Shown here one piece after another: positions 1 to 42,342 of a DNA stretch of 42,342 nucleotides (its first letter is position 1; the number at the start of each line of letters is the position of its first letter). Origin of the DNA: Phycisphaerales bacterium (lineage in GTDB: Bacteria > Planctomycetota > Phycisphaerae > Sedimentisphaerales > Anaerobacaceae); the NCBI GenBank assembly GCA_020343675.1, contig CP070806.1:2081222-2123563 (forward strand). The letters are read 5' to 3'. The notes beneath the pieces were generated by a model, which was given only the letters and a program-made list of their open reading frames with translations, was not told where the DNA came from and did not search any database. The position numbers and the translations under genes were made by a program.

Positions 1-144
1 TATGGGCCCGTCCCATAAGAAAGATTAAAGTTGTCGTCGCGCACCTGTCGATTATTCGCTTTGGGTTGTCCACTATGTGCAGGAAGCAAACACCCACAGT
101 TGAATGCTGCAGAATGACCGATAACGCTTGTAGTCTTGGACGGG

Positions 145-1635
145 ATGAGTTCACGAAGAATTGTTGCAGTAAGCATTGACCCCGACGTACAACAATTGGC
201 TCAGCGATATGGCCGGGAAGTTTTTGGGGCCGATGACCCGCTGGATGCGCTGGATGTCGTCGAAAGAGTCTATCCGAACCTGGTCCTTCTCGATGACCGG
301 TTCAATCGAAGGCAAATCCATGAGTTCTTCAGAAGGGCCGATAACCACTTTGCGGATATTCCTGTAGTGGTCGTGGGAGGCGATGGCAGTGACGCCGAAT
401 CCTCCGCCGAATTCACCCAGATGGGAGCTCGCGATGTTTTGCAGGGAAGACAAGACTACAGCAGGCTGGAGCGCATCATAGAAACGATAGAAGACAACCC
501 AGGGACGGATCATCGCAACTGCAAGCAGATGAACGGGCTCTGGGTGACAGAGGACAGACCGCACGCGGCTCACTTCTTTGCCGAAGACCTGGCCGGTTCC
601 GTATCCATGGTCGGCAGAAGCCCCGCAATTCTCAATGCCCTGAAGATGATTCGCCTTGTGGCCAAGAGCCGGTGCAACCCGATTCTGATCGTCGGAGAAA
701 CAGGCACGGGCAAAGAGCTTGCCGCCAGAGCGGTTCATCTGCTCAGGCATCCAGACGATGAATTCGTGGCGGTTAATTGTGCGGCGCTGACAGCCAGCCT
801 GCTGGAAAGTGAGCTATTCGGCCACGTCAAGGGCGCCTTCACAGGGGCCGACCGCGATAAGACGGGACTCCTGGAATGGGCCGGGTCCGGCACGCTGCTT
901 CTCGATGAGATTTCGGAGATGCCAATGGACTTGCAGGCCAAGCTGCTGCGCGTGCTGCAGGAGAGAACTTTTCGAAAGGTCGGGGGTATCAAGGACCTCG
1001 CCTGTAACGCCACGATTATGGCTTCAAGCAATCGTAATCTCAAGAGCGAGGTCGAGGCAAATCGCTTTCGACGCGACCTGTATTATCGCCTGGACGTAAG
1101 CCCCATTGTTCTTGCTCCGCTTCGGTCACAGGAACGATGCGGCGACGTCAGGCTTCTGGCCGAGTACTTTCTCAAGACTTCGACCATCTGTCCCGAGAAA
1201 CGCAACAGGGTGACGTCCCTGACCCGATTGGCCCTGGAAGCCCTGGAGAAACACGACTGGCCAGGCAATGTTCGCGAACTGCGGAACGTCATCGACCGGG
1301 CTATCCTTCTGGAGACAACGGACAAGATCGGATTGAGCGGAATTGTGATCGACCCCACTCAATGCGCTCAGGCATCCGAGAACCCGGCTGCCGGATTGAT
1401 CAAAGGCTTCTCGCTGGCCAAGGCGGAGCACGAGTTGATTGCCCGAGCGTTGCGGGAAACGGGGTGGCAGAAGACGCGGGCAGCCGCTCTTCTGGGCATA
1501 ACCAGAGCCACACTTTATGCCAAGGTCAAGCAGTACAACATCTCAAAGGATCCGTGCGCTGCTTCAGACCGGGCGGACAAACCCGGCGAGAACGCCGCGG
1601 CTGCTCCCGTTTCGGAGCTTGCATCCACGTACTGA
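145..1635 (+). CDS. Sigma-54-dependent transcriptional activator with receiver-like domain (flagellar regulator candidate)
   Basis: This is an NtrC-type activator of 496 aa that would drive sigma-54 RNA polymerase by ATP hydrolysis. The N-terminal ~115 residues form a CheY-like receiver. It keeps an Asp in the LVLLDD strand (about residue 50), but the usual Thr after strand 4 is Gly and the Lys of strand 5 is missing, so phosphorylation is doubtful. The AAA+ domain (about 150-390) has Walker A GETGTGKE, the sigma-54-contacting loop GAFTGA and Walker B LLLDEI. A Fis-type helix-turn-helix (TRAAALLGITRATLYAKV) lies near the C-terminus. A TTG nine bases upstream (136) is open, but I chose the ATG at 145, preceded by GGACGGG. 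It sits directly upstream of the sigma-54 promoter at 1797 and of flagellar genes, so a flagellar target is likely by context. Confidence 0.9.
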   Translation: MSSRRIVAVSIDPDVQQLAQRYGREVFGADDPLDALDVVERVYPNLVLLDDRFNRRQIHEFFRRADNHFADIPVVVVGGDGSDAESSAEFTQMGARDVLQGRQDYSRLERIIETIEDNPGTDHRNCKQMNGLWVTEDRPHAAHFFAEDLAGSVSMVGRSPAILNALKMIRLVAKSRCNPILIVGETGTGKELAARAVHLLRHPDDEFVAVNCAALTASLLESELFGHVKGAFTGADRDKTGLLEWAGSGTLLLDEISEMPMDLQAKLLRVLQERTFRKVGGIKDLACNATIMASSNRNLKSEVEANRFRRDLYYRLDVSPIVLAPLRSQERCGDVRLLAEYFLKTSTICPEKRNRVTSLTRLALEALEKHDWPGNVRELRNVIDRAILLETTDKIGLSGIVIDPTQCAQASENPAAGLIKGFSLAKAEHELIARALRETGWQKTRAAALLGITRATLYAKVKQYNISKDPCAASDRADKPGENAAAAPVSELASTY

Positions 1636-1667
1636 CAGACTGCGGGGGCTCAACGCTCTTCTGTCAG
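1632..1667 (+). other. Inverted repeat just after the first activator gene
   Basis: An 8-bp perfect inverted repeat (CTGACAGA / TCTGTCAG, 20-nt loop) overlaps the stop codon of the activator gene. No T-run follows, so it is not a typical intrinsic terminator. It may protect the mRNA end or do nothing. The rest of the gap to 1796 shows no feature I recognise. Confidence 0.3.
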
Positions 1668-1796
1668 AAAATCTATCGCGACGTATAGAATCCCGACATG
1701 CTCTACTGCCACAGGTGAGCCCCTGAAGCTGCGGTAACCGGATTTTTTCGGCTGGAAAACCTGAAAATGTGGTCCGCATTGGGGGTGACCTGAATC

Positions 1797-1812
1797 TGGC
1801 ACGGTTATTGCA
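1797..1812 (+). promoter_or_regulatory. Sigma-54 (-24/-12) promoter
   Basis: TGGCACG, four bases, then TTGCA: an exact match to the sigma-54 core, with GG at 1798-1799 and GC at 1810-1811, 12 bases apart. The predicted start of transcription is about 1822. It lies between two genes for sigma-54 activators and directly upstream of the TPR/fliL/fliM/fliN/flhA/fliA run. It is the only full-quality match I saw in the window. Confidence 0.88.
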
Positions 1813-1833
1813 CTTCTCAAGCAAGAAAGGGTT

Positions 1834-4455
1834 GTGGAATACGCCCTTGCGCCGCCGGACGGGTGGAAATCTATCCGGTCCGGATTGAAGGCGAAGCTGG
1901 AAGCTATGGCAATAGAAAAAGAAAAAGACACGCTTGATGAGAGTCCTTCTTCGTTGCAGCCGGACCACGATGCGTTTGCGGGCACAGGCACCGGCGAGAA
2001 TGCCGAGGCGGATCCGTGCGCTCTGGATACTCACGAGCAGCTTTCCGAGCACGAGGTATTCATCGGAGACGACGATTTCTATAAGCTCCTGGCCGAGTCG
2101 GCTCCTGAAGCCGCCGTCCAGCAGCCTTCCCACGGGCGCCGGCCTCTGCGCGTATCCGTTCTGCATCTGTACGAGCGTCTGTCGTTTGTCCAGAAGGTTC
2201 TTGTTGCCAGCATTCTCGTTGTGGCCTTGATGCTCGTGTACGCGTCGTTGCGACCGGGCGGAGGCACCGCGGCCGGCCCGCCTTCGGAATCTGCCCGCCA
2301 GGTCGCACCAACCACCCGGCAGGCGTCGCCTTTCGAGTCCGGGGGGCCAGAGCCGCGCCCGGTTCTCCGGGAACAGGAGTCCTCGCTCTTGCCGCCGCGA
2401 CCGTTGTCCCTGAAGGTTGCCCGCACCTTCTTTCTGCAAAAGGAATACGACCAAGCCCGTGCCAGCTATGAGCAACTTCGTGAAGCACTTCCGGCGAGCG
2501 ACGCGTTGCTGCGGGACTTTCTCCAGCTCGAAATGGCCCTGTGCTCAAAGGAAGCCGGCGATCTCGAACAGGCGAGCCGGTCGCTGGCAGCCGTCTCACA
2601 AAGCCGTTCGCCTGCTGTAAGAATCGTGGCCAACTACCATCTGAGTATGCTTGAAATACGAAGAAAAAGATTCCTGCGGGCCGCAACCAGGGCGTATAAT
2701 GCCATGGCTTTGATCAAGGCGGCGGATTTCGACGATGATTGGGCACTCTCGTTCGAGTGTGACTGTCACTTCCTGGTCGCCGAATGTCTCTCACGTCATA
2801 TCCTGATGCTTAGCAACGTCGGACCCGACCTGCCTGACGACTTGTGGGGCAGCGTCACCGCGTCTTCGGATCCGTTTGCTCAATTGCAGGAGGCGCAGTT
2901 GCGTACACTCCTGAATTCAGGCTCAGAGCATCTGGGTACAGGACTGCTTGACCCCAAGATTCGAGAGCTCGAACAGCAGGGCGACCTGCCTCGCTGGTCT
3001 GTGACTTCCTACGGGGCGCCGATTGAGGAGCTGATGGCAAAGTTCGCAGCCAGTGCCGACCTCGATCTCCACTGGGCATTCCGGGGATCAACGGGCCCCT
3101 ATCCAGGTGGAGCCACCCTTCGGCAAACACCCGTCAGTATGCATCTGCCCGCGGCGACATCACGCCAGATTGTCCTGACAGCCACCGGCTGCGCCGGCCT
3201 GCTGGCCTCTCCCGAAGACAATCCCGGCGGGAAACTCAAAGTGACGATCTCAGATCCGACCGACTATGCATCGCTGCACGAACACCTGTCTTTTCTGAGT
3301 AGGCACGCTGTCTCCCTTTGGCAAAAATTCGTTTTGACATTTTACAGCGACAAGCGCATTGCAAACGCTCATTTTGCCATGGGGCTTCTGCACTCTCAGG
3401 TCGGTCTGCCGACGGAAGCCATCGCGGAATTCAAACTGGTCGCCAATCGATTCTCACAAGCGTCCCTGGCTCCTTACGCTCTGTTACACTCGAGCAAATT
3501 GAAAACACATCTGCGCGACCATCACGGCGCCAGAGAGGACTTGAGGCAGCTCATCGAGCAGTATCCAGATACCACTATCTACGGGCACGCATATCTGCGC
3601 CTTGCCGATGCGACCACGGAGGCTGGGCTGAAAGCTGAAGCGGCCCGACTCTACCAGCGGGTCTATAATTTCGGATTGTCCGCCGAGTCCAAAACGGCCT
3701 CTGCTCTGGGAGCAGCCGGATGCTTCTATGAAACCGAGGCGTACGAAGACGCAGCCAAATGGCTGACTCGATACATCCAGTTGGCCGGGGACAGCGGATA
3801 CAGCAACCTGTATTCTGCCTATTTCCTGCTGGGCAAAGCCTGCATGGCGATGGAGAAATACGAACACGCCTGCAGCGCCTTCCAGTATGCGTTGGCAGCG
3901 CAGAGTTCCAGGGAGCAGTATATCGAAGCAATCACGGCGCTGGTAGAAGGGCACATCGAACAGGAGCAGTTTGTCGAAGCGCTGGAGGCGCTCGAGAACG
4001 TCAGTTCGGTCTCGCTTTCCGAGGAACAGTCTATCGCAATGCTGCTGCTCAAGTGCCGGATCTTCAGGATGATGGGGCTGATTGAGACGGCGACTATTTC
4101 TCTTCGGGACAGGGCGGAATATGTCTCTGACACACAATTGAGCGCCAAGATATCCTTCGAGCTGGCTCAATGTCACATCGCCGAAGGCGATCTGGAACGC
4201 GCGAGGAGCCGCTTGAGTGAAATCCTCGGCGTTGTCGAACCCGGACCGTTAGCGCAAGAGACATCGATCGAATTGGCCGATGTCTGCCTGAAACTTGGCC
4301 GGAATTCACAAAGCATATCGGTTTGCCTGCAACTTCTGGACTCGGACGTTTCATCACAAATGAGGCAACAAACGTTGAAAACGCTGGCCGCGGCGTACAG
4401 CCAGCAGGATGACTATGACAAAGCGGCGTTGGCGATTTCGGGGCAATGGAAATGA
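1834..4455 (+). CDS. Large TPR-repeat membrane protein, first gene behind the sigma-54 promoter
   Basis: The product is 873 aa from GTG 1834. An ATG at 1906 gives 849 aa and is also reasonable, because the predicted transcript starts near 1822 and leaves GTG 1834 only ~12 nt of leader, although AAAGG precedes it. The N-terminal ~110 residues are acidic and probably cytoplasmic. One transmembrane helix follows (about 120-138). The long C-terminal part is helical and TPR-like, with repeated A-x-x-x-Y/F patterns (for example LAKFYSD-like and YEDAAKWLTRYIQLAG), and would be outside the membrane. The family is not recognised. Being first in a sigma-54 unit that continues into flagellar genes suggests a role in flagellar assembly or envelope anchoring, which is inference. 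Its stop overlaps the next start. Confidence 0.85.
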   Translation: MEYALAPPDGWKSIRSGLKAKLEAMAIEKEKDTLDESPSSLQPDHDAFAGTGTGENAEADPCALDTHEQLSEHEVFIGDDDFYKLLAESAPEAAVQQPSHGRRPLRVSVLHLYERLSFVQKVLVASILVVALMLVYASLRPGGGTAAGPPSESARQVAPTTRQASPFESGGPEPRPVLREQESSLLPPRPLSLKVARTFFLQKEYDQARASYEQLREALPASDALLRDFLQLEMALCSKEAGDLEQASRSLAAVSQSRSPAVRIVANYHLSMLEIRRKRFLRAATRAYNAMALIKAADFDDDWALSFECDCHFLVAECLSRHILMLSNVGPDLPDDLWGSVTASSDPFAQLQEAQLRTLLNSGSEHLGTGLLDPKIRELEQQGDLPRWSVTSYGAPIEELMAKFAASADLDLHWAFRGSTGPYPGGATLRQTPVSMHLPAATSRQIVLTATGCAGLLASPEDNPGGKLKVTISDPTDYASLHEHLSFLSRHAVSLWQKFVLTFYSDKRIANAHFAMGLLHSQVGLPTEAIAEFKLVANRFSQASLAPYALLHSSKLKTHLRDHHGAREDLRQLIEQYPDTTIYGHAYLRLADATTEAGLKAEAARLYQRVYNFGLSAESKTASALGAAGCFYETEAYEDAAKWLTRYIQLAGDSGYSNLYSAYFLLGKACMAMEKYEHACSAFQYALAAQSSREQYIEAITALVEGHIEQEQFVEALEALENVSSVSLSEEQSIAMLLLKCRIFRMMGLIETATISLRDRAEYVSDTQLSAKISFELAQCHIAEGDLERARSRLSEILGVVEPGPLAQETSIELADVCLKLGRNSQSISVCLQLLDSDVSSQMRQQTLKTLAAAYSQQDDYDKAALAISGQWK

Positions 4456-5333
4456 ACAAGGCAACGGCAAACACAACACCAGCAGGGGCAACTCTTCACA
4501 GCCGGCCAGGTCGCGAGGATGGCAGCGAAGCCAGACCCGCCCTGCGGTCATACTGTATCGTGTTCTGTCTTACATTCGTGCCTCTACATCTTCTGACATC
4601 GCTTGTCAGCATCACTGTGGCAAATACGGCCACTGAGCTGCCACAGCCTTTGCCACAGAGCGATCTGGCCGTTCCACCAGACCGAAACCGCCATCTCGGA
4701 CACGAATTGGTGCGAGAGGAAATCCGTGTTGTCGAAGGAACAAAGGCTGAACAGAACAGAAGCAGGCTCAAAGAAATGATCGAACAGATCCGTTCTATCA
4801 GGCTGGAGACGGAGGAGGAACGGACTGTCGCCCCCTCCGTTGTCCCTCGCAAGAGCCCGCCAACCGAACCCAACGAAAGTTCGTTAGACGTGCAGCCCGA
4901 ACCGGACAATCAGAAGAAAGACATCGAGTCCGAGCCGCCCCCTGAACGCGTGAAGAAACAGACGTTAAAGATGCTCCAGAACCTGGCAGAACAACCTGAC
5001 AAACTGTATGCCCCCCTCGAACTGGCCGAAATATTGTTTTCCGGCGGCAACTCACGGGAGGCTGTGAAATTCTACCAAGAGGCGCTGGATCGCTGCGACC
5101 CGAATGACGCCCGTGCATCGAATGACAGAGCGTGGATCTTGTTTCAAATCGGCAACTGCCTGCGACATCATGACCGGCCCGCAACAGCGAAGACATACGG
5201 GCGACTACTCACCGAATATCCGGAATCCCCGTGGACGGTACTGGCAAAAGCCGAGGGCAAGCTTGTCGATTGGTATCTCAGAGACGAACCTCGCAAGTTG
5301 ATTGATGAGCAGAAGCAGGCCAAACGCAAATGA
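4446..5333 (+). CDS. Membrane-anchored TPR-like protein
   Basis: The product is 295 aa from ATG 4446. A second ATG at 4452 forms the classic ATGA overlap with the upstream stop, so translation is coupled and either start is possible. One hydrophobic segment (about 34-58) may be an uncleaved anchor or a late signal peptide. A charged stretch with coiled-coil character follows (about 85-125). The C-terminal ~90 residues resemble tandem TPRs (LAEILFSGG, AVKFYQEALDRC, GRLLTEYP). This is a second TPR protein in the same sigma-54 unit, probably a partner of the larger one. No named family is recognised. Confidence 0.8.
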   Translation: MEMNKATANTTPAGATLHSRPGREDGSEARPALRSYCIVFCLTFVPLHLLTSLVSITVANTATELPQPLPQSDLAVPPDRNRHLGHELVREEIRVVEGTKAEQNRSRLKEMIEQIRSIRLETEEERTVAPSVVPRKSPPTEPNESSLDVQPEPDNQKKDIESEPPPERVKKQTLKMLQNLAEQPDKLYAPLELAEILFSGGNSREAVKFYQEALDRCDPNDARASNDRAWILFQIGNCLRHHDRPATAKTYGRLLTEYPESPWTVLAKAEGKLVDWYLRDEPRKLIDEQKQAKRK

Positions 5334-5355
5334 AGCCGAAACAGGTGATTTGAGT

Positions 5356-6792
5356 ATGCAAAGGAAAGAAGATATTGCCAATGTTCTGATAGCTGACAAT
5401 GATCCCAAGCTGGCTCGCTTGATGCTCGAGATTCTCGCTCGGAAGGGAATCCGCGGACATCTCGTCGGCGACAAGCAGAGTGCTCTTGACTTTGTTAACA
5501 AGGGTCGTTGCGATTTGCTGATTGCCGGCCAAACAATAGACCCACGGCCGGAGGGGGCGAGTAAAACGCAGGACGGTTTTGAGCTTCTTGCCGAAGTTCG
5601 GGCGAACTGGCCGGAGTTGCCCGTGGTGATGATAGCCCGGAATCAAGACGACGGTTTGCAGGACGACGAGCAGGTCGTCGAAACAGCCGTCAGGGCCATC
5701 CGGCAGGGCTGCCGCGATTTCCTGACCAGACCGCCGGATCGAGAGGGAGTAGAACTCTTGTTGGATACCTTCCTGCCCAACCACGATGTCGAAACAGTTG
5801 CCGCCGCTCACGAAGATACGCACTGCCTCTTCAGGATTGTGGGCAGAAGTGCAAATCTGAGCCAAACCGTCAGTTTGGCCAAGAGAATCGCGCCCACTTC
5901 GGCGCCGGTCTTGATCAGCGGTGAAAGCGGAACCGGCAAAGAATTGATGGCCTATCTGATCCATCAGAAGAGCAGAAGAGCCCAGGGTTCATACATTCGC
6001 ATCAATTGTGCCGCGCTGAGCGAGTCGCTTCTTGAGAGCGAGCTCTTTGGGCACGAGAAGGGCGCCTTCACCGGGGCTTATGCTCAGCGCAAGGGCCGGT
6101 TCGAGATGGCCCACGGGGGAACACTGCTGCTGGATGAAATTACCGAGACCCCCACCAGATTTCAGGCCAAACTCCTGCGTGTGCTCGAACAGCAGGATTT
6201 TGAACGCGTCGGCGGAAATGAACGTGTCCGCGTGGACGTGCGGATCATAAGCACCACAAATAAAGACTTGCTGCAAGAAGTGCAGCAGGGCAGGTTCCGT
6301 GCGGACCTCTATTATCGTCTAAGCGGGACGCGATTGGTCCTGAGTCCGTTGAAAGAGCGCAAGGACGACCTGTTGGATCTTGTGTGGTATTTTGTCAACC
6401 TCTATGCCCGCGAGGTTCAGCGTCAGATCACGAAGCTGGACCCGGCGATGATGGACATCTTTTCCAGGTACCACTGGCCCGGGAACGTCCGGCAGTTACG
6501 CAATGTTGTGCGAACGTCGCTGATCCTGGGAGTCGGGCCGACCTTGTCACTGGCCGATGTTTCATGGCTCTTCGACGAATTGCAGCCGCTGGAACAGCAG
6601 GAATGCGGGCTCGATACCCCATCGCTGGGAGGAATGCCCCTGGAGCAGATCGAACGACGGGCGATTTTGGACACGCTCCGCCAAACCGGAGGCAATCGAA
6701 CCAGAGCGGCCAAGGTCCTCGGTATCAGTGACCGGACGCTCCGGGACAAGATCCACCGGTATCGGCGAGAAGGCTGTTTGCAGCCGGCGTGA
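5356..6792 (+). CDS. Sigma-54-dependent activator with phosphorylation-deficient receiver (FlbD/FleQ-like)
   Basis: The product is 478 aa from ATG 5356, preceded by AGGTGA at 5342-5347. A longer frame from 5302 would overlap the upstream gene by 32 bp and is less likely. The receiver-like domain (1-130) has lost its phosphoacceptor: strand 3 reads DLLIAG where DLxxxD is expected, Thr after strand 4 is Ala, and the strand-5 Lys is Arg (FLTRPP). The AAA+ domain is complete: GESGTGKE, GAFTGA, LLLDEI, and arginines in RFRADLYYR. A Fis-type HTH (TRAAKVLGISDRTLRDKI) ends the protein. It sits 36 nt upstream of fliL. Family knowledge (FlbD, FleQ) and context both point to a flagellar master activator that is not controlled by phosphorylation. 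Confidence 0.92.
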   Translation: MQRKEDIANVLIADNDPKLARLMLEILARKGIRGHLVGDKQSALDFVNKGRCDLLIAGQTIDPRPEGASKTQDGFELLAEVRANWPELPVVMIARNQDDGLQDDEQVVETAVRAIRQGCRDFLTRPPDREGVELLLDTFLPNHDVETVAAAHEDTHCLFRIVGRSANLSQTVSLAKRIAPTSAPVLISGESGTGKELMAYLIHQKSRRAQGSYIRINCAALSESLLESELFGHEKGAFTGAYAQRKGRFEMAHGGTLLLDEITETPTRFQAKLLRVLEQQDFERVGGNERVRVDVRIISTTNKDLLQEVQQGRFRADLYYRLSGTRLVLSPLKERKDDLLDLVWYFVNLYAREVQRQITKLDPAMMDIFSRYHWPGNVRQLRNVVRTSLILGVGPTLSLADVSWLFDELQPLEQQECGLDTPSLGGMPLEQIERRAILDTLRQTGGNRTRAAKVLGISDRTLRDKIHRYRREGCLQPA

Positions 6793-6828
6793 TGACGGCG
6801 TTCGTTCGAAAGAGAAGTGAGGCGAAAA

Positions 6829-7413
6829 ATGGCAGATGAAAATGAGACAACAGAGCAGCAGGAGCCGACGGACTCCACAGCCGAACAGAGGTCCATGAAG
6901 TCTCTGGTCGGCCGCCTGCTGCCGTGGGTCATCCTGGCGGTTGTGGTCCTATCGTGCGCCGGCGCCGGGTTCGGCCTTGGTCGATTGTTTGGCGGTTCGC
7001 AAGCGAAGGAGGCCGTCAAGTCGGAACCGGGAGAATCTGTAGAAGCTGACGATCTGACCGCCGATGATGAGTCGGCAGAGGGCCCGCAAAAATCCTGGTA
7101 TTATGATCTGGATCCCGTTGTGGCCAATCTTAATGAGCCGAGCGTGACACGCTACGTCCGCGCAACATTCACACTCGAGATGAGTGCGGAGGTGGACAGT
7201 AAGGAAGGTGCGGCTTTTCTGGACGAGAAGAAACCCATCTTGATAAACTGGCTCACGGTCTATTTATCAAGCCTGAGTCTTGATGATATCCGAGGTGACA
7301 AGAACCTCAAAAGCATTCAATCGCGCGTGCGCGAAGCTTTCAACGAAAAGCTGTTTCCCGATTCTAAACCGAAGATCAAACAGGTTCTGATAAAGGAATT
7401 TCCCGTGCAATGA
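6829..7413 (+). CDS. fliL: Flagellar basal body-associated protein FliL
   Basis: The product is 194 aa. The start is ATG 6829, with GTGAGG at 6817-6822; the GTG at 6817 lies inside this ribosome binding site. A short polar cytoplasmic N-terminus is followed by one transmembrane helix (about 29-51), an acidic linker and the FliL periplasmic domain, with DLDPVVANLNE, YVRATFTLEM and the ending VREAFNEKLFP..KQVLIKEFPVQ. FliL associates with the stator and basal body in the inner membrane. The stop overlaps the fliM start (ATGA, 7410-7413). Confidence 0.93.
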   Translation: MADENETTEQQEPTDSTAEQRSMKSLVGRLLPWVILAVVVLSCAGAGFGLGRLFGGSQAKEAVKSEPGESVEADDLTADDESAEGPQKSWYYDLDPVVANLNEPSVTRYVRATFTLEMSAEVDSKEGAAFLDEKKPILINWLTVYLSSLSLDDIRGDKNLKSIQSRVREAFNEKLFPDSKPKIKQVLIKEFPVQ

Positions 7414-8381
7414 GCGGCAAAGCCACGACACATCCAGGCAGGGAGAAGGTAAACCAGCTTCTGAAGGCCGTCGGCTCCAGGGCGAAAGAGGAGGAAACGC
7501 CCGTGGAGGCCACGGAGTACAATTGGCACGAGCCCCATTACTTTAGCCAGGCGCAGCTTCTCAAGCTCGAAGACTTCGCAAGAAGGCTGGCTGCGGCGCT
7601 GGCCAACAAATTCTCCGGATTTTGTCGCGACGAATTCGATGTAACCGTCGCGTCAACGACACAGCATTTTGCCGACGCGTTTCTCATGCCGCCCTCGGAG
7701 GGGGAGCCCGGGGACTACTATCTGCCCTTTGGCGCCGGCCCCGAGCACATCTGCGGACTCATTGGCCTGCCGGATGAGACGGCCATTGTTTGGGCCCGGC
7801 AGTTGCTGGGCGACGCCGAATCAGACAAGAGCTCGGACAAGACTCTCTCGCAACTTGAAGAGTCACTGCTGCTGGACTTGACGTCCGCTTTGGTGGAGGG
7901 TTTTTCCCGCTCTTATGCGAGCGTCGAATTACGTCCGGCGGACCGTCTTGTCAAAGGCACGTGGCCCATTGAGCTGACCGGCGTTGAAGAACTCTGCAAA
8001 ATCTCATTCGACGTCAGGCAGCCGGGCTCAGAGGACACCTCCAAAGCGTACTTCCTGATGACCTGCGAGAAGCTCGAGCCTGTCGTCGGAACAAGCACGC
8101 AACCTTCGGCAGAGTTCTCCGTCAACGATATCTCAAGAGCGATTCTCAATCACTTGCAGACCATGCCGGTGACTGTGACGGCCCAACTCGCTTCTACCAC
8201 GCTTACCTTCGAAGAGGTGATGAATCTCCAGGTTGATGACATCCTGCTGCTGGATAAGAAAGTCGATGAGCCGGCCGCGCTGGTGATCGATGGCCGGACG
8301 GTGTGCTGCGGCTGGCCGACAAGATCAGTGGGCAAGTATGCTGTCACAATCGCCCATGCAACTGTTGAAGAAACGATCTGA
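7410..8381 (+). CDS. fliM: Flagellar motor switch protein FliM (divergent)
   Basis: The product is 323 aa, translationally coupled to fliL. The N-terminus (VNQLLKAV) only weakly recalls the CheY-binding LSQxEIDxLL peptide. The region around 35-55 (YNWHEPHYFS..LLKLEDFARRLAAAL) matches the start of the FliM middle domain, and residues ~250-320 form a SpoA/FliN-like C-terminal domain (LTFEEVMNLQVDDILLLD..VDEPAALVIDGR). FliM is the C-ring protein linking FliG to FliN. The N-terminal CheY site looks degraded, so the response to CheY may differ. The call rests on domain order and position between fliL and fliN. Confidence 0.85.
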   Translation: MSGKATTHPGREKVNQLLKAVGSRAKEEETPVEATEYNWHEPHYFSQAQLLKLEDFARRLAAALANKFSGFCRDEFDVTVASTTQHFADAFLMPPSEGEPGDYYLPFGAGPEHICGLIGLPDETAIVWARQLLGDAESDKSSDKTLSQLEESLLLDLTSALVEGFSRSYASVELRPADRLVKGTWPIELTGVEELCKISFDVRQPGSEDTSKAYFLMTCEKLEPVVGTSTQPSAEFSVNDISRAILNHLQTMPVTVTAQLASTTLTFEEVMNLQVDDILLLDKKVDEPAALVIDGRTVCCGWPTRSVGKYAVTIAHATVEETI

Positions 8382-8390
8382 AAGGAAAAT

Positions 8391-8407
8391 CGGGGTACCA
8401 GACCCCG
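8391..8407 (+). other. Short hairpin between fliM and fliN
   Basis: CGGGGT and ACCCCG form a 6-bp stem with a 5-nt loop in the 47-nt gap. No T-run follows, so full termination is not expected. It could be an mRNA processing or stability element separating fliM from fliN. Confidence 0.35.
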
Positions 8408-8428
8408 TCATTCAAAGGACATAGACAA

Positions 8429-8809
8429 ATGGCAAAAGCAGCTCAAGCCACAAAAGAAAAATCGGATCAACAACACGACAGCAAGACACAAGCCCAATCC
8501 GTTGAGTTTTCCGAAGCTGTGGAGGCTGAGGTGGCCGGCGCCGGCGGAAGCATTGACATTCTGCTGGATATGACCGTGCCTGTCACGGTCACCATCGGTC
8601 AAACGGACATCCCGGTTCAACGTCTCCTGCGGCTGGGACCCGGCTCGGTGTTGAAGCTCGACAAACCCATCGACCAGCCGGTCGATTTGTACCTCAGAAG
8701 CACCAGGTTTGCCACGGGAAGCGTCGTGGTTGTGAATGGCCGATTCGCCGTCAAGGTAAAACAAATTCTCGGCCTCGGTGATTCCACAGACGCGCCGAAC
8801 GAGGAGTAA
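8429..8809 (+). CDS. fliN: Flagellar motor switch protein FliN
   Basis: The product is 126 aa. A polar, Q/K-rich N-terminal ~40 residues precede a typical SpoA domain: IDILLDMTVPVTVTIG, VQRLLRLGPGSVLKLDKPIDQPVDLYL and VVVNGRFAVKVKQI. FliN forms the lower C-ring together with FliM and binds the export ATPase complex. AAAGGA lies 13 nt upstream of the ATG. The length and the G-R-F-A-V-K motif fit FliN rather than the longer FliY form; no CheC phosphatase domain is present. Confidence 0.93.
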   Translation: MAKAAQATKEKSDQQHDSKTQAQSVEFSEAVEAEVAGAGGSIDILLDMTVPVTVTIGQTDIPVQRLLRLGPGSVLKLDKPIDQPVDLYLRSTRFATGSVVVVNGRFAVKVKQILGLGDSTDAPNEE

Positions 8810-8834
8810 GCTCAGGAAGGAACAAAGAGTCTTG

Positions 8835-10979
8835 ATGGCAGGGACTGCACAATCGAATTCACAAGGATCGCCGGGCTCAAATCCGTCGGGCACCCCTCTG
8901 GGCCCCTATGGCAACACGATTCTGGTTATTGGCATGGTGACAGTTCTTGCCACCCTTTTGATCCGTCTTCCCACGCCGCTGTTGGACATACTTTTGGCAT
9001 GCAGTATATCGCTGGCCATCGCTGTTTTGATTGTCACCCTCTCATCAAAAGAGGCGCTCGATTTATCGACCTTCCCATCGCTGCTTCTGTTCGTGACGCT
9101 GTTTCGGCTGGCCCTGAACGTGGCCTCGACGAGGCTAATCCTTCTGCAGGGCAACGCGGGCAAGATCATTCAGACCTTCGGCGATTTCGTTGCGGGCGGC
9201 AGCTTCGTTGTCGGCGTGGTCATCTTCCTGATCCTCGTGGTCATTCAGTTCATCGTCATCACAAAAGGCGCCGAGCGCATCAGCGAAGTGGCGGCCCGTT
9301 TCACGCTGGATGCCATGCCCGGCAAGCAAATGGCCATCGATGCAGACCTTAATGCCGGACTCATTACCGAGACACAGGCCAACCAGCGCAGGGCAAAAAT
9401 CGTCAAGGAAAGCGAATTCTATGGGGCGATGGACGGTGCCAGTAAATTCATTCGCGGCGATGCCAAGGCCGGATTGATTATCACGGCGGTCAACGTGGTC
9501 GGCGGCATCGCGATGGGGTATTCACGGGGCCTTCCCATAGCCGGCGCCATCAGGACGTACTCTGTTCTCTCTATTGGCGACGGCCTGGTCAGCCAGATAC
9601 CCTCTGTCATCATTGCGGTCAGTTCCGGATTTCTGGTGACCAAGATATCCTCACGCTACAGCGTCGGCCAGGATCTGTCCAAGCAGTTTCTCAAGACCAG
9701 TCAGCCTCTGACGATGGCGGCATTTATCATCGCCTCGATGGCGCTGGTGCCCGGAATGCCCAAAGTACCCTTCCTTGTGCTCGGCGCCGGCGCCGCAGTG
9801 CTTGGACGAGTGATCGCTCAATCGGAGAAGGACCAGAAGCACAAGCAGAGTACCGCTCCACGTGCGAAAGCCCAGAAGCAGCCGGTTGAAGAGCTGCTCG
9901 ATGTGGACAGGGTCTCGGTGCAGGTCGGGGTCCGACTCATCGGAATGGTGGATCCCCGAAAAGACAGCACTATCTTCGATCGCATCGGTGCCCTGCGCAG
10001 AAAATTCGCCCAGCAGATGGGGTTCATCATCCCACTGGTCCGGCTGCGAGACAATATTAACCTCGAACCGACCGCGTATGAGATCAGGATCGCCGAACTG
10101 CCGATTGCCAAAGGCCGATTGGAGCCTGAGATGTTCCTTGCCATGGATCCTGGGACGGTGCAGACCAGGGTCGAGGGCATCGCGACAACCGAACCGGTCT
10201 ATGGGTTGCCCGCTCTGTGGGTCACACCGGCCAACAAGGAAAAAGCCGAATTGAACGGCTACACGGTCATCGATCCTGAATCCGTCTTCATTACGCATCT
10301 TTCTGAAGCGCTTCGAAGGCATGCGGACGACCTGTTGACTCGAGAAGATGTGCAGTTGCTTATTGACAGACTCCGCAAAACCCAGCCATCGCTGGTCGGT
10401 GAGGTCGTCGGGCCCGACCGAGACGTATCCATCGGGCTGCTTCAACGCGTGCTGAAGAACCTCATCGGAGACGACATACCGATTCGCGAGCTGACCGCCA
10501 TTCTTGAATCGCTCGGAGAAAACGCCTCGAAAACCAAGAACGCCGCCGTGTTGACCGAGATGGTTCGCAAACGTCTGGCCCGCACCATTACCGAACTGTA
10601 CAAAACCGATGACGGCCGCATCATGGCCATCACGCTGGAGCCGCCCCTCGAGCACCAGATGGCCTCCACCTTGCAGCAGGAAGCGGATGCCATAAACCTG
10701 GCTCTATCGACGGATGCTGCAATGGAGGTCAGCAGACAGATCGCCCGTGCGTGGAAAGCAGTGATGGACAAAGGGACCGAAAAAGTGGTTTTGCTGTGTG
10801 ATTCGAGGCTGCGCTCGCCGCTGGCGGGGATGCTGTCGCGAACCGTACCGCTGCTGCCGGTGGTCGCCTACGACGAAATCGTGCTCGGAACTGACGTCGA
10901 ACCCCTGCAGACCGTATCTCTGACGAATTCCGAATCGACAACACAGAATGAACACGAACTTCTTGGTGTTTCAACGTAA
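8835..10979 (+). CDS. flhA: Flagellar export gate protein FlhA
   Basis: The product is 714 aa. ATG 8835 is chosen because AAAGAG (8824-8829) and AGGAAGGAA precede it; the frame is open back to 8778, inside fliN. The N-terminal half has about eight transmembrane helices and the FlhA hallmarks: SLAIAVLIV, FPSLLLFVTLFRLALNVASTR split over the second helix pair, GDFVAGG, FIVITKGAERISEVAARF and DAMPGKQMAIDADLNAG. The C-terminal half is the cytoplasmic docking domain. FlhA is the core of the type III flagellar export gate. Partners FlhB, FliP, FliQ and FliR are not in this window. Confidence 0.97.
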   Translation: MAGTAQSNSQGSPGSNPSGTPLGPYGNTILVIGMVTVLATLLIRLPTPLLDILLACSISLAIAVLIVTLSSKEALDLSTFPSLLLFVTLFRLALNVASTRLILLQGNAGKIIQTFGDFVAGGSFVVGVVIFLILVVIQFIVITKGAERISEVAARFTLDAMPGKQMAIDADLNAGLITETQANQRRAKIVKESEFYGAMDGASKFIRGDAKAGLIITAVNVVGGIAMGYSRGLPIAGAIRTYSVLSIGDGLVSQIPSVIIAVSSGFLVTKISSRYSVGQDLSKQFLKTSQPLTMAAFIIASMALVPGMPKVPFLVLGAGAAVLGRVIAQSEKDQKHKQSTAPRAKAQKQPVEELLDVDRVSVQVGVRLIGMVDPRKDSTIFDRIGALRRKFAQQMGFIIPLVRLRDNINLEPTAYEIRIAELPIAKGRLEPEMFLAMDPGTVQTRVEGIATTEPVYGLPALWVTPANKEKAELNGYTVIDPESVFITHLSEALRRHADDLLTREDVQLLIDRLRKTQPSLVGEVVGPDRDVSIGLLQRVLKNLIGDDIPIRELTAILESLGENASKTKNAAVLTEMVRKRLARTITELYKTDDGRIMAITLEPPLEHQMASTLQQEADAINLALSTDAAMEVSRQIARAWKAVMDKGTEKVVLLCDSRLRSPLAGMLSRTVPLLPVVAYDEIVLGTDVEPLQTVSLTNSESTTQNEHELLGVST

Positions 10980-11041
10980 GACACGGGTCGAGTGAATGGC
11001 AGAGACAATAGACCCAAGACACGACGAAGAATGAGGTGATT

Positions 11042-11317
11042 ATGCCGTTGCACGTTCGCTCAATCGCAATCAACATTGCTGTGATATGTTTTTTCGTCCT
11101 GAGCCTTGTTGGCTGGGTCAGCGGCCTTTCGCCGTCCGTCTGCTGCAAGAGGGCGATGATTGGGGCAGTGCTCGCGTATATCGCAGGAACCTGGGCGACC
11201 AGAGCGATCAATGCCGTGCTGATTCATGCCATGATCACAAACCAGATGAGTCAAAAGACAAATTCCGGTCCTGCGTCGAACCGCAAAATTAGCTTACAAG
11301 GACAACCGCCGCGGTGA
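11042..11317 (+). CDS. Small two-helix membrane protein between flhA and fliA
   Basis: The product is 91 aa. The start is ATG 11042 with GAGGTGAT directly upstream (11034-11041). Two hydrophobic helices are visible (about 8-28 and 37-58), with a CC pair between them and a polar, basic tail. Its stop codon overlaps the fliA GTG (GTGA, 11314-11317), so the two are translationally coupled. Many bacteria carry flhF and flhG at this position; this short protein resembles neither. Function unknown; a flagellar role is inferred only from operon position. Confidence 0.75.
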   Translation: MPLHVRSIAINIAVICFFVLSLVGWVSGLSPSVCCKRAMIGAVLAYIAGTWATRAINAVLIHAMITNQMSQKTNSGPASNRKISLQGQPPR

Positions 11318-12126
11318 TAGACACTAAGAACATCTGCGAAGAGCCGCTGACACGAGGGAGCCAAAAGCACCTGAGCAGTGTCGCCTTGCGCGCCTACTCG
11401 GGAGAGAAAAAGTCTGTCAAGAGTGATGCGCAGAATGAGCGGATCGCCGAGTTTCTGCCGATGGTTCGCAAGATTGCCGGGCGGGTGATAACGTACCTGA
11501 AACCTCCGCTGTCGTTCGAAGATATGGTCTCGGCCGGAACGGTCGGGCTGGTTCGAGCGGCTCGCGATTTCGACCCGTCTCACCAGGCCGAGTTCAAGAC
11601 CTATGCGTATATCAGGATCAAAGGAGCCATTCTCGACGAGTTGAGGGGCTGGTCCTTTGTGCCCGCAAATCTGAGCAAACGAATTCGCGATGCCCAGCAG
11701 CTCAGCCGGAAGATCACCGAGCAAAGAGGCACCGCACCTGGGAACACCGAATTGGCCGAGAAGCTCGGAATCAGCATCGAGGAGCTTTACGAGATATTCG
11801 ACAATGCGCGAGCCCAGTATTTCCTGTCACTCGATGGTTTCGGGGAGGGCTCGCCGGCGCTGGGCAATTTGCTGGCCGCAGACGATGCGAGCGACCCCGA
11901 CCGGAACATTGAACGTGCCGAACTGATAGAAAAGCTGACCGAGGCCATTCAGGGCCTCTCGGCAAGACAGCGCCAAGTTGTCCTGCTCTACTACCGTCAG
12001 CAGCTCACGATGAAACAGGTCGCCGAGATCCTGGAGATTACCGAGTCGCGCGTCAGCCAACTGCACGCGAGCGCCTTATTCAACTTGTCCGTAAGATTGA
12101 GGCAGTGGAAAGATGGCAGATTATGA
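11314..12126 (+). CDS. fliA: RNA polymerase sigma factor for flagellar operon (sigma-28, FliA)
   Basis: The product is 270 aa from GTG 11314, which overlaps the upstream stop. After a ~40-residue extension, sigma region 2 is seen at about 46-120 (LPMVRKIAGRV, SFEDMVSAGTVGLVRAA, FKTYAYIRIKGAILDELR). Region 3 is at about 125-190, and region 4 at about 215-262 (LSARQRQVVLLYY, MKQVAEILEITESRVSQLH). This is the FliA/WhiG/SigD architecture and lacks region 1.1. FliA directs late flagellar and chemotaxis genes. Placement behind flhA in a sigma-54-driven unit, with an anti-sigma candidate 2 kb downstream, supports the flagellar assignment. Confidence 0.95.
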   Translation: MIDTKNICEEPLTRGSQKHLSSVALRAYSGEKKSVKSDAQNERIAEFLPMVRKIAGRVITYLKPPLSFEDMVSAGTVGLVRAARDFDPSHQAEFKTYAYIRIKGAILDELRGWSFVPANLSKRIRDAQQLSRKITEQRGTAPGNTELAEKLGISIEELYEIFDNARAQYFLSLDGFGEGSPALGNLLAADDASDPDRNIERAELIEKLTEAIQGLSARQRQVVLLYYRQQLTMKQVAEILEITESRVSQLHASALFNLSVRLRQWKDGRL

Positions 12127-12334
12127 ATCCAATCTCATCAAGCCCGTAAAAAGTCTTCAGACAATTACAGGCTTGACCCCCGCCAGACAGCGGGACGAAA
12201 GGAATCGCCGGCAGCAACTACACCAGGAACAAGACGAACAGGCCAAGAATGAAGAAAATGTGCCGGAGAAACAGATTGAGGACGAAAACGACGATAAGCA
12301 CCGGGATGGAGCCCGAATTGACTACTGTGCCTGA
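12113..12334 (+). CDS. Small charged protein overlapping the end of fliA
   Basis: The product is 73 aa, overlapping the fliA 3' end by 14 nt, with GAGG at 12099-12102. The first half looks folded or peptide-like (LIKPVKSLQTITGLTPARQR). The second half is rich in Q, E, D, N and K and is probably disordered. There is no signal peptide or membrane segment. Codon use resembles its neighbours, which favours a real gene. Family unknown. Confidence 0.55.
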   Translation: MADYESNLIKPVKSLQTITGLTPARQRDERNRRQQLHQEQDEQAKNEENVPEKQIEDENDDKHRDGARIDYCA

Positions 12335-12382
12335 CGGCCGCGGAGATCGACGACGGGGCATCGGCAAAGGGACTATAGAACA

Positions 12383-12676
12383 ATGATAAAGACATCCGGG
12401 CGAATTCTCAAGAGCAAAGACGTTGAACTGGAAGGTCAGTATCGCCTCGACGCGGCCCCGGCCAAGGGTCCCGAAACCGGGCCACTGCCGACGCAGACCA
12501 CCCCGGTGTCGAAACAGGCCCGTATTCTGGAGAACCACCCGGAATACGCTGTCGTTGAAGTCACCTGTTCTTGCGGCGCAAGAATGGTTTTGCGGTGTGA
12601 ATACGCAGGTGAGCAGATGCCTGATAATCTCCAAGTGCAGAACGACACGCAAACCGTGTCCAGCCAAACGAAATGA
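12383..12676 (+). CDS. Small CxCG-motif protein in the flagellar cluster
   Basis: The product is 97 aa from ATG 12383, preceded by AAAGGGA. The N-terminus (MIKTSGRILKSKDVELEGQY) is followed by a proline-rich linker. A short strand then carries TCSCGARMVLRCEY, three cysteines that could bind a metal or form a redox site, although a fourth ligand is not obvious. No signal peptide is seen, so it is probably cytoplasmic. It lies between fliA and a lipoprotein gene. I do not recognise the family. Confidence 0.65.
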   Translation: MIKTSGRILKSKDVELEGQYRLDAAPAKGPETGPLPTQTTPVSKQARILENHPEYAVVEVTCSCGARMVLRCEYAGEQMPDNLQVQNDTQTVSSQTK

Positions 12677-12692
12677 ACGGGAGGTAAATGCG

Positions 12693-13262
12693 ATGCAAAC
12701 AAACACAAGAACAGTCCTTTTTCTGGCCTTCGTCACGCAGACGCTTCTGGTTTTGACGGGCTGCTCCTCCGACCGCAAGCAGGCAGAGGTCGCGGTGCAC
12801 CCTGATGACCCTCTTCAGAAATACTGGAACGATATTGTGGCCAAGAGGTTCCAGGAGCCAGATTCGCGTGGATCCACGGCGGTGGAGTCTGCGATAGAGC
12901 TGTCGGAGAAGTACGCCAGCCTTTCCGAAGAGGCCGCCGCACTGCGGCAGCAGAACCAGGATTTTATGGCCAGGAACCAGCAGCTCAGAGAGCAAACAGC
13001 CGCCCTTGAGGTTCAAGTGCAACAAGCGCAAAAGGAGCTGGCCGAAGCCAATGACTTGCTGATCGAGATGCGCATTGAGTTGAACAATTGGAAAAGTAAT
13101 ATCTTAGGCTTTCGTGACGAAATGCGTGAGGCCGAAACCGCCCAATTGGAAGCGCTGCTCAAAATACTGAAGGTCCTCGGCGGACAGGCCTCTGTGGAAA
13201 CGGCCAAGGCTCCGGACGCAGGCTCAGCAGTCGCATCGCTGGATAATCCCAATCAGCCCTGA
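12693..13262 (+). CDS. Coiled-coil lipoprotein in the flagellar cluster
   Basis: The product is 189 aa from ATG 12693, with a strong GGGAGG at 12679-12684. The frame is open further upstream, but that part lies over the CxCG gene. A signal peptide ends in the lipobox LTGC (Cys24), so the protein should be lipidated. Residues ~65-140 form a long heptad-rich coiled coil (ASLSEEAAALRQQNQ, EVQVQQAQKELAEAN). The tail is Ala/Pro-rich. No enzymatic motif is seen. Position between fliA and flgM suggests an envelope component tied to the flagellum, which is inference. Confidence 0.82.
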   Translation: MQTNTRTVLFLAFVTQTLLVLTGCSSDRKQAEVAVHPDDPLQKYWNDIVAKRFQEPDSRGSTAVESAIELSEKYASLSEEAAALRQQNQDFMARNQQLREQTAALEVQVQQAQKELAEANDLLIEMRIELNNWKSNILGFRDEMREAETAQLEALLKILKVLGGQASVETAKAPDAGSAVASLDNPNQP

Positions 13263-13293
13263 CGGCTGAAGATAACAGATTCGAGTAAATACA

Positions 13294-14004
13294 ATGAACA
13301 TTCAGGGAACGCACCTTTCGTCGTTGTGTACGCATCGCTCATCGATCGTCATCCGTCACTGCCGACAACGCCCGAGAATCGCGGCACGCGCTTCGAGGAG
13401 CATCTTGCTGCTGCTGGCGGCAGCCTTCTTCCCGGGCTGCCATACGGCCCAGCCGCCGGCGCCTCAGGCGGCCTATTACTACCTGAATCCGAGCAAGACA
13501 CTGACCGCCGTCGGACGGGTGGCGATTGTGGAACTGGAGAACGATTCGAGCTATCCGCAGGTCTCAACGGACGTGACGACCGCGCTTTTCCAGGCGTTGC
13601 AGAAGAAGCAGGTTTTCGGCTTGACTGTCATACGCCGGAACGATCCCTCCTGGCGCAGCCTTCAGCTGGACGCAAGCTCGACATACAGTCTCGACGAGAT
13701 GCCGGCCATCCGCGAGAGATTGAAATGCGACGGATTGCTGCTCGGTACAATCACCGAATTCAGGCCTTATCCTCACATGGCCGTCGGACTGCGATTGAAG
13801 CTGCTGGACCTCAGGGACGGCCAGCTTCTCTGGGCCCTTGAGCAGGTCTGGGACAGTGCCGACAGCACCACTGAGAAACGGATAAAGGAGTACTTCAAAT
13901 CCGAGAAACGCGACGGGTTTGCACCGCTGCACGAGCAGCTGGCAACGGTCAGTCCGCTTGAATTCATCAAATTCATCAGCTATGAGGTTGCCGGAACGCT
14001 GTAG
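13294..14004 (+). CDS. Putative lipoprotein with CsgG/FlgO-like fold
   Basis: The product is 236 aa. The N-terminus is long and basic before a hydrophobic core ending FFPGC (Cys49), which suggests a lipoprotein; the true start could be further in, since no clear ribosome binding site precedes ATG 13294. The rest reads like an alpha/beta domain of the CsgG/TolB-N/FlgO type: GRVAIVELENDSSYPQVSTD, then TALFQALQKKQVFGLTVI, CDGLLLGTITEFRPY and LRLKLLDLRDGQLLWA. That similarity is by pattern only. Outer-membrane lipoproteins of this fold assist flagella in some bacteria, so a flagellar role is plausible here. Confidence 0.72.
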   Translation: MNIQGTHLSSLCTHRSSIVIRHCRQRPRIAARASRSILLLLAAAFFPGCHTAQPPAPQAAYYYLNPSKTLTAVGRVAIVELENDSSYPQVSTDVTTALFQALQKKQVFGLTVIRRNDPSWRSLQLDASSTYSLDEMPAIRERLKCDGLLLGTITEFRPYPHMAVGLRLKLLDLRDGQLLWALEQVWDSADSTTEKRIKEYFKSEKRDGFAPLHEQLATVSPLEFIKFISYEVAGTL

Positions 14005-14103
14005 CGGGAGTTCAAAATGAATACGACGGTCTTCGGCACGGCAGGAACAGGGTATTCGGCCCTGAGATTGAGGAAAAAAGAACGACAAACTGGCGAAAAA
14101 TGC

Positions 14104-14130
14104 TAAAGTTTTATCAGGAACCCACGAAAA
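14104..14130 (+). promoter_or_regulatory. Sigma-28 (FliA) type promoter
   Basis: TAAAGTTT at 14104-14111 is an exact match to the sigma-28 -35 element. Eleven bases later comes CACGAAAA (14123-14130), matching 5 of 8 positions of GCCGATAA, including the CGA core. It lies about 40 nt upstream of the FlgM-like gene, matching the known control of flgM by FliA. Confidence 0.65.
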
Positions 14131-14169
14131 GAAGCGCAGACTTCAAGATTCTGAGAACGGCCTATACAA

Positions 14170-14436
14170 ATGGTAGATAAAATAGAGAACAACCCGCCCC
14201 TGATTGAAACAAGCCCACCGTCCGGGCAAGCGAATCAGCCGCGGGCGTTGCCCAAAAGCGGGGATGACGTGTCCATACAGGTCGATTATGCTTCCCTGAT
14301 TGAAGAAGCCATGCAGCCGCCGGACGACGATGCGCTGCGCGTCGCCGAAGGGCGAGACCTGCTGCTCTCAGGCGAGCTTGAAAGCCCCCAAAGCATCCGA
14401 GAAACAGCAGAGATCCTCGTGAACCGTGGCGCATGA
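14170..14436 (+). CDS. FlgM-like anti-sigma-28 factor candidate
   Basis: The product is 88 aa with no signal peptide. The first ~40 residues are polar and look disordered. The C-terminal half matches the FlgM layout: DVSIQVDYASLIEEA, then PDDDALRVAEGRDLLLSG, then QSIRETAEILVNRGA. In FlgM the equivalents are a short strand/helix, a helix ending in an A/I-x-x-G turn, and a last helix that binds sigma-28. Size, pattern, a sigma-28-type promoter upstream and fliA 2 kb away all agree. In known systems FlgM holds FliA until it is exported through the finished hook-basal body. Confidence 0.68.
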   Translation: MVDKIENNPPLIETSPPSGQANQPRALPKSGDDVSIQVDYASLIEEAMQPPDDDALRVAEGRDLLLSGELESPQSIRETAEILVNRGA

Positions 14437-14518
14437 ACCCCTGAAAAACATCAAGAGAGGCGTTATGTGATTCCGGCTAAGGACGGCCGGACTATGAGCC
14501 AAATGGATTTCGTAAACT

Positions 14519-14561
14519 CGGCGAGGAAGACAAACTTGCCCTTTCCTCGCCGTTTTTCTTT
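14519..14561 (+). terminator. Intrinsic terminator ending the flagellar block
   Basis: CGGCGAGGAA (14519-14528) pairs perfectly with TTCCTCGCCG (14543-14552), with a 14-nt loop, followed by TTTTTCTTT. It sits 80 nt after the FlgM-like gene. Confidence 0.92.
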
Positions 14562-15279
14562 GCAATTCAGACGCAGAGATCAAGCGTCCGCGCTGCTGAA
14601 GTCTCGTCGGGGCATGTTCGTGTGATGACCATGCGGCGGGTGTAGGTGGCTGAACCGGCTATGAAGGATTTATGAAGGCCCGGCATCTCGTTCGAATGCA
14701 GACCTTCGGCGGCTCTGTAAAGAGGAACCGACCGGATAACCTTGCATGAAATTCGCTTTCTCATTCACCCACCCCAATATTATCTATCTTACCACATTCA
14801 CGCCTCCAGGTCAAGCAAAATCCCGGCCACTAAGCCACAAAGAACCTCAAACACTCACGTCATTGCAAGGCCCGACGGGCCGTGGCAATCTCTTGCGGCA
14901 CAGGCAAATAGCCGCACTTGCGTTTGAAATTGGCTTTGTCTTTTCAAAATGCTCATCAAGAGAATGCGTACGTATCACAAAAACATGTTGACCGGCTCCG
15001 GTTCATAGGAGGGCACAGACGCCGTCCTGAATTAGCCGAAGCCCAGAGCCTGCCGAAAGGGTAGTTGAGGCAGATCACCGAGAATGCTGTGTGAGATACG
15101 ACAGAGCCTCGGTGAAAGGCAGGAACAAGTACCCTTCCCCCTGATTTCTGTATGGTGCACTCCAGAAAATCCCATCAGGATTGAAGAATCTGTCTGTTCC
15201 GTGCTCAAAGGCCCGAAATCCCGCGAAAAAGGGTGTTTGCCACACAGACGCTTGCCAGTGTACGGACCCGAGGTTTTGC
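14562..15279. other. Non-coding stretch between the flagellar block and the LamG gene
   Basis: About 0.7 kb without a credible gene. Short frames here lack ribosome binding sites and recognisable protein character. The only structured element I can point to is the REP-like palindrome at 14859-14890. Confidence 0.6.
14859..14890. repeat. REP-like palindromic element
   Basis: The unit has ATTGC at one end and GCAAT at the other, around a GGCCCG / CGGGCC core. It resembles a short palindrome (CATTGC-GAGG...GCAATC type) scattered through many bacterial genomes. Only this copy is in the window. Confidence 0.5.
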
Positions 15280-15308
15280 TTGACTTGGGGTGGCGAATGT
15301 GGTACAAA
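15280..15308 (+). promoter_or_regulatory. Sigma-70-like promoter for the LamG gene
   Basis: TTGACT (15280-15285), a 17-bp spacer and TACAAA (15303-15308). Transcription would begin near 15315, leaving a ~290-nt leader before ATG 15608. No other good promoter is visible closer to the gene. Confidence 0.5.
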
Positions 15309-15310
15309 TA

Positions 15311-15607
15311 CAAATAGTAGGTAAGGTTGGTGGATTTTTGACCTTGCAGCCTCATGCAGGCTTGAATCCCCTCGGGACTTTGCCGATACAGCGTAGAGTA
15401 GAGCAGTAGCGACAAGACCGCCGGAGCCGTATGCTTTGGAGACAAGGGTTTTCTGCCAAAGTCGGAATCAGTGAGTTCTTGGCATGTTGAAGGAAGGAGG
15501 TCGTTTCACATCGCAAGCGTTCTCCCGGACAGATATTGCCAGGATGCAATGCAGGCAAGGCTTCTTGCCGGTCGTTTCAATTCAACTTCTTTCTAAGGAG
15601 GTCTGTT
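15311..15607 (+). other. Long 5' leader of the LamG gene
   Basis: No credible ORF is present. A 6-bp hairpin, GGCAAG / CTTGCC (15554-15569, GCTT loop), lies 25 nt before the strong AAGGAGGT ribosome binding site at 15595-15602. I do not recognise a riboswitch class in it. Confidence 0.35.
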
Positions 15608-18607
15608 ATGTGTAGAAAATTGACCTGTTTGGTATCGTTGGCTTTTGCGCTGGGCCTGGTTCTGTCGAGCGTGGCCCATGCCGAGCACCCGAGACCTGTC
15701 GGCTGGTGGAAGCTTGATGGTGATGTGCTTGACTCCTCAGGCAATGGGTATAACGGCACGCTCAATGGCACGCCGACGTGGGTGCCTGGGAGGTACGGTG
15801 AAGCCCTGGATTTGGCCGGCTCTGATTACGTAACGATAGACGGCTACAAGGGCATTCTTCGCGCGCGGGCCTTCAGCGTAACCGCGTGGATTAGGACCAC
15901 CGACAACGGTGTAATTGTGGGCTGGGGCGCTGCTCGCGGCGGAGGGGACGATGGCAGATTTGCGCAGTTAAGGACCAACAACGACAGGCTGCGCGTTGAC
16001 CACGGAGGCGGCAACGTCGCGGCTAACATCGTTGTGACAGATGATCAATGGCACCATGTTGCGCTGACGGTGACCGAGAACGCTGCGATCGAGTGGCCGG
16101 ACGTGAAACTCTACGTCGATGGTGAGGAAGACGGCGACCGGACCACAGACAATGACCTGTTTGACATCAGCGATGACTTCGTTGTCGCGATGGGTATTGA
16201 GCAGGATATAGACGGCAGACAATTCGCCGGTGTGATTGACGACGTCCGCATATACGATATAGAACTTACGCCGGAGCAAGTTCAAGAAGCCATGGCGGGC
16301 GTTGGACCACCAGAGCCCGGGGCGGCCTCTGAGCCGAATCCCGCCCAGGAGCAGGTAGATGTCGATCCTGATGTCGTTCTTAGCTGGACGCCGGGAAAAT
16401 ATGCGCCGGCCGTCAATGGGCACACACTTTACCTCAGTGAAAACCTCGATGACGTCCAGAACGGTGTTGGCGGTATCGTCCAAAGTGCCAACAGCTATGC
16501 TCCTGCTCAACGGCTTGACTTCGACAAGACCTATTACTGGCGAGTCGATGAAGTCAACGCGCCACCGGACTCCAGTGTCTTTGAGGGCACTATCTGGCAG
16601 TTCACGGTCGAATCCATTGCTTATCCCATTGCCGGCGACACTATAATCACCACCGCATCCAGCTCTAACAGCGCAGGCGAGGGGCCTGAAAATACGATTA
16701 ATGGTTCCGGTCTGGATGCTGGCGACCTGCACTCGGTAGATAGTACAGCAATGTGGCTCAGTAGTGCCGTCGATCCAAATGGGGCCTGGATCCAGTATGA
16801 GTTCGACAAGGTTCATGAACTGCATCAGATGACGATATGGAACCATAATACCTCCACCGAGCCGATCATCGGTTTCGGAATCAAGGAGGCGACCATTGAA
16901 TATTCCACCGATGGTACTAATTGGACCCCATTAGGTGCGAATCATGAGTTTGCCCAGGGTTCCGGCCTAGCTAATTATGCGGCCAATACCACGATTGGTT
17001 TTGACGGCGCGGCAGCGAAATACGTAAAGATTACTGCCAACAGCAACTGGGGTGGCTTAGTAATGCAGTTCGGTCTGAGCGAGGTGCGATTCTCAAGCAT
17101 ACCGCTGTTCGCGAGACGGCCGAATCCAGATCCCGGAGCAACGGATATTGATGTGAACGTGACCCTGGACTGGCGAGCGGGCAGAGAGGCCTCAGCGCAT
17201 GACGTGTACTTGGACACCGACGAGCAGGTCGTGATAGACGGCAACGTCCCGGTCGCCACCGTGACCGATGCAAGCTACAGCCCCGCACCCCTTGATTTGG
17301 CCAGCACGTACTTCTGGCGGATTGATGAGGTCAATGAAGCTGAAACACCGACAACGTGGCAAGGCGAGATCTGGGACTTTACGACACAGGAGCATCTTGC
17401 TGTGGATGACTTCGAATCCTATAATGACATTCTTACCGGAGAAGAAGGGAGCCGCTTAGTCTATGAAATATGGTCAGATGGATATGCTGATCCATCAAAA
17501 GGTGGCTCTCAGATAGGTTATTTCGAGGGTACTTCACTTGAAACCGATATCGTCTTTGACGGCGAGCAATCAGTGCCGCTTTTTTATGACAATTCCGTAG
17601 CAGCCCACTCCGAGGTCACAGCCAACGTTGCTGATCTACTGACCGACCAGGATTGGGGTCAGTATGGCATTAAGGCCCTGACACTGCGTTTCTATGGCGA
17701 CCCGAACAATTCTGTCAATGACCGGATGTACGTGAAGGTCAACGGTTCCAAGGTTACCTACGGTGGGGATCCCGAGAACGTAGCGCGAATAGGCTGGCAG
17801 ATGTGGTACATTGATCTGACCTCGCTCGGGCTCAGCCTCAGCAACGTCACGACCCTGAGCATCGGCTTCGAGCGAGCCGGAGCGTTGGGAGGCCAGGGAG
17901 TGGTTTACCTTGACAGTATCAGGTTGTATCCTCATGACCGGCAGGTGATCACGCCGGTAGACCCCGGCACGGCGGGCCTGCAGGCACACTACGAATTTGA
18001 AGGTAACACCAACGACAGCTCCGGCAATGCACGTCACGGCACTGCCATGGGCAATCCCACCTTCGTGGCGGGTAAGATCGGCCAAGCCACTCAACTTCGT
18101 GGTATCGACTATGTGGTGATAACCGGCTACAAGGGTATCCTGGGCGCGAGTGCTTTCAGCATATCTGCCTGGATCAAGACCGCTTTGCCGGAGCAGCAGC
18201 AAATCATACTCTACGGCACGGATGCTGGCGGCCAACGGTGTGAATTCCGGATTCACCAGACCGGCCGTATACGGATGGGTAACGGCGCCGGCCAGGTCGA
18301 GAATCTTGCTGCTGTAAGCGACGGTGGATGGCACCACGTGGTCGTGACGATAAACGAGAATTCCACAAACTCTTCTTCGGACGTGCGAATTTATGTGGAT
18401 GGCCAGGATGACACACGGGAATCAACAGATCCGGATGTATTCAATATCCTGGCGGACTGGGATGTCACGATAGGTTATCGCCCCACACGAAGCGACAGAG
18501 GCTTCCTGGGAGAGCTGGACGATGTTCGTATCTATGACCGAGCACTGTCGCCAGAGGAGGCGGCATGGCTTGCAGGCCGGACTCAGCCCTTTGATAAGCC
18601 GTTTTGA
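15608..18607 (+). CDS. Secreted LamG / Fn3-like / discoidin-domain protein
   Basis: The product is 999 aa from ATG 15608, with AAGGAGGT directly upstream. A cleavable signal peptide (about 1-24, ending AHA) is followed by a LamG/concanavalin-like domain (about 27-228: WKLDGD, SGNGYNG, WHHVALTV, LYVDG, IDDVRIYD). Next come an Fn3-like module (235-345: YYWRVDEVN) and a discoidin/F5-F8-type domain (355-510: IQYEFDKVHELHQM, YSTDGTNWTPLG). A second Fn3-like module (515-610: TYFWRIDEVNEA) and a jelly-roll-like segment (610-790: VDDFESYND, LRFYGDP) follow, then a second LamG domain (800-985). It is probably a glycan-binding or cell-surface protein. No catalytic motif and no PEP-CTERM tail are seen. 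Proteins of this make-up are abundant in Phycisphaerae-type planctomycetes. Confidence 0.9.
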   Translation: MCRKLTCLVSLAFALGLVLSSVAHAEHPRPVGWWKLDGDVLDSSGNGYNGTLNGTPTWVPGRYGEALDLAGSDYVTIDGYKGILRARAFSVTAWIRTTDNGVIVGWGAARGGGDDGRFAQLRTNNDRLRVDHGGGNVAANIVVTDDQWHHVALTVTENAAIEWPDVKLYVDGEEDGDRTTDNDLFDISDDFVVAMGIEQDIDGRQFAGVIDDVRIYDIELTPEQVQEAMAGVGPPEPGAASEPNPAQEQVDVDPDVVLSWTPGKYAPAVNGHTLYLSENLDDVQNGVGGIVQSANSYAPAQRLDFDKTYYWRVDEVNAPPDSSVFEGTIWQFTVESIAYPIAGDTIITTASSSNSAGEGPENTINGSGLDAGDLHSVDSTAMWLSSAVDPNGAWIQYEFDKVHELHQMTIWNHNTSTEPIIGFGIKEATIEYSTDGTNWTPLGANHEFAQGSGLANYAANTTIGFDGAAAKYVKITANSNWGGLVMQFGLSEVRFSSIPLFARRPNPDPGATDIDVNVTLDWRAGREASAHDVYLDTDEQVVIDGNVPVATVTDASYSPAPLDLASTYFWRIDEVNEAETPTTWQGEIWDFTTQEHLAVDDFESYNDILTGEEGSRLVYEIWSDGYADPSKGGSQIGYFEGTSLETDIVFDGEQSVPLFYDNSVAAHSEVTANVADLLTDQDWGQYGIKALTLRFYGDPNNSVNDRMYVKVNGSKVTYGGDPENVARIGWQMWYIDLTSLGLSLSNVTTLSIGFERAGALGGQGVVYLDSIRLYPHDRQVITPVDPGTAGLQAHYEFEGNTNDSSGNARHGTAMGNPTFVAGKIGQATQLRGIDYVVITGYKGILGASAFSISAWIKTALPEQQQIILYGTDAGGQRCEFRIHQTGRIRMGNGAGQVENLAAVSDGGWHHVVVTINENSTNSSSDVRIYVDGQDDTRESTDPDVFNILADWDVTIGYRPTRSDRGFLGELDDVRIYDRALSPEEAAWLAGRTQPFDKPF

Positions 18608-18673
18608 CGCAGTGTTACTCTGATGGCGGCGTTTGCCCCTTTTGAGGCGTAGCCGGCAGGATTTGCCTTACTT

Positions 18674-18708
18674 CGGGGCCTGTACTGATTGGCTCGGTAC
18701 AGGCCCCG
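18674..18708 (+). terminator. Strong hairpin after the LamG gene
   Basis: CGGGGCCTGTAC (18674-18685) pairs over 12 bp with GTACAGGCCCCG (18697-18708), with an 11-nt loop, followed by ATTGTTCTT. The T-run is imperfect, but stem strength and position suggest a terminator. Confidence 0.8.
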
Positions 18709-18852
18709 ATTGTTCTTAGACCAAGACAGTTTCTCTATACAGTAAAATAACATCGGGAATAACACCGGGGGGTAGCATACATAAATCCATCGCTCTTTTC
18801 GATTTGACTCCCTCCGCCGGGATGTTTTGGCTTGGGGGAAACTGTATTTGGC

Positions 18853-18881
18853 TTGTCTTGCCATCGTGAAGGATGTACAAT
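18853..18881 (+). promoter_or_regulatory. Sigma-70-type promoter
   Basis: TTGTCT (18853-18858), a 17-bp spacer and TACAAT (18876-18881). The predicted start is near 18888. This places an open frame beginning at 18873 inside the promoter and so argues for the ATG at 18918 or 18924 in the next gene. Confidence 0.65.
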
Positions 18882-18923
18882 AACGCCGTTAGTCATTCCC
18901 GTGAAACCGAAGAGGATATGACA

Positions 18924-19643
18924 ATGACAAGTCAAAGGCCAACTGGAGATGCCGTACAAAAGACGATATCAACCAGGACCGTGGCCGGATCAGTTCTTGT
19001 GCTTCTGGCAGCGGCAGGGATCGGGCTGGCTGTCAGGGAATTTCGTTTCAGGTCGTATAGGAAAAAGCATCCGGCGCAGACTGCAAAAGCAGTTCAACCG
19101 CGCGACATATCGAAAACGGCAATCAAGCAGGCGCCGGAAGAGCCGGAAATTCAAGATGTCCAGGAACAGTTACCTGTTGAAGAGGTTGTTGTCGAGCCGG
19201 AGCCGCTTGTGCCCGAACCTGCCAGTCCTCCGGCCACGTCGATAATGGATGCCGATGGTCAGAGTGATACCGAAGCTCCAGCGCAAACGCCGGAAGCTCC
19301 ATTCGACCAGGAACCGTCCTTTAACGAACCGGCGATCAAGGAACGGCGCGGACGCGTCGCTCTGGCTTACATCGGCCACAATCCCGAAGCCGACGAGGTC
19401 TGGATCCGGATTATCAACGACCCGAGCGTCTCGGCGAACGCTCGCTCGAACCTGATTGAAGATTTGAACGAAGATGGTTTGTCATACCGAAATCTCACCT
19501 TGGATGATCTGCCGATGATTCTTTACCGCATCGAACTCATTGAGGAACTCCGGCCTTACGCCATGGACAAGGTCAACGCGGACGCCTTCGACGAAGCGCA
19601 CAAGGACCTCGTGAACATGGCCAACCGCCTCACCCAGCGGTAG
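18924..19643 (+). CDS. Membrane-anchored protein with conserved-looking C-terminal domain, function unknown
   Basis: The product is 239 aa from ATG 18924, chosen because AGAGGA (18910-18915) is 8 nt upstream; ATG 18918 is also possible. One transmembrane helix lies near the N-terminus (about 18-36), followed by basic residues (FRFRSYRKK). A Pro/Glu-rich linker (about 45-140) leads to a compact helical domain (about 145-239: WIRIINDPSVSANARSNLIEDLNEDGL, split around NARSNL, then LTLDDLPMILYRIELIEEL). The folded domain should be outside the cytoplasm. It is followed by a short zinc-ribbon gene on the same strand. I do not recognise the family. Confidence 0.72.
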   Translation: MTSQRPTGDAVQKTISTRTVAGSVLVLLAAAGIGLAVREFRFRSYRKKHPAQTAKAVQPRDISKTAIKQAPEEPEIQDVQEQLPVEEVVVEPEPLVPEPASPPATSIMDADGQSDTEAPAQTPEAPFDQEPSFNEPAIKERRGRVALAYIGHNPEADEVWIRIINDPSVSANARSNLIEDLNEDGLSYRNLTLDDLPMILYRIELIEELRPYAMDKVNADAFDEAHKDLVNMANRLTQR

Positions 19644-19749
19644 GAGTCTGGTGACAGTTCTTCCCATCCGACAATGCGTGTTTTTGGGACAAGCGGGGCT
19701 GGCCCGCGAAGGTATTCGGCGATAGAATAAATGGCTGAGGTACGTGCTG

Positions 19750-19950
19750 ATGCAGATTATTGCCAAATGCCCAAGATGCGGCAGCGGATGGTTGCTTGAG
19801 AGTGATGCGGCCGACAAAAGGATCACCTGCCCGAAGTGCGGGCGGCTGTTCAAAGTGCCCAAGCCCGACGACGTGCCCAAAGCGAGCAAAGTGGTGGAGC
19901 AGGCGAAAGGCACAATATACGTGGATGAAACGGGTAAGACCTACGGCTGA
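19750..19950 (+). CDS. Small MJ0042-type zinc-ribbon protein
   Basis: The product is 66 aa from ATG 19750, with CTGAGG ~10 nt upstream. The N-terminal half is a zinc ribbon with two CxxC knuckles, CPRCGSGW and CPKCGRLF, spaced as in the MJ0042 family; such modules often sit at the start of longer proteins. The rest is a short polar tail (KGTIYVDETGKTYG). Probably a small metal-binding regulatory or adaptor protein. Confidence 0.75.
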   Translation: MQIIAKCPRCGSGWLLESDAADKRITCPKCGRLFKVPKPDDVPKASKVVEQAKGTIYVDETGKTYG

Positions 19951-19966
19951 GCGGTTATGCCAACGG

Positions 19967-19998
19967 TTCCGGATTCGCACTTTCGCGGGAATGACAGG
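19967..19998. repeat. Degenerate dispersed repeat fragment (CHSRESGNP type)
   Basis: GGATTCGCACTTTCGCGGG followed by AATGACAGG resembles one arm of a palindromic repeat found in many genomes. Read on the minus strand it encodes CHSRESANPE, the familiar signature peptide of that repeat family. It lies between the zinc-ribbon and YkgJ-type genes. Confidence 0.55.
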
Positions 19999-20027
19999 TC
20001 ACAGAGTCAATCCTGACACAATCGTTA

Positions 20028-20981
20028 TCAGCCGCAAACCTGGTCGCGAGTTTGTGTCTTCTTCGCCGCGGCCTTGAGGATTTCAACGAAACGCTGGACC
20101 ATCTCAGTCGTCGGCCACGTGCGCTGCGAGCGATCATGATTTTTCAAGGCCCAGGGCAGCGCCAGAGGCAGCATGACGGCCTCAACATCGGACTGCTCCA
20201 ATTCTGCGGCTAACTGGCCCAGGCACTCGAGAACGCTTACCGGCATCGGCACCACGGACGGCTCATCCGTACTCTCGCAGCCGCATTGCGCCGCCGAATC
20301 CGTCACCAAATGTTCGCGGCAGGCGATGGGTCTGCGCTCATACGAAATGCACACGTTCTCGGACAAATACGGGCAGGGTAAATCAAGCCCGGCGTACCAT
20401 CGGCCGATCCGGCGTGTTTGCCGAGGATCGTTTGTCCCCTGTGATTTGGCAACTGCCTCAAGACTGTCACCCTGAGCAAGGCGAGGGGTCTGGGCGGTGG
20501 AAGCAGGAGATTCTTCACTGCGCTCAGAATGACAAATTGCGTTCTGAGATGATTCCTCGTGTGATGTGAGCTCGTCGGGGCTTTTCGCAAGAATTTCTTT
20601 AGCCGTATCGAGACAGGCTTGCAGTATTGCCTTGCCCTGCTCGACCGGCAGCAACGAGATATCCTCCCGAAGGCGAAATGCTTCGGGAACCGAGAGGGGA
20701 ACCAGATAACGGCAGCACGCTGAGCAGCCTTTGCGACATGGAACGTCTCGACCGCCGGCGCCGAGCTTGTTAACAATCGCCAGGCAGAGCCTGTCGGACA
20801 GCGTGCGTGCAAGAGGAGCCACATCGGACAACCTTGCGTGCTTGCGGGCTATCTGAATGCGGAAAGACAGCGGCTCGCCGAGCATATCCAGCTCGAAGCT
20901 CATCATCTGCGGGCTGCTTCCCGGGGCATTCCCGGCCCGGTCCGACTCATCCAGTAATATCAGCGCCCGATTCTCAATCAT
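20028..20981 (-). CDS. YkgJ-type cysteine-cluster protein with in-frame repeat insertion
   Basis: The product is 317 aa. ATG 20981 is chosen because GGAGGA stands 9 nt upstream; ATG 20990 directly abuts that site. The YkgJ/CxxCxxCC hallmark is present: CRKGCSACC (about 82-90), then CPYL..C..YE.RPIACREH (about 203-223), which bind an iron-sulfur cluster or zinc. Between these halves (about 150-180) lies a foreign-looking stretch containing CHSERSEESP, encoded by a dispersed repeat at 20465-20534. Normal family members have a short loop there. The frame is kept, so the protein may still fold. The specific function of YkgJ-like proteins is not known. Confidence 0.85.
   Translation of the reverse strand: MIENRALILLDESDRAGNAPGSSPQMMSFELDMLGEPLSFRIQIARKHARLSDVAPLARTLSDRLCLAIVNKLGAGGRDVPCRKGCSACCRYLVPLSVPEAFRLREDISLLPVEQGKAILQACLDTAKEILAKSPDELTSHEESSQNAICHSERSEESPASTAQTPRLAQGDSLEAVAKSQGTNDPRQTRRIGRWYAGLDLPCPYLSENVCISYERRPIACREHLVTDSAAQCGCESTDEPSVVPMPVSVLECLGQLAAELEQSDVEAVMLPLALPWALKNHDRSQRTWPTTEMVQRFVEILKAAAKKTQTRDQVCG
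20465..20534. repeat. Dispersed palindromic repeat (CHSERSEESP type) inside a gene
   Basis: A ~70-bp element bounded by TGTCACCCTGAGC and GCTCAGAATGACA, imperfect inverted ends typical of a repeat scattered through many metagenomic bacterial genomes. Translated on the minus strand it gives CHSERSEESP. It lies wholly within the YkgJ-type coding sequence without breaking the frame. Confidence 0.75.
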
Positions 20982-21170
20982 CAATGCCATTCCTCCACGG
21001 AGCCATGTTTGCTCAATTGTAATAAATTTGCAGGTCGTCGGCGAGAAATTTTCCCTCCAGCAAGGCGCTCACAGGAAACGCCGCGTTCTCTATACCGGTT
21101 GCGTTGCGAGGGCCCTTAAGCTGACAAAGACCTGCAAGGTGCGGCTGATGGCCTTTTCGGACCGAGTGTG

Positions 21171-22154
21171 TTACCCTCGTCGATACGGACAGGCGGTTCG
21201 GCAGAAATCATCGCTCGACAGATCCGCACTCTCAAAACAGGATTCGATCAGTTCGTCGATATGTACAGTGGCCGCACAAATGGATGTGTCGGCCGCACCG
21301 TAGTACAATTTCACTTCGCCGTCGTCCTCCACGATGGCTCCGCTGGCGAAGACGACATTGCCGACGTCGCCGATACGTTCGTACTCCTGACGGGGCGAGA
21401 GCACCGGACTGAGGCAACGCCCGATGACGCAGGCCGGATTGTCCAGATCGAGCATCACCGTGCCGACCCGATAAATGGGTCCGGCGGACGTCATCTTGAC
21501 GCCGTGGTATATTTCCAGCCACCCGCGGTCGGTTCGAATCGGCGGAACCGACGCTCCGATACGGAAAGAGTCCCAATATCGCGGTCTCGGAGAAAGAACC
21601 ACTTCGCTGCGCCCCCAGTTCACCAGATCCGGTGAATAGGAAACCCAGATGCTTCCGATGTCGTTGCCCAGGGGCCGGTCCAGCCGGGCGTAGGCACCGT
21701 TGAGCTTCTCGGGAAAAAGCACGCCGTCCTTGTTGCCGGGGCCGGAGACTAAGGCAATCCGCTCGAATCGCTCGAAATCATCTGTTCTGGCCAAAGCAAT
21801 CCGGTGCCCGTACGGCGAGACGGCCGTGTACATGATATAGTACCATCCATCAATTTGGGTCACGCGAGGGTCTTCAAGACCATTCTCCTCCCACAGCTTG
21901 AAGGGGCCCTGTTGAGCCGGGAGCATGCAAGGCGTCTGATCCACGGTGAAGTTGAAGCCGTCTTCGCTTCGGGCCAGACACAGGAATGAGTATCCCTGCC
22001 GGCCCTCGACACGCAGCAAGAGCAGGTACGTGTCGCCGAATTTGACAGGCGTTCCGTTGAAAACGGTGTTGCACTGATACGGCACGTTCTCCAGAGCAAC
22101 AACAGGATTGCCCTCCCACCGGTGCAACAGGTCTCGGCCTCGCGTGCGTATCAT
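21171..22154 (-). CDS. GH130-family glycoside phosphorylase/hydrolase (copy 1)
   Basis: The product is 327 aa from ATG 22154, which overlaps the stop of the upstream GH130 gene (ATGA, 22151-22154). The five-bladed propeller signature of GH130 is clear: YLLLLRVEG near the start, GLEDPRVTQIDG (Asp95 of DPR is the family's proton donor), NKDGVLFPEK, IWVSYSPDLVNWG, GWLEIYHGVK and VKLYYGAADT at the end. GH130 enzymes act on beta-mannosides and related oligosaccharides, usually by phosphorolysis. The histidine of the LHRP motif seen in copy 3 is Asp here (LDRP, residue 159), so phosphate use is uncertain. Cytoplasmic; no signal peptide. Confidence 0.9.
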   Translation of the reverse strand: MIRTRGRDLLHRWEGNPVVALENVPYQCNTVFNGTPVKFGDTYLLLLRVEGRQGYSFLCLARSEDGFNFTVDQTPCMLPAQQGPFKLWEENGLEDPRVTQIDGWYYIMYTAVSPYGHRIALARTDDFERFERIALVSGPGNKDGVLFPEKLNGAYARLDRPLGNDIGSIWVSYSPDLVNWGRSEVVLSPRPRYWDSFRIGASVPPIRTDRGWLEIYHGVKMTSAGPIYRVGTVMLDLDNPACVIGRCLSPVLSPRQEYERIGDVGNVVFASGAIVEDDGEVKLYYGAADTSICAATVHIDELIESCFESADLSSDDFCRTACPYRRG

Positions 22155-23149
22155 AGCGTGTGCTCCTGATCGTCGGCCTGACATATCCGGATGATGTCCT
22201 CGAGTGTTCCGACGCCGAGGCAGATGCAACTGTCAGAGGCGCCGTAGTACACCTTCGCCTGGCCTGGCTCGTCGAGCAGGCCGCCGCACGAGAACACAAT
22301 ATTTGCAACGTCGCCCATCCGTTCGTACTTCTCGCGCGGAGCTAAGATGGGGATATTGGATCGGGCCAACACGCGTGCGGGGTCGATCTTGCTGAGGATG
22401 GCCGCCCCCAAACGAACCAACGGCCCGGCACTGGTGTCCTTTTCGCCATAGTAGATCAGCAGCCAGCCTCCGTCGAACTCGATGGGCGGCCCCGCCGGGC
22501 CGATGCGATTTGAATCCCAATGTCCGGCGCGGGGTGTAAGAACAATCGTGGAGGAACCCCAGTGTGTCAGGTCGTCCGAATAGCTGATCCAGATGCTGCC
22601 ACCCGCCGAGGGACGCTCCAGCATCGCATACCCGGCCGACAGGCGGTTGAATTTCTTCGGGAACAAACAGGCCCCTTTGGTGTCCGGTTCCGAGATCAGC
22701 GCCATTCTCTCGACGGTTCGGAAGTCTCGTGTACGAGCTAATCCGACGCGCTGGCCAATCTCGCTGTCGGCTACGTACGTAATGTAGTATGTCGCATCGA
22801 TCCTGGTGATGCGCGGATCTCGTATGCCGAAGGTCTCATACCGGGCAAACGACCCATCCTTCGAGGCGGTCATGAACGGCTCGGGCTCCACCGCAAAGGT
22901 GTAACCGTCCGTGCCGCGCGCAAGGTACACGCAGCCCACTCCTTCCAATGTCTCGACAGTCAACAGCAGCAGATATTCATCCCGAAAGCGAATCACACCC
23001 GCGTTCCAGATGTTGCTGCATTCGAAGGGCAGATCGTCAATCGTGATGAGCGGATTGTCCTGACACCGGTGCATCACGTCCCGGCCGGTGCGATGCAGAC
23101 AATCCTGCGATTGAGCTTGTTTGCTGCTTGGCGAGGTCTGGAACATCAC
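22151..23149 (-). CDS. GH130-family glycoside phosphorylase/hydrolase (copy 2)
   Basis: The product is 332 aa. Its start overlaps the stop of the coiled-coil gene (23146-23149) and its stop overlaps the start of copy 1, so the three are translated in series. GH130 landmarks: EYLLLLTVET, ETFGIRDPRITRID (Asp111), LFPKKF, IWISYSDDLTHWG, GWLLIYYGEKD and VYYGASDSCIC. Two positions differ from copy 3: NKD is TKG, and LHRP is LERP (Glu178). If these residues bind phosphate as in characterised GH130 phosphorylases, this copy may be a hydrolase or bind phosphate differently. Copies 1 and 2 share more with each other than with copy 3. Confidence 0.9.
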   Translation of the reverse strand: MMFQTSPSSKQAQSQDCLHRTGRDVMHRCQDNPLITIDDLPFECSNIWNAGVIRFRDEYLLLLTVETLEGVGCVYLARGTDGYTFAVEPEPFMTASKDGSFARYETFGIRDPRITRIDATYYITYVADSEIGQRVGLARTRDFRTVERMALISEPDTKGACLFPKKFNRLSAGYAMLERPSAGGSIWISYSDDLTHWGSSTIVLTPRAGHWDSNRIGPAGPPIEFDGGWLLIYYGEKDTSAGPLVRLGAAILSKIDPARVLARSNIPILAPREKYERMGDVANIVFSCGGLLDEPGQAKVYYGASDSCICLGVGTLEDIIRICQADDQEHTL

Positions 23150-23556
23150 CTGGCGCGCTCCAAAGAGACTTCAGTGTCGAGGTCGTCCGGCCGGCTGCGA
23201 AGCGGCACTCCGGATGAGCTTCTCTGTTCATCGATACCAAGGGCCTGTTCGATTCGCATCACTCTCGCGGAAAGTTCCGTCAGTTTGGCGTCAATGGAAT
23301 CTAATCTCGTACCGACGGTTCTCAGGTCCATGGCGATCATCGACAGATTACTCTCGGTCAGACCCATATACCGCTCCATCAAACGCTCGTAGGCATCCAT
23401 GATGCGAACTACATCCGTTTTGTATTCAGGGATGGTCAAGCGCGGTTCAAGCTCATAGGTTTTCTGGCCGCCCTGAATGGACGCGGAAAACCAGAGACCA
23501 ACCATGCAACAGAGGATACCCGCTGTGATGGCTAACAGACTCTTTTTGGCTCTCAT
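23146..23556 (-). CDS. Membrane-anchored coiled-coil protein, coupled to GH130 genes
   Basis: The product is 136 aa. ATG 23556 is chosen for the GGAG 8 nt upstream. A basic start (MRAKKS) and one hydrophobic helix (about 6-26) suggest an inner-membrane anchor with the rest outside. The remainder is helical with heptad character: RIMDAYERLMERYMGL, LRTVGTRLDSIDAKLTELSARVMRIEQAL. The tail is polar. No catalytic motif. The ATGA overlap with GH130 copy 2 indicates joint expression. Function unknown. Confidence 0.75.
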   Translation of the reverse strand: MRAKKSLLAITAGILCCMVGLWFSASIQGGQKTYELEPRLTIPEYKTDVVRIMDAYERLMERYMGLTESNLSMIAMDLRTVGTRLDSIDAKLTELSARVMRIEQALGIDEQRSSSGVPLRSRPDDLDTEVSLERAR

Positions 23557-23751
23557 GGCACAATCTCCTACAGACCATCTCCTGATATCGGCAGAAAACC
23601 GCTTGAATATCAATGGTTTAGATAAAAGGGAATCGAGGAACTGGGGTGTGAAAGTGCAGTGCGGGACTGCGGCGAATGAGCAGTGTTCCGATAAATCCTC
23701 GCCTGCTAATATGCCTTGATTGTACCCGCAACCGGGCAGGCAATAATCAGG

Positions 23752-24906
23752 CTATGATTTCAGGCTTGCGAGGGTCTCTTGCAGAGACAGCTCAGCATAG
23801 CAGATCGTGGTATCCGCGGCGCCGTAATAGACTTTCAGCGTGTCGCCTTCATGCAGCAGACCACACGTGAAGACCACATTCCCAAAGAAACCTGTACACT
23901 CGTAGCGCGTTTCCGGTTCGAAGATTGGCTCTGTCGATCTGGCGAGGATCTTCCAGGGCTCGTCGCCGTCGAGCAGCACGGCCCCAAGACAATAGCGATT
24001 GTCTCGGTCCACACCGTGATAGACCTCCAGCCAGCCTTGCTCGGTCCTGAATGGAACAGCCCCGGCGCCCACTTTCGCCTCATCCCAGAACTGCGCCCGG
24101 GGCCCGAACAGATGACGATGATTACCCCAGCACACTAAATCGGGCGATTCTGCAAGCCAGATATCCTGTCTGCCGAACAGAGGTGAAACGGGCCTGTGCA
24201 GGGCGTAGAACCTGTGTCCGATTTTCTCGGGAAACAGCACGACATCCTTGTTCTCAGGGCTGAAGATAACGCCGTGACGCCGAAACGAGCGAAAATCCTG
24301 CGTCGATGCCAGGCACGTCGTCACGCCCGAAGCGCAGACGCCCACGTAATCGATGCAATACGTGCCGTCAATCACGGTGATCCTCGGATCCTCGACTCCG
24401 AAAGTCTCATAGGCGGTTGCCGGGAAAAGGGCAGGGGTCTCTTCAACCTCGAAGTGGATGCCGTCTTTGCTCCGAGCGAGTCTGAAATGCGATATGGACG
24501 TCAGATATGTTCCGGCGGTTGTCTTAATCAGCCTGGGGTCTGAAAAATCTACTCCTCGGTCGGATACGGAGAATTTCTTTGTGACAAGCTCCCGTCGGGA
24601 GACATCGTAAAGAGCCGTCAGCACGACCGCCGGATCGTCGTTGACCGGTCTTTGGGCAACACGTAACAGCAGAACAACATCGTCGTCAAGACGTGCCACA
24701 CCGGCATTGAAGACGCCAATAACCTCAAAGCCCTCTTGCGAAGGCTTCACATCGTCAGGCCTGATAATCGGATTGTGTGGCGAACGGCATACTCTCACTC
24801 TGCGGTCCTTTCGGTCTTCCACATTCAGACGAACACAGCACAAATCAGCGCCCTGAGAATCACGCGTGGATGATATCGGCCTATCTCGTCGGAAGCAAGA
24901 ACTCAC
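23752..24906 (-). CDS. GH130-family beta-mannoside phosphorylase (copy 3)
   Basis: The product is 384 aa from GTG 24906, which immediately follows the TAG stop of an upstream 72-codon ORF. No ATG exists before the conserved core, so the exact start is uncertain; GH130 homology begins near residue 39 (RSPHNPIIRPDDVKPS). This copy has the classical phosphorylase features: GVFNAGVARLDDDVVLLLRV, SDPRL, TFGVEDPRITVIDG (Asp173), NKDVVLFPEK, YALHRP (His237), WLEVYHGVD and VYYGAADTTICYA. It most resembles the GH130 subfamily acting on mannosyl linkages with phosphate. It is separated from the copy 2/1 operon by about 195 nt. Confidence 0.92.
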   Translation of the reverse strand: MSSCFRRDRPISSTRDSQGADLCCVRLNVEDRKDRRVRVCRSPHNPIIRPDDVKPSQEGFEVIGVFNAGVARLDDDVVLLLRVAQRPVNDDPAVVLTALYDVSRRELVTKKFSVSDRGVDFSDPRLIKTTAGTYLTSISHFRLARSKDGIHFEVEETPALFPATAYETFGVEDPRITVIDGTYCIDYVGVCASGVTTCLASTQDFRSFRRHGVIFSPENKDVVLFPEKIGHRFYALHRPVSPLFGRQDIWLAESPDLVCWGNHRHLFGPRAQFWDEAKVGAGAVPFRTEQGWLEVYHGVDRDNRYCLGAVLLDGDEPWKILARSTEPIFEPETRYECTGFFGNVVFTCGLLHEGDTLKVYYGAADTTICYAELSLQETLASLKS

Positions 24907-24908
24907 AC

Positions 24909-25127
24909 CTAATAAAGAAGCGCATACGAGAAGATATCCTGCCCGCTTGTAGAGGACTTTGAAGAAACTGCGCGTTTTGTTTCTGACAGGGCACGGGCCG
25001 CCTGCACAAGCTCAACTGTTATGGGACCCCAGAGGCCAAACAACGGGGGAACGACCTCGGCGACGAAATGGCGCTCGGCCTTTCGCAGCCGCCTTGAGAA
25101 AACAGCGATTTGCCGCTTGACCCGCAT
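24909..25127 (-). CDS. Small basic ORF abutting GH130 copy 3
   Basis: The predicted product is 72 aa from ATG 25127, preceded by AGAGGG 6 nt upstream. It is basic at the N-terminus (MRVKRQIAVFSRRLRKAERH), with a moderately hydrophobic middle (FVAEVVPPLFGLWGPITVEL) and a polar tail. The TAG stop is followed at once by the GTG start of GH130 copy 3, which fits translational coupling. No family recognised. The -35 box of the opposite-strand lipoprotein promoter lies inside its first codons, so the ORF may not be real. Confidence 0.42.
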   Translation of the reverse strand: MRVKRQIAVFSRRLRKAERHFVAEVVPPLFGLWGPITVELVQAARALSETKRAVSSKSSTSGQDIFSYALLY

Positions 25128-25145
25128 CGGAGACCCTCTTATGAT
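25117..25145 (+). promoter_or_regulatory. Sigma-70 promoter for the lipoprotein/radical SAM pair
   Basis: TTGACC (25117-25122), a 17-bp spacer and TATGAT (25140-25145). Transcription would start near 25152, giving a ~76-nt leader. It is divergent to, and overlaps, the start of the minus-strand small ORF. Confidence 0.65.
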
Positions 25146-25227
25146 AGGGAACAACTCGAGCGAGGGTGGACTTCTGGAGCGAATGAGTATGAACAACGAG
25201 ACCTTGGGAAGAAAAAGGAGGTAGATC

Positions 25228-26463
25228 ATGAACCACGTGAGAATACTGATTATGTTGTTGTGCCTTGGAATCCTGGCGGGCTGTTTTGAGGAAGAAGCCA
25301 GAATGACGACGGCAAAAAAGACATTCGGTGATGACCTGGAATTCCTCAAAAAGAACACGGAGGTCCTCGTTCTGTCGGACGCGGACGGCAACGGCCAGGT
25401 GGTCGTTCTGCCCAAGCTCCAGGGACGCGTGATGACCAGCACGGCTGAAGGCACGGAAGGCCTGAGCTTCGGCTGGATAAACCGGGAGCTGGTCGCCTCG
25501 GGAAAGATCGTCGAGCATATCAACGTGTACGGCGGCGAGGATCGCTTCTGGATTGGCCCCGAGGGCGGACAATTCTCAGTATTCTTCAAGCAAGGCGTGC
25601 CGTTCGACCTCGAGCACTGGTTCACCCCGGCACCGATCGATACCGAGCCATTCGACCTTGTCGGTCAATCCGCCAACAGCGCGCATCTGAAAAAGGTCAT
25701 GCAGCTTGAGAACTATTCCCGCACCGTTTTCGATCTCCGGGTGGACCGTGAAATTCGAGTCCTCGAACCGTACGAGGCCGGTGACAGGCTGGGCGTGTTT
25801 GCAGGCGAGAAGATCAAGATGGTTGCCTTCGAATCGGTCAACAAGATAACCAACACGGGCACGAAAGCCTGGGAAAAAGAAACCGGACTGCTCTCAATCT
25901 GGATCCTCGGCATGTTCAATCCATCCCCGGCGACGACGGTCGTGGTCCCGTTCAGCAGTGGGCCGGAGAGCCAGCTCGGCCCCGTCGTCAACGACGCCTA
26001 TTTCGGCAAGGTCCCGCCGGATCGCCTGGTGGCCAGGGACGGCGTGTTGTTCTTCCGGGGCGACGGGCTGTATCGCAGCAAAATCGGTCTATCGCCGCAG
26101 CGCGCCAAGCCGGTCCTCGGCAGCTACGATGCGGTCAATAATGTGCTGACCATCGTGCAGTACAACAAGCCCGCCGACGCGGTCGATTATGTGAACTCGA
26201 TGTGGGAGATGCAGGATGAACCCTACAAGGGCGACGTCGTTAATTCCTACAACGATGGTCCCCCGGAGCCGGGCGCCAAGCCTCTTGGGCCGTTTTACGA
26301 GCTCGAGACTTCATCTGCGGCGGCCGCCCTGAAGCCGGGGGAAGGTATCTCGCACATGCATCGCACCTTCCACGTGCAAGGCCCGGAAAAGGACCTCAAT
26401 GCGATTGCCGAGACTGTGCTCGGCGTTACAATAGGCCAGATCAAATCGGCGTTTTCCGGGTGA
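25228..26463 (+). CDS. Lipoprotein of the DUF6786 / mutarotase-like type
   Basis: The product is 411 aa from ATG 25228, with AGGAGG ~8 nt upstream. The signal peptide ends LAGC (lipobox, Cys19). The mature part is beta-rich, with EVLVLSDADGNGQVVVLPKLQGRVMTS split around a GRVM motif, GGEDRFWIGPEGGQFS, and HMHRTFHVQG near the C-terminus. The GGEDRFWIGPEG run recalls galactose-mutarotase-like folds, and I believe it belongs to the family NCBI labels DUF6786, though this is from memory. Probably acts on or binds a sugar at the cell envelope. Its TGA overlaps the GTG start of the radical SAM gene. Confidence 0.75.
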   Translation: MNHVRILIMLLCLGILAGCFEEEARMTTAKKTFGDDLEFLKKNTEVLVLSDADGNGQVVVLPKLQGRVMTSTAEGTEGLSFGWINRELVASGKIVEHINVYGGEDRFWIGPEGGQFSVFFKQGVPFDLEHWFTPAPIDTEPFDLVGQSANSAHLKKVMQLENYSRTVFDLRVDREIRVLEPYEAGDRLGVFAGEKIKMVAFESVNKITNTGTKAWEKETGLLSIWILGMFNPSPATTVVVPFSSGPESQLGPVVNDAYFGKVPPDRLVARDGVLFFRGDGLYRSKIGLSPQRAKPVLGSYDAVNNVLTIVQYNKPADAVDYVNSMWEMQDEPYKGDVVNSYNDGPPEPGAKPLGPFYELETSSAAAALKPGEGISHMHRTFHVQGPEKDLNAIAETVLGVTIGQIKSAFSG

Positions 26464-27422
26464 CGCGACCGGACAAGAGCAACGCGTCCGGCCGGAATAG
26501 ATCGAGACCAGTGCCGAACAAGCCGGCAATGAGTGGTGAGCCCAGTCAATCCGTTCCCCGTAAGGGGTCCCCAGGACAGCGGTTACGGGATGCCATGGAC
26601 CCCTGCACACTCTGTCCGCGTCAGTGCAAGGTACACCGCAGCAACGATGAGGTCGGGTTCTGCGGCATCGGCAGCAGGCCGGTCGTCAGTTCCGTCGGTC
26701 CTCACTTCGGCGAGGAAAACGTCCTGGTCGGCGGCGGGGGCTCGGGGACGATATTCTTTGCCGGCTGCAATCTGGGCTGCGTTTTTTGCCAGAATTTCGA
26801 CATCAGCCATCATCGGCATGGCCGGCAGGTCTCGATAGAGCAGTTGGCTCAAGCGATGCTCGAATTGCAGCAGCACGGCTGTTCCAACGTCAATTTCGTC
26901 ACGCCCACGCACGTCATTGCCCCAATTCTCGCCGCTCTCGAATTAGCCCGCGCGCAGGGTCTGACCCTCCCGACCGTCTATAACACGGGCGGCTACGATT
27001 CGCTTGAGACGCTCAGGCTGCTCGATGGCTGGATTGATATATACATGCCCGATATGAAGTACTCGGACCCCAGGGTAGCCGAGGAGCTTTCGGCGGCGCC
27101 CGACTACCCGCAGATCAACCACCAGGCGGTCCGGGAGATGCACCGCCAGGTCGGCAACCTCAAGACAGAAAGAGACCTGGCTACACGCGGACTGCTGATC
27201 AGACACCTGATTCTGCCGGAGAACTTAGCCGGCAGCTTCGAGACCATCGATTTCCTCGCTGAGCAGGTCAGCCGAAGTACCGCCATCAACATCATGGACC
27301 AGTACCGGCCGTGCTACGAAGCGTCGTCACATCCGGCGATCAGCCGCCGGCCAACGCTTGAAGAAATCCAATCCGTCCGCCGGTACGCCATTCGCAAGGG
27401 CCTCAACGTCCTGGCCCGCTAA
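26460..27422 (+). CDS. Radical SAM enzyme, PflA/PflX-like
   Basis: The product is 320 aa from GTG 26460 (4-bp overlap with the lipoprotein stop); an ATG at 26529 is an alternative. Residues 49-68 form an N-terminal cysteine cluster (C..C...C...C: CTLCPRQCKVHR, GFCG) typical of the PflX branch. The radical SAM motif CxxxCxxC is GCNLGCVFCQN (Cys103, 107, 110). Further landmarks are NFVTPTHVIAPI, TVYNTGGYDSLETL, DIYMPDMKYSD and LIRHLILPENLAGS. Such enzymes bind a 4Fe-4S cluster and SAM and often activate glycyl-radical enzymes, but no such target is nearby. The true substrate is unknown. Confidence 0.9.
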   Translation: MTRPDKSNASGRNRSRPVPNKPAMSGEPSQSVPRKGSPGQRLRDAMDPCTLCPRQCKVHRSNDEVGFCGIGSRPVVSSVGPHFGEENVLVGGGGSGTIFFAGCNLGCVFCQNFDISHHRHGRQVSIEQLAQAMLELQQHGCSNVNFVTPTHVIAPILAALELARAQGLTLPTVYNTGGYDSLETLRLLDGWIDIYMPDMKYSDPRVAEELSAAPDYPQINHQAVREMHRQVGNLKTERDLATRGLLIRHLILPENLAGSFETIDFLAEQVSRSTAINIMDQYRPCYEASSHPAISRRPTLEEIQSVRRYAIRKGLNVLAR

Positions 27423-27607
27423 GGAGAAGCGCCCGCCTCTGCTGCTTTCTGTTCGCGTTTGGCCGCACAGCAACAGACGCCGCTCAGAGTCCCGACAGCC
27501 AGCAGGATGCCCAGGACCGTCAAGGCGATAGGGGCCCAGGAAACATTCACCCAGGCAAAGACGATGACCAGAATTGCAAGCACGGCTCGACAGTAACATC
27601 GCGACAT
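27419..27607 (-). CDS. Small membrane protein, DUF2892-like
   Basis: The product is 62 aa from ATG 27607, with AAAAGGAG 6 nt upstream. Two hydrophobic helices (about 7-25 and 27-45) are followed by CCCAAKREQK and a polar tail. The pattern (WAPIALTVLGILLAVGTLSG, then Cys) resembles the YgaP/DUF2892 membrane module, but the length is short. Its 3' end overlaps the convergent radical SAM gene by 4 bp. Function unknown. Confidence 0.65.
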   Translation of the reverse strand: MSRCYCRAVLAILVIVFAWVNVSWAPIALTVLGILLAVGTLSGVCCCAAKREQKAAEAGASP

Positions 27608-27852
27608 TCTTGACTCCTTTTCATTCAAATACTTCTTACTTCATTTTCTCACGCTGGCCTCGCGACTTCACAGGCAATCCTTGCAGTCTCGCGGGAATTC
27701 GCGGGCCGCAGGTGAATCTTAGCTGGTATTGTTCAGCTTGGGGAAAAGGTGCCCCGCGTGCGACCAAGGACTGGGCGGGATTGGTCCAAGTGACTCTCGC
27801 GACGTGTTGATGCGACGACCACATATATGGATTGAGGATGGCCATTGGAATT

Positions 27853-28926
27853 CTATTGACTACCCTCGCCAAGCAGTACCCAGTCGGGTTCCTTGCTGTG
27901 TTTCCCATCAGTCGTGATCTTGACCCATTTGCCTGTTAGATCGCCTACGCAGATATCCCAGTCCGGCGCCTTTACGCCAACCGAGTAGTTCAGCGCAGGG
28001 CCATAGCCAAAAGCAACGTAACGACCGTCGGGTGATAAGTCCGTGTGAGAGACATGGTATCCCTTCCTGCACTTGACAACACCGCGAATATCAGCGACCC
28101 GCGGCACGGACAGCGTCAGGTCGATGTCGGCCACATACAGGTCCCAATCGCTTTGCCCCCATGTAGCCTTCTCACCGTTGGGACTGAGGTCAGGGCGACA
28201 GCCGTCAATTCCATATTTGCTCAAGTCAAACACGGCGGTCCCATGTGCTTCAAAAGCGATGATATTGTGACTGAAGCCCATCCCGCCAGTTACGATGGCA
28301 ATAAACCAGTCGCCGTCCGCTGACCAACAAATGCTATAGATGTGGTGCAATTCTCTGTTTGGATGCTGCTTACGTTTGCCGGTTGCCAGATCATAGAAGA
28401 ACAGTCCTTTGGCGCCGATGGCCCGCGTAGTGAAACGCTCATATTCGCCTTCTGTATAGGCGATCATCTTTCCGTCCGGACTCCAGCATGGCTGCCGGGC
28501 ATTTTCAGCGACCTTTACTCGGCCGGTCCCATCGATATTCATGTAGTAAACGTTGCGACTCTTGTTTCTCCCCGTGCCCTCGTCCACAACAAAACAGACC
28601 TTAGTCCCGTCGGGTGAGGCGTGGGGATACATTTCATGCACGTCCGGCGTCCGGGTCAGGTTGGTTGCATTGGAACCATCAGCGTCTATGAGGAATAACT
28701 CCCAGTTTTCCTCGCCGTCCGTTTCTCGGTAGGTTTCGTAGATGATCTTGAACGGAATCGCCTTGAGATCGATCTCGGATTTGTCGCAAGGCTCCTGCGG
28801 TAGCTGAGATTCGCCTGCAAGTTGTGATCCTTGGATACCGGCGGCGAATGAAGAAATACAAAGCCACAAACAAAGGAATATACTTGTACGTGGCATGTTT
28901 CTCTCATAGTCAAATGTCTCTCTCAT
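27853..28926 (-). CDS. Secreted TolB-like beta-propeller protein
   Basis: The product is 357 aa. ATG 28926 has AAGGA 7 nt upstream; an inner ATG (28896) would shorten the n-region of the signal peptide (FLCLWLCISSFAAG). The rest is a PD40/TolB-type propeller with repeats of SPDGTKVCF, WSPDGKMIAYTEG, WSADGDWFIAI, SPNGEKATWG and SPDGRYVAFGYG, and a first blade with LFLIDADGSNATNLTR. These repeats bind proteins or glycans; no enzyme motif is seen. It lies 56 nt downstream of the ankyrin gene on the same strand, so the two may share a transcript and act in the same compartment. Confidence 0.85.
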   Translation of the reverse strand: MRETFDYERNMPRTSIFLCLWLCISSFAAGIQGSQLAGESQLPQEPCDKSEIDLKAIPFKIIYETYRETDGEENWELFLIDADGSNATNLTRTPDVHEMYPHASPDGTKVCFVVDEGTGRNKSRNVYYMNIDGTGRVKVAENARQPCWSPDGKMIAYTEGEYERFTTRAIGAKGLFFYDLATGKRKQHPNRELHHIYSICWSADGDWFIAIVTGGMGFSHNIIAFEAHGTAVFDLSKYGIDGCRPDLSPNGEKATWGQSDWDLYVADIDLTLSVPRVADIRGVVKCRKGYHVSHTDLSPDGRYVAFGYGPALNYSVGVKAPDWDICVGDLTGKWVKITTDGKHSKEPDWVLLGEGSQ

Positions 28927-28982
28927 AATGTTTTCCTTCTATACTGATACGGCCCGACTCGCGCTTTATTGTACAGATCGTG

Positions 28983-31646
28983 TTAATTTACTGAGTCTTC
29001 TTCGGCATCGGACTCGCGCAACAATTCGACAATCTCGTCGAATTCCCGCTCCTGGGCCAGCGCAAGCGGTGTACAACCATTTTTCGTTTTGACCGTTATA
29101 TCCGCTCCGTGGGCAAGAAGCGATTCTACTACAGGGACACTACCTGTCGTGCACGCCACATGCAAGGGTGTCCATCCTTCATCAGCCTCTCCCTCGGCTA
29201 TAATGACACCGGTCTTGGCATTAACGTCGGCTCCCATTTCAAGCAGCGCTTCGACGACAGTATCCCCACGGTATTCTGAAGCCGCGAGGTATAGAGCTGT
29301 GCATCCCTGCCGATCTCTCAATGCCACATCGGCTCCCTCGTCAAGCAGCATTTGGGCCATCTCCTCACGACCCGTCATGCCGGCCCAATGTAGTGCCGCC
29401 CAGCCGGATCCGCCTTGAAGATTAACATCGGCGCCCTTGTTCAGAAGCAACCTGGCCACTGCCTCCTGCTCACCGCAGACCGCACACACCAGTAGCGTCA
29501 GTCGCGATGGATTTTCTGCATTGACGTTGCCTCCCTCAGCCAGATACTTCTTGATTTCGTCCAATTCTCCAAAATAGGCCGCGATATGGACAGGCGAACA
29601 TTCAGCACCTCTTTCCATGAGCAGTCTGACGATCCCCGGCTCATCCGCCTTTATCGCCAGGGCGACAGGAGCCAGCTCGAATTGTCGCCGCCACAATTCG
29701 GCGCCGTTGGCCAGAAGCTGTTTGACTATGGTGATGTTGCCTTCTCCAATTACCGAGTGAAGCGGCGTAGTATCATAGTGTGTCCGAGCGTTGATGTCGG
29801 CCCCCCTGGCCAGAAGCAGCTTCACCACATCGTTTGGCATATTGTACCATTCCGTATTCAGTACTGCGACATGCAGGGCAGTCTCGCCCCACTTGTTTCT
29901 GGCCTCGACGCTGGCTCCTTTGTTGATGAGCATCTCTATCACGTCTAAATGGCCTCGTGCGCAGGCATCTATGAGGGGCGTACCGAGCACCTTGCTTCGG
30001 CTATCTACGGGAACACCACGGTCCAGGAGCAGTTCCACAATCTCCCTGTGCCCACCGTGAGCTGCCTGATGCAGCGGAGTTCGGCCCTGACGGTTATCAG
30101 CTTTCCCGTGAATGTCCGCATCTTTAGACAGCAGAAGTTCCACGGTTTCTTTGAAGCCGTGTTGACATGCCAGGTGCAGAGGTGCAAGGCCATCGCAGCC
30201 TGTCACGTTCACGTCGGCACCTTTGCCGATGAGGAATTCTACGACCTCTTTGCGCTTTGTGCGGAGGGCCCAGTAAAGGGCTGTTGAGCCGCCCTTGTCC
30301 TTTGCATCAATGTCGGTGTTCTGTTCGACGAATTCCCTCACCTTGTCCAAGTCCCCAAGACACGCAGCCAATTGGACGGTGGAAACACGAGCGCCTTTTT
30401 CAGTCAATAGAGCTACGAGGGATTCGTTGTCTTGCTCGCCCGCGCAGTGCAGCGGCGTCATACCATCCTTATCTTGCACATTGGCATCCGCCCCCTTGCC
30501 CATCAGCAGTTCCACCGTCTCTTTGTTTCCCTCCTGCACTGCAAAGTGAAAAGGCGTACGCTCATTCGTGTTCGTCGCATTGACATTGGCGCCTGCGTCG
30601 ATCAGTTCTTCGATTGTCTCAATTCCCTCACTCCTCTGGGCTGCCCAGTGCAGTGGGGTCAAGCCCTCCCGGTCTTTGGCTTCAATGTCGGCACCCTTCG
30701 CTATGAGTAAACTGACCATGTTCCCGTGGCCCGCTGCGGCTGCCCAGTGCAGGGGCAAAGCATACTGCAATTTACCCCGTGCGTTGACGTCCGCTCCACG
30801 GTCCAGCAACAACTCCACAATGGCCTCATTGCCACTCCAGGCGGCAGGATGCAGCGGTGTGTGGCCCCGACGGTTCAATTGCCGTGGGTTTGCCCCCCTG
30901 GCCAGGAGCAGTTCGGCCACCTCCTTGTGGTCCCGCGCGGCTGCAATATGTAATGCCGTGCCACCTCCGCCAGTCTTCTGGTCCACGTTGGCACCGTTGG
31001 CAATGAGAGTCTCAATCGACTTGGTCTGTCCCTCTACCGCCGCCCTGTGCAGAGGCGTTAGACTCCAGTCATCCTTCACGCCGAGCTTGGCGCCATTAGC
31101 GATCAGGCATTCGATGGAACCTATCTGGCCTATCTGACAGGCTGAGTGAAGGGGTGTTTGGCCGTTAGGGCCCGGCGCATTGATATCGGCGCCCCTGGCT
31201 ATAAGGAGTTCAGCCAACTGCGTGTGTCCCTTCCTGGCCGCGATGTGCAGAAGTGTCGAGCCTTCCTCACGCTTGAGGTTCACGTCACCGCCTTTGGCAA
31301 GAAACAGGTCCACCAGGGCCTCGTGGCCCAGCTGCACGGCTACGGTCAGAGGCGCATCGCCGCCCTTGTCCTTCGCATTGACGTCGGCCCCACTGGCTAT
31401 CAGGAGCTCCGCCATGTCCCGAGCATCGTGATTGGCTGCGAAGTGAAGAGCCGTCCAGCCGAACTTATCCGTTGCGCTGACGTCGGCCCCGTTCGAGAGG
31501 AGGGATTTGACCTTGTCAACATTGGCTTTAGCTGCTGCCTGGAGGAGTGATTCATCGAGTTTCTCAACATCTTGTGCTTCGCTGCGCAGCCCAGGGATAA
31601 CAACCATCAACGACAAGACCAAACAGAACGATCTGATCGGCTTCAT
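28983..31646 (-). CDS. Large secreted ankyrin-repeat protein
   Basis: The product is 887 aa. The ATG at 31646 is chosen for AAAGG 10 nt upstream; the frame is open to 31673. A signal peptide (about 1-24, ending RSEAQ) precedes about two dozen ankyrin repeats covering nearly the whole protein (repeats of GADVNAKDKxG, TPLHxAAxxGHxExVELLL). Two weaker repeats (around VSTVQLAACLGDLDKV and CSPVHIAAYFGELDEI) split the array into roughly three blocks of similar layout. The C-terminus is acidic (SDAEEDSVN). Ankyrin arrays bind other proteins; export to the periplasm or surface is less common than cytoplasmic use. No catalytic domain. Confidence 0.93.
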   Translation of the reverse strand: MKPIRSFCLVLSLMVVIPGLRSEAQDVEKLDESLLQAAAKANVDKVKSLLSNGADVSATDKFGWTALHFAANHDARDMAELLIASGADVNAKDKGGDAPLTVAVQLGHEALVDLFLAKGGDVNLKREEGSTLLHIAARKGHTQLAELLIARGADINAPGPNGQTPLHSACQIGQIGSIECLIANGAKLGVKDDWSLTPLHRAAVEGQTKSIETLIANGANVDQKTGGGGTALHIAAARDHKEVAELLLARGANPRQLNRRGHTPLHPAAWSGNEAIVELLLDRGADVNARGKLQYALPLHWAAAAGHGNMVSLLIAKGADIEAKDREGLTPLHWAAQRSEGIETIEELIDAGANVNATNTNERTPFHFAVQEGNKETVELLMGKGADANVQDKDGMTPLHCAGEQDNESLVALLTEKGARVSTVQLAACLGDLDKVREFVEQNTDIDAKDKGGSTALYWALRTKRKEVVEFLIGKGADVNVTGCDGLAPLHLACQHGFKETVELLLSKDADIHGKADNRQGRTPLHQAAHGGHREIVELLLDRGVPVDSRSKVLGTPLIDACARGHLDVIEMLINKGASVEARNKWGETALHVAVLNTEWYNMPNDVVKLLLARGADINARTHYDTTPLHSVIGEGNITIVKQLLANGAELWRRQFELAPVALAIKADEPGIVRLLMERGAECSPVHIAAYFGELDEIKKYLAEGGNVNAENPSRLTLLVCAVCGEQEAVARLLLNKGADVNLQGGSGWAALHWAGMTGREEMAQMLLDEGADVALRDRQGCTALYLAASEYRGDTVVEALLEMGADVNAKTGVIIAEGEADEGWTPLHVACTTGSVPVVESLLAHGADITVKTKNGCTPLALAQEREFDEIVELLRESDAEEDSVN

Positions 31647-31688
31647 TTTTGATCTGCCTTTCACAGAATTCAATGGATTGTTCGGATG

Positions 31689-31717
31689 ATTGTGCGCGGA
31701 TACCTTGGACTTGTCAA
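31689..31717 (-). promoter_or_regulatory. Sigma-70 promoter for the ankyrin gene
   Basis: On the minus strand, TTGACA (31717-31712), a 17-bp spacer and CACAAT (31694-31689). Transcription would start near 31682, 36 nt before ATG 31646. Confidence 0.7.
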
Positions 31718-31766
31718 TTGTGGTATATACGTATTTTGCAGAGCCTGTACATCAATTGTACCACAA
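31718..31766. other. Inverted repeat upstream of the ankyrin promoter
   Basis: TTGTGGTA (31718-31725) and TACCACAA (31759-31766) form an 8-bp perfect inverted repeat with a 33-bp spacer, directly upstream of the -35 box. TCAATTGT also occurs twice, 39 bp apart, at 31714 and 31753. Could be an operator; no regulator is identified. Confidence 0.35.
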
Positions 31767-32151
31767 GAACGCACCTCTGGCGTCCTTGTGTCAAACATAG
31801 ACGGCTGGTTGTATTCTGCCCAGAATGTCCCATATGCACTTCACCAGGACATCCGCGAGCGCCTGTTCAGGATATTGGCGTCTGGGTTCAGAAGAATGGG
31901 TCTTCTGCTTCCCGTGCACGTGTTCGCTGATGAAAAAGATGAACTGCCCGCCGGCAAATATGGTATAGTGATAGTGTTGGTGCAGTATACAAGTTGTGTG
32001 CAGCTCTGAAAGGGTGTTTCTGAGCTGAAATTGTCGTAAACAAGTACAAGGGCGGCGGTTATAGATTTCAACGGGGCGGAGGTCTTGTTCCTGTCGAGTT
32101 CCCGGTTGTTGTTTATCAGCCCATGCTCATAACCGGTGTTAGGAAAGCTCA
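31767..32151. other. Intergenic stretch before the transglutaminase gene
   Basis: About 385 nt with no gene I can support. A plus-strand frame running to 32009 lacks a ribosome binding site and recognisable protein character. I see no convincing promoter for the next gene beyond a weak TTGTTG / CATAAC pair about 50 nt upstream of it. Confidence 0.5.
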
Positions 32152-33129
32152 ATGACGTTTCGAGGATTGGCTTTGGTGTTTTTGTTGGGAGGTTTGGTGT
32201 CTGCGGCCGCGGCCGGCGGCCGCTTCGTCCCGCAGGCGGGCAAAGACCGCCCTCGCGGACTAAGTCGTACGGTCGAGTTCGATCTGTCCTACGATTTCTC
32301 GGTGCCGGGCCAGACACGCAGAGTAGAGTTCCGCGTCGTCGTGCCGCAGACCATCGAGAACCGCCAGAACATCCTGAGCGTGAGCTACTCGCCAAAACCG
32401 TCGAGGATTCTCGATGAAAACGGGAACCGCTACGCCGAATTCGTCTTTGTCAAGCCGGACAGGCACGTCAACGTGACAATGACCGTCAAGGCCGAGCTGT
32501 TCGAGTACGACCTGCTCACCGCCCGATTGAGCCGCGGGGCCGCCGACCCTGCGAGCGAGCCGTTCGACGATTTCCTCCGGCACGAGAAGTACATCGAAAA
32601 AGACCACCAGCTCATACAGGAAATCGCCGAGGACATCGAAGGCGAGACAGACATAGATATTGTCAAGAGCATCTACGACCACGTCCTTGATAATATGGAA
32701 TATAGCGGCCTGGGCCGCAAGGATTGGGGAGCCGTCAAAGCCGTTCAATTGGGCAAAGGCGATTGCACCGAATATTCCGACTTGTTCGTGGCTCTGTGCA
32801 GGGCCAGGGGTATCCCCGCGCGGGTGGCCTCGGGCTATACGGTGGGATTCGTTTCGACCTCAAGCAGGCACAACTGGGCGGAGGTCTATCTCGATCAGTA
32901 CGGCTGGGTTCCGTTCGACCCGACTGCCGGCGACGTGGAGAACGTCATGATTCGAGGCATGGCCTTTAGCCGCATGAGGCCGGCCTATATTTATGTCTCG
33001 CACGTCCGCAACGACCCGGTGCTTCGCAACTACAACTTCGGCGCTTACAGGTATTGGGGCGACCGAATCACCTTCAAAGACTCCATCGAATTCAGACCCT
33101 CCGCGCCTTTGTTCCCCGAGACCCGCTGA
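32152..33129 (+). CDS. Secreted transglutaminase-like cysteine protease-fold protein
   Basis: The product is 325 aa from ATG 32152, with AGGAAAG 5 nt upstream. A signal peptide (about 1-22, ending SAAAA) is followed by a beta-rich domain (about 38-125) and a transglutaminase-like core (about 165-262). The catalytic triad is intact: Cys205 in GKGDCTEYSDLF, His240 in RHNWAEVYL and Asp256 in WVPFDPTAG. Bacterial members act as proteases or amidases in the envelope. The ~65 residues after the core carry aromatic-rich strands. No operon partner on the same strand. Confidence 0.92.
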   Translation: MTFRGLALVFLLGGLVSAAAAGGRFVPQAGKDRPRGLSRTVEFDLSYDFSVPGQTRRVEFRVVVPQTIENRQNILSVSYSPKPSRILDENGNRYAEFVFVKPDRHVNVTMTVKAELFEYDLLTARLSRGAADPASEPFDDFLRHEKYIEKDHQLIQEIAEDIEGETDIDIVKSIYDHVLDNMEYSGLGRKDWGAVKAVQLGKGDCTEYSDLFVALCRARGIPARVASGYTVGFVSTSSRHNWAEVYLDQYGWVPFDPTAGDVENVMIRGMAFSRMRPAYIYVSHVRNDPVLRNYNFGAYRYWGDRITFKDSIEFRPSAPLFPETR

Positions 33130-33340
33130 CAATACTGCGATCACTGGCGTCGTTCAAAGGTGGAGTTCTTCGCCATTGCCTGGGTACGAAAAAGTGCTTG
33201 CATCACTGTGTAGATCGTTGCATGATTATCTACAAACCTGTGTCTAAGAAATCCGGGACCGTACAGAGTATTAGGAATGAAGTGACTTGAATAGTATGTG
33301 GCTCGCAATACTTGGGTAATGGTTGTTGAGGTATCTACCC

Positions 33341-33865
33341 ATGAATGACAATCTCAAGAACTTCAAAGAATGGTATGTCAGGATTCTACAAGATTTGTAC
33401 GACACGCGGGAAGCGGGCTTCGTCATTCTTATGGTTGCTTTCCCTTTGCTTGAGCGATACCTGCGTGAGAAAAGCGGAGTACATGAGGGTACGCTGAAAA
33501 GCAATAAGAGGTTTTATGATGAATTAAGAGCTATTCTACCGGAACTGCGGGATCAAGAGACTGCCCGACAATTTTGGGGTGCGTACCGGCATGGATTACT
33601 ACATCAGGTGACAATATCCTTGAAGCAACATCAAGGAAATGAGATAGATGTCTGGATGGTCACCCATGATATTGGAGACATATTGTACCAGCATTCTAAT
33701 GGTGATTTCTTTATGCACCCGGTCAATTTTGCAGAGAAGGTAATCGACGTGATAGAAAATGACTTCCCGACATTTGAAGGTCCAAATAGCCCCGGCCATC
33801 CTCTGCCAACTGTCCGACAAGTAGCGCCCACGATTCTTGGCACGGGTGCACATAATCCACCTTAG
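33341..33865 (+). CDS. AT-richer orphan gene, hypothetical protein
   Basis: The product is 174 aa from ATG 33341, with GAGG ~10 nt upstream. It is cytoplasmic, helical in its first two thirds, and contains FWGAYRHGLLHQ (about 81-92). That is an R-x-x-x-x-H arrangement reminiscent of HEPN-type proteins, though the match is too short to assign. Base composition is visibly more AT-rich than in the flanking genes and codon use is less biased, suggesting recent transfer. It has no obvious partner such as a nucleotidyltransferase. Family not recognised. Confidence 0.7.
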   Translation: MNDNLKNFKEWYVRILQDLYDTREAGFVILMVAFPLLERYLREKSGVHEGTLKSNKRFYDELRAILPELRDQETARQFWGAYRHGLLHQVTISLKQHQGNEIDVWMVTHDIGDILYQHSNGDFFMHPVNFAEKVIDVIENDFPTFEGPNSPGHPLPTVRQVAPTILGTGAHNPP

Positions 33866-33943
33866 CACCCAAAATCTCAACTGTTATGCATCTGCAGACG
33901 AGATTGGACGGGCGGTACTCTCAGGTTTAGTTTGGACTTGTTT

Positions 33944-34678
33944 TCAATCGAACAAGTCTCTCAACTGCTTTGCGTTTTTGATGGCGTGGCCGCCGATGTC
34001 GTTGTTGAAGTAGGCGTAAACCGCGCGGACTTTCTTTGTCTGGTCTTTTAGCCAGTCGGCCCAGTCATGCAATTGCGATTCGGGGTAGTTGCCTGCGTAT
34101 CGGCCGGTCGTGCCGTGGAAGCGGACATAGATGATATGGCCTGTGACGATGCGGGGCGATTCTTTACCCGGCATGTCGTGGATGCAAAAGCAGACACCGG
34201 ATCTGTCGAGCAGCTCAAACGTGTCGTCTTCGTACCAGCTTTCGTGCCTGAACTCGAACACGGTGGGGGGCTTCTTTGGAAGCTGCTTGATGAACGCCTC
34301 CAGCCGCACAAGGTCCTTGTGCAGGCTGGGCGGCAGTTGGTAGAGCACCGGGCCGAGTGCGTTCTCCAGCAAATTGATCCGCTCGAAGAAGCGCTCTAAC
34401 GGTTCGGCGGCATCGGTCAACTTCTTGATGTGCGTGATATATCGATTGGCCTTGACGGCGTAGAGAAATCCTTCGGGCGCCAGCTCGCGCCATCGCTGCA
34501 CGGTCTGCTCCTTCGGAAGGTGGTAGAAGGTGTTGTTGATTTCGACGGTGTCGAAGTGCTGCGCGTAATGCTCGAACCATTTGCTCTTGGGCAGGTCCGG
34601 CGGATAGAACCGCTCCCTCCAATGGTCGTAATACCACCCCGACGTCCCGATTCGAATATCGCAAGCCGCCTTGACCAT
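33944..34678 (-). CDS. DUF72 (YecE-like) TIM-barrel protein
   Basis: The product is 244 aa from ATG 34678. Hallmarks of the DUF72 family are seen in order: IRIGTSGWYYDHWRERFYP, FDTVEINNTFYHLP, FLYAVKANRYITH, LGPVLYQLPP, VFEFRHESWY, YVRFHGTTGRY and VYAYFNNDIGGHA. The fold is a TIM barrel; the biochemical function is unknown. The Gly at DIGGHA, where many members have D-x-x-A/G-x-A, is normal. Transcribed divergently from the DUF2905 gene. Confidence 0.93.
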   Translation of the reverse strand: MVKAACDIRIGTSGWYYDHWRERFYPPDLPKSKWFEHYAQHFDTVEINNTFYHLPKEQTVQRWRELAPEGFLYAVKANRYITHIKKLTDAAEPLERFFERINLLENALGPVLYQLPPSLHKDLVRLEAFIKQLPKKPPTVFEFRHESWYEDDTFELLDRSGVCFCIHDMPGKESPRIVTGHIIYVRFHGTTGRYAGNYPESQLHDWADWLKDQTKKVRAVYAYFNNDIGGHAIKNAKQLRDLFD

Positions 34679-34697
34679 GCATTACATCTTAACAGTT

Positions 34698-34725
34698 TGA
34701 AAAGCCGCGAGGAATTCTTATAATT
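34698..34725 (+). promoter_or_regulatory. Sigma-70 promoter for the DUF2905 gene
   Basis: TTGAAA (34698-34703), a 16-bp spacer and a consensus TATAAT (34720-34725). Transcription would start near 34732, 27 nt before ATG 34759. Confidence 0.7.
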
Positions 34726-34745
34726 CATAATAACTCACGAACAAA
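34718..34745 (-). promoter_or_regulatory. Sigma-70-like promoter for the DUF72 gene
   Basis: On the minus strand, TTGTTC (34745-34740), a 16-bp spacer and TATAAG (34723-34718). Its -10 box overlaps the plus-strand TATAAT, so the two divergent promoters cannot both be occupied. Confidence 0.5.
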
Positions 34746-34758
34746 TGAATGGCGCAGC

Positions 34759-34989
34759 ATGGATTTTGGACCGCAACAAGTTGGCAAGTGGCTCATCGCG
34801 GCGGGGGTGGGCATCGCGCTGGTCGGCGTGCTGATGGTGCTTCTGGGCCGGGCTGGGCTGTTCAAGCTGCCGGGCGACCTGGAATTCAGCTCGAAGAACT
34901 GGCGCATCTACGTCCCGATAGCAAGCTGCATCGTCATCTCGGTCATCCTGACTCTGATTCTTTGGCTGATCAACTACTTCCGCCGCTGA
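34759..34989 (+). CDS. DUF2905 family small membrane protein
   Basis: The product is 76 aa. It has two transmembrane helices (about 10-31 and 50-72) separated by the family motif GRAGLFKLPGDLEFSSKNWRIYVP (residues ~29-52), a close fit to DUF2905 (PGD, then the R-x-Y-x-P start of helix two). No clear ribosome binding site precedes the ATG. Function unknown; such genes are often found near DNA repair genes, as here before polX. Confidence 0.9.
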   Translation: MDFGPQQVGKWLIAAGVGIALVGVLMVLLGRAGLFKLPGDLEFSSKNWRIYVPIASCIVISVILTLILWLINYFRR

Positions 34990-35031
34990 GACGCGAACCG
35001 GTCACACACTTTCCTTTTGCCGAATCCCGGC

Positions 35032-35037
35032 TATAAT
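35032..35037 (+). promoter_or_regulatory. Consensus -10 box directly before polX
   Basis: TATAAT ends 7 nt before ATG 35045 and there is no Shine-Dalgarno. The -35 region (CTTTCC at 35009-35014) is weak. If used, transcription would start at or next to the ATG, giving a leaderless mRNA. Confidence 0.5.
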
Positions 35038-35044
35038 CGCATCC

Positions 35045-36793
35045 ATGAAGAATGCGCTGCTCAGTGGGCTGTTCGATCAGATGGCCGATGTCATGGAAAT
35101 TCTCGGCGAGGACCGGTTCCGCATCAACAGCTATCGCAAAGTCGCCCGCGTAATCGGCGATATCCCAACCGACGTTGAGGACCTTCTGGCCTCGGGCGAG
35201 CTGGCGCAGATCCCGGGCGTCGGCAAATCCAGCCTTGCCAAGATCGAAGAGTTTATCAAAACCGGCGCGACCAAGGCTCACCAGGAGCTGCTGAGCCGAA
35301 TCCCGCCGGAGCTGCCCACGTTGCTGGCCATCCCCGGCGTAGGACCGAAGGGCGTCAAGGCTGTCTATGAGCAGTTGAAGGTGACGAACATTGCGGAGTT
35401 GAAAGATGCGATTGAAAATGGCTCGGTGGCCGAGCTGCCCGGCTTCGGCGAAAAGAAGGCCTCCGCCATCGCACGAGGTATCGCGTTCTTAGAGCAGCTC
35501 TCGGGCCGAATCCGTCTCGACCAGGCGCTCGAAGCAGCCGAGACCGTTCGGGGCTTTCTGCGGGAGGTCTCCGGCCTGGCGCGGATTCAGACGGCCGGCT
35601 CGGTGCGCCGCCGGGCCGAGACCATCGGCGACGTTGACATCCTCGTCGGCGGCAAGGGCGGCGATTCCGAAGAAGCAGGGGGGCGTATCATCCAGGCTTT
35701 CACCACGGCCGATTTCGTCCGCGACGTCCTGGCCGCCGGGCCGACGAAAGGCTCGGCTATCATCCAGACGCAAAGCGTTCCCGTGCACGTGGATGTTCGC
35801 GTCGTGCCCGAGCGGAGCTTCGGCGCCGCAGCGCAGTATTTTACCGGCTCGAAAGACCACAATGTGCGGCTGCGAGAGATCGCGGTCAAGGCGAAGCTGA
35901 AGCTCAACGAGTATGGCCTGTTCAAGGGCGAGAAAATGATTGCCGGGCCGCAGGAGGAAGAAATCTATCACAAGCTCGGACTCGATTACGTCGAGCCAGT
36001 GCTGCGCGAAGACCGTGGCGAAATCAAGGCGGCCAAAAACCGCGCTCTGCCCGACTTGATTCAGCTCGGGGACGTCAGGGGCGACTTGCACATGCACACG
36101 AACGCCTCCGACGGAGCCAGCGACGTGGCCGAGCTTGCCAGGGCGGCCAAAGATATGGGCCATGAGTATATCTGCATCACGGACCATTCGAAATCCTCGG
36201 CTATCGCGAACGGCCTTTCGGCCAAAAAGCTGGCACAGCAAATTGAGCAGATTCGCGCGATCAACGAAAAGCTCAATGGAATTACCATCCTGGCCGGAAG
36301 TGAAGTTGATATTCTGGCCAACGGCGCGCTGGATTTCGACGATGAGTTGCTGGCCGAGCTGGATTTCGTCATCGCGTCGATCCATTCGGGCATGGGCAGT
36401 CCGCGCGAGAAGGTGACGACCCGCACGCTCAAGGCGATGGACAATCCTTACGTGAGCTGCATTGCGCATCCGACGGGCCGGCTCATCGGCCAGCGCGAGG
36501 CGATGGATATCGACATGGCCGCGGTGATCGAGCATGCCGCCCGGACGCACACGGCGCTGGAGGTCAATGCCAATCCGTGGCGCCTGGACCTGAAGGACGT
36601 CCACTGTAAGATGGCCATCGAGGCGGGAGTCGGGCTGTTCATCGGAACCGATGCACACAGTCCGGCGGGCCTGGGCCTGATGGGCTTCGGCGTGGCGACC
36701 GCCGCCCGAGGCTGGGCCGCGAAGGCCGACGTTCTCAATACCCTTTCCGCTGCAAAAATCATAAGCCGGCTCAGGCACAAGAGAGGCAAATAG
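35045..36793 (+). CDS. polX: DNA polymerase/3'-5' exonuclease PolX
   Basis: The product is 582 aa. The N-terminal helix-hairpin-helix region (about 1-150) has ILGEDRFRINSYRKVAR, IPGVGKSSLAKIEE and IPGVGPKGVKAVYE. The nucleotidyltransferase palm (about 150-320) holds GSVRRR, the metal ligands GDVDILV and a third Asp in VHVDVRV. The C-terminal PHP domain (about 338-582) has DLHMHTNASDG, ITDHS, GSEVDIL, SIHSGM, IAHPTGR and GTDAHS, all metal-binding motifs. PolX fills short gaps in base-excision repair, and the PHP domain gives 3'-5' exonuclease and AP-site activity. Full length for the bacterial family. Confidence 0.96.
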   Translation: MKNALLSGLFDQMADVMEILGEDRFRINSYRKVARVIGDIPTDVEDLLASGELAQIPGVGKSSLAKIEEFIKTGATKAHQELLSRIPPELPTLLAIPGVGPKGVKAVYEQLKVTNIAELKDAIENGSVAELPGFGEKKASAIARGIAFLEQLSGRIRLDQALEAAETVRGFLREVSGLARIQTAGSVRRRAETIGDVDILVGGKGGDSEEAGGRIIQAFTTADFVRDVLAAGPTKGSAIIQTQSVPVHVDVRVVPERSFGAAAQYFTGSKDHNVRLREIAVKAKLKLNEYGLFKGEKMIAGPQEEEIYHKLGLDYVEPVLREDRGEIKAAKNRALPDLIQLGDVRGDLHMHTNASDGASDVAELARAAKDMGHEYICITDHSKSSAIANGLSAKKLAQQIEQIRAINEKLNGITILAGSEVDILANGALDFDDELLAELDFVIASIHSGMGSPREKVTTRTLKAMDNPYVSCIAHPTGRLIGQREAMDIDMAAVIEHAARTHTALEVNANPWRLDLKDVHCKMAIEAGVGLFIGTDAHSPAGLGLMGFGVATAARGWAAKADVLNTLSAAKIISRLRHKRGK

Positions 36794-36815
36794 CCCGGGC
36801 TGTTCTCCGCCCGGG
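36794..36815 (+). other. GC-rich hairpin after polX
   Basis: CCCGGGC (36794-36800) pairs with GCCCGGG (36809-36815). No T-run follows, so it may only weaken read-through into the NTPase gene. Confidence 0.35.
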
Positions 36816-36848
36816 GCGCAGCCGGCCGACCGGACTAAGATATGAACG

Positions 36849-37385
36849 ATGGCGCCTGAATACACCAAGATTCTGTTAACGGGCTCGCCCGGCTGTGGCA
36901 AGACGACGGCGGTGACGAAAATCATTGCCCTACTCGATTGCATCAGGGCGGCGGGTTTTTATACGGATGAGATCAGGCAGGACGGTCATCGCAAAGGTTT
37001 TAGCTGGAAACGCCTCGATGGCGCAAGCGGGACACTCGCTCACGTTGACATCAAGAGCCGGTTCAAGGTGGGCAAATATCGTGTTGACGTTGCGGGTTTC
37101 GAAGCGGCGGTCGTGCCGATTCTGGATCTTGACCAAAGCGATGCCAAGCTGTTTGTCGTCGATGAGATCGGCAAGATGGAGTGCTTCTCGGAAAAATTCG
37201 TCGCGGCCGTTCGAGAACTTCTGGTTTCCGACAGATCCGTGTTGGCCACCGTCGCCAAAAAAGGGGCGGGGCCTATTTCTGAGTTGAAGAATTACCCGGG
37301 TGTCAGACTCTTGACCCTGACGCGAGATCACCGCGATGAGACAGTCGCTGAGATCCTACAATTGCTGTCGTTCCTGGCCAAATGA
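36849..37385 (+). CDS. THEP1-type nucleoside-triphosphatase
   Basis: The product is 178 aa. Walker A is GSPGCGKTT (12-20) and Walker B is LFVVDEIGKMEC (about 94-105), the DEIGKME run being diagnostic for the THEP1 NTPase family. FYTDEIRQDGHRKGF and LATVAKKG also fit. Members hydrolyse NTPs with poor base selectivity; their cellular role is unclear. The stop is one nucleotide before the rtcA start, so the two are co-expressed. No clear Shine-Dalgarno is seen. Confidence 0.93.
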   Translation: MAPEYTKILLTGSPGCGKTTAVTKIIALLDCIRAAGFYTDEIRQDGHRKGFSWKRLDGASGTLAHVDIKSRFKVGKYRVDVAGFEAAVVPILDLDQSDAKLFVVDEIGKMECFSEKFVAAVRELLVSDRSVLATVAKKGAGPISELKNYPGVRLLTLTRDHRDETVAEILQLLSFLAK

Positions 37386-37386
37386 T

Positions 37387-38418
37387 ATGGAGACTGTTTA
37401 CGTCGATGGCCGCGCGGGTGAAGGGGGCGGGCAGATACTGCGAACAAGTCTGACGCTGGCCTGCATCACCGGCAAGAGTCTGCACATCGAGAACGTCCGG
37501 GCGGCCCGCCGCAATCCGGGATTGGCCCGACAGCACCTGAGCTGTGTGCGCGCCGCCGCCGAAATCTGCGGGGCCCAATGTCAGGGCGCGTCTCTGAGTT
37601 CGCAGGTGCTCGAATTTCAGCCCCGGCACATCCGCGGCGGCGATTTCACCTTCGATATCGGTTCGGCGGGCTCTGCCTCTCTGGTTGTTCAGACTGTGCT
37701 GCCCGCTTTATTTGTGGCGGGTGAGTCCTCGACAGTCACCGTCACCGGCGGGACGCACAATCCGTGGGCGCCGCCCTTTGACTTTCTTGCCGAGACCTTT
37801 TTGCCCGCTGTCGCATCGGCCGGCTTCGCGGCGGACTGCAGACTTATTAGGCACGGATTCTTTCCCGCCGGCGGAGGAAAAGTCGCTTTGGATGTTCAGC
37901 CGTGGCGGCGCAGTCCGGGCCGGACGCTCAACCTCTGCGTCTCGGGCGGAGAAAGACTGATTCACGCCCGGATATATACGGCCAGGCTCCCCGGCCACAT
38001 CGCCCGGCGCCAGGAGAAATTGTTGCTGCAAAGCAGGCTGAAGTTCGAGAACATCGAGCACATCGAAGTGACGGATTCCGACGGGCCCGGAAACTGCGTG
38101 ATGCTCAGGCTGAGCGACAGCCTCAGGACGACGGTCCTTACGGCGTTCGGACAGCGAGGCAAACCGTCTGAGAAAGTCGTCGGTGAGGTTGTCAGACTGG
38201 CCGAAAGTTTTCTGAGGTCAGAGGCGGCTGTCGATCGCTTCCTGGCCGACCAGCTACTCATCTATATGGCTCTATTGGAGAGCGGCTGCTACACGACCAA
38301 CGAACTGTCGGCTCACCTGACGACGAACATCGAGACGATAAAGAAGTTCCTGCCCATTGACTTCACCATCGAGCAGCAGGGCCAGCTCTACCGGATTTCC
38401 GCCGTAAGGTGTGCCTGA
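37387..38418 (+). CDS. rtcA: RNA 3'-terminal phosphate cyclase RtcA
   Basis: The product is 343 aa from ATG 37387, one nt after the THEP1 stop. Family motifs: VDGRAGEGGGQILRTSL split around GEGGGQILR, NVRAARRNPGLARQHLS, DIGSAGSASLVVQTVLP, GGTHNPWAPP and the RtcA signature region FFPAGGGKV. Near the C-terminus, RFLADQLLIYMAL is followed by SAHLTTNIETIKKFLP, which holds the histidine that takes the AMP in characterised enzymes. RtcA converts RNA 3'-phosphate to a 2',3'-cyclic phosphate using ATP. The ligase RtcB and the regulator RtcR are not adjacent. Confidence 0.96.
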   Translation: METVYVDGRAGEGGGQILRTSLTLACITGKSLHIENVRAARRNPGLARQHLSCVRAAAEICGAQCQGASLSSQVLEFQPRHIRGGDFTFDIGSAGSASLVVQTVLPALFVAGESSTVTVTGGTHNPWAPPFDFLAETFLPAVASAGFAADCRLIRHGFFPAGGGKVALDVQPWRRSPGRTLNLCVSGGERLIHARIYTARLPGHIARRQEKLLLQSRLKFENIEHIEVTDSDGPGNCVMLRLSDSLRTTVLTAFGQRGKPSEKVVGEVVRLAESFLRSEAAVDRFLADQLLIYMALLESGCYTTNELSAHLTTNIETIKKFLPIDFTIEQQGQLYRISAVRCA

Positions 38419-38511
38419 CGGCACTGCGCACCGGTATCAAAGTAAAGTTGCCCGTTGTTCTTGTTGACGTGCACAATGTCTCATCCACCCAGCAGTAGCC
38501 TGATTTTTCTA

Positions 38512-38540
38512 TTGGCCGGCATTCTGTAATCAGATATCAT
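38512..38540 (+). promoter_or_regulatory. Sigma-70-like promoter for the metallophosphoesterase/sulfatase genes
   Basis: TTGGCC (38512-38517), a 17-bp spacer and TATCAT (38535-38540). The predicted start is near 38547, ~80 nt before the metallophosphoesterase ATG. Confidence 0.5.
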
Positions 38541-38571
38541 CTGCACTAATGTTTTCGGAGCAGGTGATTTT

Positions 38572-38610
38572 ATGTATCCGTCTGCTAACAAATATTTACG
38601 CTGTTATTAG
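38572..38610 (+). CDS. Possible 12-residue leader peptide
   Basis: ATG 38572 is preceded by AGGTGA (38562-38567) and encodes MYPSANKYLRCY. The TAG stop (38608-38610) overlaps the AGGAGG ribosome binding site (38609-38614) of the metallophosphoesterase gene. This geometry fits translational coupling or a regulatory leader, but such short ORFs arise by chance. Confidence 0.3.
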   Translation: MYPSANKYLRCY

Positions 38611-38625
38611 GAGGCATAGGCCACA

Positions 38626-39759
38626 ATGCGACATTCCATCACAAGAAACGCCCGGACTACCTTGATACTGTGCATGCACATCATCGTTTTTGCCTTCGGG
38701 GCGGTCACTGCCCGGGCGAGCGAACCCGGCTCCGAATATTCTTTTGTGTATCTCGGCGACCTGCATTTCGACAAGGAATCTCATCACGATTTTGAGTGGG
38801 TACGGGCCAGCATGCCCAGAGATATCAGACAAATTGAGGACTATGTCCGGATCACGGAGAAGCACACACCCGGTCTGTTCAAGCGAATTCAGACGTCCAT
38901 CGAATCCAGTGGCGGGCGCATCAAAATGATTGTTCAGGGTGGAGACCTTACGGAAGGGCTGTGCGGCAGTCGTGAGCTCCAGGAGAAGCAATTCAGAGAC
39001 GTCAGGGCGTACATTCGCAAATACATACCGCAGACCCCGTTCATCGCCACCAAAGGCAATCACGATATCACCGGCCCCGGGGCCAGAGAGGCCTTCGATC
39101 GTGTCATGCTGCCCTGGTTGTCGCAGGAGTGCGAAAAGCCAATAGGGTCGGCCTCTTTCTATTTGACCCAAGGCCCGGACTTGTTCGTGTTCTTCGACGC
39201 CTATCACGACAATAGTCTCGACTGGCTGGAAAAGACGCTCAGTGAAAACACGCATCGCCATGCGTTCGTCGTCATGCATCCTCCCGCGGTTCCCTACAAT
39301 GCCCGATCTACGTGGCACGTTTTTTCAAGAGAGAAAGACAAGGATGTTCGCGAGAGATTCCTGAACATACTCGGTGCCAACAACGTCATCTTGTTCACGG
39401 CCCACCTGCACAAGTATAGCGTCGTGGAGCGGAAAACGCCGACAGGCTCTTTTATCCAGTTCAGCGTCAACAGCGTTATCAGCTCGCCGGAGGTGAAGGT
39501 GGCGAACGCACTTGAAGGTATCGAGAGCTATGGCGGATCTCTTGTGGATCTCGAACCTGAATTCCAGCCGGACACAAAGCAAACACGGATCGAGTCACTG
39601 GAAGCCGAGAAACCTTACATCACTCGCTTTGAATTCGCGGATTTCCCCGGATACGCGATCATCAATGTCTCGGACAGCCAGATCGAGGCCGAGATCTATA
39701 AGGGCCATTCCAGCTCACTATGGAAGAAGGCCTCTCTCGTTACGGCGGCTAAGAAATAA
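38626..39759 (+). CDS. Secreted metallophosphoesterase (calcineurin-like)
   Basis: The product is 377 aa from ATG 38626, with AGGAGG 11 nt upstream. A signal peptide (about 1-31, ending ARA) is followed by a calcineurin-like phosphoesterase core: GDLHF (Asp45, His47), GGDLTEG, KGNHDI, VMHPPAVPY and TAHLHKYS, the usual dinuclear metal ligands in order. The last ~90 residues form an added beta-rich part. It is 13 nt upstream of a sulfatase gene, so it probably acts outside the cytoplasm on phosphate esters of the same substrates. The specific substrate is not predictable. Confidence 0.93.
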   Translation: MRHSITRNARTTLILCMHIIVFAFGAVTARASEPGSEYSFVYLGDLHFDKESHHDFEWVRASMPRDIRQIEDYVRITEKHTPGLFKRIQTSIESSGGRIKMIVQGGDLTEGLCGSRELQEKQFRDVRAYIRKYIPQTPFIATKGNHDITGPGAREAFDRVMLPWLSQECEKPIGSASFYLTQGPDLFVFFDAYHDNSLDWLEKTLSENTHRHAFVVMHPPAVPYNARSTWHVFSREKDKDVRERFLNILGANNVILFTAHLHKYSVVERKTPTGSFIQFSVNSVISSPEVKVANALEGIESYGGSLVDLEPEFQPDTKQTRIESLEAEKPYITRFEFADFPGYAIINVSDSQIEAEIYKGHSSSLWKKASLVTAAKK

Positions 39760-39772
39760 AGGAGCCCAAATT

Positions 39773-41119
39773 ATGACTGAGCAACAACCTGTGAATCGAC
39801 GCACGTTTATCGGTATGCTCGCGGCCGGCGCCGGCGCGAGCTTGCTCGGGGCCGATGCCCGCGGCGGTCAGCGGAAGCGGCCAAACATCGTCGTCATCAT
39901 ACCCGACGACCTCGGCTGGGCCGATATCGGCTACCACGGCTCGGATATTCGAACTCCCAATCTCGACAGCCTTGCCAGACAGAGCGTTCGTTTCGAGCGG
40001 CACTACGTGATGCCCACGTGCACGCCGACACGCGTGGGTTTTCTGACCGGTCACTATCCGAGCCGTTACGGCGTGCTCTCGCCCGCCTACGGCAAGATAT
40101 TCAACGACGACACCGTCACCCTGGCCCGAGCGCTGCGTGAGTGCGGCTACACAACAGCCATCAGCGGCAAGTGGCACATGGGCTCGCCGCCGGAATATAC
40201 GCCTCTCAAGTACGGTTTCGACTCCTCGTACGGATATTTCCACGGCCAGATCGATCCCTACACCCATTACTACAAGACCGGCGTCCGTTCATGGCACCGG
40301 AACGACCAGTACCTCGACGAAAAGGGACACGCCACGGATTTGATAACCGATGAGGCCGTTCACATCATAGAATCGGATCATGACAAACCCTTCTTCCTTT
40401 ACGTTACGTACAGCGTTCCTCATCATCCGCTGGCCGAGCCGGACGAGTGGACGTCGAAATACGAAGGGCGAATCGAGGATCCATCCCGGCGGCTGTTCGC
40501 TGCAAGTGTCACGCACATGGACCATGGGATCGGCCGTATCATCGATGCGCTCGCGAGCAAGGGACTTCGCGAGAACACCTTAGTCGTCTTTATCAGTGAC
40601 AACGGAGGGCAGAGAAGCTGGCACAGCGACAAGGAATACAAGGGCCGGTATGCGGACAAGCCCCACACCGTGCTCGGCAACAACGAACCGTTGCGGGGCT
40701 GGAAGGGTGAGGTCTATGAAGGCGGAATTCGCGTGCCGGCGCTGGCCAACTGGCCGGGCGTGCTCAAGCCGGGAACGCTGACGGCCCCGGTGCATATCGT
40801 GGACTGGATGCCCACGCTGTGCGGGCTGGCCGGGTATGTTCCACAGAGAGACCTGAAATGGGACGGACGGGACGTATGGCCGTCAATCAGCCGGGGAACG
40901 GCTCGCGCCGAGCCGCTGCTGTTCTATTGGAAAACGCCGAACGCCTCGGCCGTCCGGCATGGCGATTGGAAGCTCATCGTCCCGAAGAAGAGCAAAGTCC
41001 CTGAACTGTACAACGTAACCTCGGACCCCTACGAAGAGCACGATATGGCCAAACAGCAGCCCGACCGCGTCAAGGATTTGAAGCAGCGATTGGCGGCCTT
41101 GTCGGCGGATGATCGATAA
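39773..41119 (+). CDS. Tat-exported sulfatase (formylglycine-dependent), copy 1
   Basis: The product is 448 aa from ATG 39773, with AAGGAG 9 nt upstream. The N-terminus is a twin-arginine signal (NRRTFIGMLAAGAGAS). The alkaline-phosphatase-like sulfatase core follows: PDDLGWADIGYHG (metal ligands Asp45, Asp46), Cys83 in CTPTRVGFLTG (formylglycine site, C-x-P-x-R), SGKWHMG, SDNGGQ and GWKGEVYEGGIRVP. It would remove sulfate from sulfated carbohydrates. The organism must have a formylglycine-generating enzyme elsewhere; none is in the window. Confidence 0.95.
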   Translation: MTEQQPVNRRTFIGMLAAGAGASLLGADARGGQRKRPNIVVIIPDDLGWADIGYHGSDIRTPNLDSLARQSVRFERHYVMPTCTPTRVGFLTGHYPSRYGVLSPAYGKIFNDDTVTLARALRECGYTTAISGKWHMGSPPEYTPLKYGFDSSYGYFHGQIDPYTHYYKTGVRSWHRNDQYLDEKGHATDLITDEAVHIIESDHDKPFFLYVTYSVPHHPLAEPDEWTSKYEGRIEDPSRRLFAASVTHMDHGIGRIIDALASKGLRENTLVVFISDNGGQRSWHSDKEYKGRYADKPHTVLGNNEPLRGWKGEVYEGGIRVPALANWPGVLKPGTLTAPVHIVDWMPTLCGLAGYVPQRDLKWDGRDVWPSISRGTARAEPLLFYWKTPNASAVRHGDWKLIVPKKSKVPELYNVTSDPYEEHDMAKQQPDRVKDLKQRLAALSADDR

Positions 41120-41201
41120 TCGCCTGGCCGACCTGTTGAGATATGACGGGAGAGTGAAGATGACTGACTCTCCGAAGAATAAGCAGAAAGGACACTAGCT
41201 T

Positions 41202-42342
41202 ATGAACCGTCGCGATTTTCTCAAGAGAACCGGCTTGTTCGCCGGCGCCGTCGCTCTGGGCGGTGTTGCATCCGGCGAGCAAAGCAAAAGGCCCGATGTC
41301 ATCTTCATCGCCATCGAAGACATCGCCCCTCTGATGGGCTGCTATGGCCACCCGGTCGTTAAGACTCCAAACATCGACGCGCTGGCCCGCCGGGGCTTGG
41401 TGTTCAACCGGGCGTATTGCCAGGTCGCCGTCTGCAATCCGTCAAGGGCCAGCGTCTCGACGGGCCTGCGCCCCGAAACGTTAGGCGTCTTCAACAACAG
41501 CATCGACTGGCGAAGGCGAATCCCCGAGGGCATGCGCACGCTGCCCGAATTCTTCCGCGACAATGGCTATGAAACCGTCATCTGCGGCAAAATTCACCAC
41601 CACCAGCGCTACTTTAACGACGCCACCGAGCAGGCCCAGCAGCGCGAGGACCGCATGTGGACCAAAATCCTGCGCGCCAAGAGCAGGGGACCGCGCAAGC
41701 AGGCACTTGCCCCCGCGGCCGCCAGGCCCGCCTGGCTCAAAGAGGACGACTATATCGCGCGCAGCCTCAGGTGGGGCCCGACCGGCCTGGCGGACGCCGA
41801 GCAGCGCGACGGCGCTATTGCCAAAGCGGTCGCCGAGGAATTGATGAGCGATCGCGACCGGCCGCTTTTTATGGCCGTCGGATTACATGCAACGCACTAC
41901 ACATTGAGGGCACCCGACAAGTATTTCGAGCTGTATCCGCCCGAAGAGATGACCCTTGCGAAGAATCCTGAAAATGACCTGACCGACGTGCCCCATGGGT
42001 ATTCGAGCTTCAATACGACCGATGACCGATGGCTCAGCGAATCTGAGAAGCGCCAGGTGCTCGCGGCGTATTATGCGTGCATCTCCTACATCGACGCGTG
42101 CGTGGGCGTCATTATGAACGCCCTGAAACAGAGCGGCCGGGAAGATAACACCATCGTATGCCTCTGGGGCGATCACGGGATGCACTTGGGCGAGCATTTT
42201 CTCTGGCGTAAATACACGCTGTTCGAGAATGCGGCCCGCGTTCCGTTTGTGATGGCCGCACCGGGCGTGGCGAAGGCGGGCGCGGTCTGCAATCGCCTGG
42301 TCGAATTGATTGATATGTATCCGACGCTGGCGGATTTGTGCG
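41202..42342 (+). CDS. Tat-exported sulfatase, copy 2 (incomplete, runs off window)
   Basis: At least 380 codons are open from ATG 41202 (AAAGGA 10 nt upstream) to the window end with no stop. A twin-arginine signal (NRRDFLKRTG, then a hydrophobic Ala/Gly run) is followed by sulfatase landmarks: IAIEDIAPLMGCYGH, Cys78 in VCNPSRASVSTG (the canonical C-x-P-S-R formylglycine site), CGKIHHH, and GDHGMHLGEHFLW near 330. It looks closest to iduronate-2-sulfatase-like members. It follows sulfatase copy 1 by 82 nt on the same strand, probably in one operon. Confidence 0.94.
   Translation, partial: MNRRDFLKRTGLFAGAVALGGVASGEQSKRPDVIFIAIEDIAPLMGCYGHPVVKTPNIDALARRGLVFNRAYCQVAVCNPSRASVSTGLRPETLGVFNNSIDWRRRIPEGMRTLPEFFRDNGYETVICGKIHHHQRYFNDATEQAQQREDRMWTKILRAKSRGPRKQALAPAAARPAWLKEDDYIARSLRWGPTGLADAEQRDGAIAKAVAEELMSDRDRPLFMAVGLHATHYTLRAPDKYFELYPPEEMTLAKNPENDLTDVPHGYSSFNTTDDRWLSESEKRQVLAAYYACISYIDACVGVIMNALKQSGREDNTIVCLWGDHGMHLGEHFLWRKYTLFENAARVPFVMAAPGVAKAGAVCNRLVELIDMYPTLADLC

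Follow-up and report, generated by a model that had tools for sequence, protein, structure and literature searches.

In the classical flagellar loop, FliA (sigma28) transcribes flgM, FlgM holds FliA and export of FlgM frees FliA; the available text of PMC10578931 presents this scheme as established for FlgM. In Bacillus subtilis, flagellin translation is blocked by CsrA, according to the available text of a review of CsrA ligands (PMC7652899). The same text states that most selected hairpins combine four or fewer contiguous pairs with six-base loops, and that RsmE binds an ANGGAN hexaloop. Small RNAs that derive from UTRs and depend on sigma28 are known in E. coli (UhpU, MotR, FliX and FlgO; PMC10578931). 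In the available main text of that paper, CsrA is not named.

The window analysed here is a stretch of 42,342 nucleotides from a Phycisphaerales bacterium whose genome forms one contig of 5.06 Mb. An ORF of this window very probably encodes a divergent FlgM, a planctomycete anti-sigma28 factor that would be transcribed by FliA, would bind FliA and would be released by export, in a feedback loop. This identity, already proposed in a preliminary description, gains support from profile homology at the level of the family, from an occurrence bound to that of FlhA, from synteny with fliA and from a conserved sigma28-type promoter. The corresponding features are as follows.

8778-10979, plus strand: FlhA, near the start of a conserved flhA-fliA-flgM string (PF00771, 3.2e-238; synteny)
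11314-12126, plus strand: FliA (sigma28), the presumed partner (TIGR02479, 200.5 bits, above cut-off)
13294-14004, plus strand: conserved lipoprotein-like gene, the immediate 5' neighbour of the flgM gene (28 of 29 loci)
14104-14130, plus strand: sigma28-type promoter TAAAGTTT-N11-CACGAAAA (sequence; motif kept in relatives)
14170-14436, plus strand: candidate divergent flgM gene, 88 aa, ATG start (ORF call; hhalign to canonical FlgM)

Used as a one-protein query, the window protein finds homologues in 34 of 60 genomes. A profile search gives matches in 38 of the 60. The match in G059 is a canonical FlgM ORF, so that the family is present in 37 genomes; many of the 60 are drafts and the counts ignore kinship. 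Homologues are about 85-95 residues long and share three conserved parts, an N-terminal MIEKI, a central DASLQVxYASLIEKA and a C-terminal ARELLLSGxLxSPENIRxAAENIxxFGI. The named relatives are mostly MAGs of Phycisphaerae and other Planctomycetota; one record (L084) bears the title Candidatus Kuenenia, and two others come from uncultured bacteria. In an AlphaFold2 model of low confidence (pLDDT 60, pTM 0.23), the window protein is a coil from residue 1 to 39 followed by helices 40-47, 53-67 and 73-86, a layout like the disordered N-terminus and helical C-terminus that the preliminary description had proposed for it.

It had been suggested beforehand that a standard search could miss a FlgM so short and divergent. 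This was borne out, as neither Pfam nor NCBIfam gives a single match for the window protein; the search with the Pfam FlgM family, proposed at the same time as a check, came back empty. Unlike FlgM, the family lies under both curated cut-offs (25 bits for PF04316 and 40.75 bits for TIGR03824), which no member passes. The best E-values are 0.036 for PF04316, matched by 1 of 30 members, and 0.037 for TIGR03824, matched by 4 of 30. Among eight more distant members none passes PF04316, one of them reaching E 0.083. Run against the PDB, the profile of the family matches a designed binder alone (E 1.4) and none of the FlgM chains. The failure at the curated FlgM cut-offs is a limit of detection and not a property of the protein.

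Because single members reach the FlgM models weakly, canonical FlgM sequences from the same phylum were gathered for a comparison of profiles, with 30 family sequences in set A1 and 35 canonical planctomycete FlgM in set A4. The A4 profile retrieves the PDB FlgM chains 9wsf_B (7e-13) and 1rp3_B (4e-9), and the A4 set is therefore FlgM. Alignment of A1 with A4 by hhalign gives a probability of 95.8% and a score of 48.2 over 47 ungapped columns. The controls score lower, with maxima of 18.9 for 200 column shuffles of A1 and 21.4 for 200 of A4, a score of 10.4 for reversed A4, and at most 17.9 when nine further families from these loci are compared with A4. The family HMM also matches the canonical FlgM ORF of G059 (E 0.005). 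When the ungapped register is extended upstream, Asp33 (D33) of the window protein aligns with the D that is invariant in canonical FlgM; at this position, member L246 has DKVELSS, near the canonical DxVEIS. From these alignments we take the relationship between the family and canonical FlgM as a true, distant homology. The family thus resembles FlgM (PF04316, TIGR03824; structures 1rp3/1sc5 and 9wsf) in its homologous C-terminal half and in its length. It differs from FlgM in that the hallmarks VEIS and the tyrosine after G (GxY) are mostly absent, being replaced by about DxSLQVDYASLI and SGxLESPENI.

FlhA was found in 45 of the 60 genomes, in G014 as a fragment only. The family is present in 37 of these 45 genomes versus none of the 15 without FlhA (Fisher p 9e-9, uncorrected for kinship). 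The eight genomes having FlhA and lacking the family are six of family f5, G007 and G014; all six f5 genomes contain FlhA and canonical FlgM, and the divergent family is absent from them. The flhA and fliA genes lie upstream of the family gene in 26 of 29 named loci. As with FlgM, the gene adjoins fliA, is preceded by a sigma28-type promoter and occurs only in genomes with FlhA; unlike FlgM, it ends the conserved flhA-fliA string. In a phmmer search, FliA of the window matches 1rp3_A (1e-32) and the FliA chain 9wsf_A (1.8e-35). A second copy of the family gene stands directly before flagellin in G045, G049 and G053.

Other genes of the neighbourhood deserve mention. A small membrane ORF between flhA and fliA (window 11036-11317), whose second hydrophobic stretch contains an arginine, is a candidate FlgV, a family described in the available text of PMC11607428. 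Two genes for sigma54-type activators (window 136-1635 and 5302-6792) are found near the flagellar genes, and their proximity suggests that the early flagellar genes are under sigma54 control.

The preliminary description had reported a perfect -35 and a reasonable -10 about 40 nt upstream of the ORF. Both elements are indeed present as TAAAGTTT-N11-CACGAAAA, with the -10 at 14123-14130 after the N11 spacer and its end 39 nt before the ATG. TAAAGTTT occurs once in the window (14104-14111; 0.35 expected). With 3 mismatches, this promoter is also the sole match of the window to TAAAGTTT-N11-GCCGATAA when up to 3 mismatches are allowed. Since 0.11 matches are expected and 10 of 100 shuffles reach one, the window taken alone gives modest support for the promoter. 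The comparison with relatives used 61 non-identical homologous upstream regions, after 12 identical regions and L247 (same gene as L033) had been dropped. Of these, 55 contain T[ACT]A[AG]G-N16-CGA, against a Markov mean of 1.8 and a largest value of 6/61; the final promoter patterns were written after viewing the sequences and the chance estimates are those of post-hoc patterns. This conservation supports the predicted sigma28-dependent transcription of the family gene. In 22 regions with dissimilar spacers, conservation extends to positions left unfixed by the pattern (GTT following TAAA, and a final AA) but not to the spacer. The motif is missing from the six other regions, two of which, L007 and L081, are those of some of the window protein's nearest relatives. 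The 3' UTRs of these two also look different, and L081 is without a match to the RNA covariance model described below.

Flagellin genes of the same lineage follow the same motif grammar, at 6 of 13 loci with N16 and, by eye, at L098 and L102 with N17; of the 13, L106 is not a typical-looking flagellin and L104 gave no start. Upstream of canonical FlgM, the motif is found in 0 of 6 cases in f5 (5 of 6 if the spacing is relaxed) and in 4 of 29 elsewhere, and upstream of a second FlgM-like type (L001 type) in 0 of 24. Thus, the fixed N16 form is a mark of the divergent family. Genome-wide, TAAAG..CGA sites number 35 in the genome of the window versus 55 in the backward control and are not clearly enriched across 31 genomes, so that such sites define no regulon. 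For the stricter THAAGT-N15-CGANAA, 7 sites were counted over 5.06 Mb against 9 in the control; the 7 include those of the divergent flgM gene and of flagellin.

The L001 type raises the question of which protein is the FlgM of this genome. Its representative here is a 93-residue ORF (G000:C1:25629-25727; L001:1450-1731, minus strand) that outscores the window protein with PF04316 (E 0.0016), and the type matches canonical FlgM strongly in hhalign (99.15%, score 102). The L001 ORF could therefore be the real FlgM, and the window protein another late flagellar protein such as a secretion chaperone. We consider this very unlikely. PF04316 matches (E up to 0.023) occur in 12 of the 15 genomes without FlhA, and the five that were inspected are all of the L001 type, which indicates that this type is not tied to flagella. 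Its upstream regions lack the sigma28-type promoter, as stated above, and the ORF lies beside ispE- and PilO-like genes (named by eye). The window family and the L001 type do not match each other (hhalign score 13.6, noise). As an observation in its own right, the L001 type appears to be a FlgM domain outside flagella.

Downstream of the candidate flgM gene, relatives share a conserved RNA with the window. Its parts are listed here.

14467-14557, plus strand: conserved 3' UTR RNA with hairpin, second GGA site and terminator (covariance model R1, 68.1 bits for a sequence that belonged to the training set; covariation)
14473-14490, plus strand: hairpin with an AAGGAC (ANGGAN) hexaloop, similar to a CsrA site (alignment, covariation)
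14502-14507, plus strand: second GGA site, AATGGA (all 21 aligned sequences have A-N-GGA)
14519-14557, plus strand: terminator CGGCGAGGAAG...CTTTCCTCGCCG-TTTTT (fold -18.1 kcal/mol), not listed by a simple terminator scan for loops of up to 8 nt

The stem that closes the loop is paired in 100% of cells over the 21 aligned sequences, and 2 of the 4 pairs in this stem show two-sided changes. For the whole RNA structure, two-sided changes are seen at 8 of 15 pairs versus 2.8 in shuffles, and 0 of 500 shuffles reached as high a value. The loop reads A-N-GGA-N in 20 of the 21 sequences, and a third GGA is found in 17, inside the terminator stem. Sequence conservation extends over long stretches, GGATTTATAAACTCGGCGAGG among them. 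Applied to the 60 genomes, the covariance model gives 22 strong matches in 21 genomes (E <= 1.8e-5, the E-values being rough after a shortened calibration), all located 9-123 nt behind a family gene and on the same strand; most are members of the training set or their close kin. Twenty of the matches are at 6.4e-10 or better. The tail of the set consists of G058 (3.5e-6) and G054 (1.8e-5), both AT-rich, whose equivalents L086 and L085 are without a clear ANGGAN hairpin. Seventeen weaker matches (7e-5 to 0.0084) were left uncounted. The matches in G057 and L094 belong neither to the training set nor to its close kin; there, the loop is present and the stem changed. Rfam returned no family at the gathering cut-off in the window and, with a relaxed threshold over 13900-15600, weak matches far below the cut-offs. 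CsrA is encoded in 53 of the 60 genomes, including that of the window (E 7.4e-24), and is about 0.9 kb from the family gene in G045, G049 and G053.

With its short ANGGAN hairpin and further A-N-GGA, the 3' UTR RNA is like the CsrA/RsmE sites of CsrB, RsmZ and the hag leader, as these are described in the available text of PMC7652899. Unlike these sites, it is located in the 3' UTR of a putative anti-sigma gene and has no Rfam match at gathering; unlike CsrB, it has two or three sites and not many. As a UTR RNA with predicted sigma28 control it would also be comparable to UhpU, MotR, FliX and FlgO of E. coli, from which it differs by following flgM and by its CsrA-type loop. From these features, we infer that the hairpin may bind CsrA and that the flgM transcript may carry or release a CsrA-binding RNA.

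Other interpretations of this RNA must be weighed. The element closes with a strong stem followed by a T run and its CsrA site is putative, so it might simply be a rho-independent terminator to which an extra hairpin has been added, the GGA loops being unrelated to CsrA. A terminator can do without the first hairpin and without the second A-N-GGA, yet the latter is kept in every aligned sequence; the stem pairs compensate, and the loop retains A-N-GGA-N, in which both N vary freely. We regard this interpretation as rather doubtful. The long sequence-conserved stretches, and the precedent of the E. coli UTR-derived RNAs (available text of PMC10578931), could instead point to an RNA processed out of the flgM mRNA that acts as a small RNA by base pairing or senses a ligand. 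The loop code nevertheless matches the ANGGAN form of RsmE/CsrA (available text of PMC7652899), and we find a function of this kind, in place of a CsrA site, unlikely.

A further promoter is found in part of the relatives. TA[AG]AG-N17-CGA occurs on the other strand in 28 of the 61 upstream regions (Markov mean 0.3, largest 3). This sigma28-like promoter is placed about 30 nt before the forward -35 and faces away from flgM, for example in L023, L027 and L030. Its best form is TAAAGTTT-N12-GCCGATAA (L023), and a version with N16 also precedes flagellin-linked copies (L234, L237, L247). The upstream region of the window gene contains no opposed promoter. The putative product of the opposed promoter would be antisense to the preceding gene.

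Taking the window gene as a divergent flgM whose 3' UTR contains a CsrA site, a mechanism can be proposed. The FliA holoenzyme would transcribe flgM from the promoter at 14104-14130, and the C-terminal helices of the divergent FlgM would bind FliA, giving a negative feedback loop. Exit of FlgM through the flagellar export machine would then release FliA. For the window protein, binding to FliA and export are inferred from its relationship with FlgM. Through the 3' UTR hairpin the flgM transcript would also bind CsrA, which would link sigma28 activity to CsrA. Since CsrA blocks flagellin translation in B. subtilis (available text of PMC7652899), a CsrA-binding RNA made together with the late genes could relieve such a block, and the flgM 3' UTR RNA may have this effect.

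In its broadest form, the proposal makes flgM a two-part regulator. One sigma28 transcript would yield both an anti-sigma factor and a dedicated CsrA-binding 3' UTR RNA, so that hook completion would reset sigma28, by FlgM export, together with the control that CsrA exerts over flagellin translation. In some members of the lineage, this site would also start a sigma28 transcript in the opposite direction, antisense to the early genes that come before it. We put this forward tentatively, as a possibility somewhat short of probable. With a divergent FlgM, the lineage would gain a flagellar checkpoint protein missed by annotation, and FlgM would be seen to retain its promoter even where its sequence has diverged below the family cut-offs. 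Promoter, flgM and ANGGAN hairpin, as one unit, would physically join the sigma28/FlgM and CsrA layers of control in one transcript. We could not find a description of this unit in listings of the open-access literature on FlgM or CsrA in Planctomycetes, on FliA in Phycisphaerae, or on CsrA with FlgM.

Finally, in several of the flagellin leaders of L095-L105 (up to about 150 nt upstream), inverted repeats are conserved, for instance GTGC..GCAC and GGCC..GGCC. These repeats sit between the sigma28-like promoter and AAGGAG and are possibly a site of translational control.
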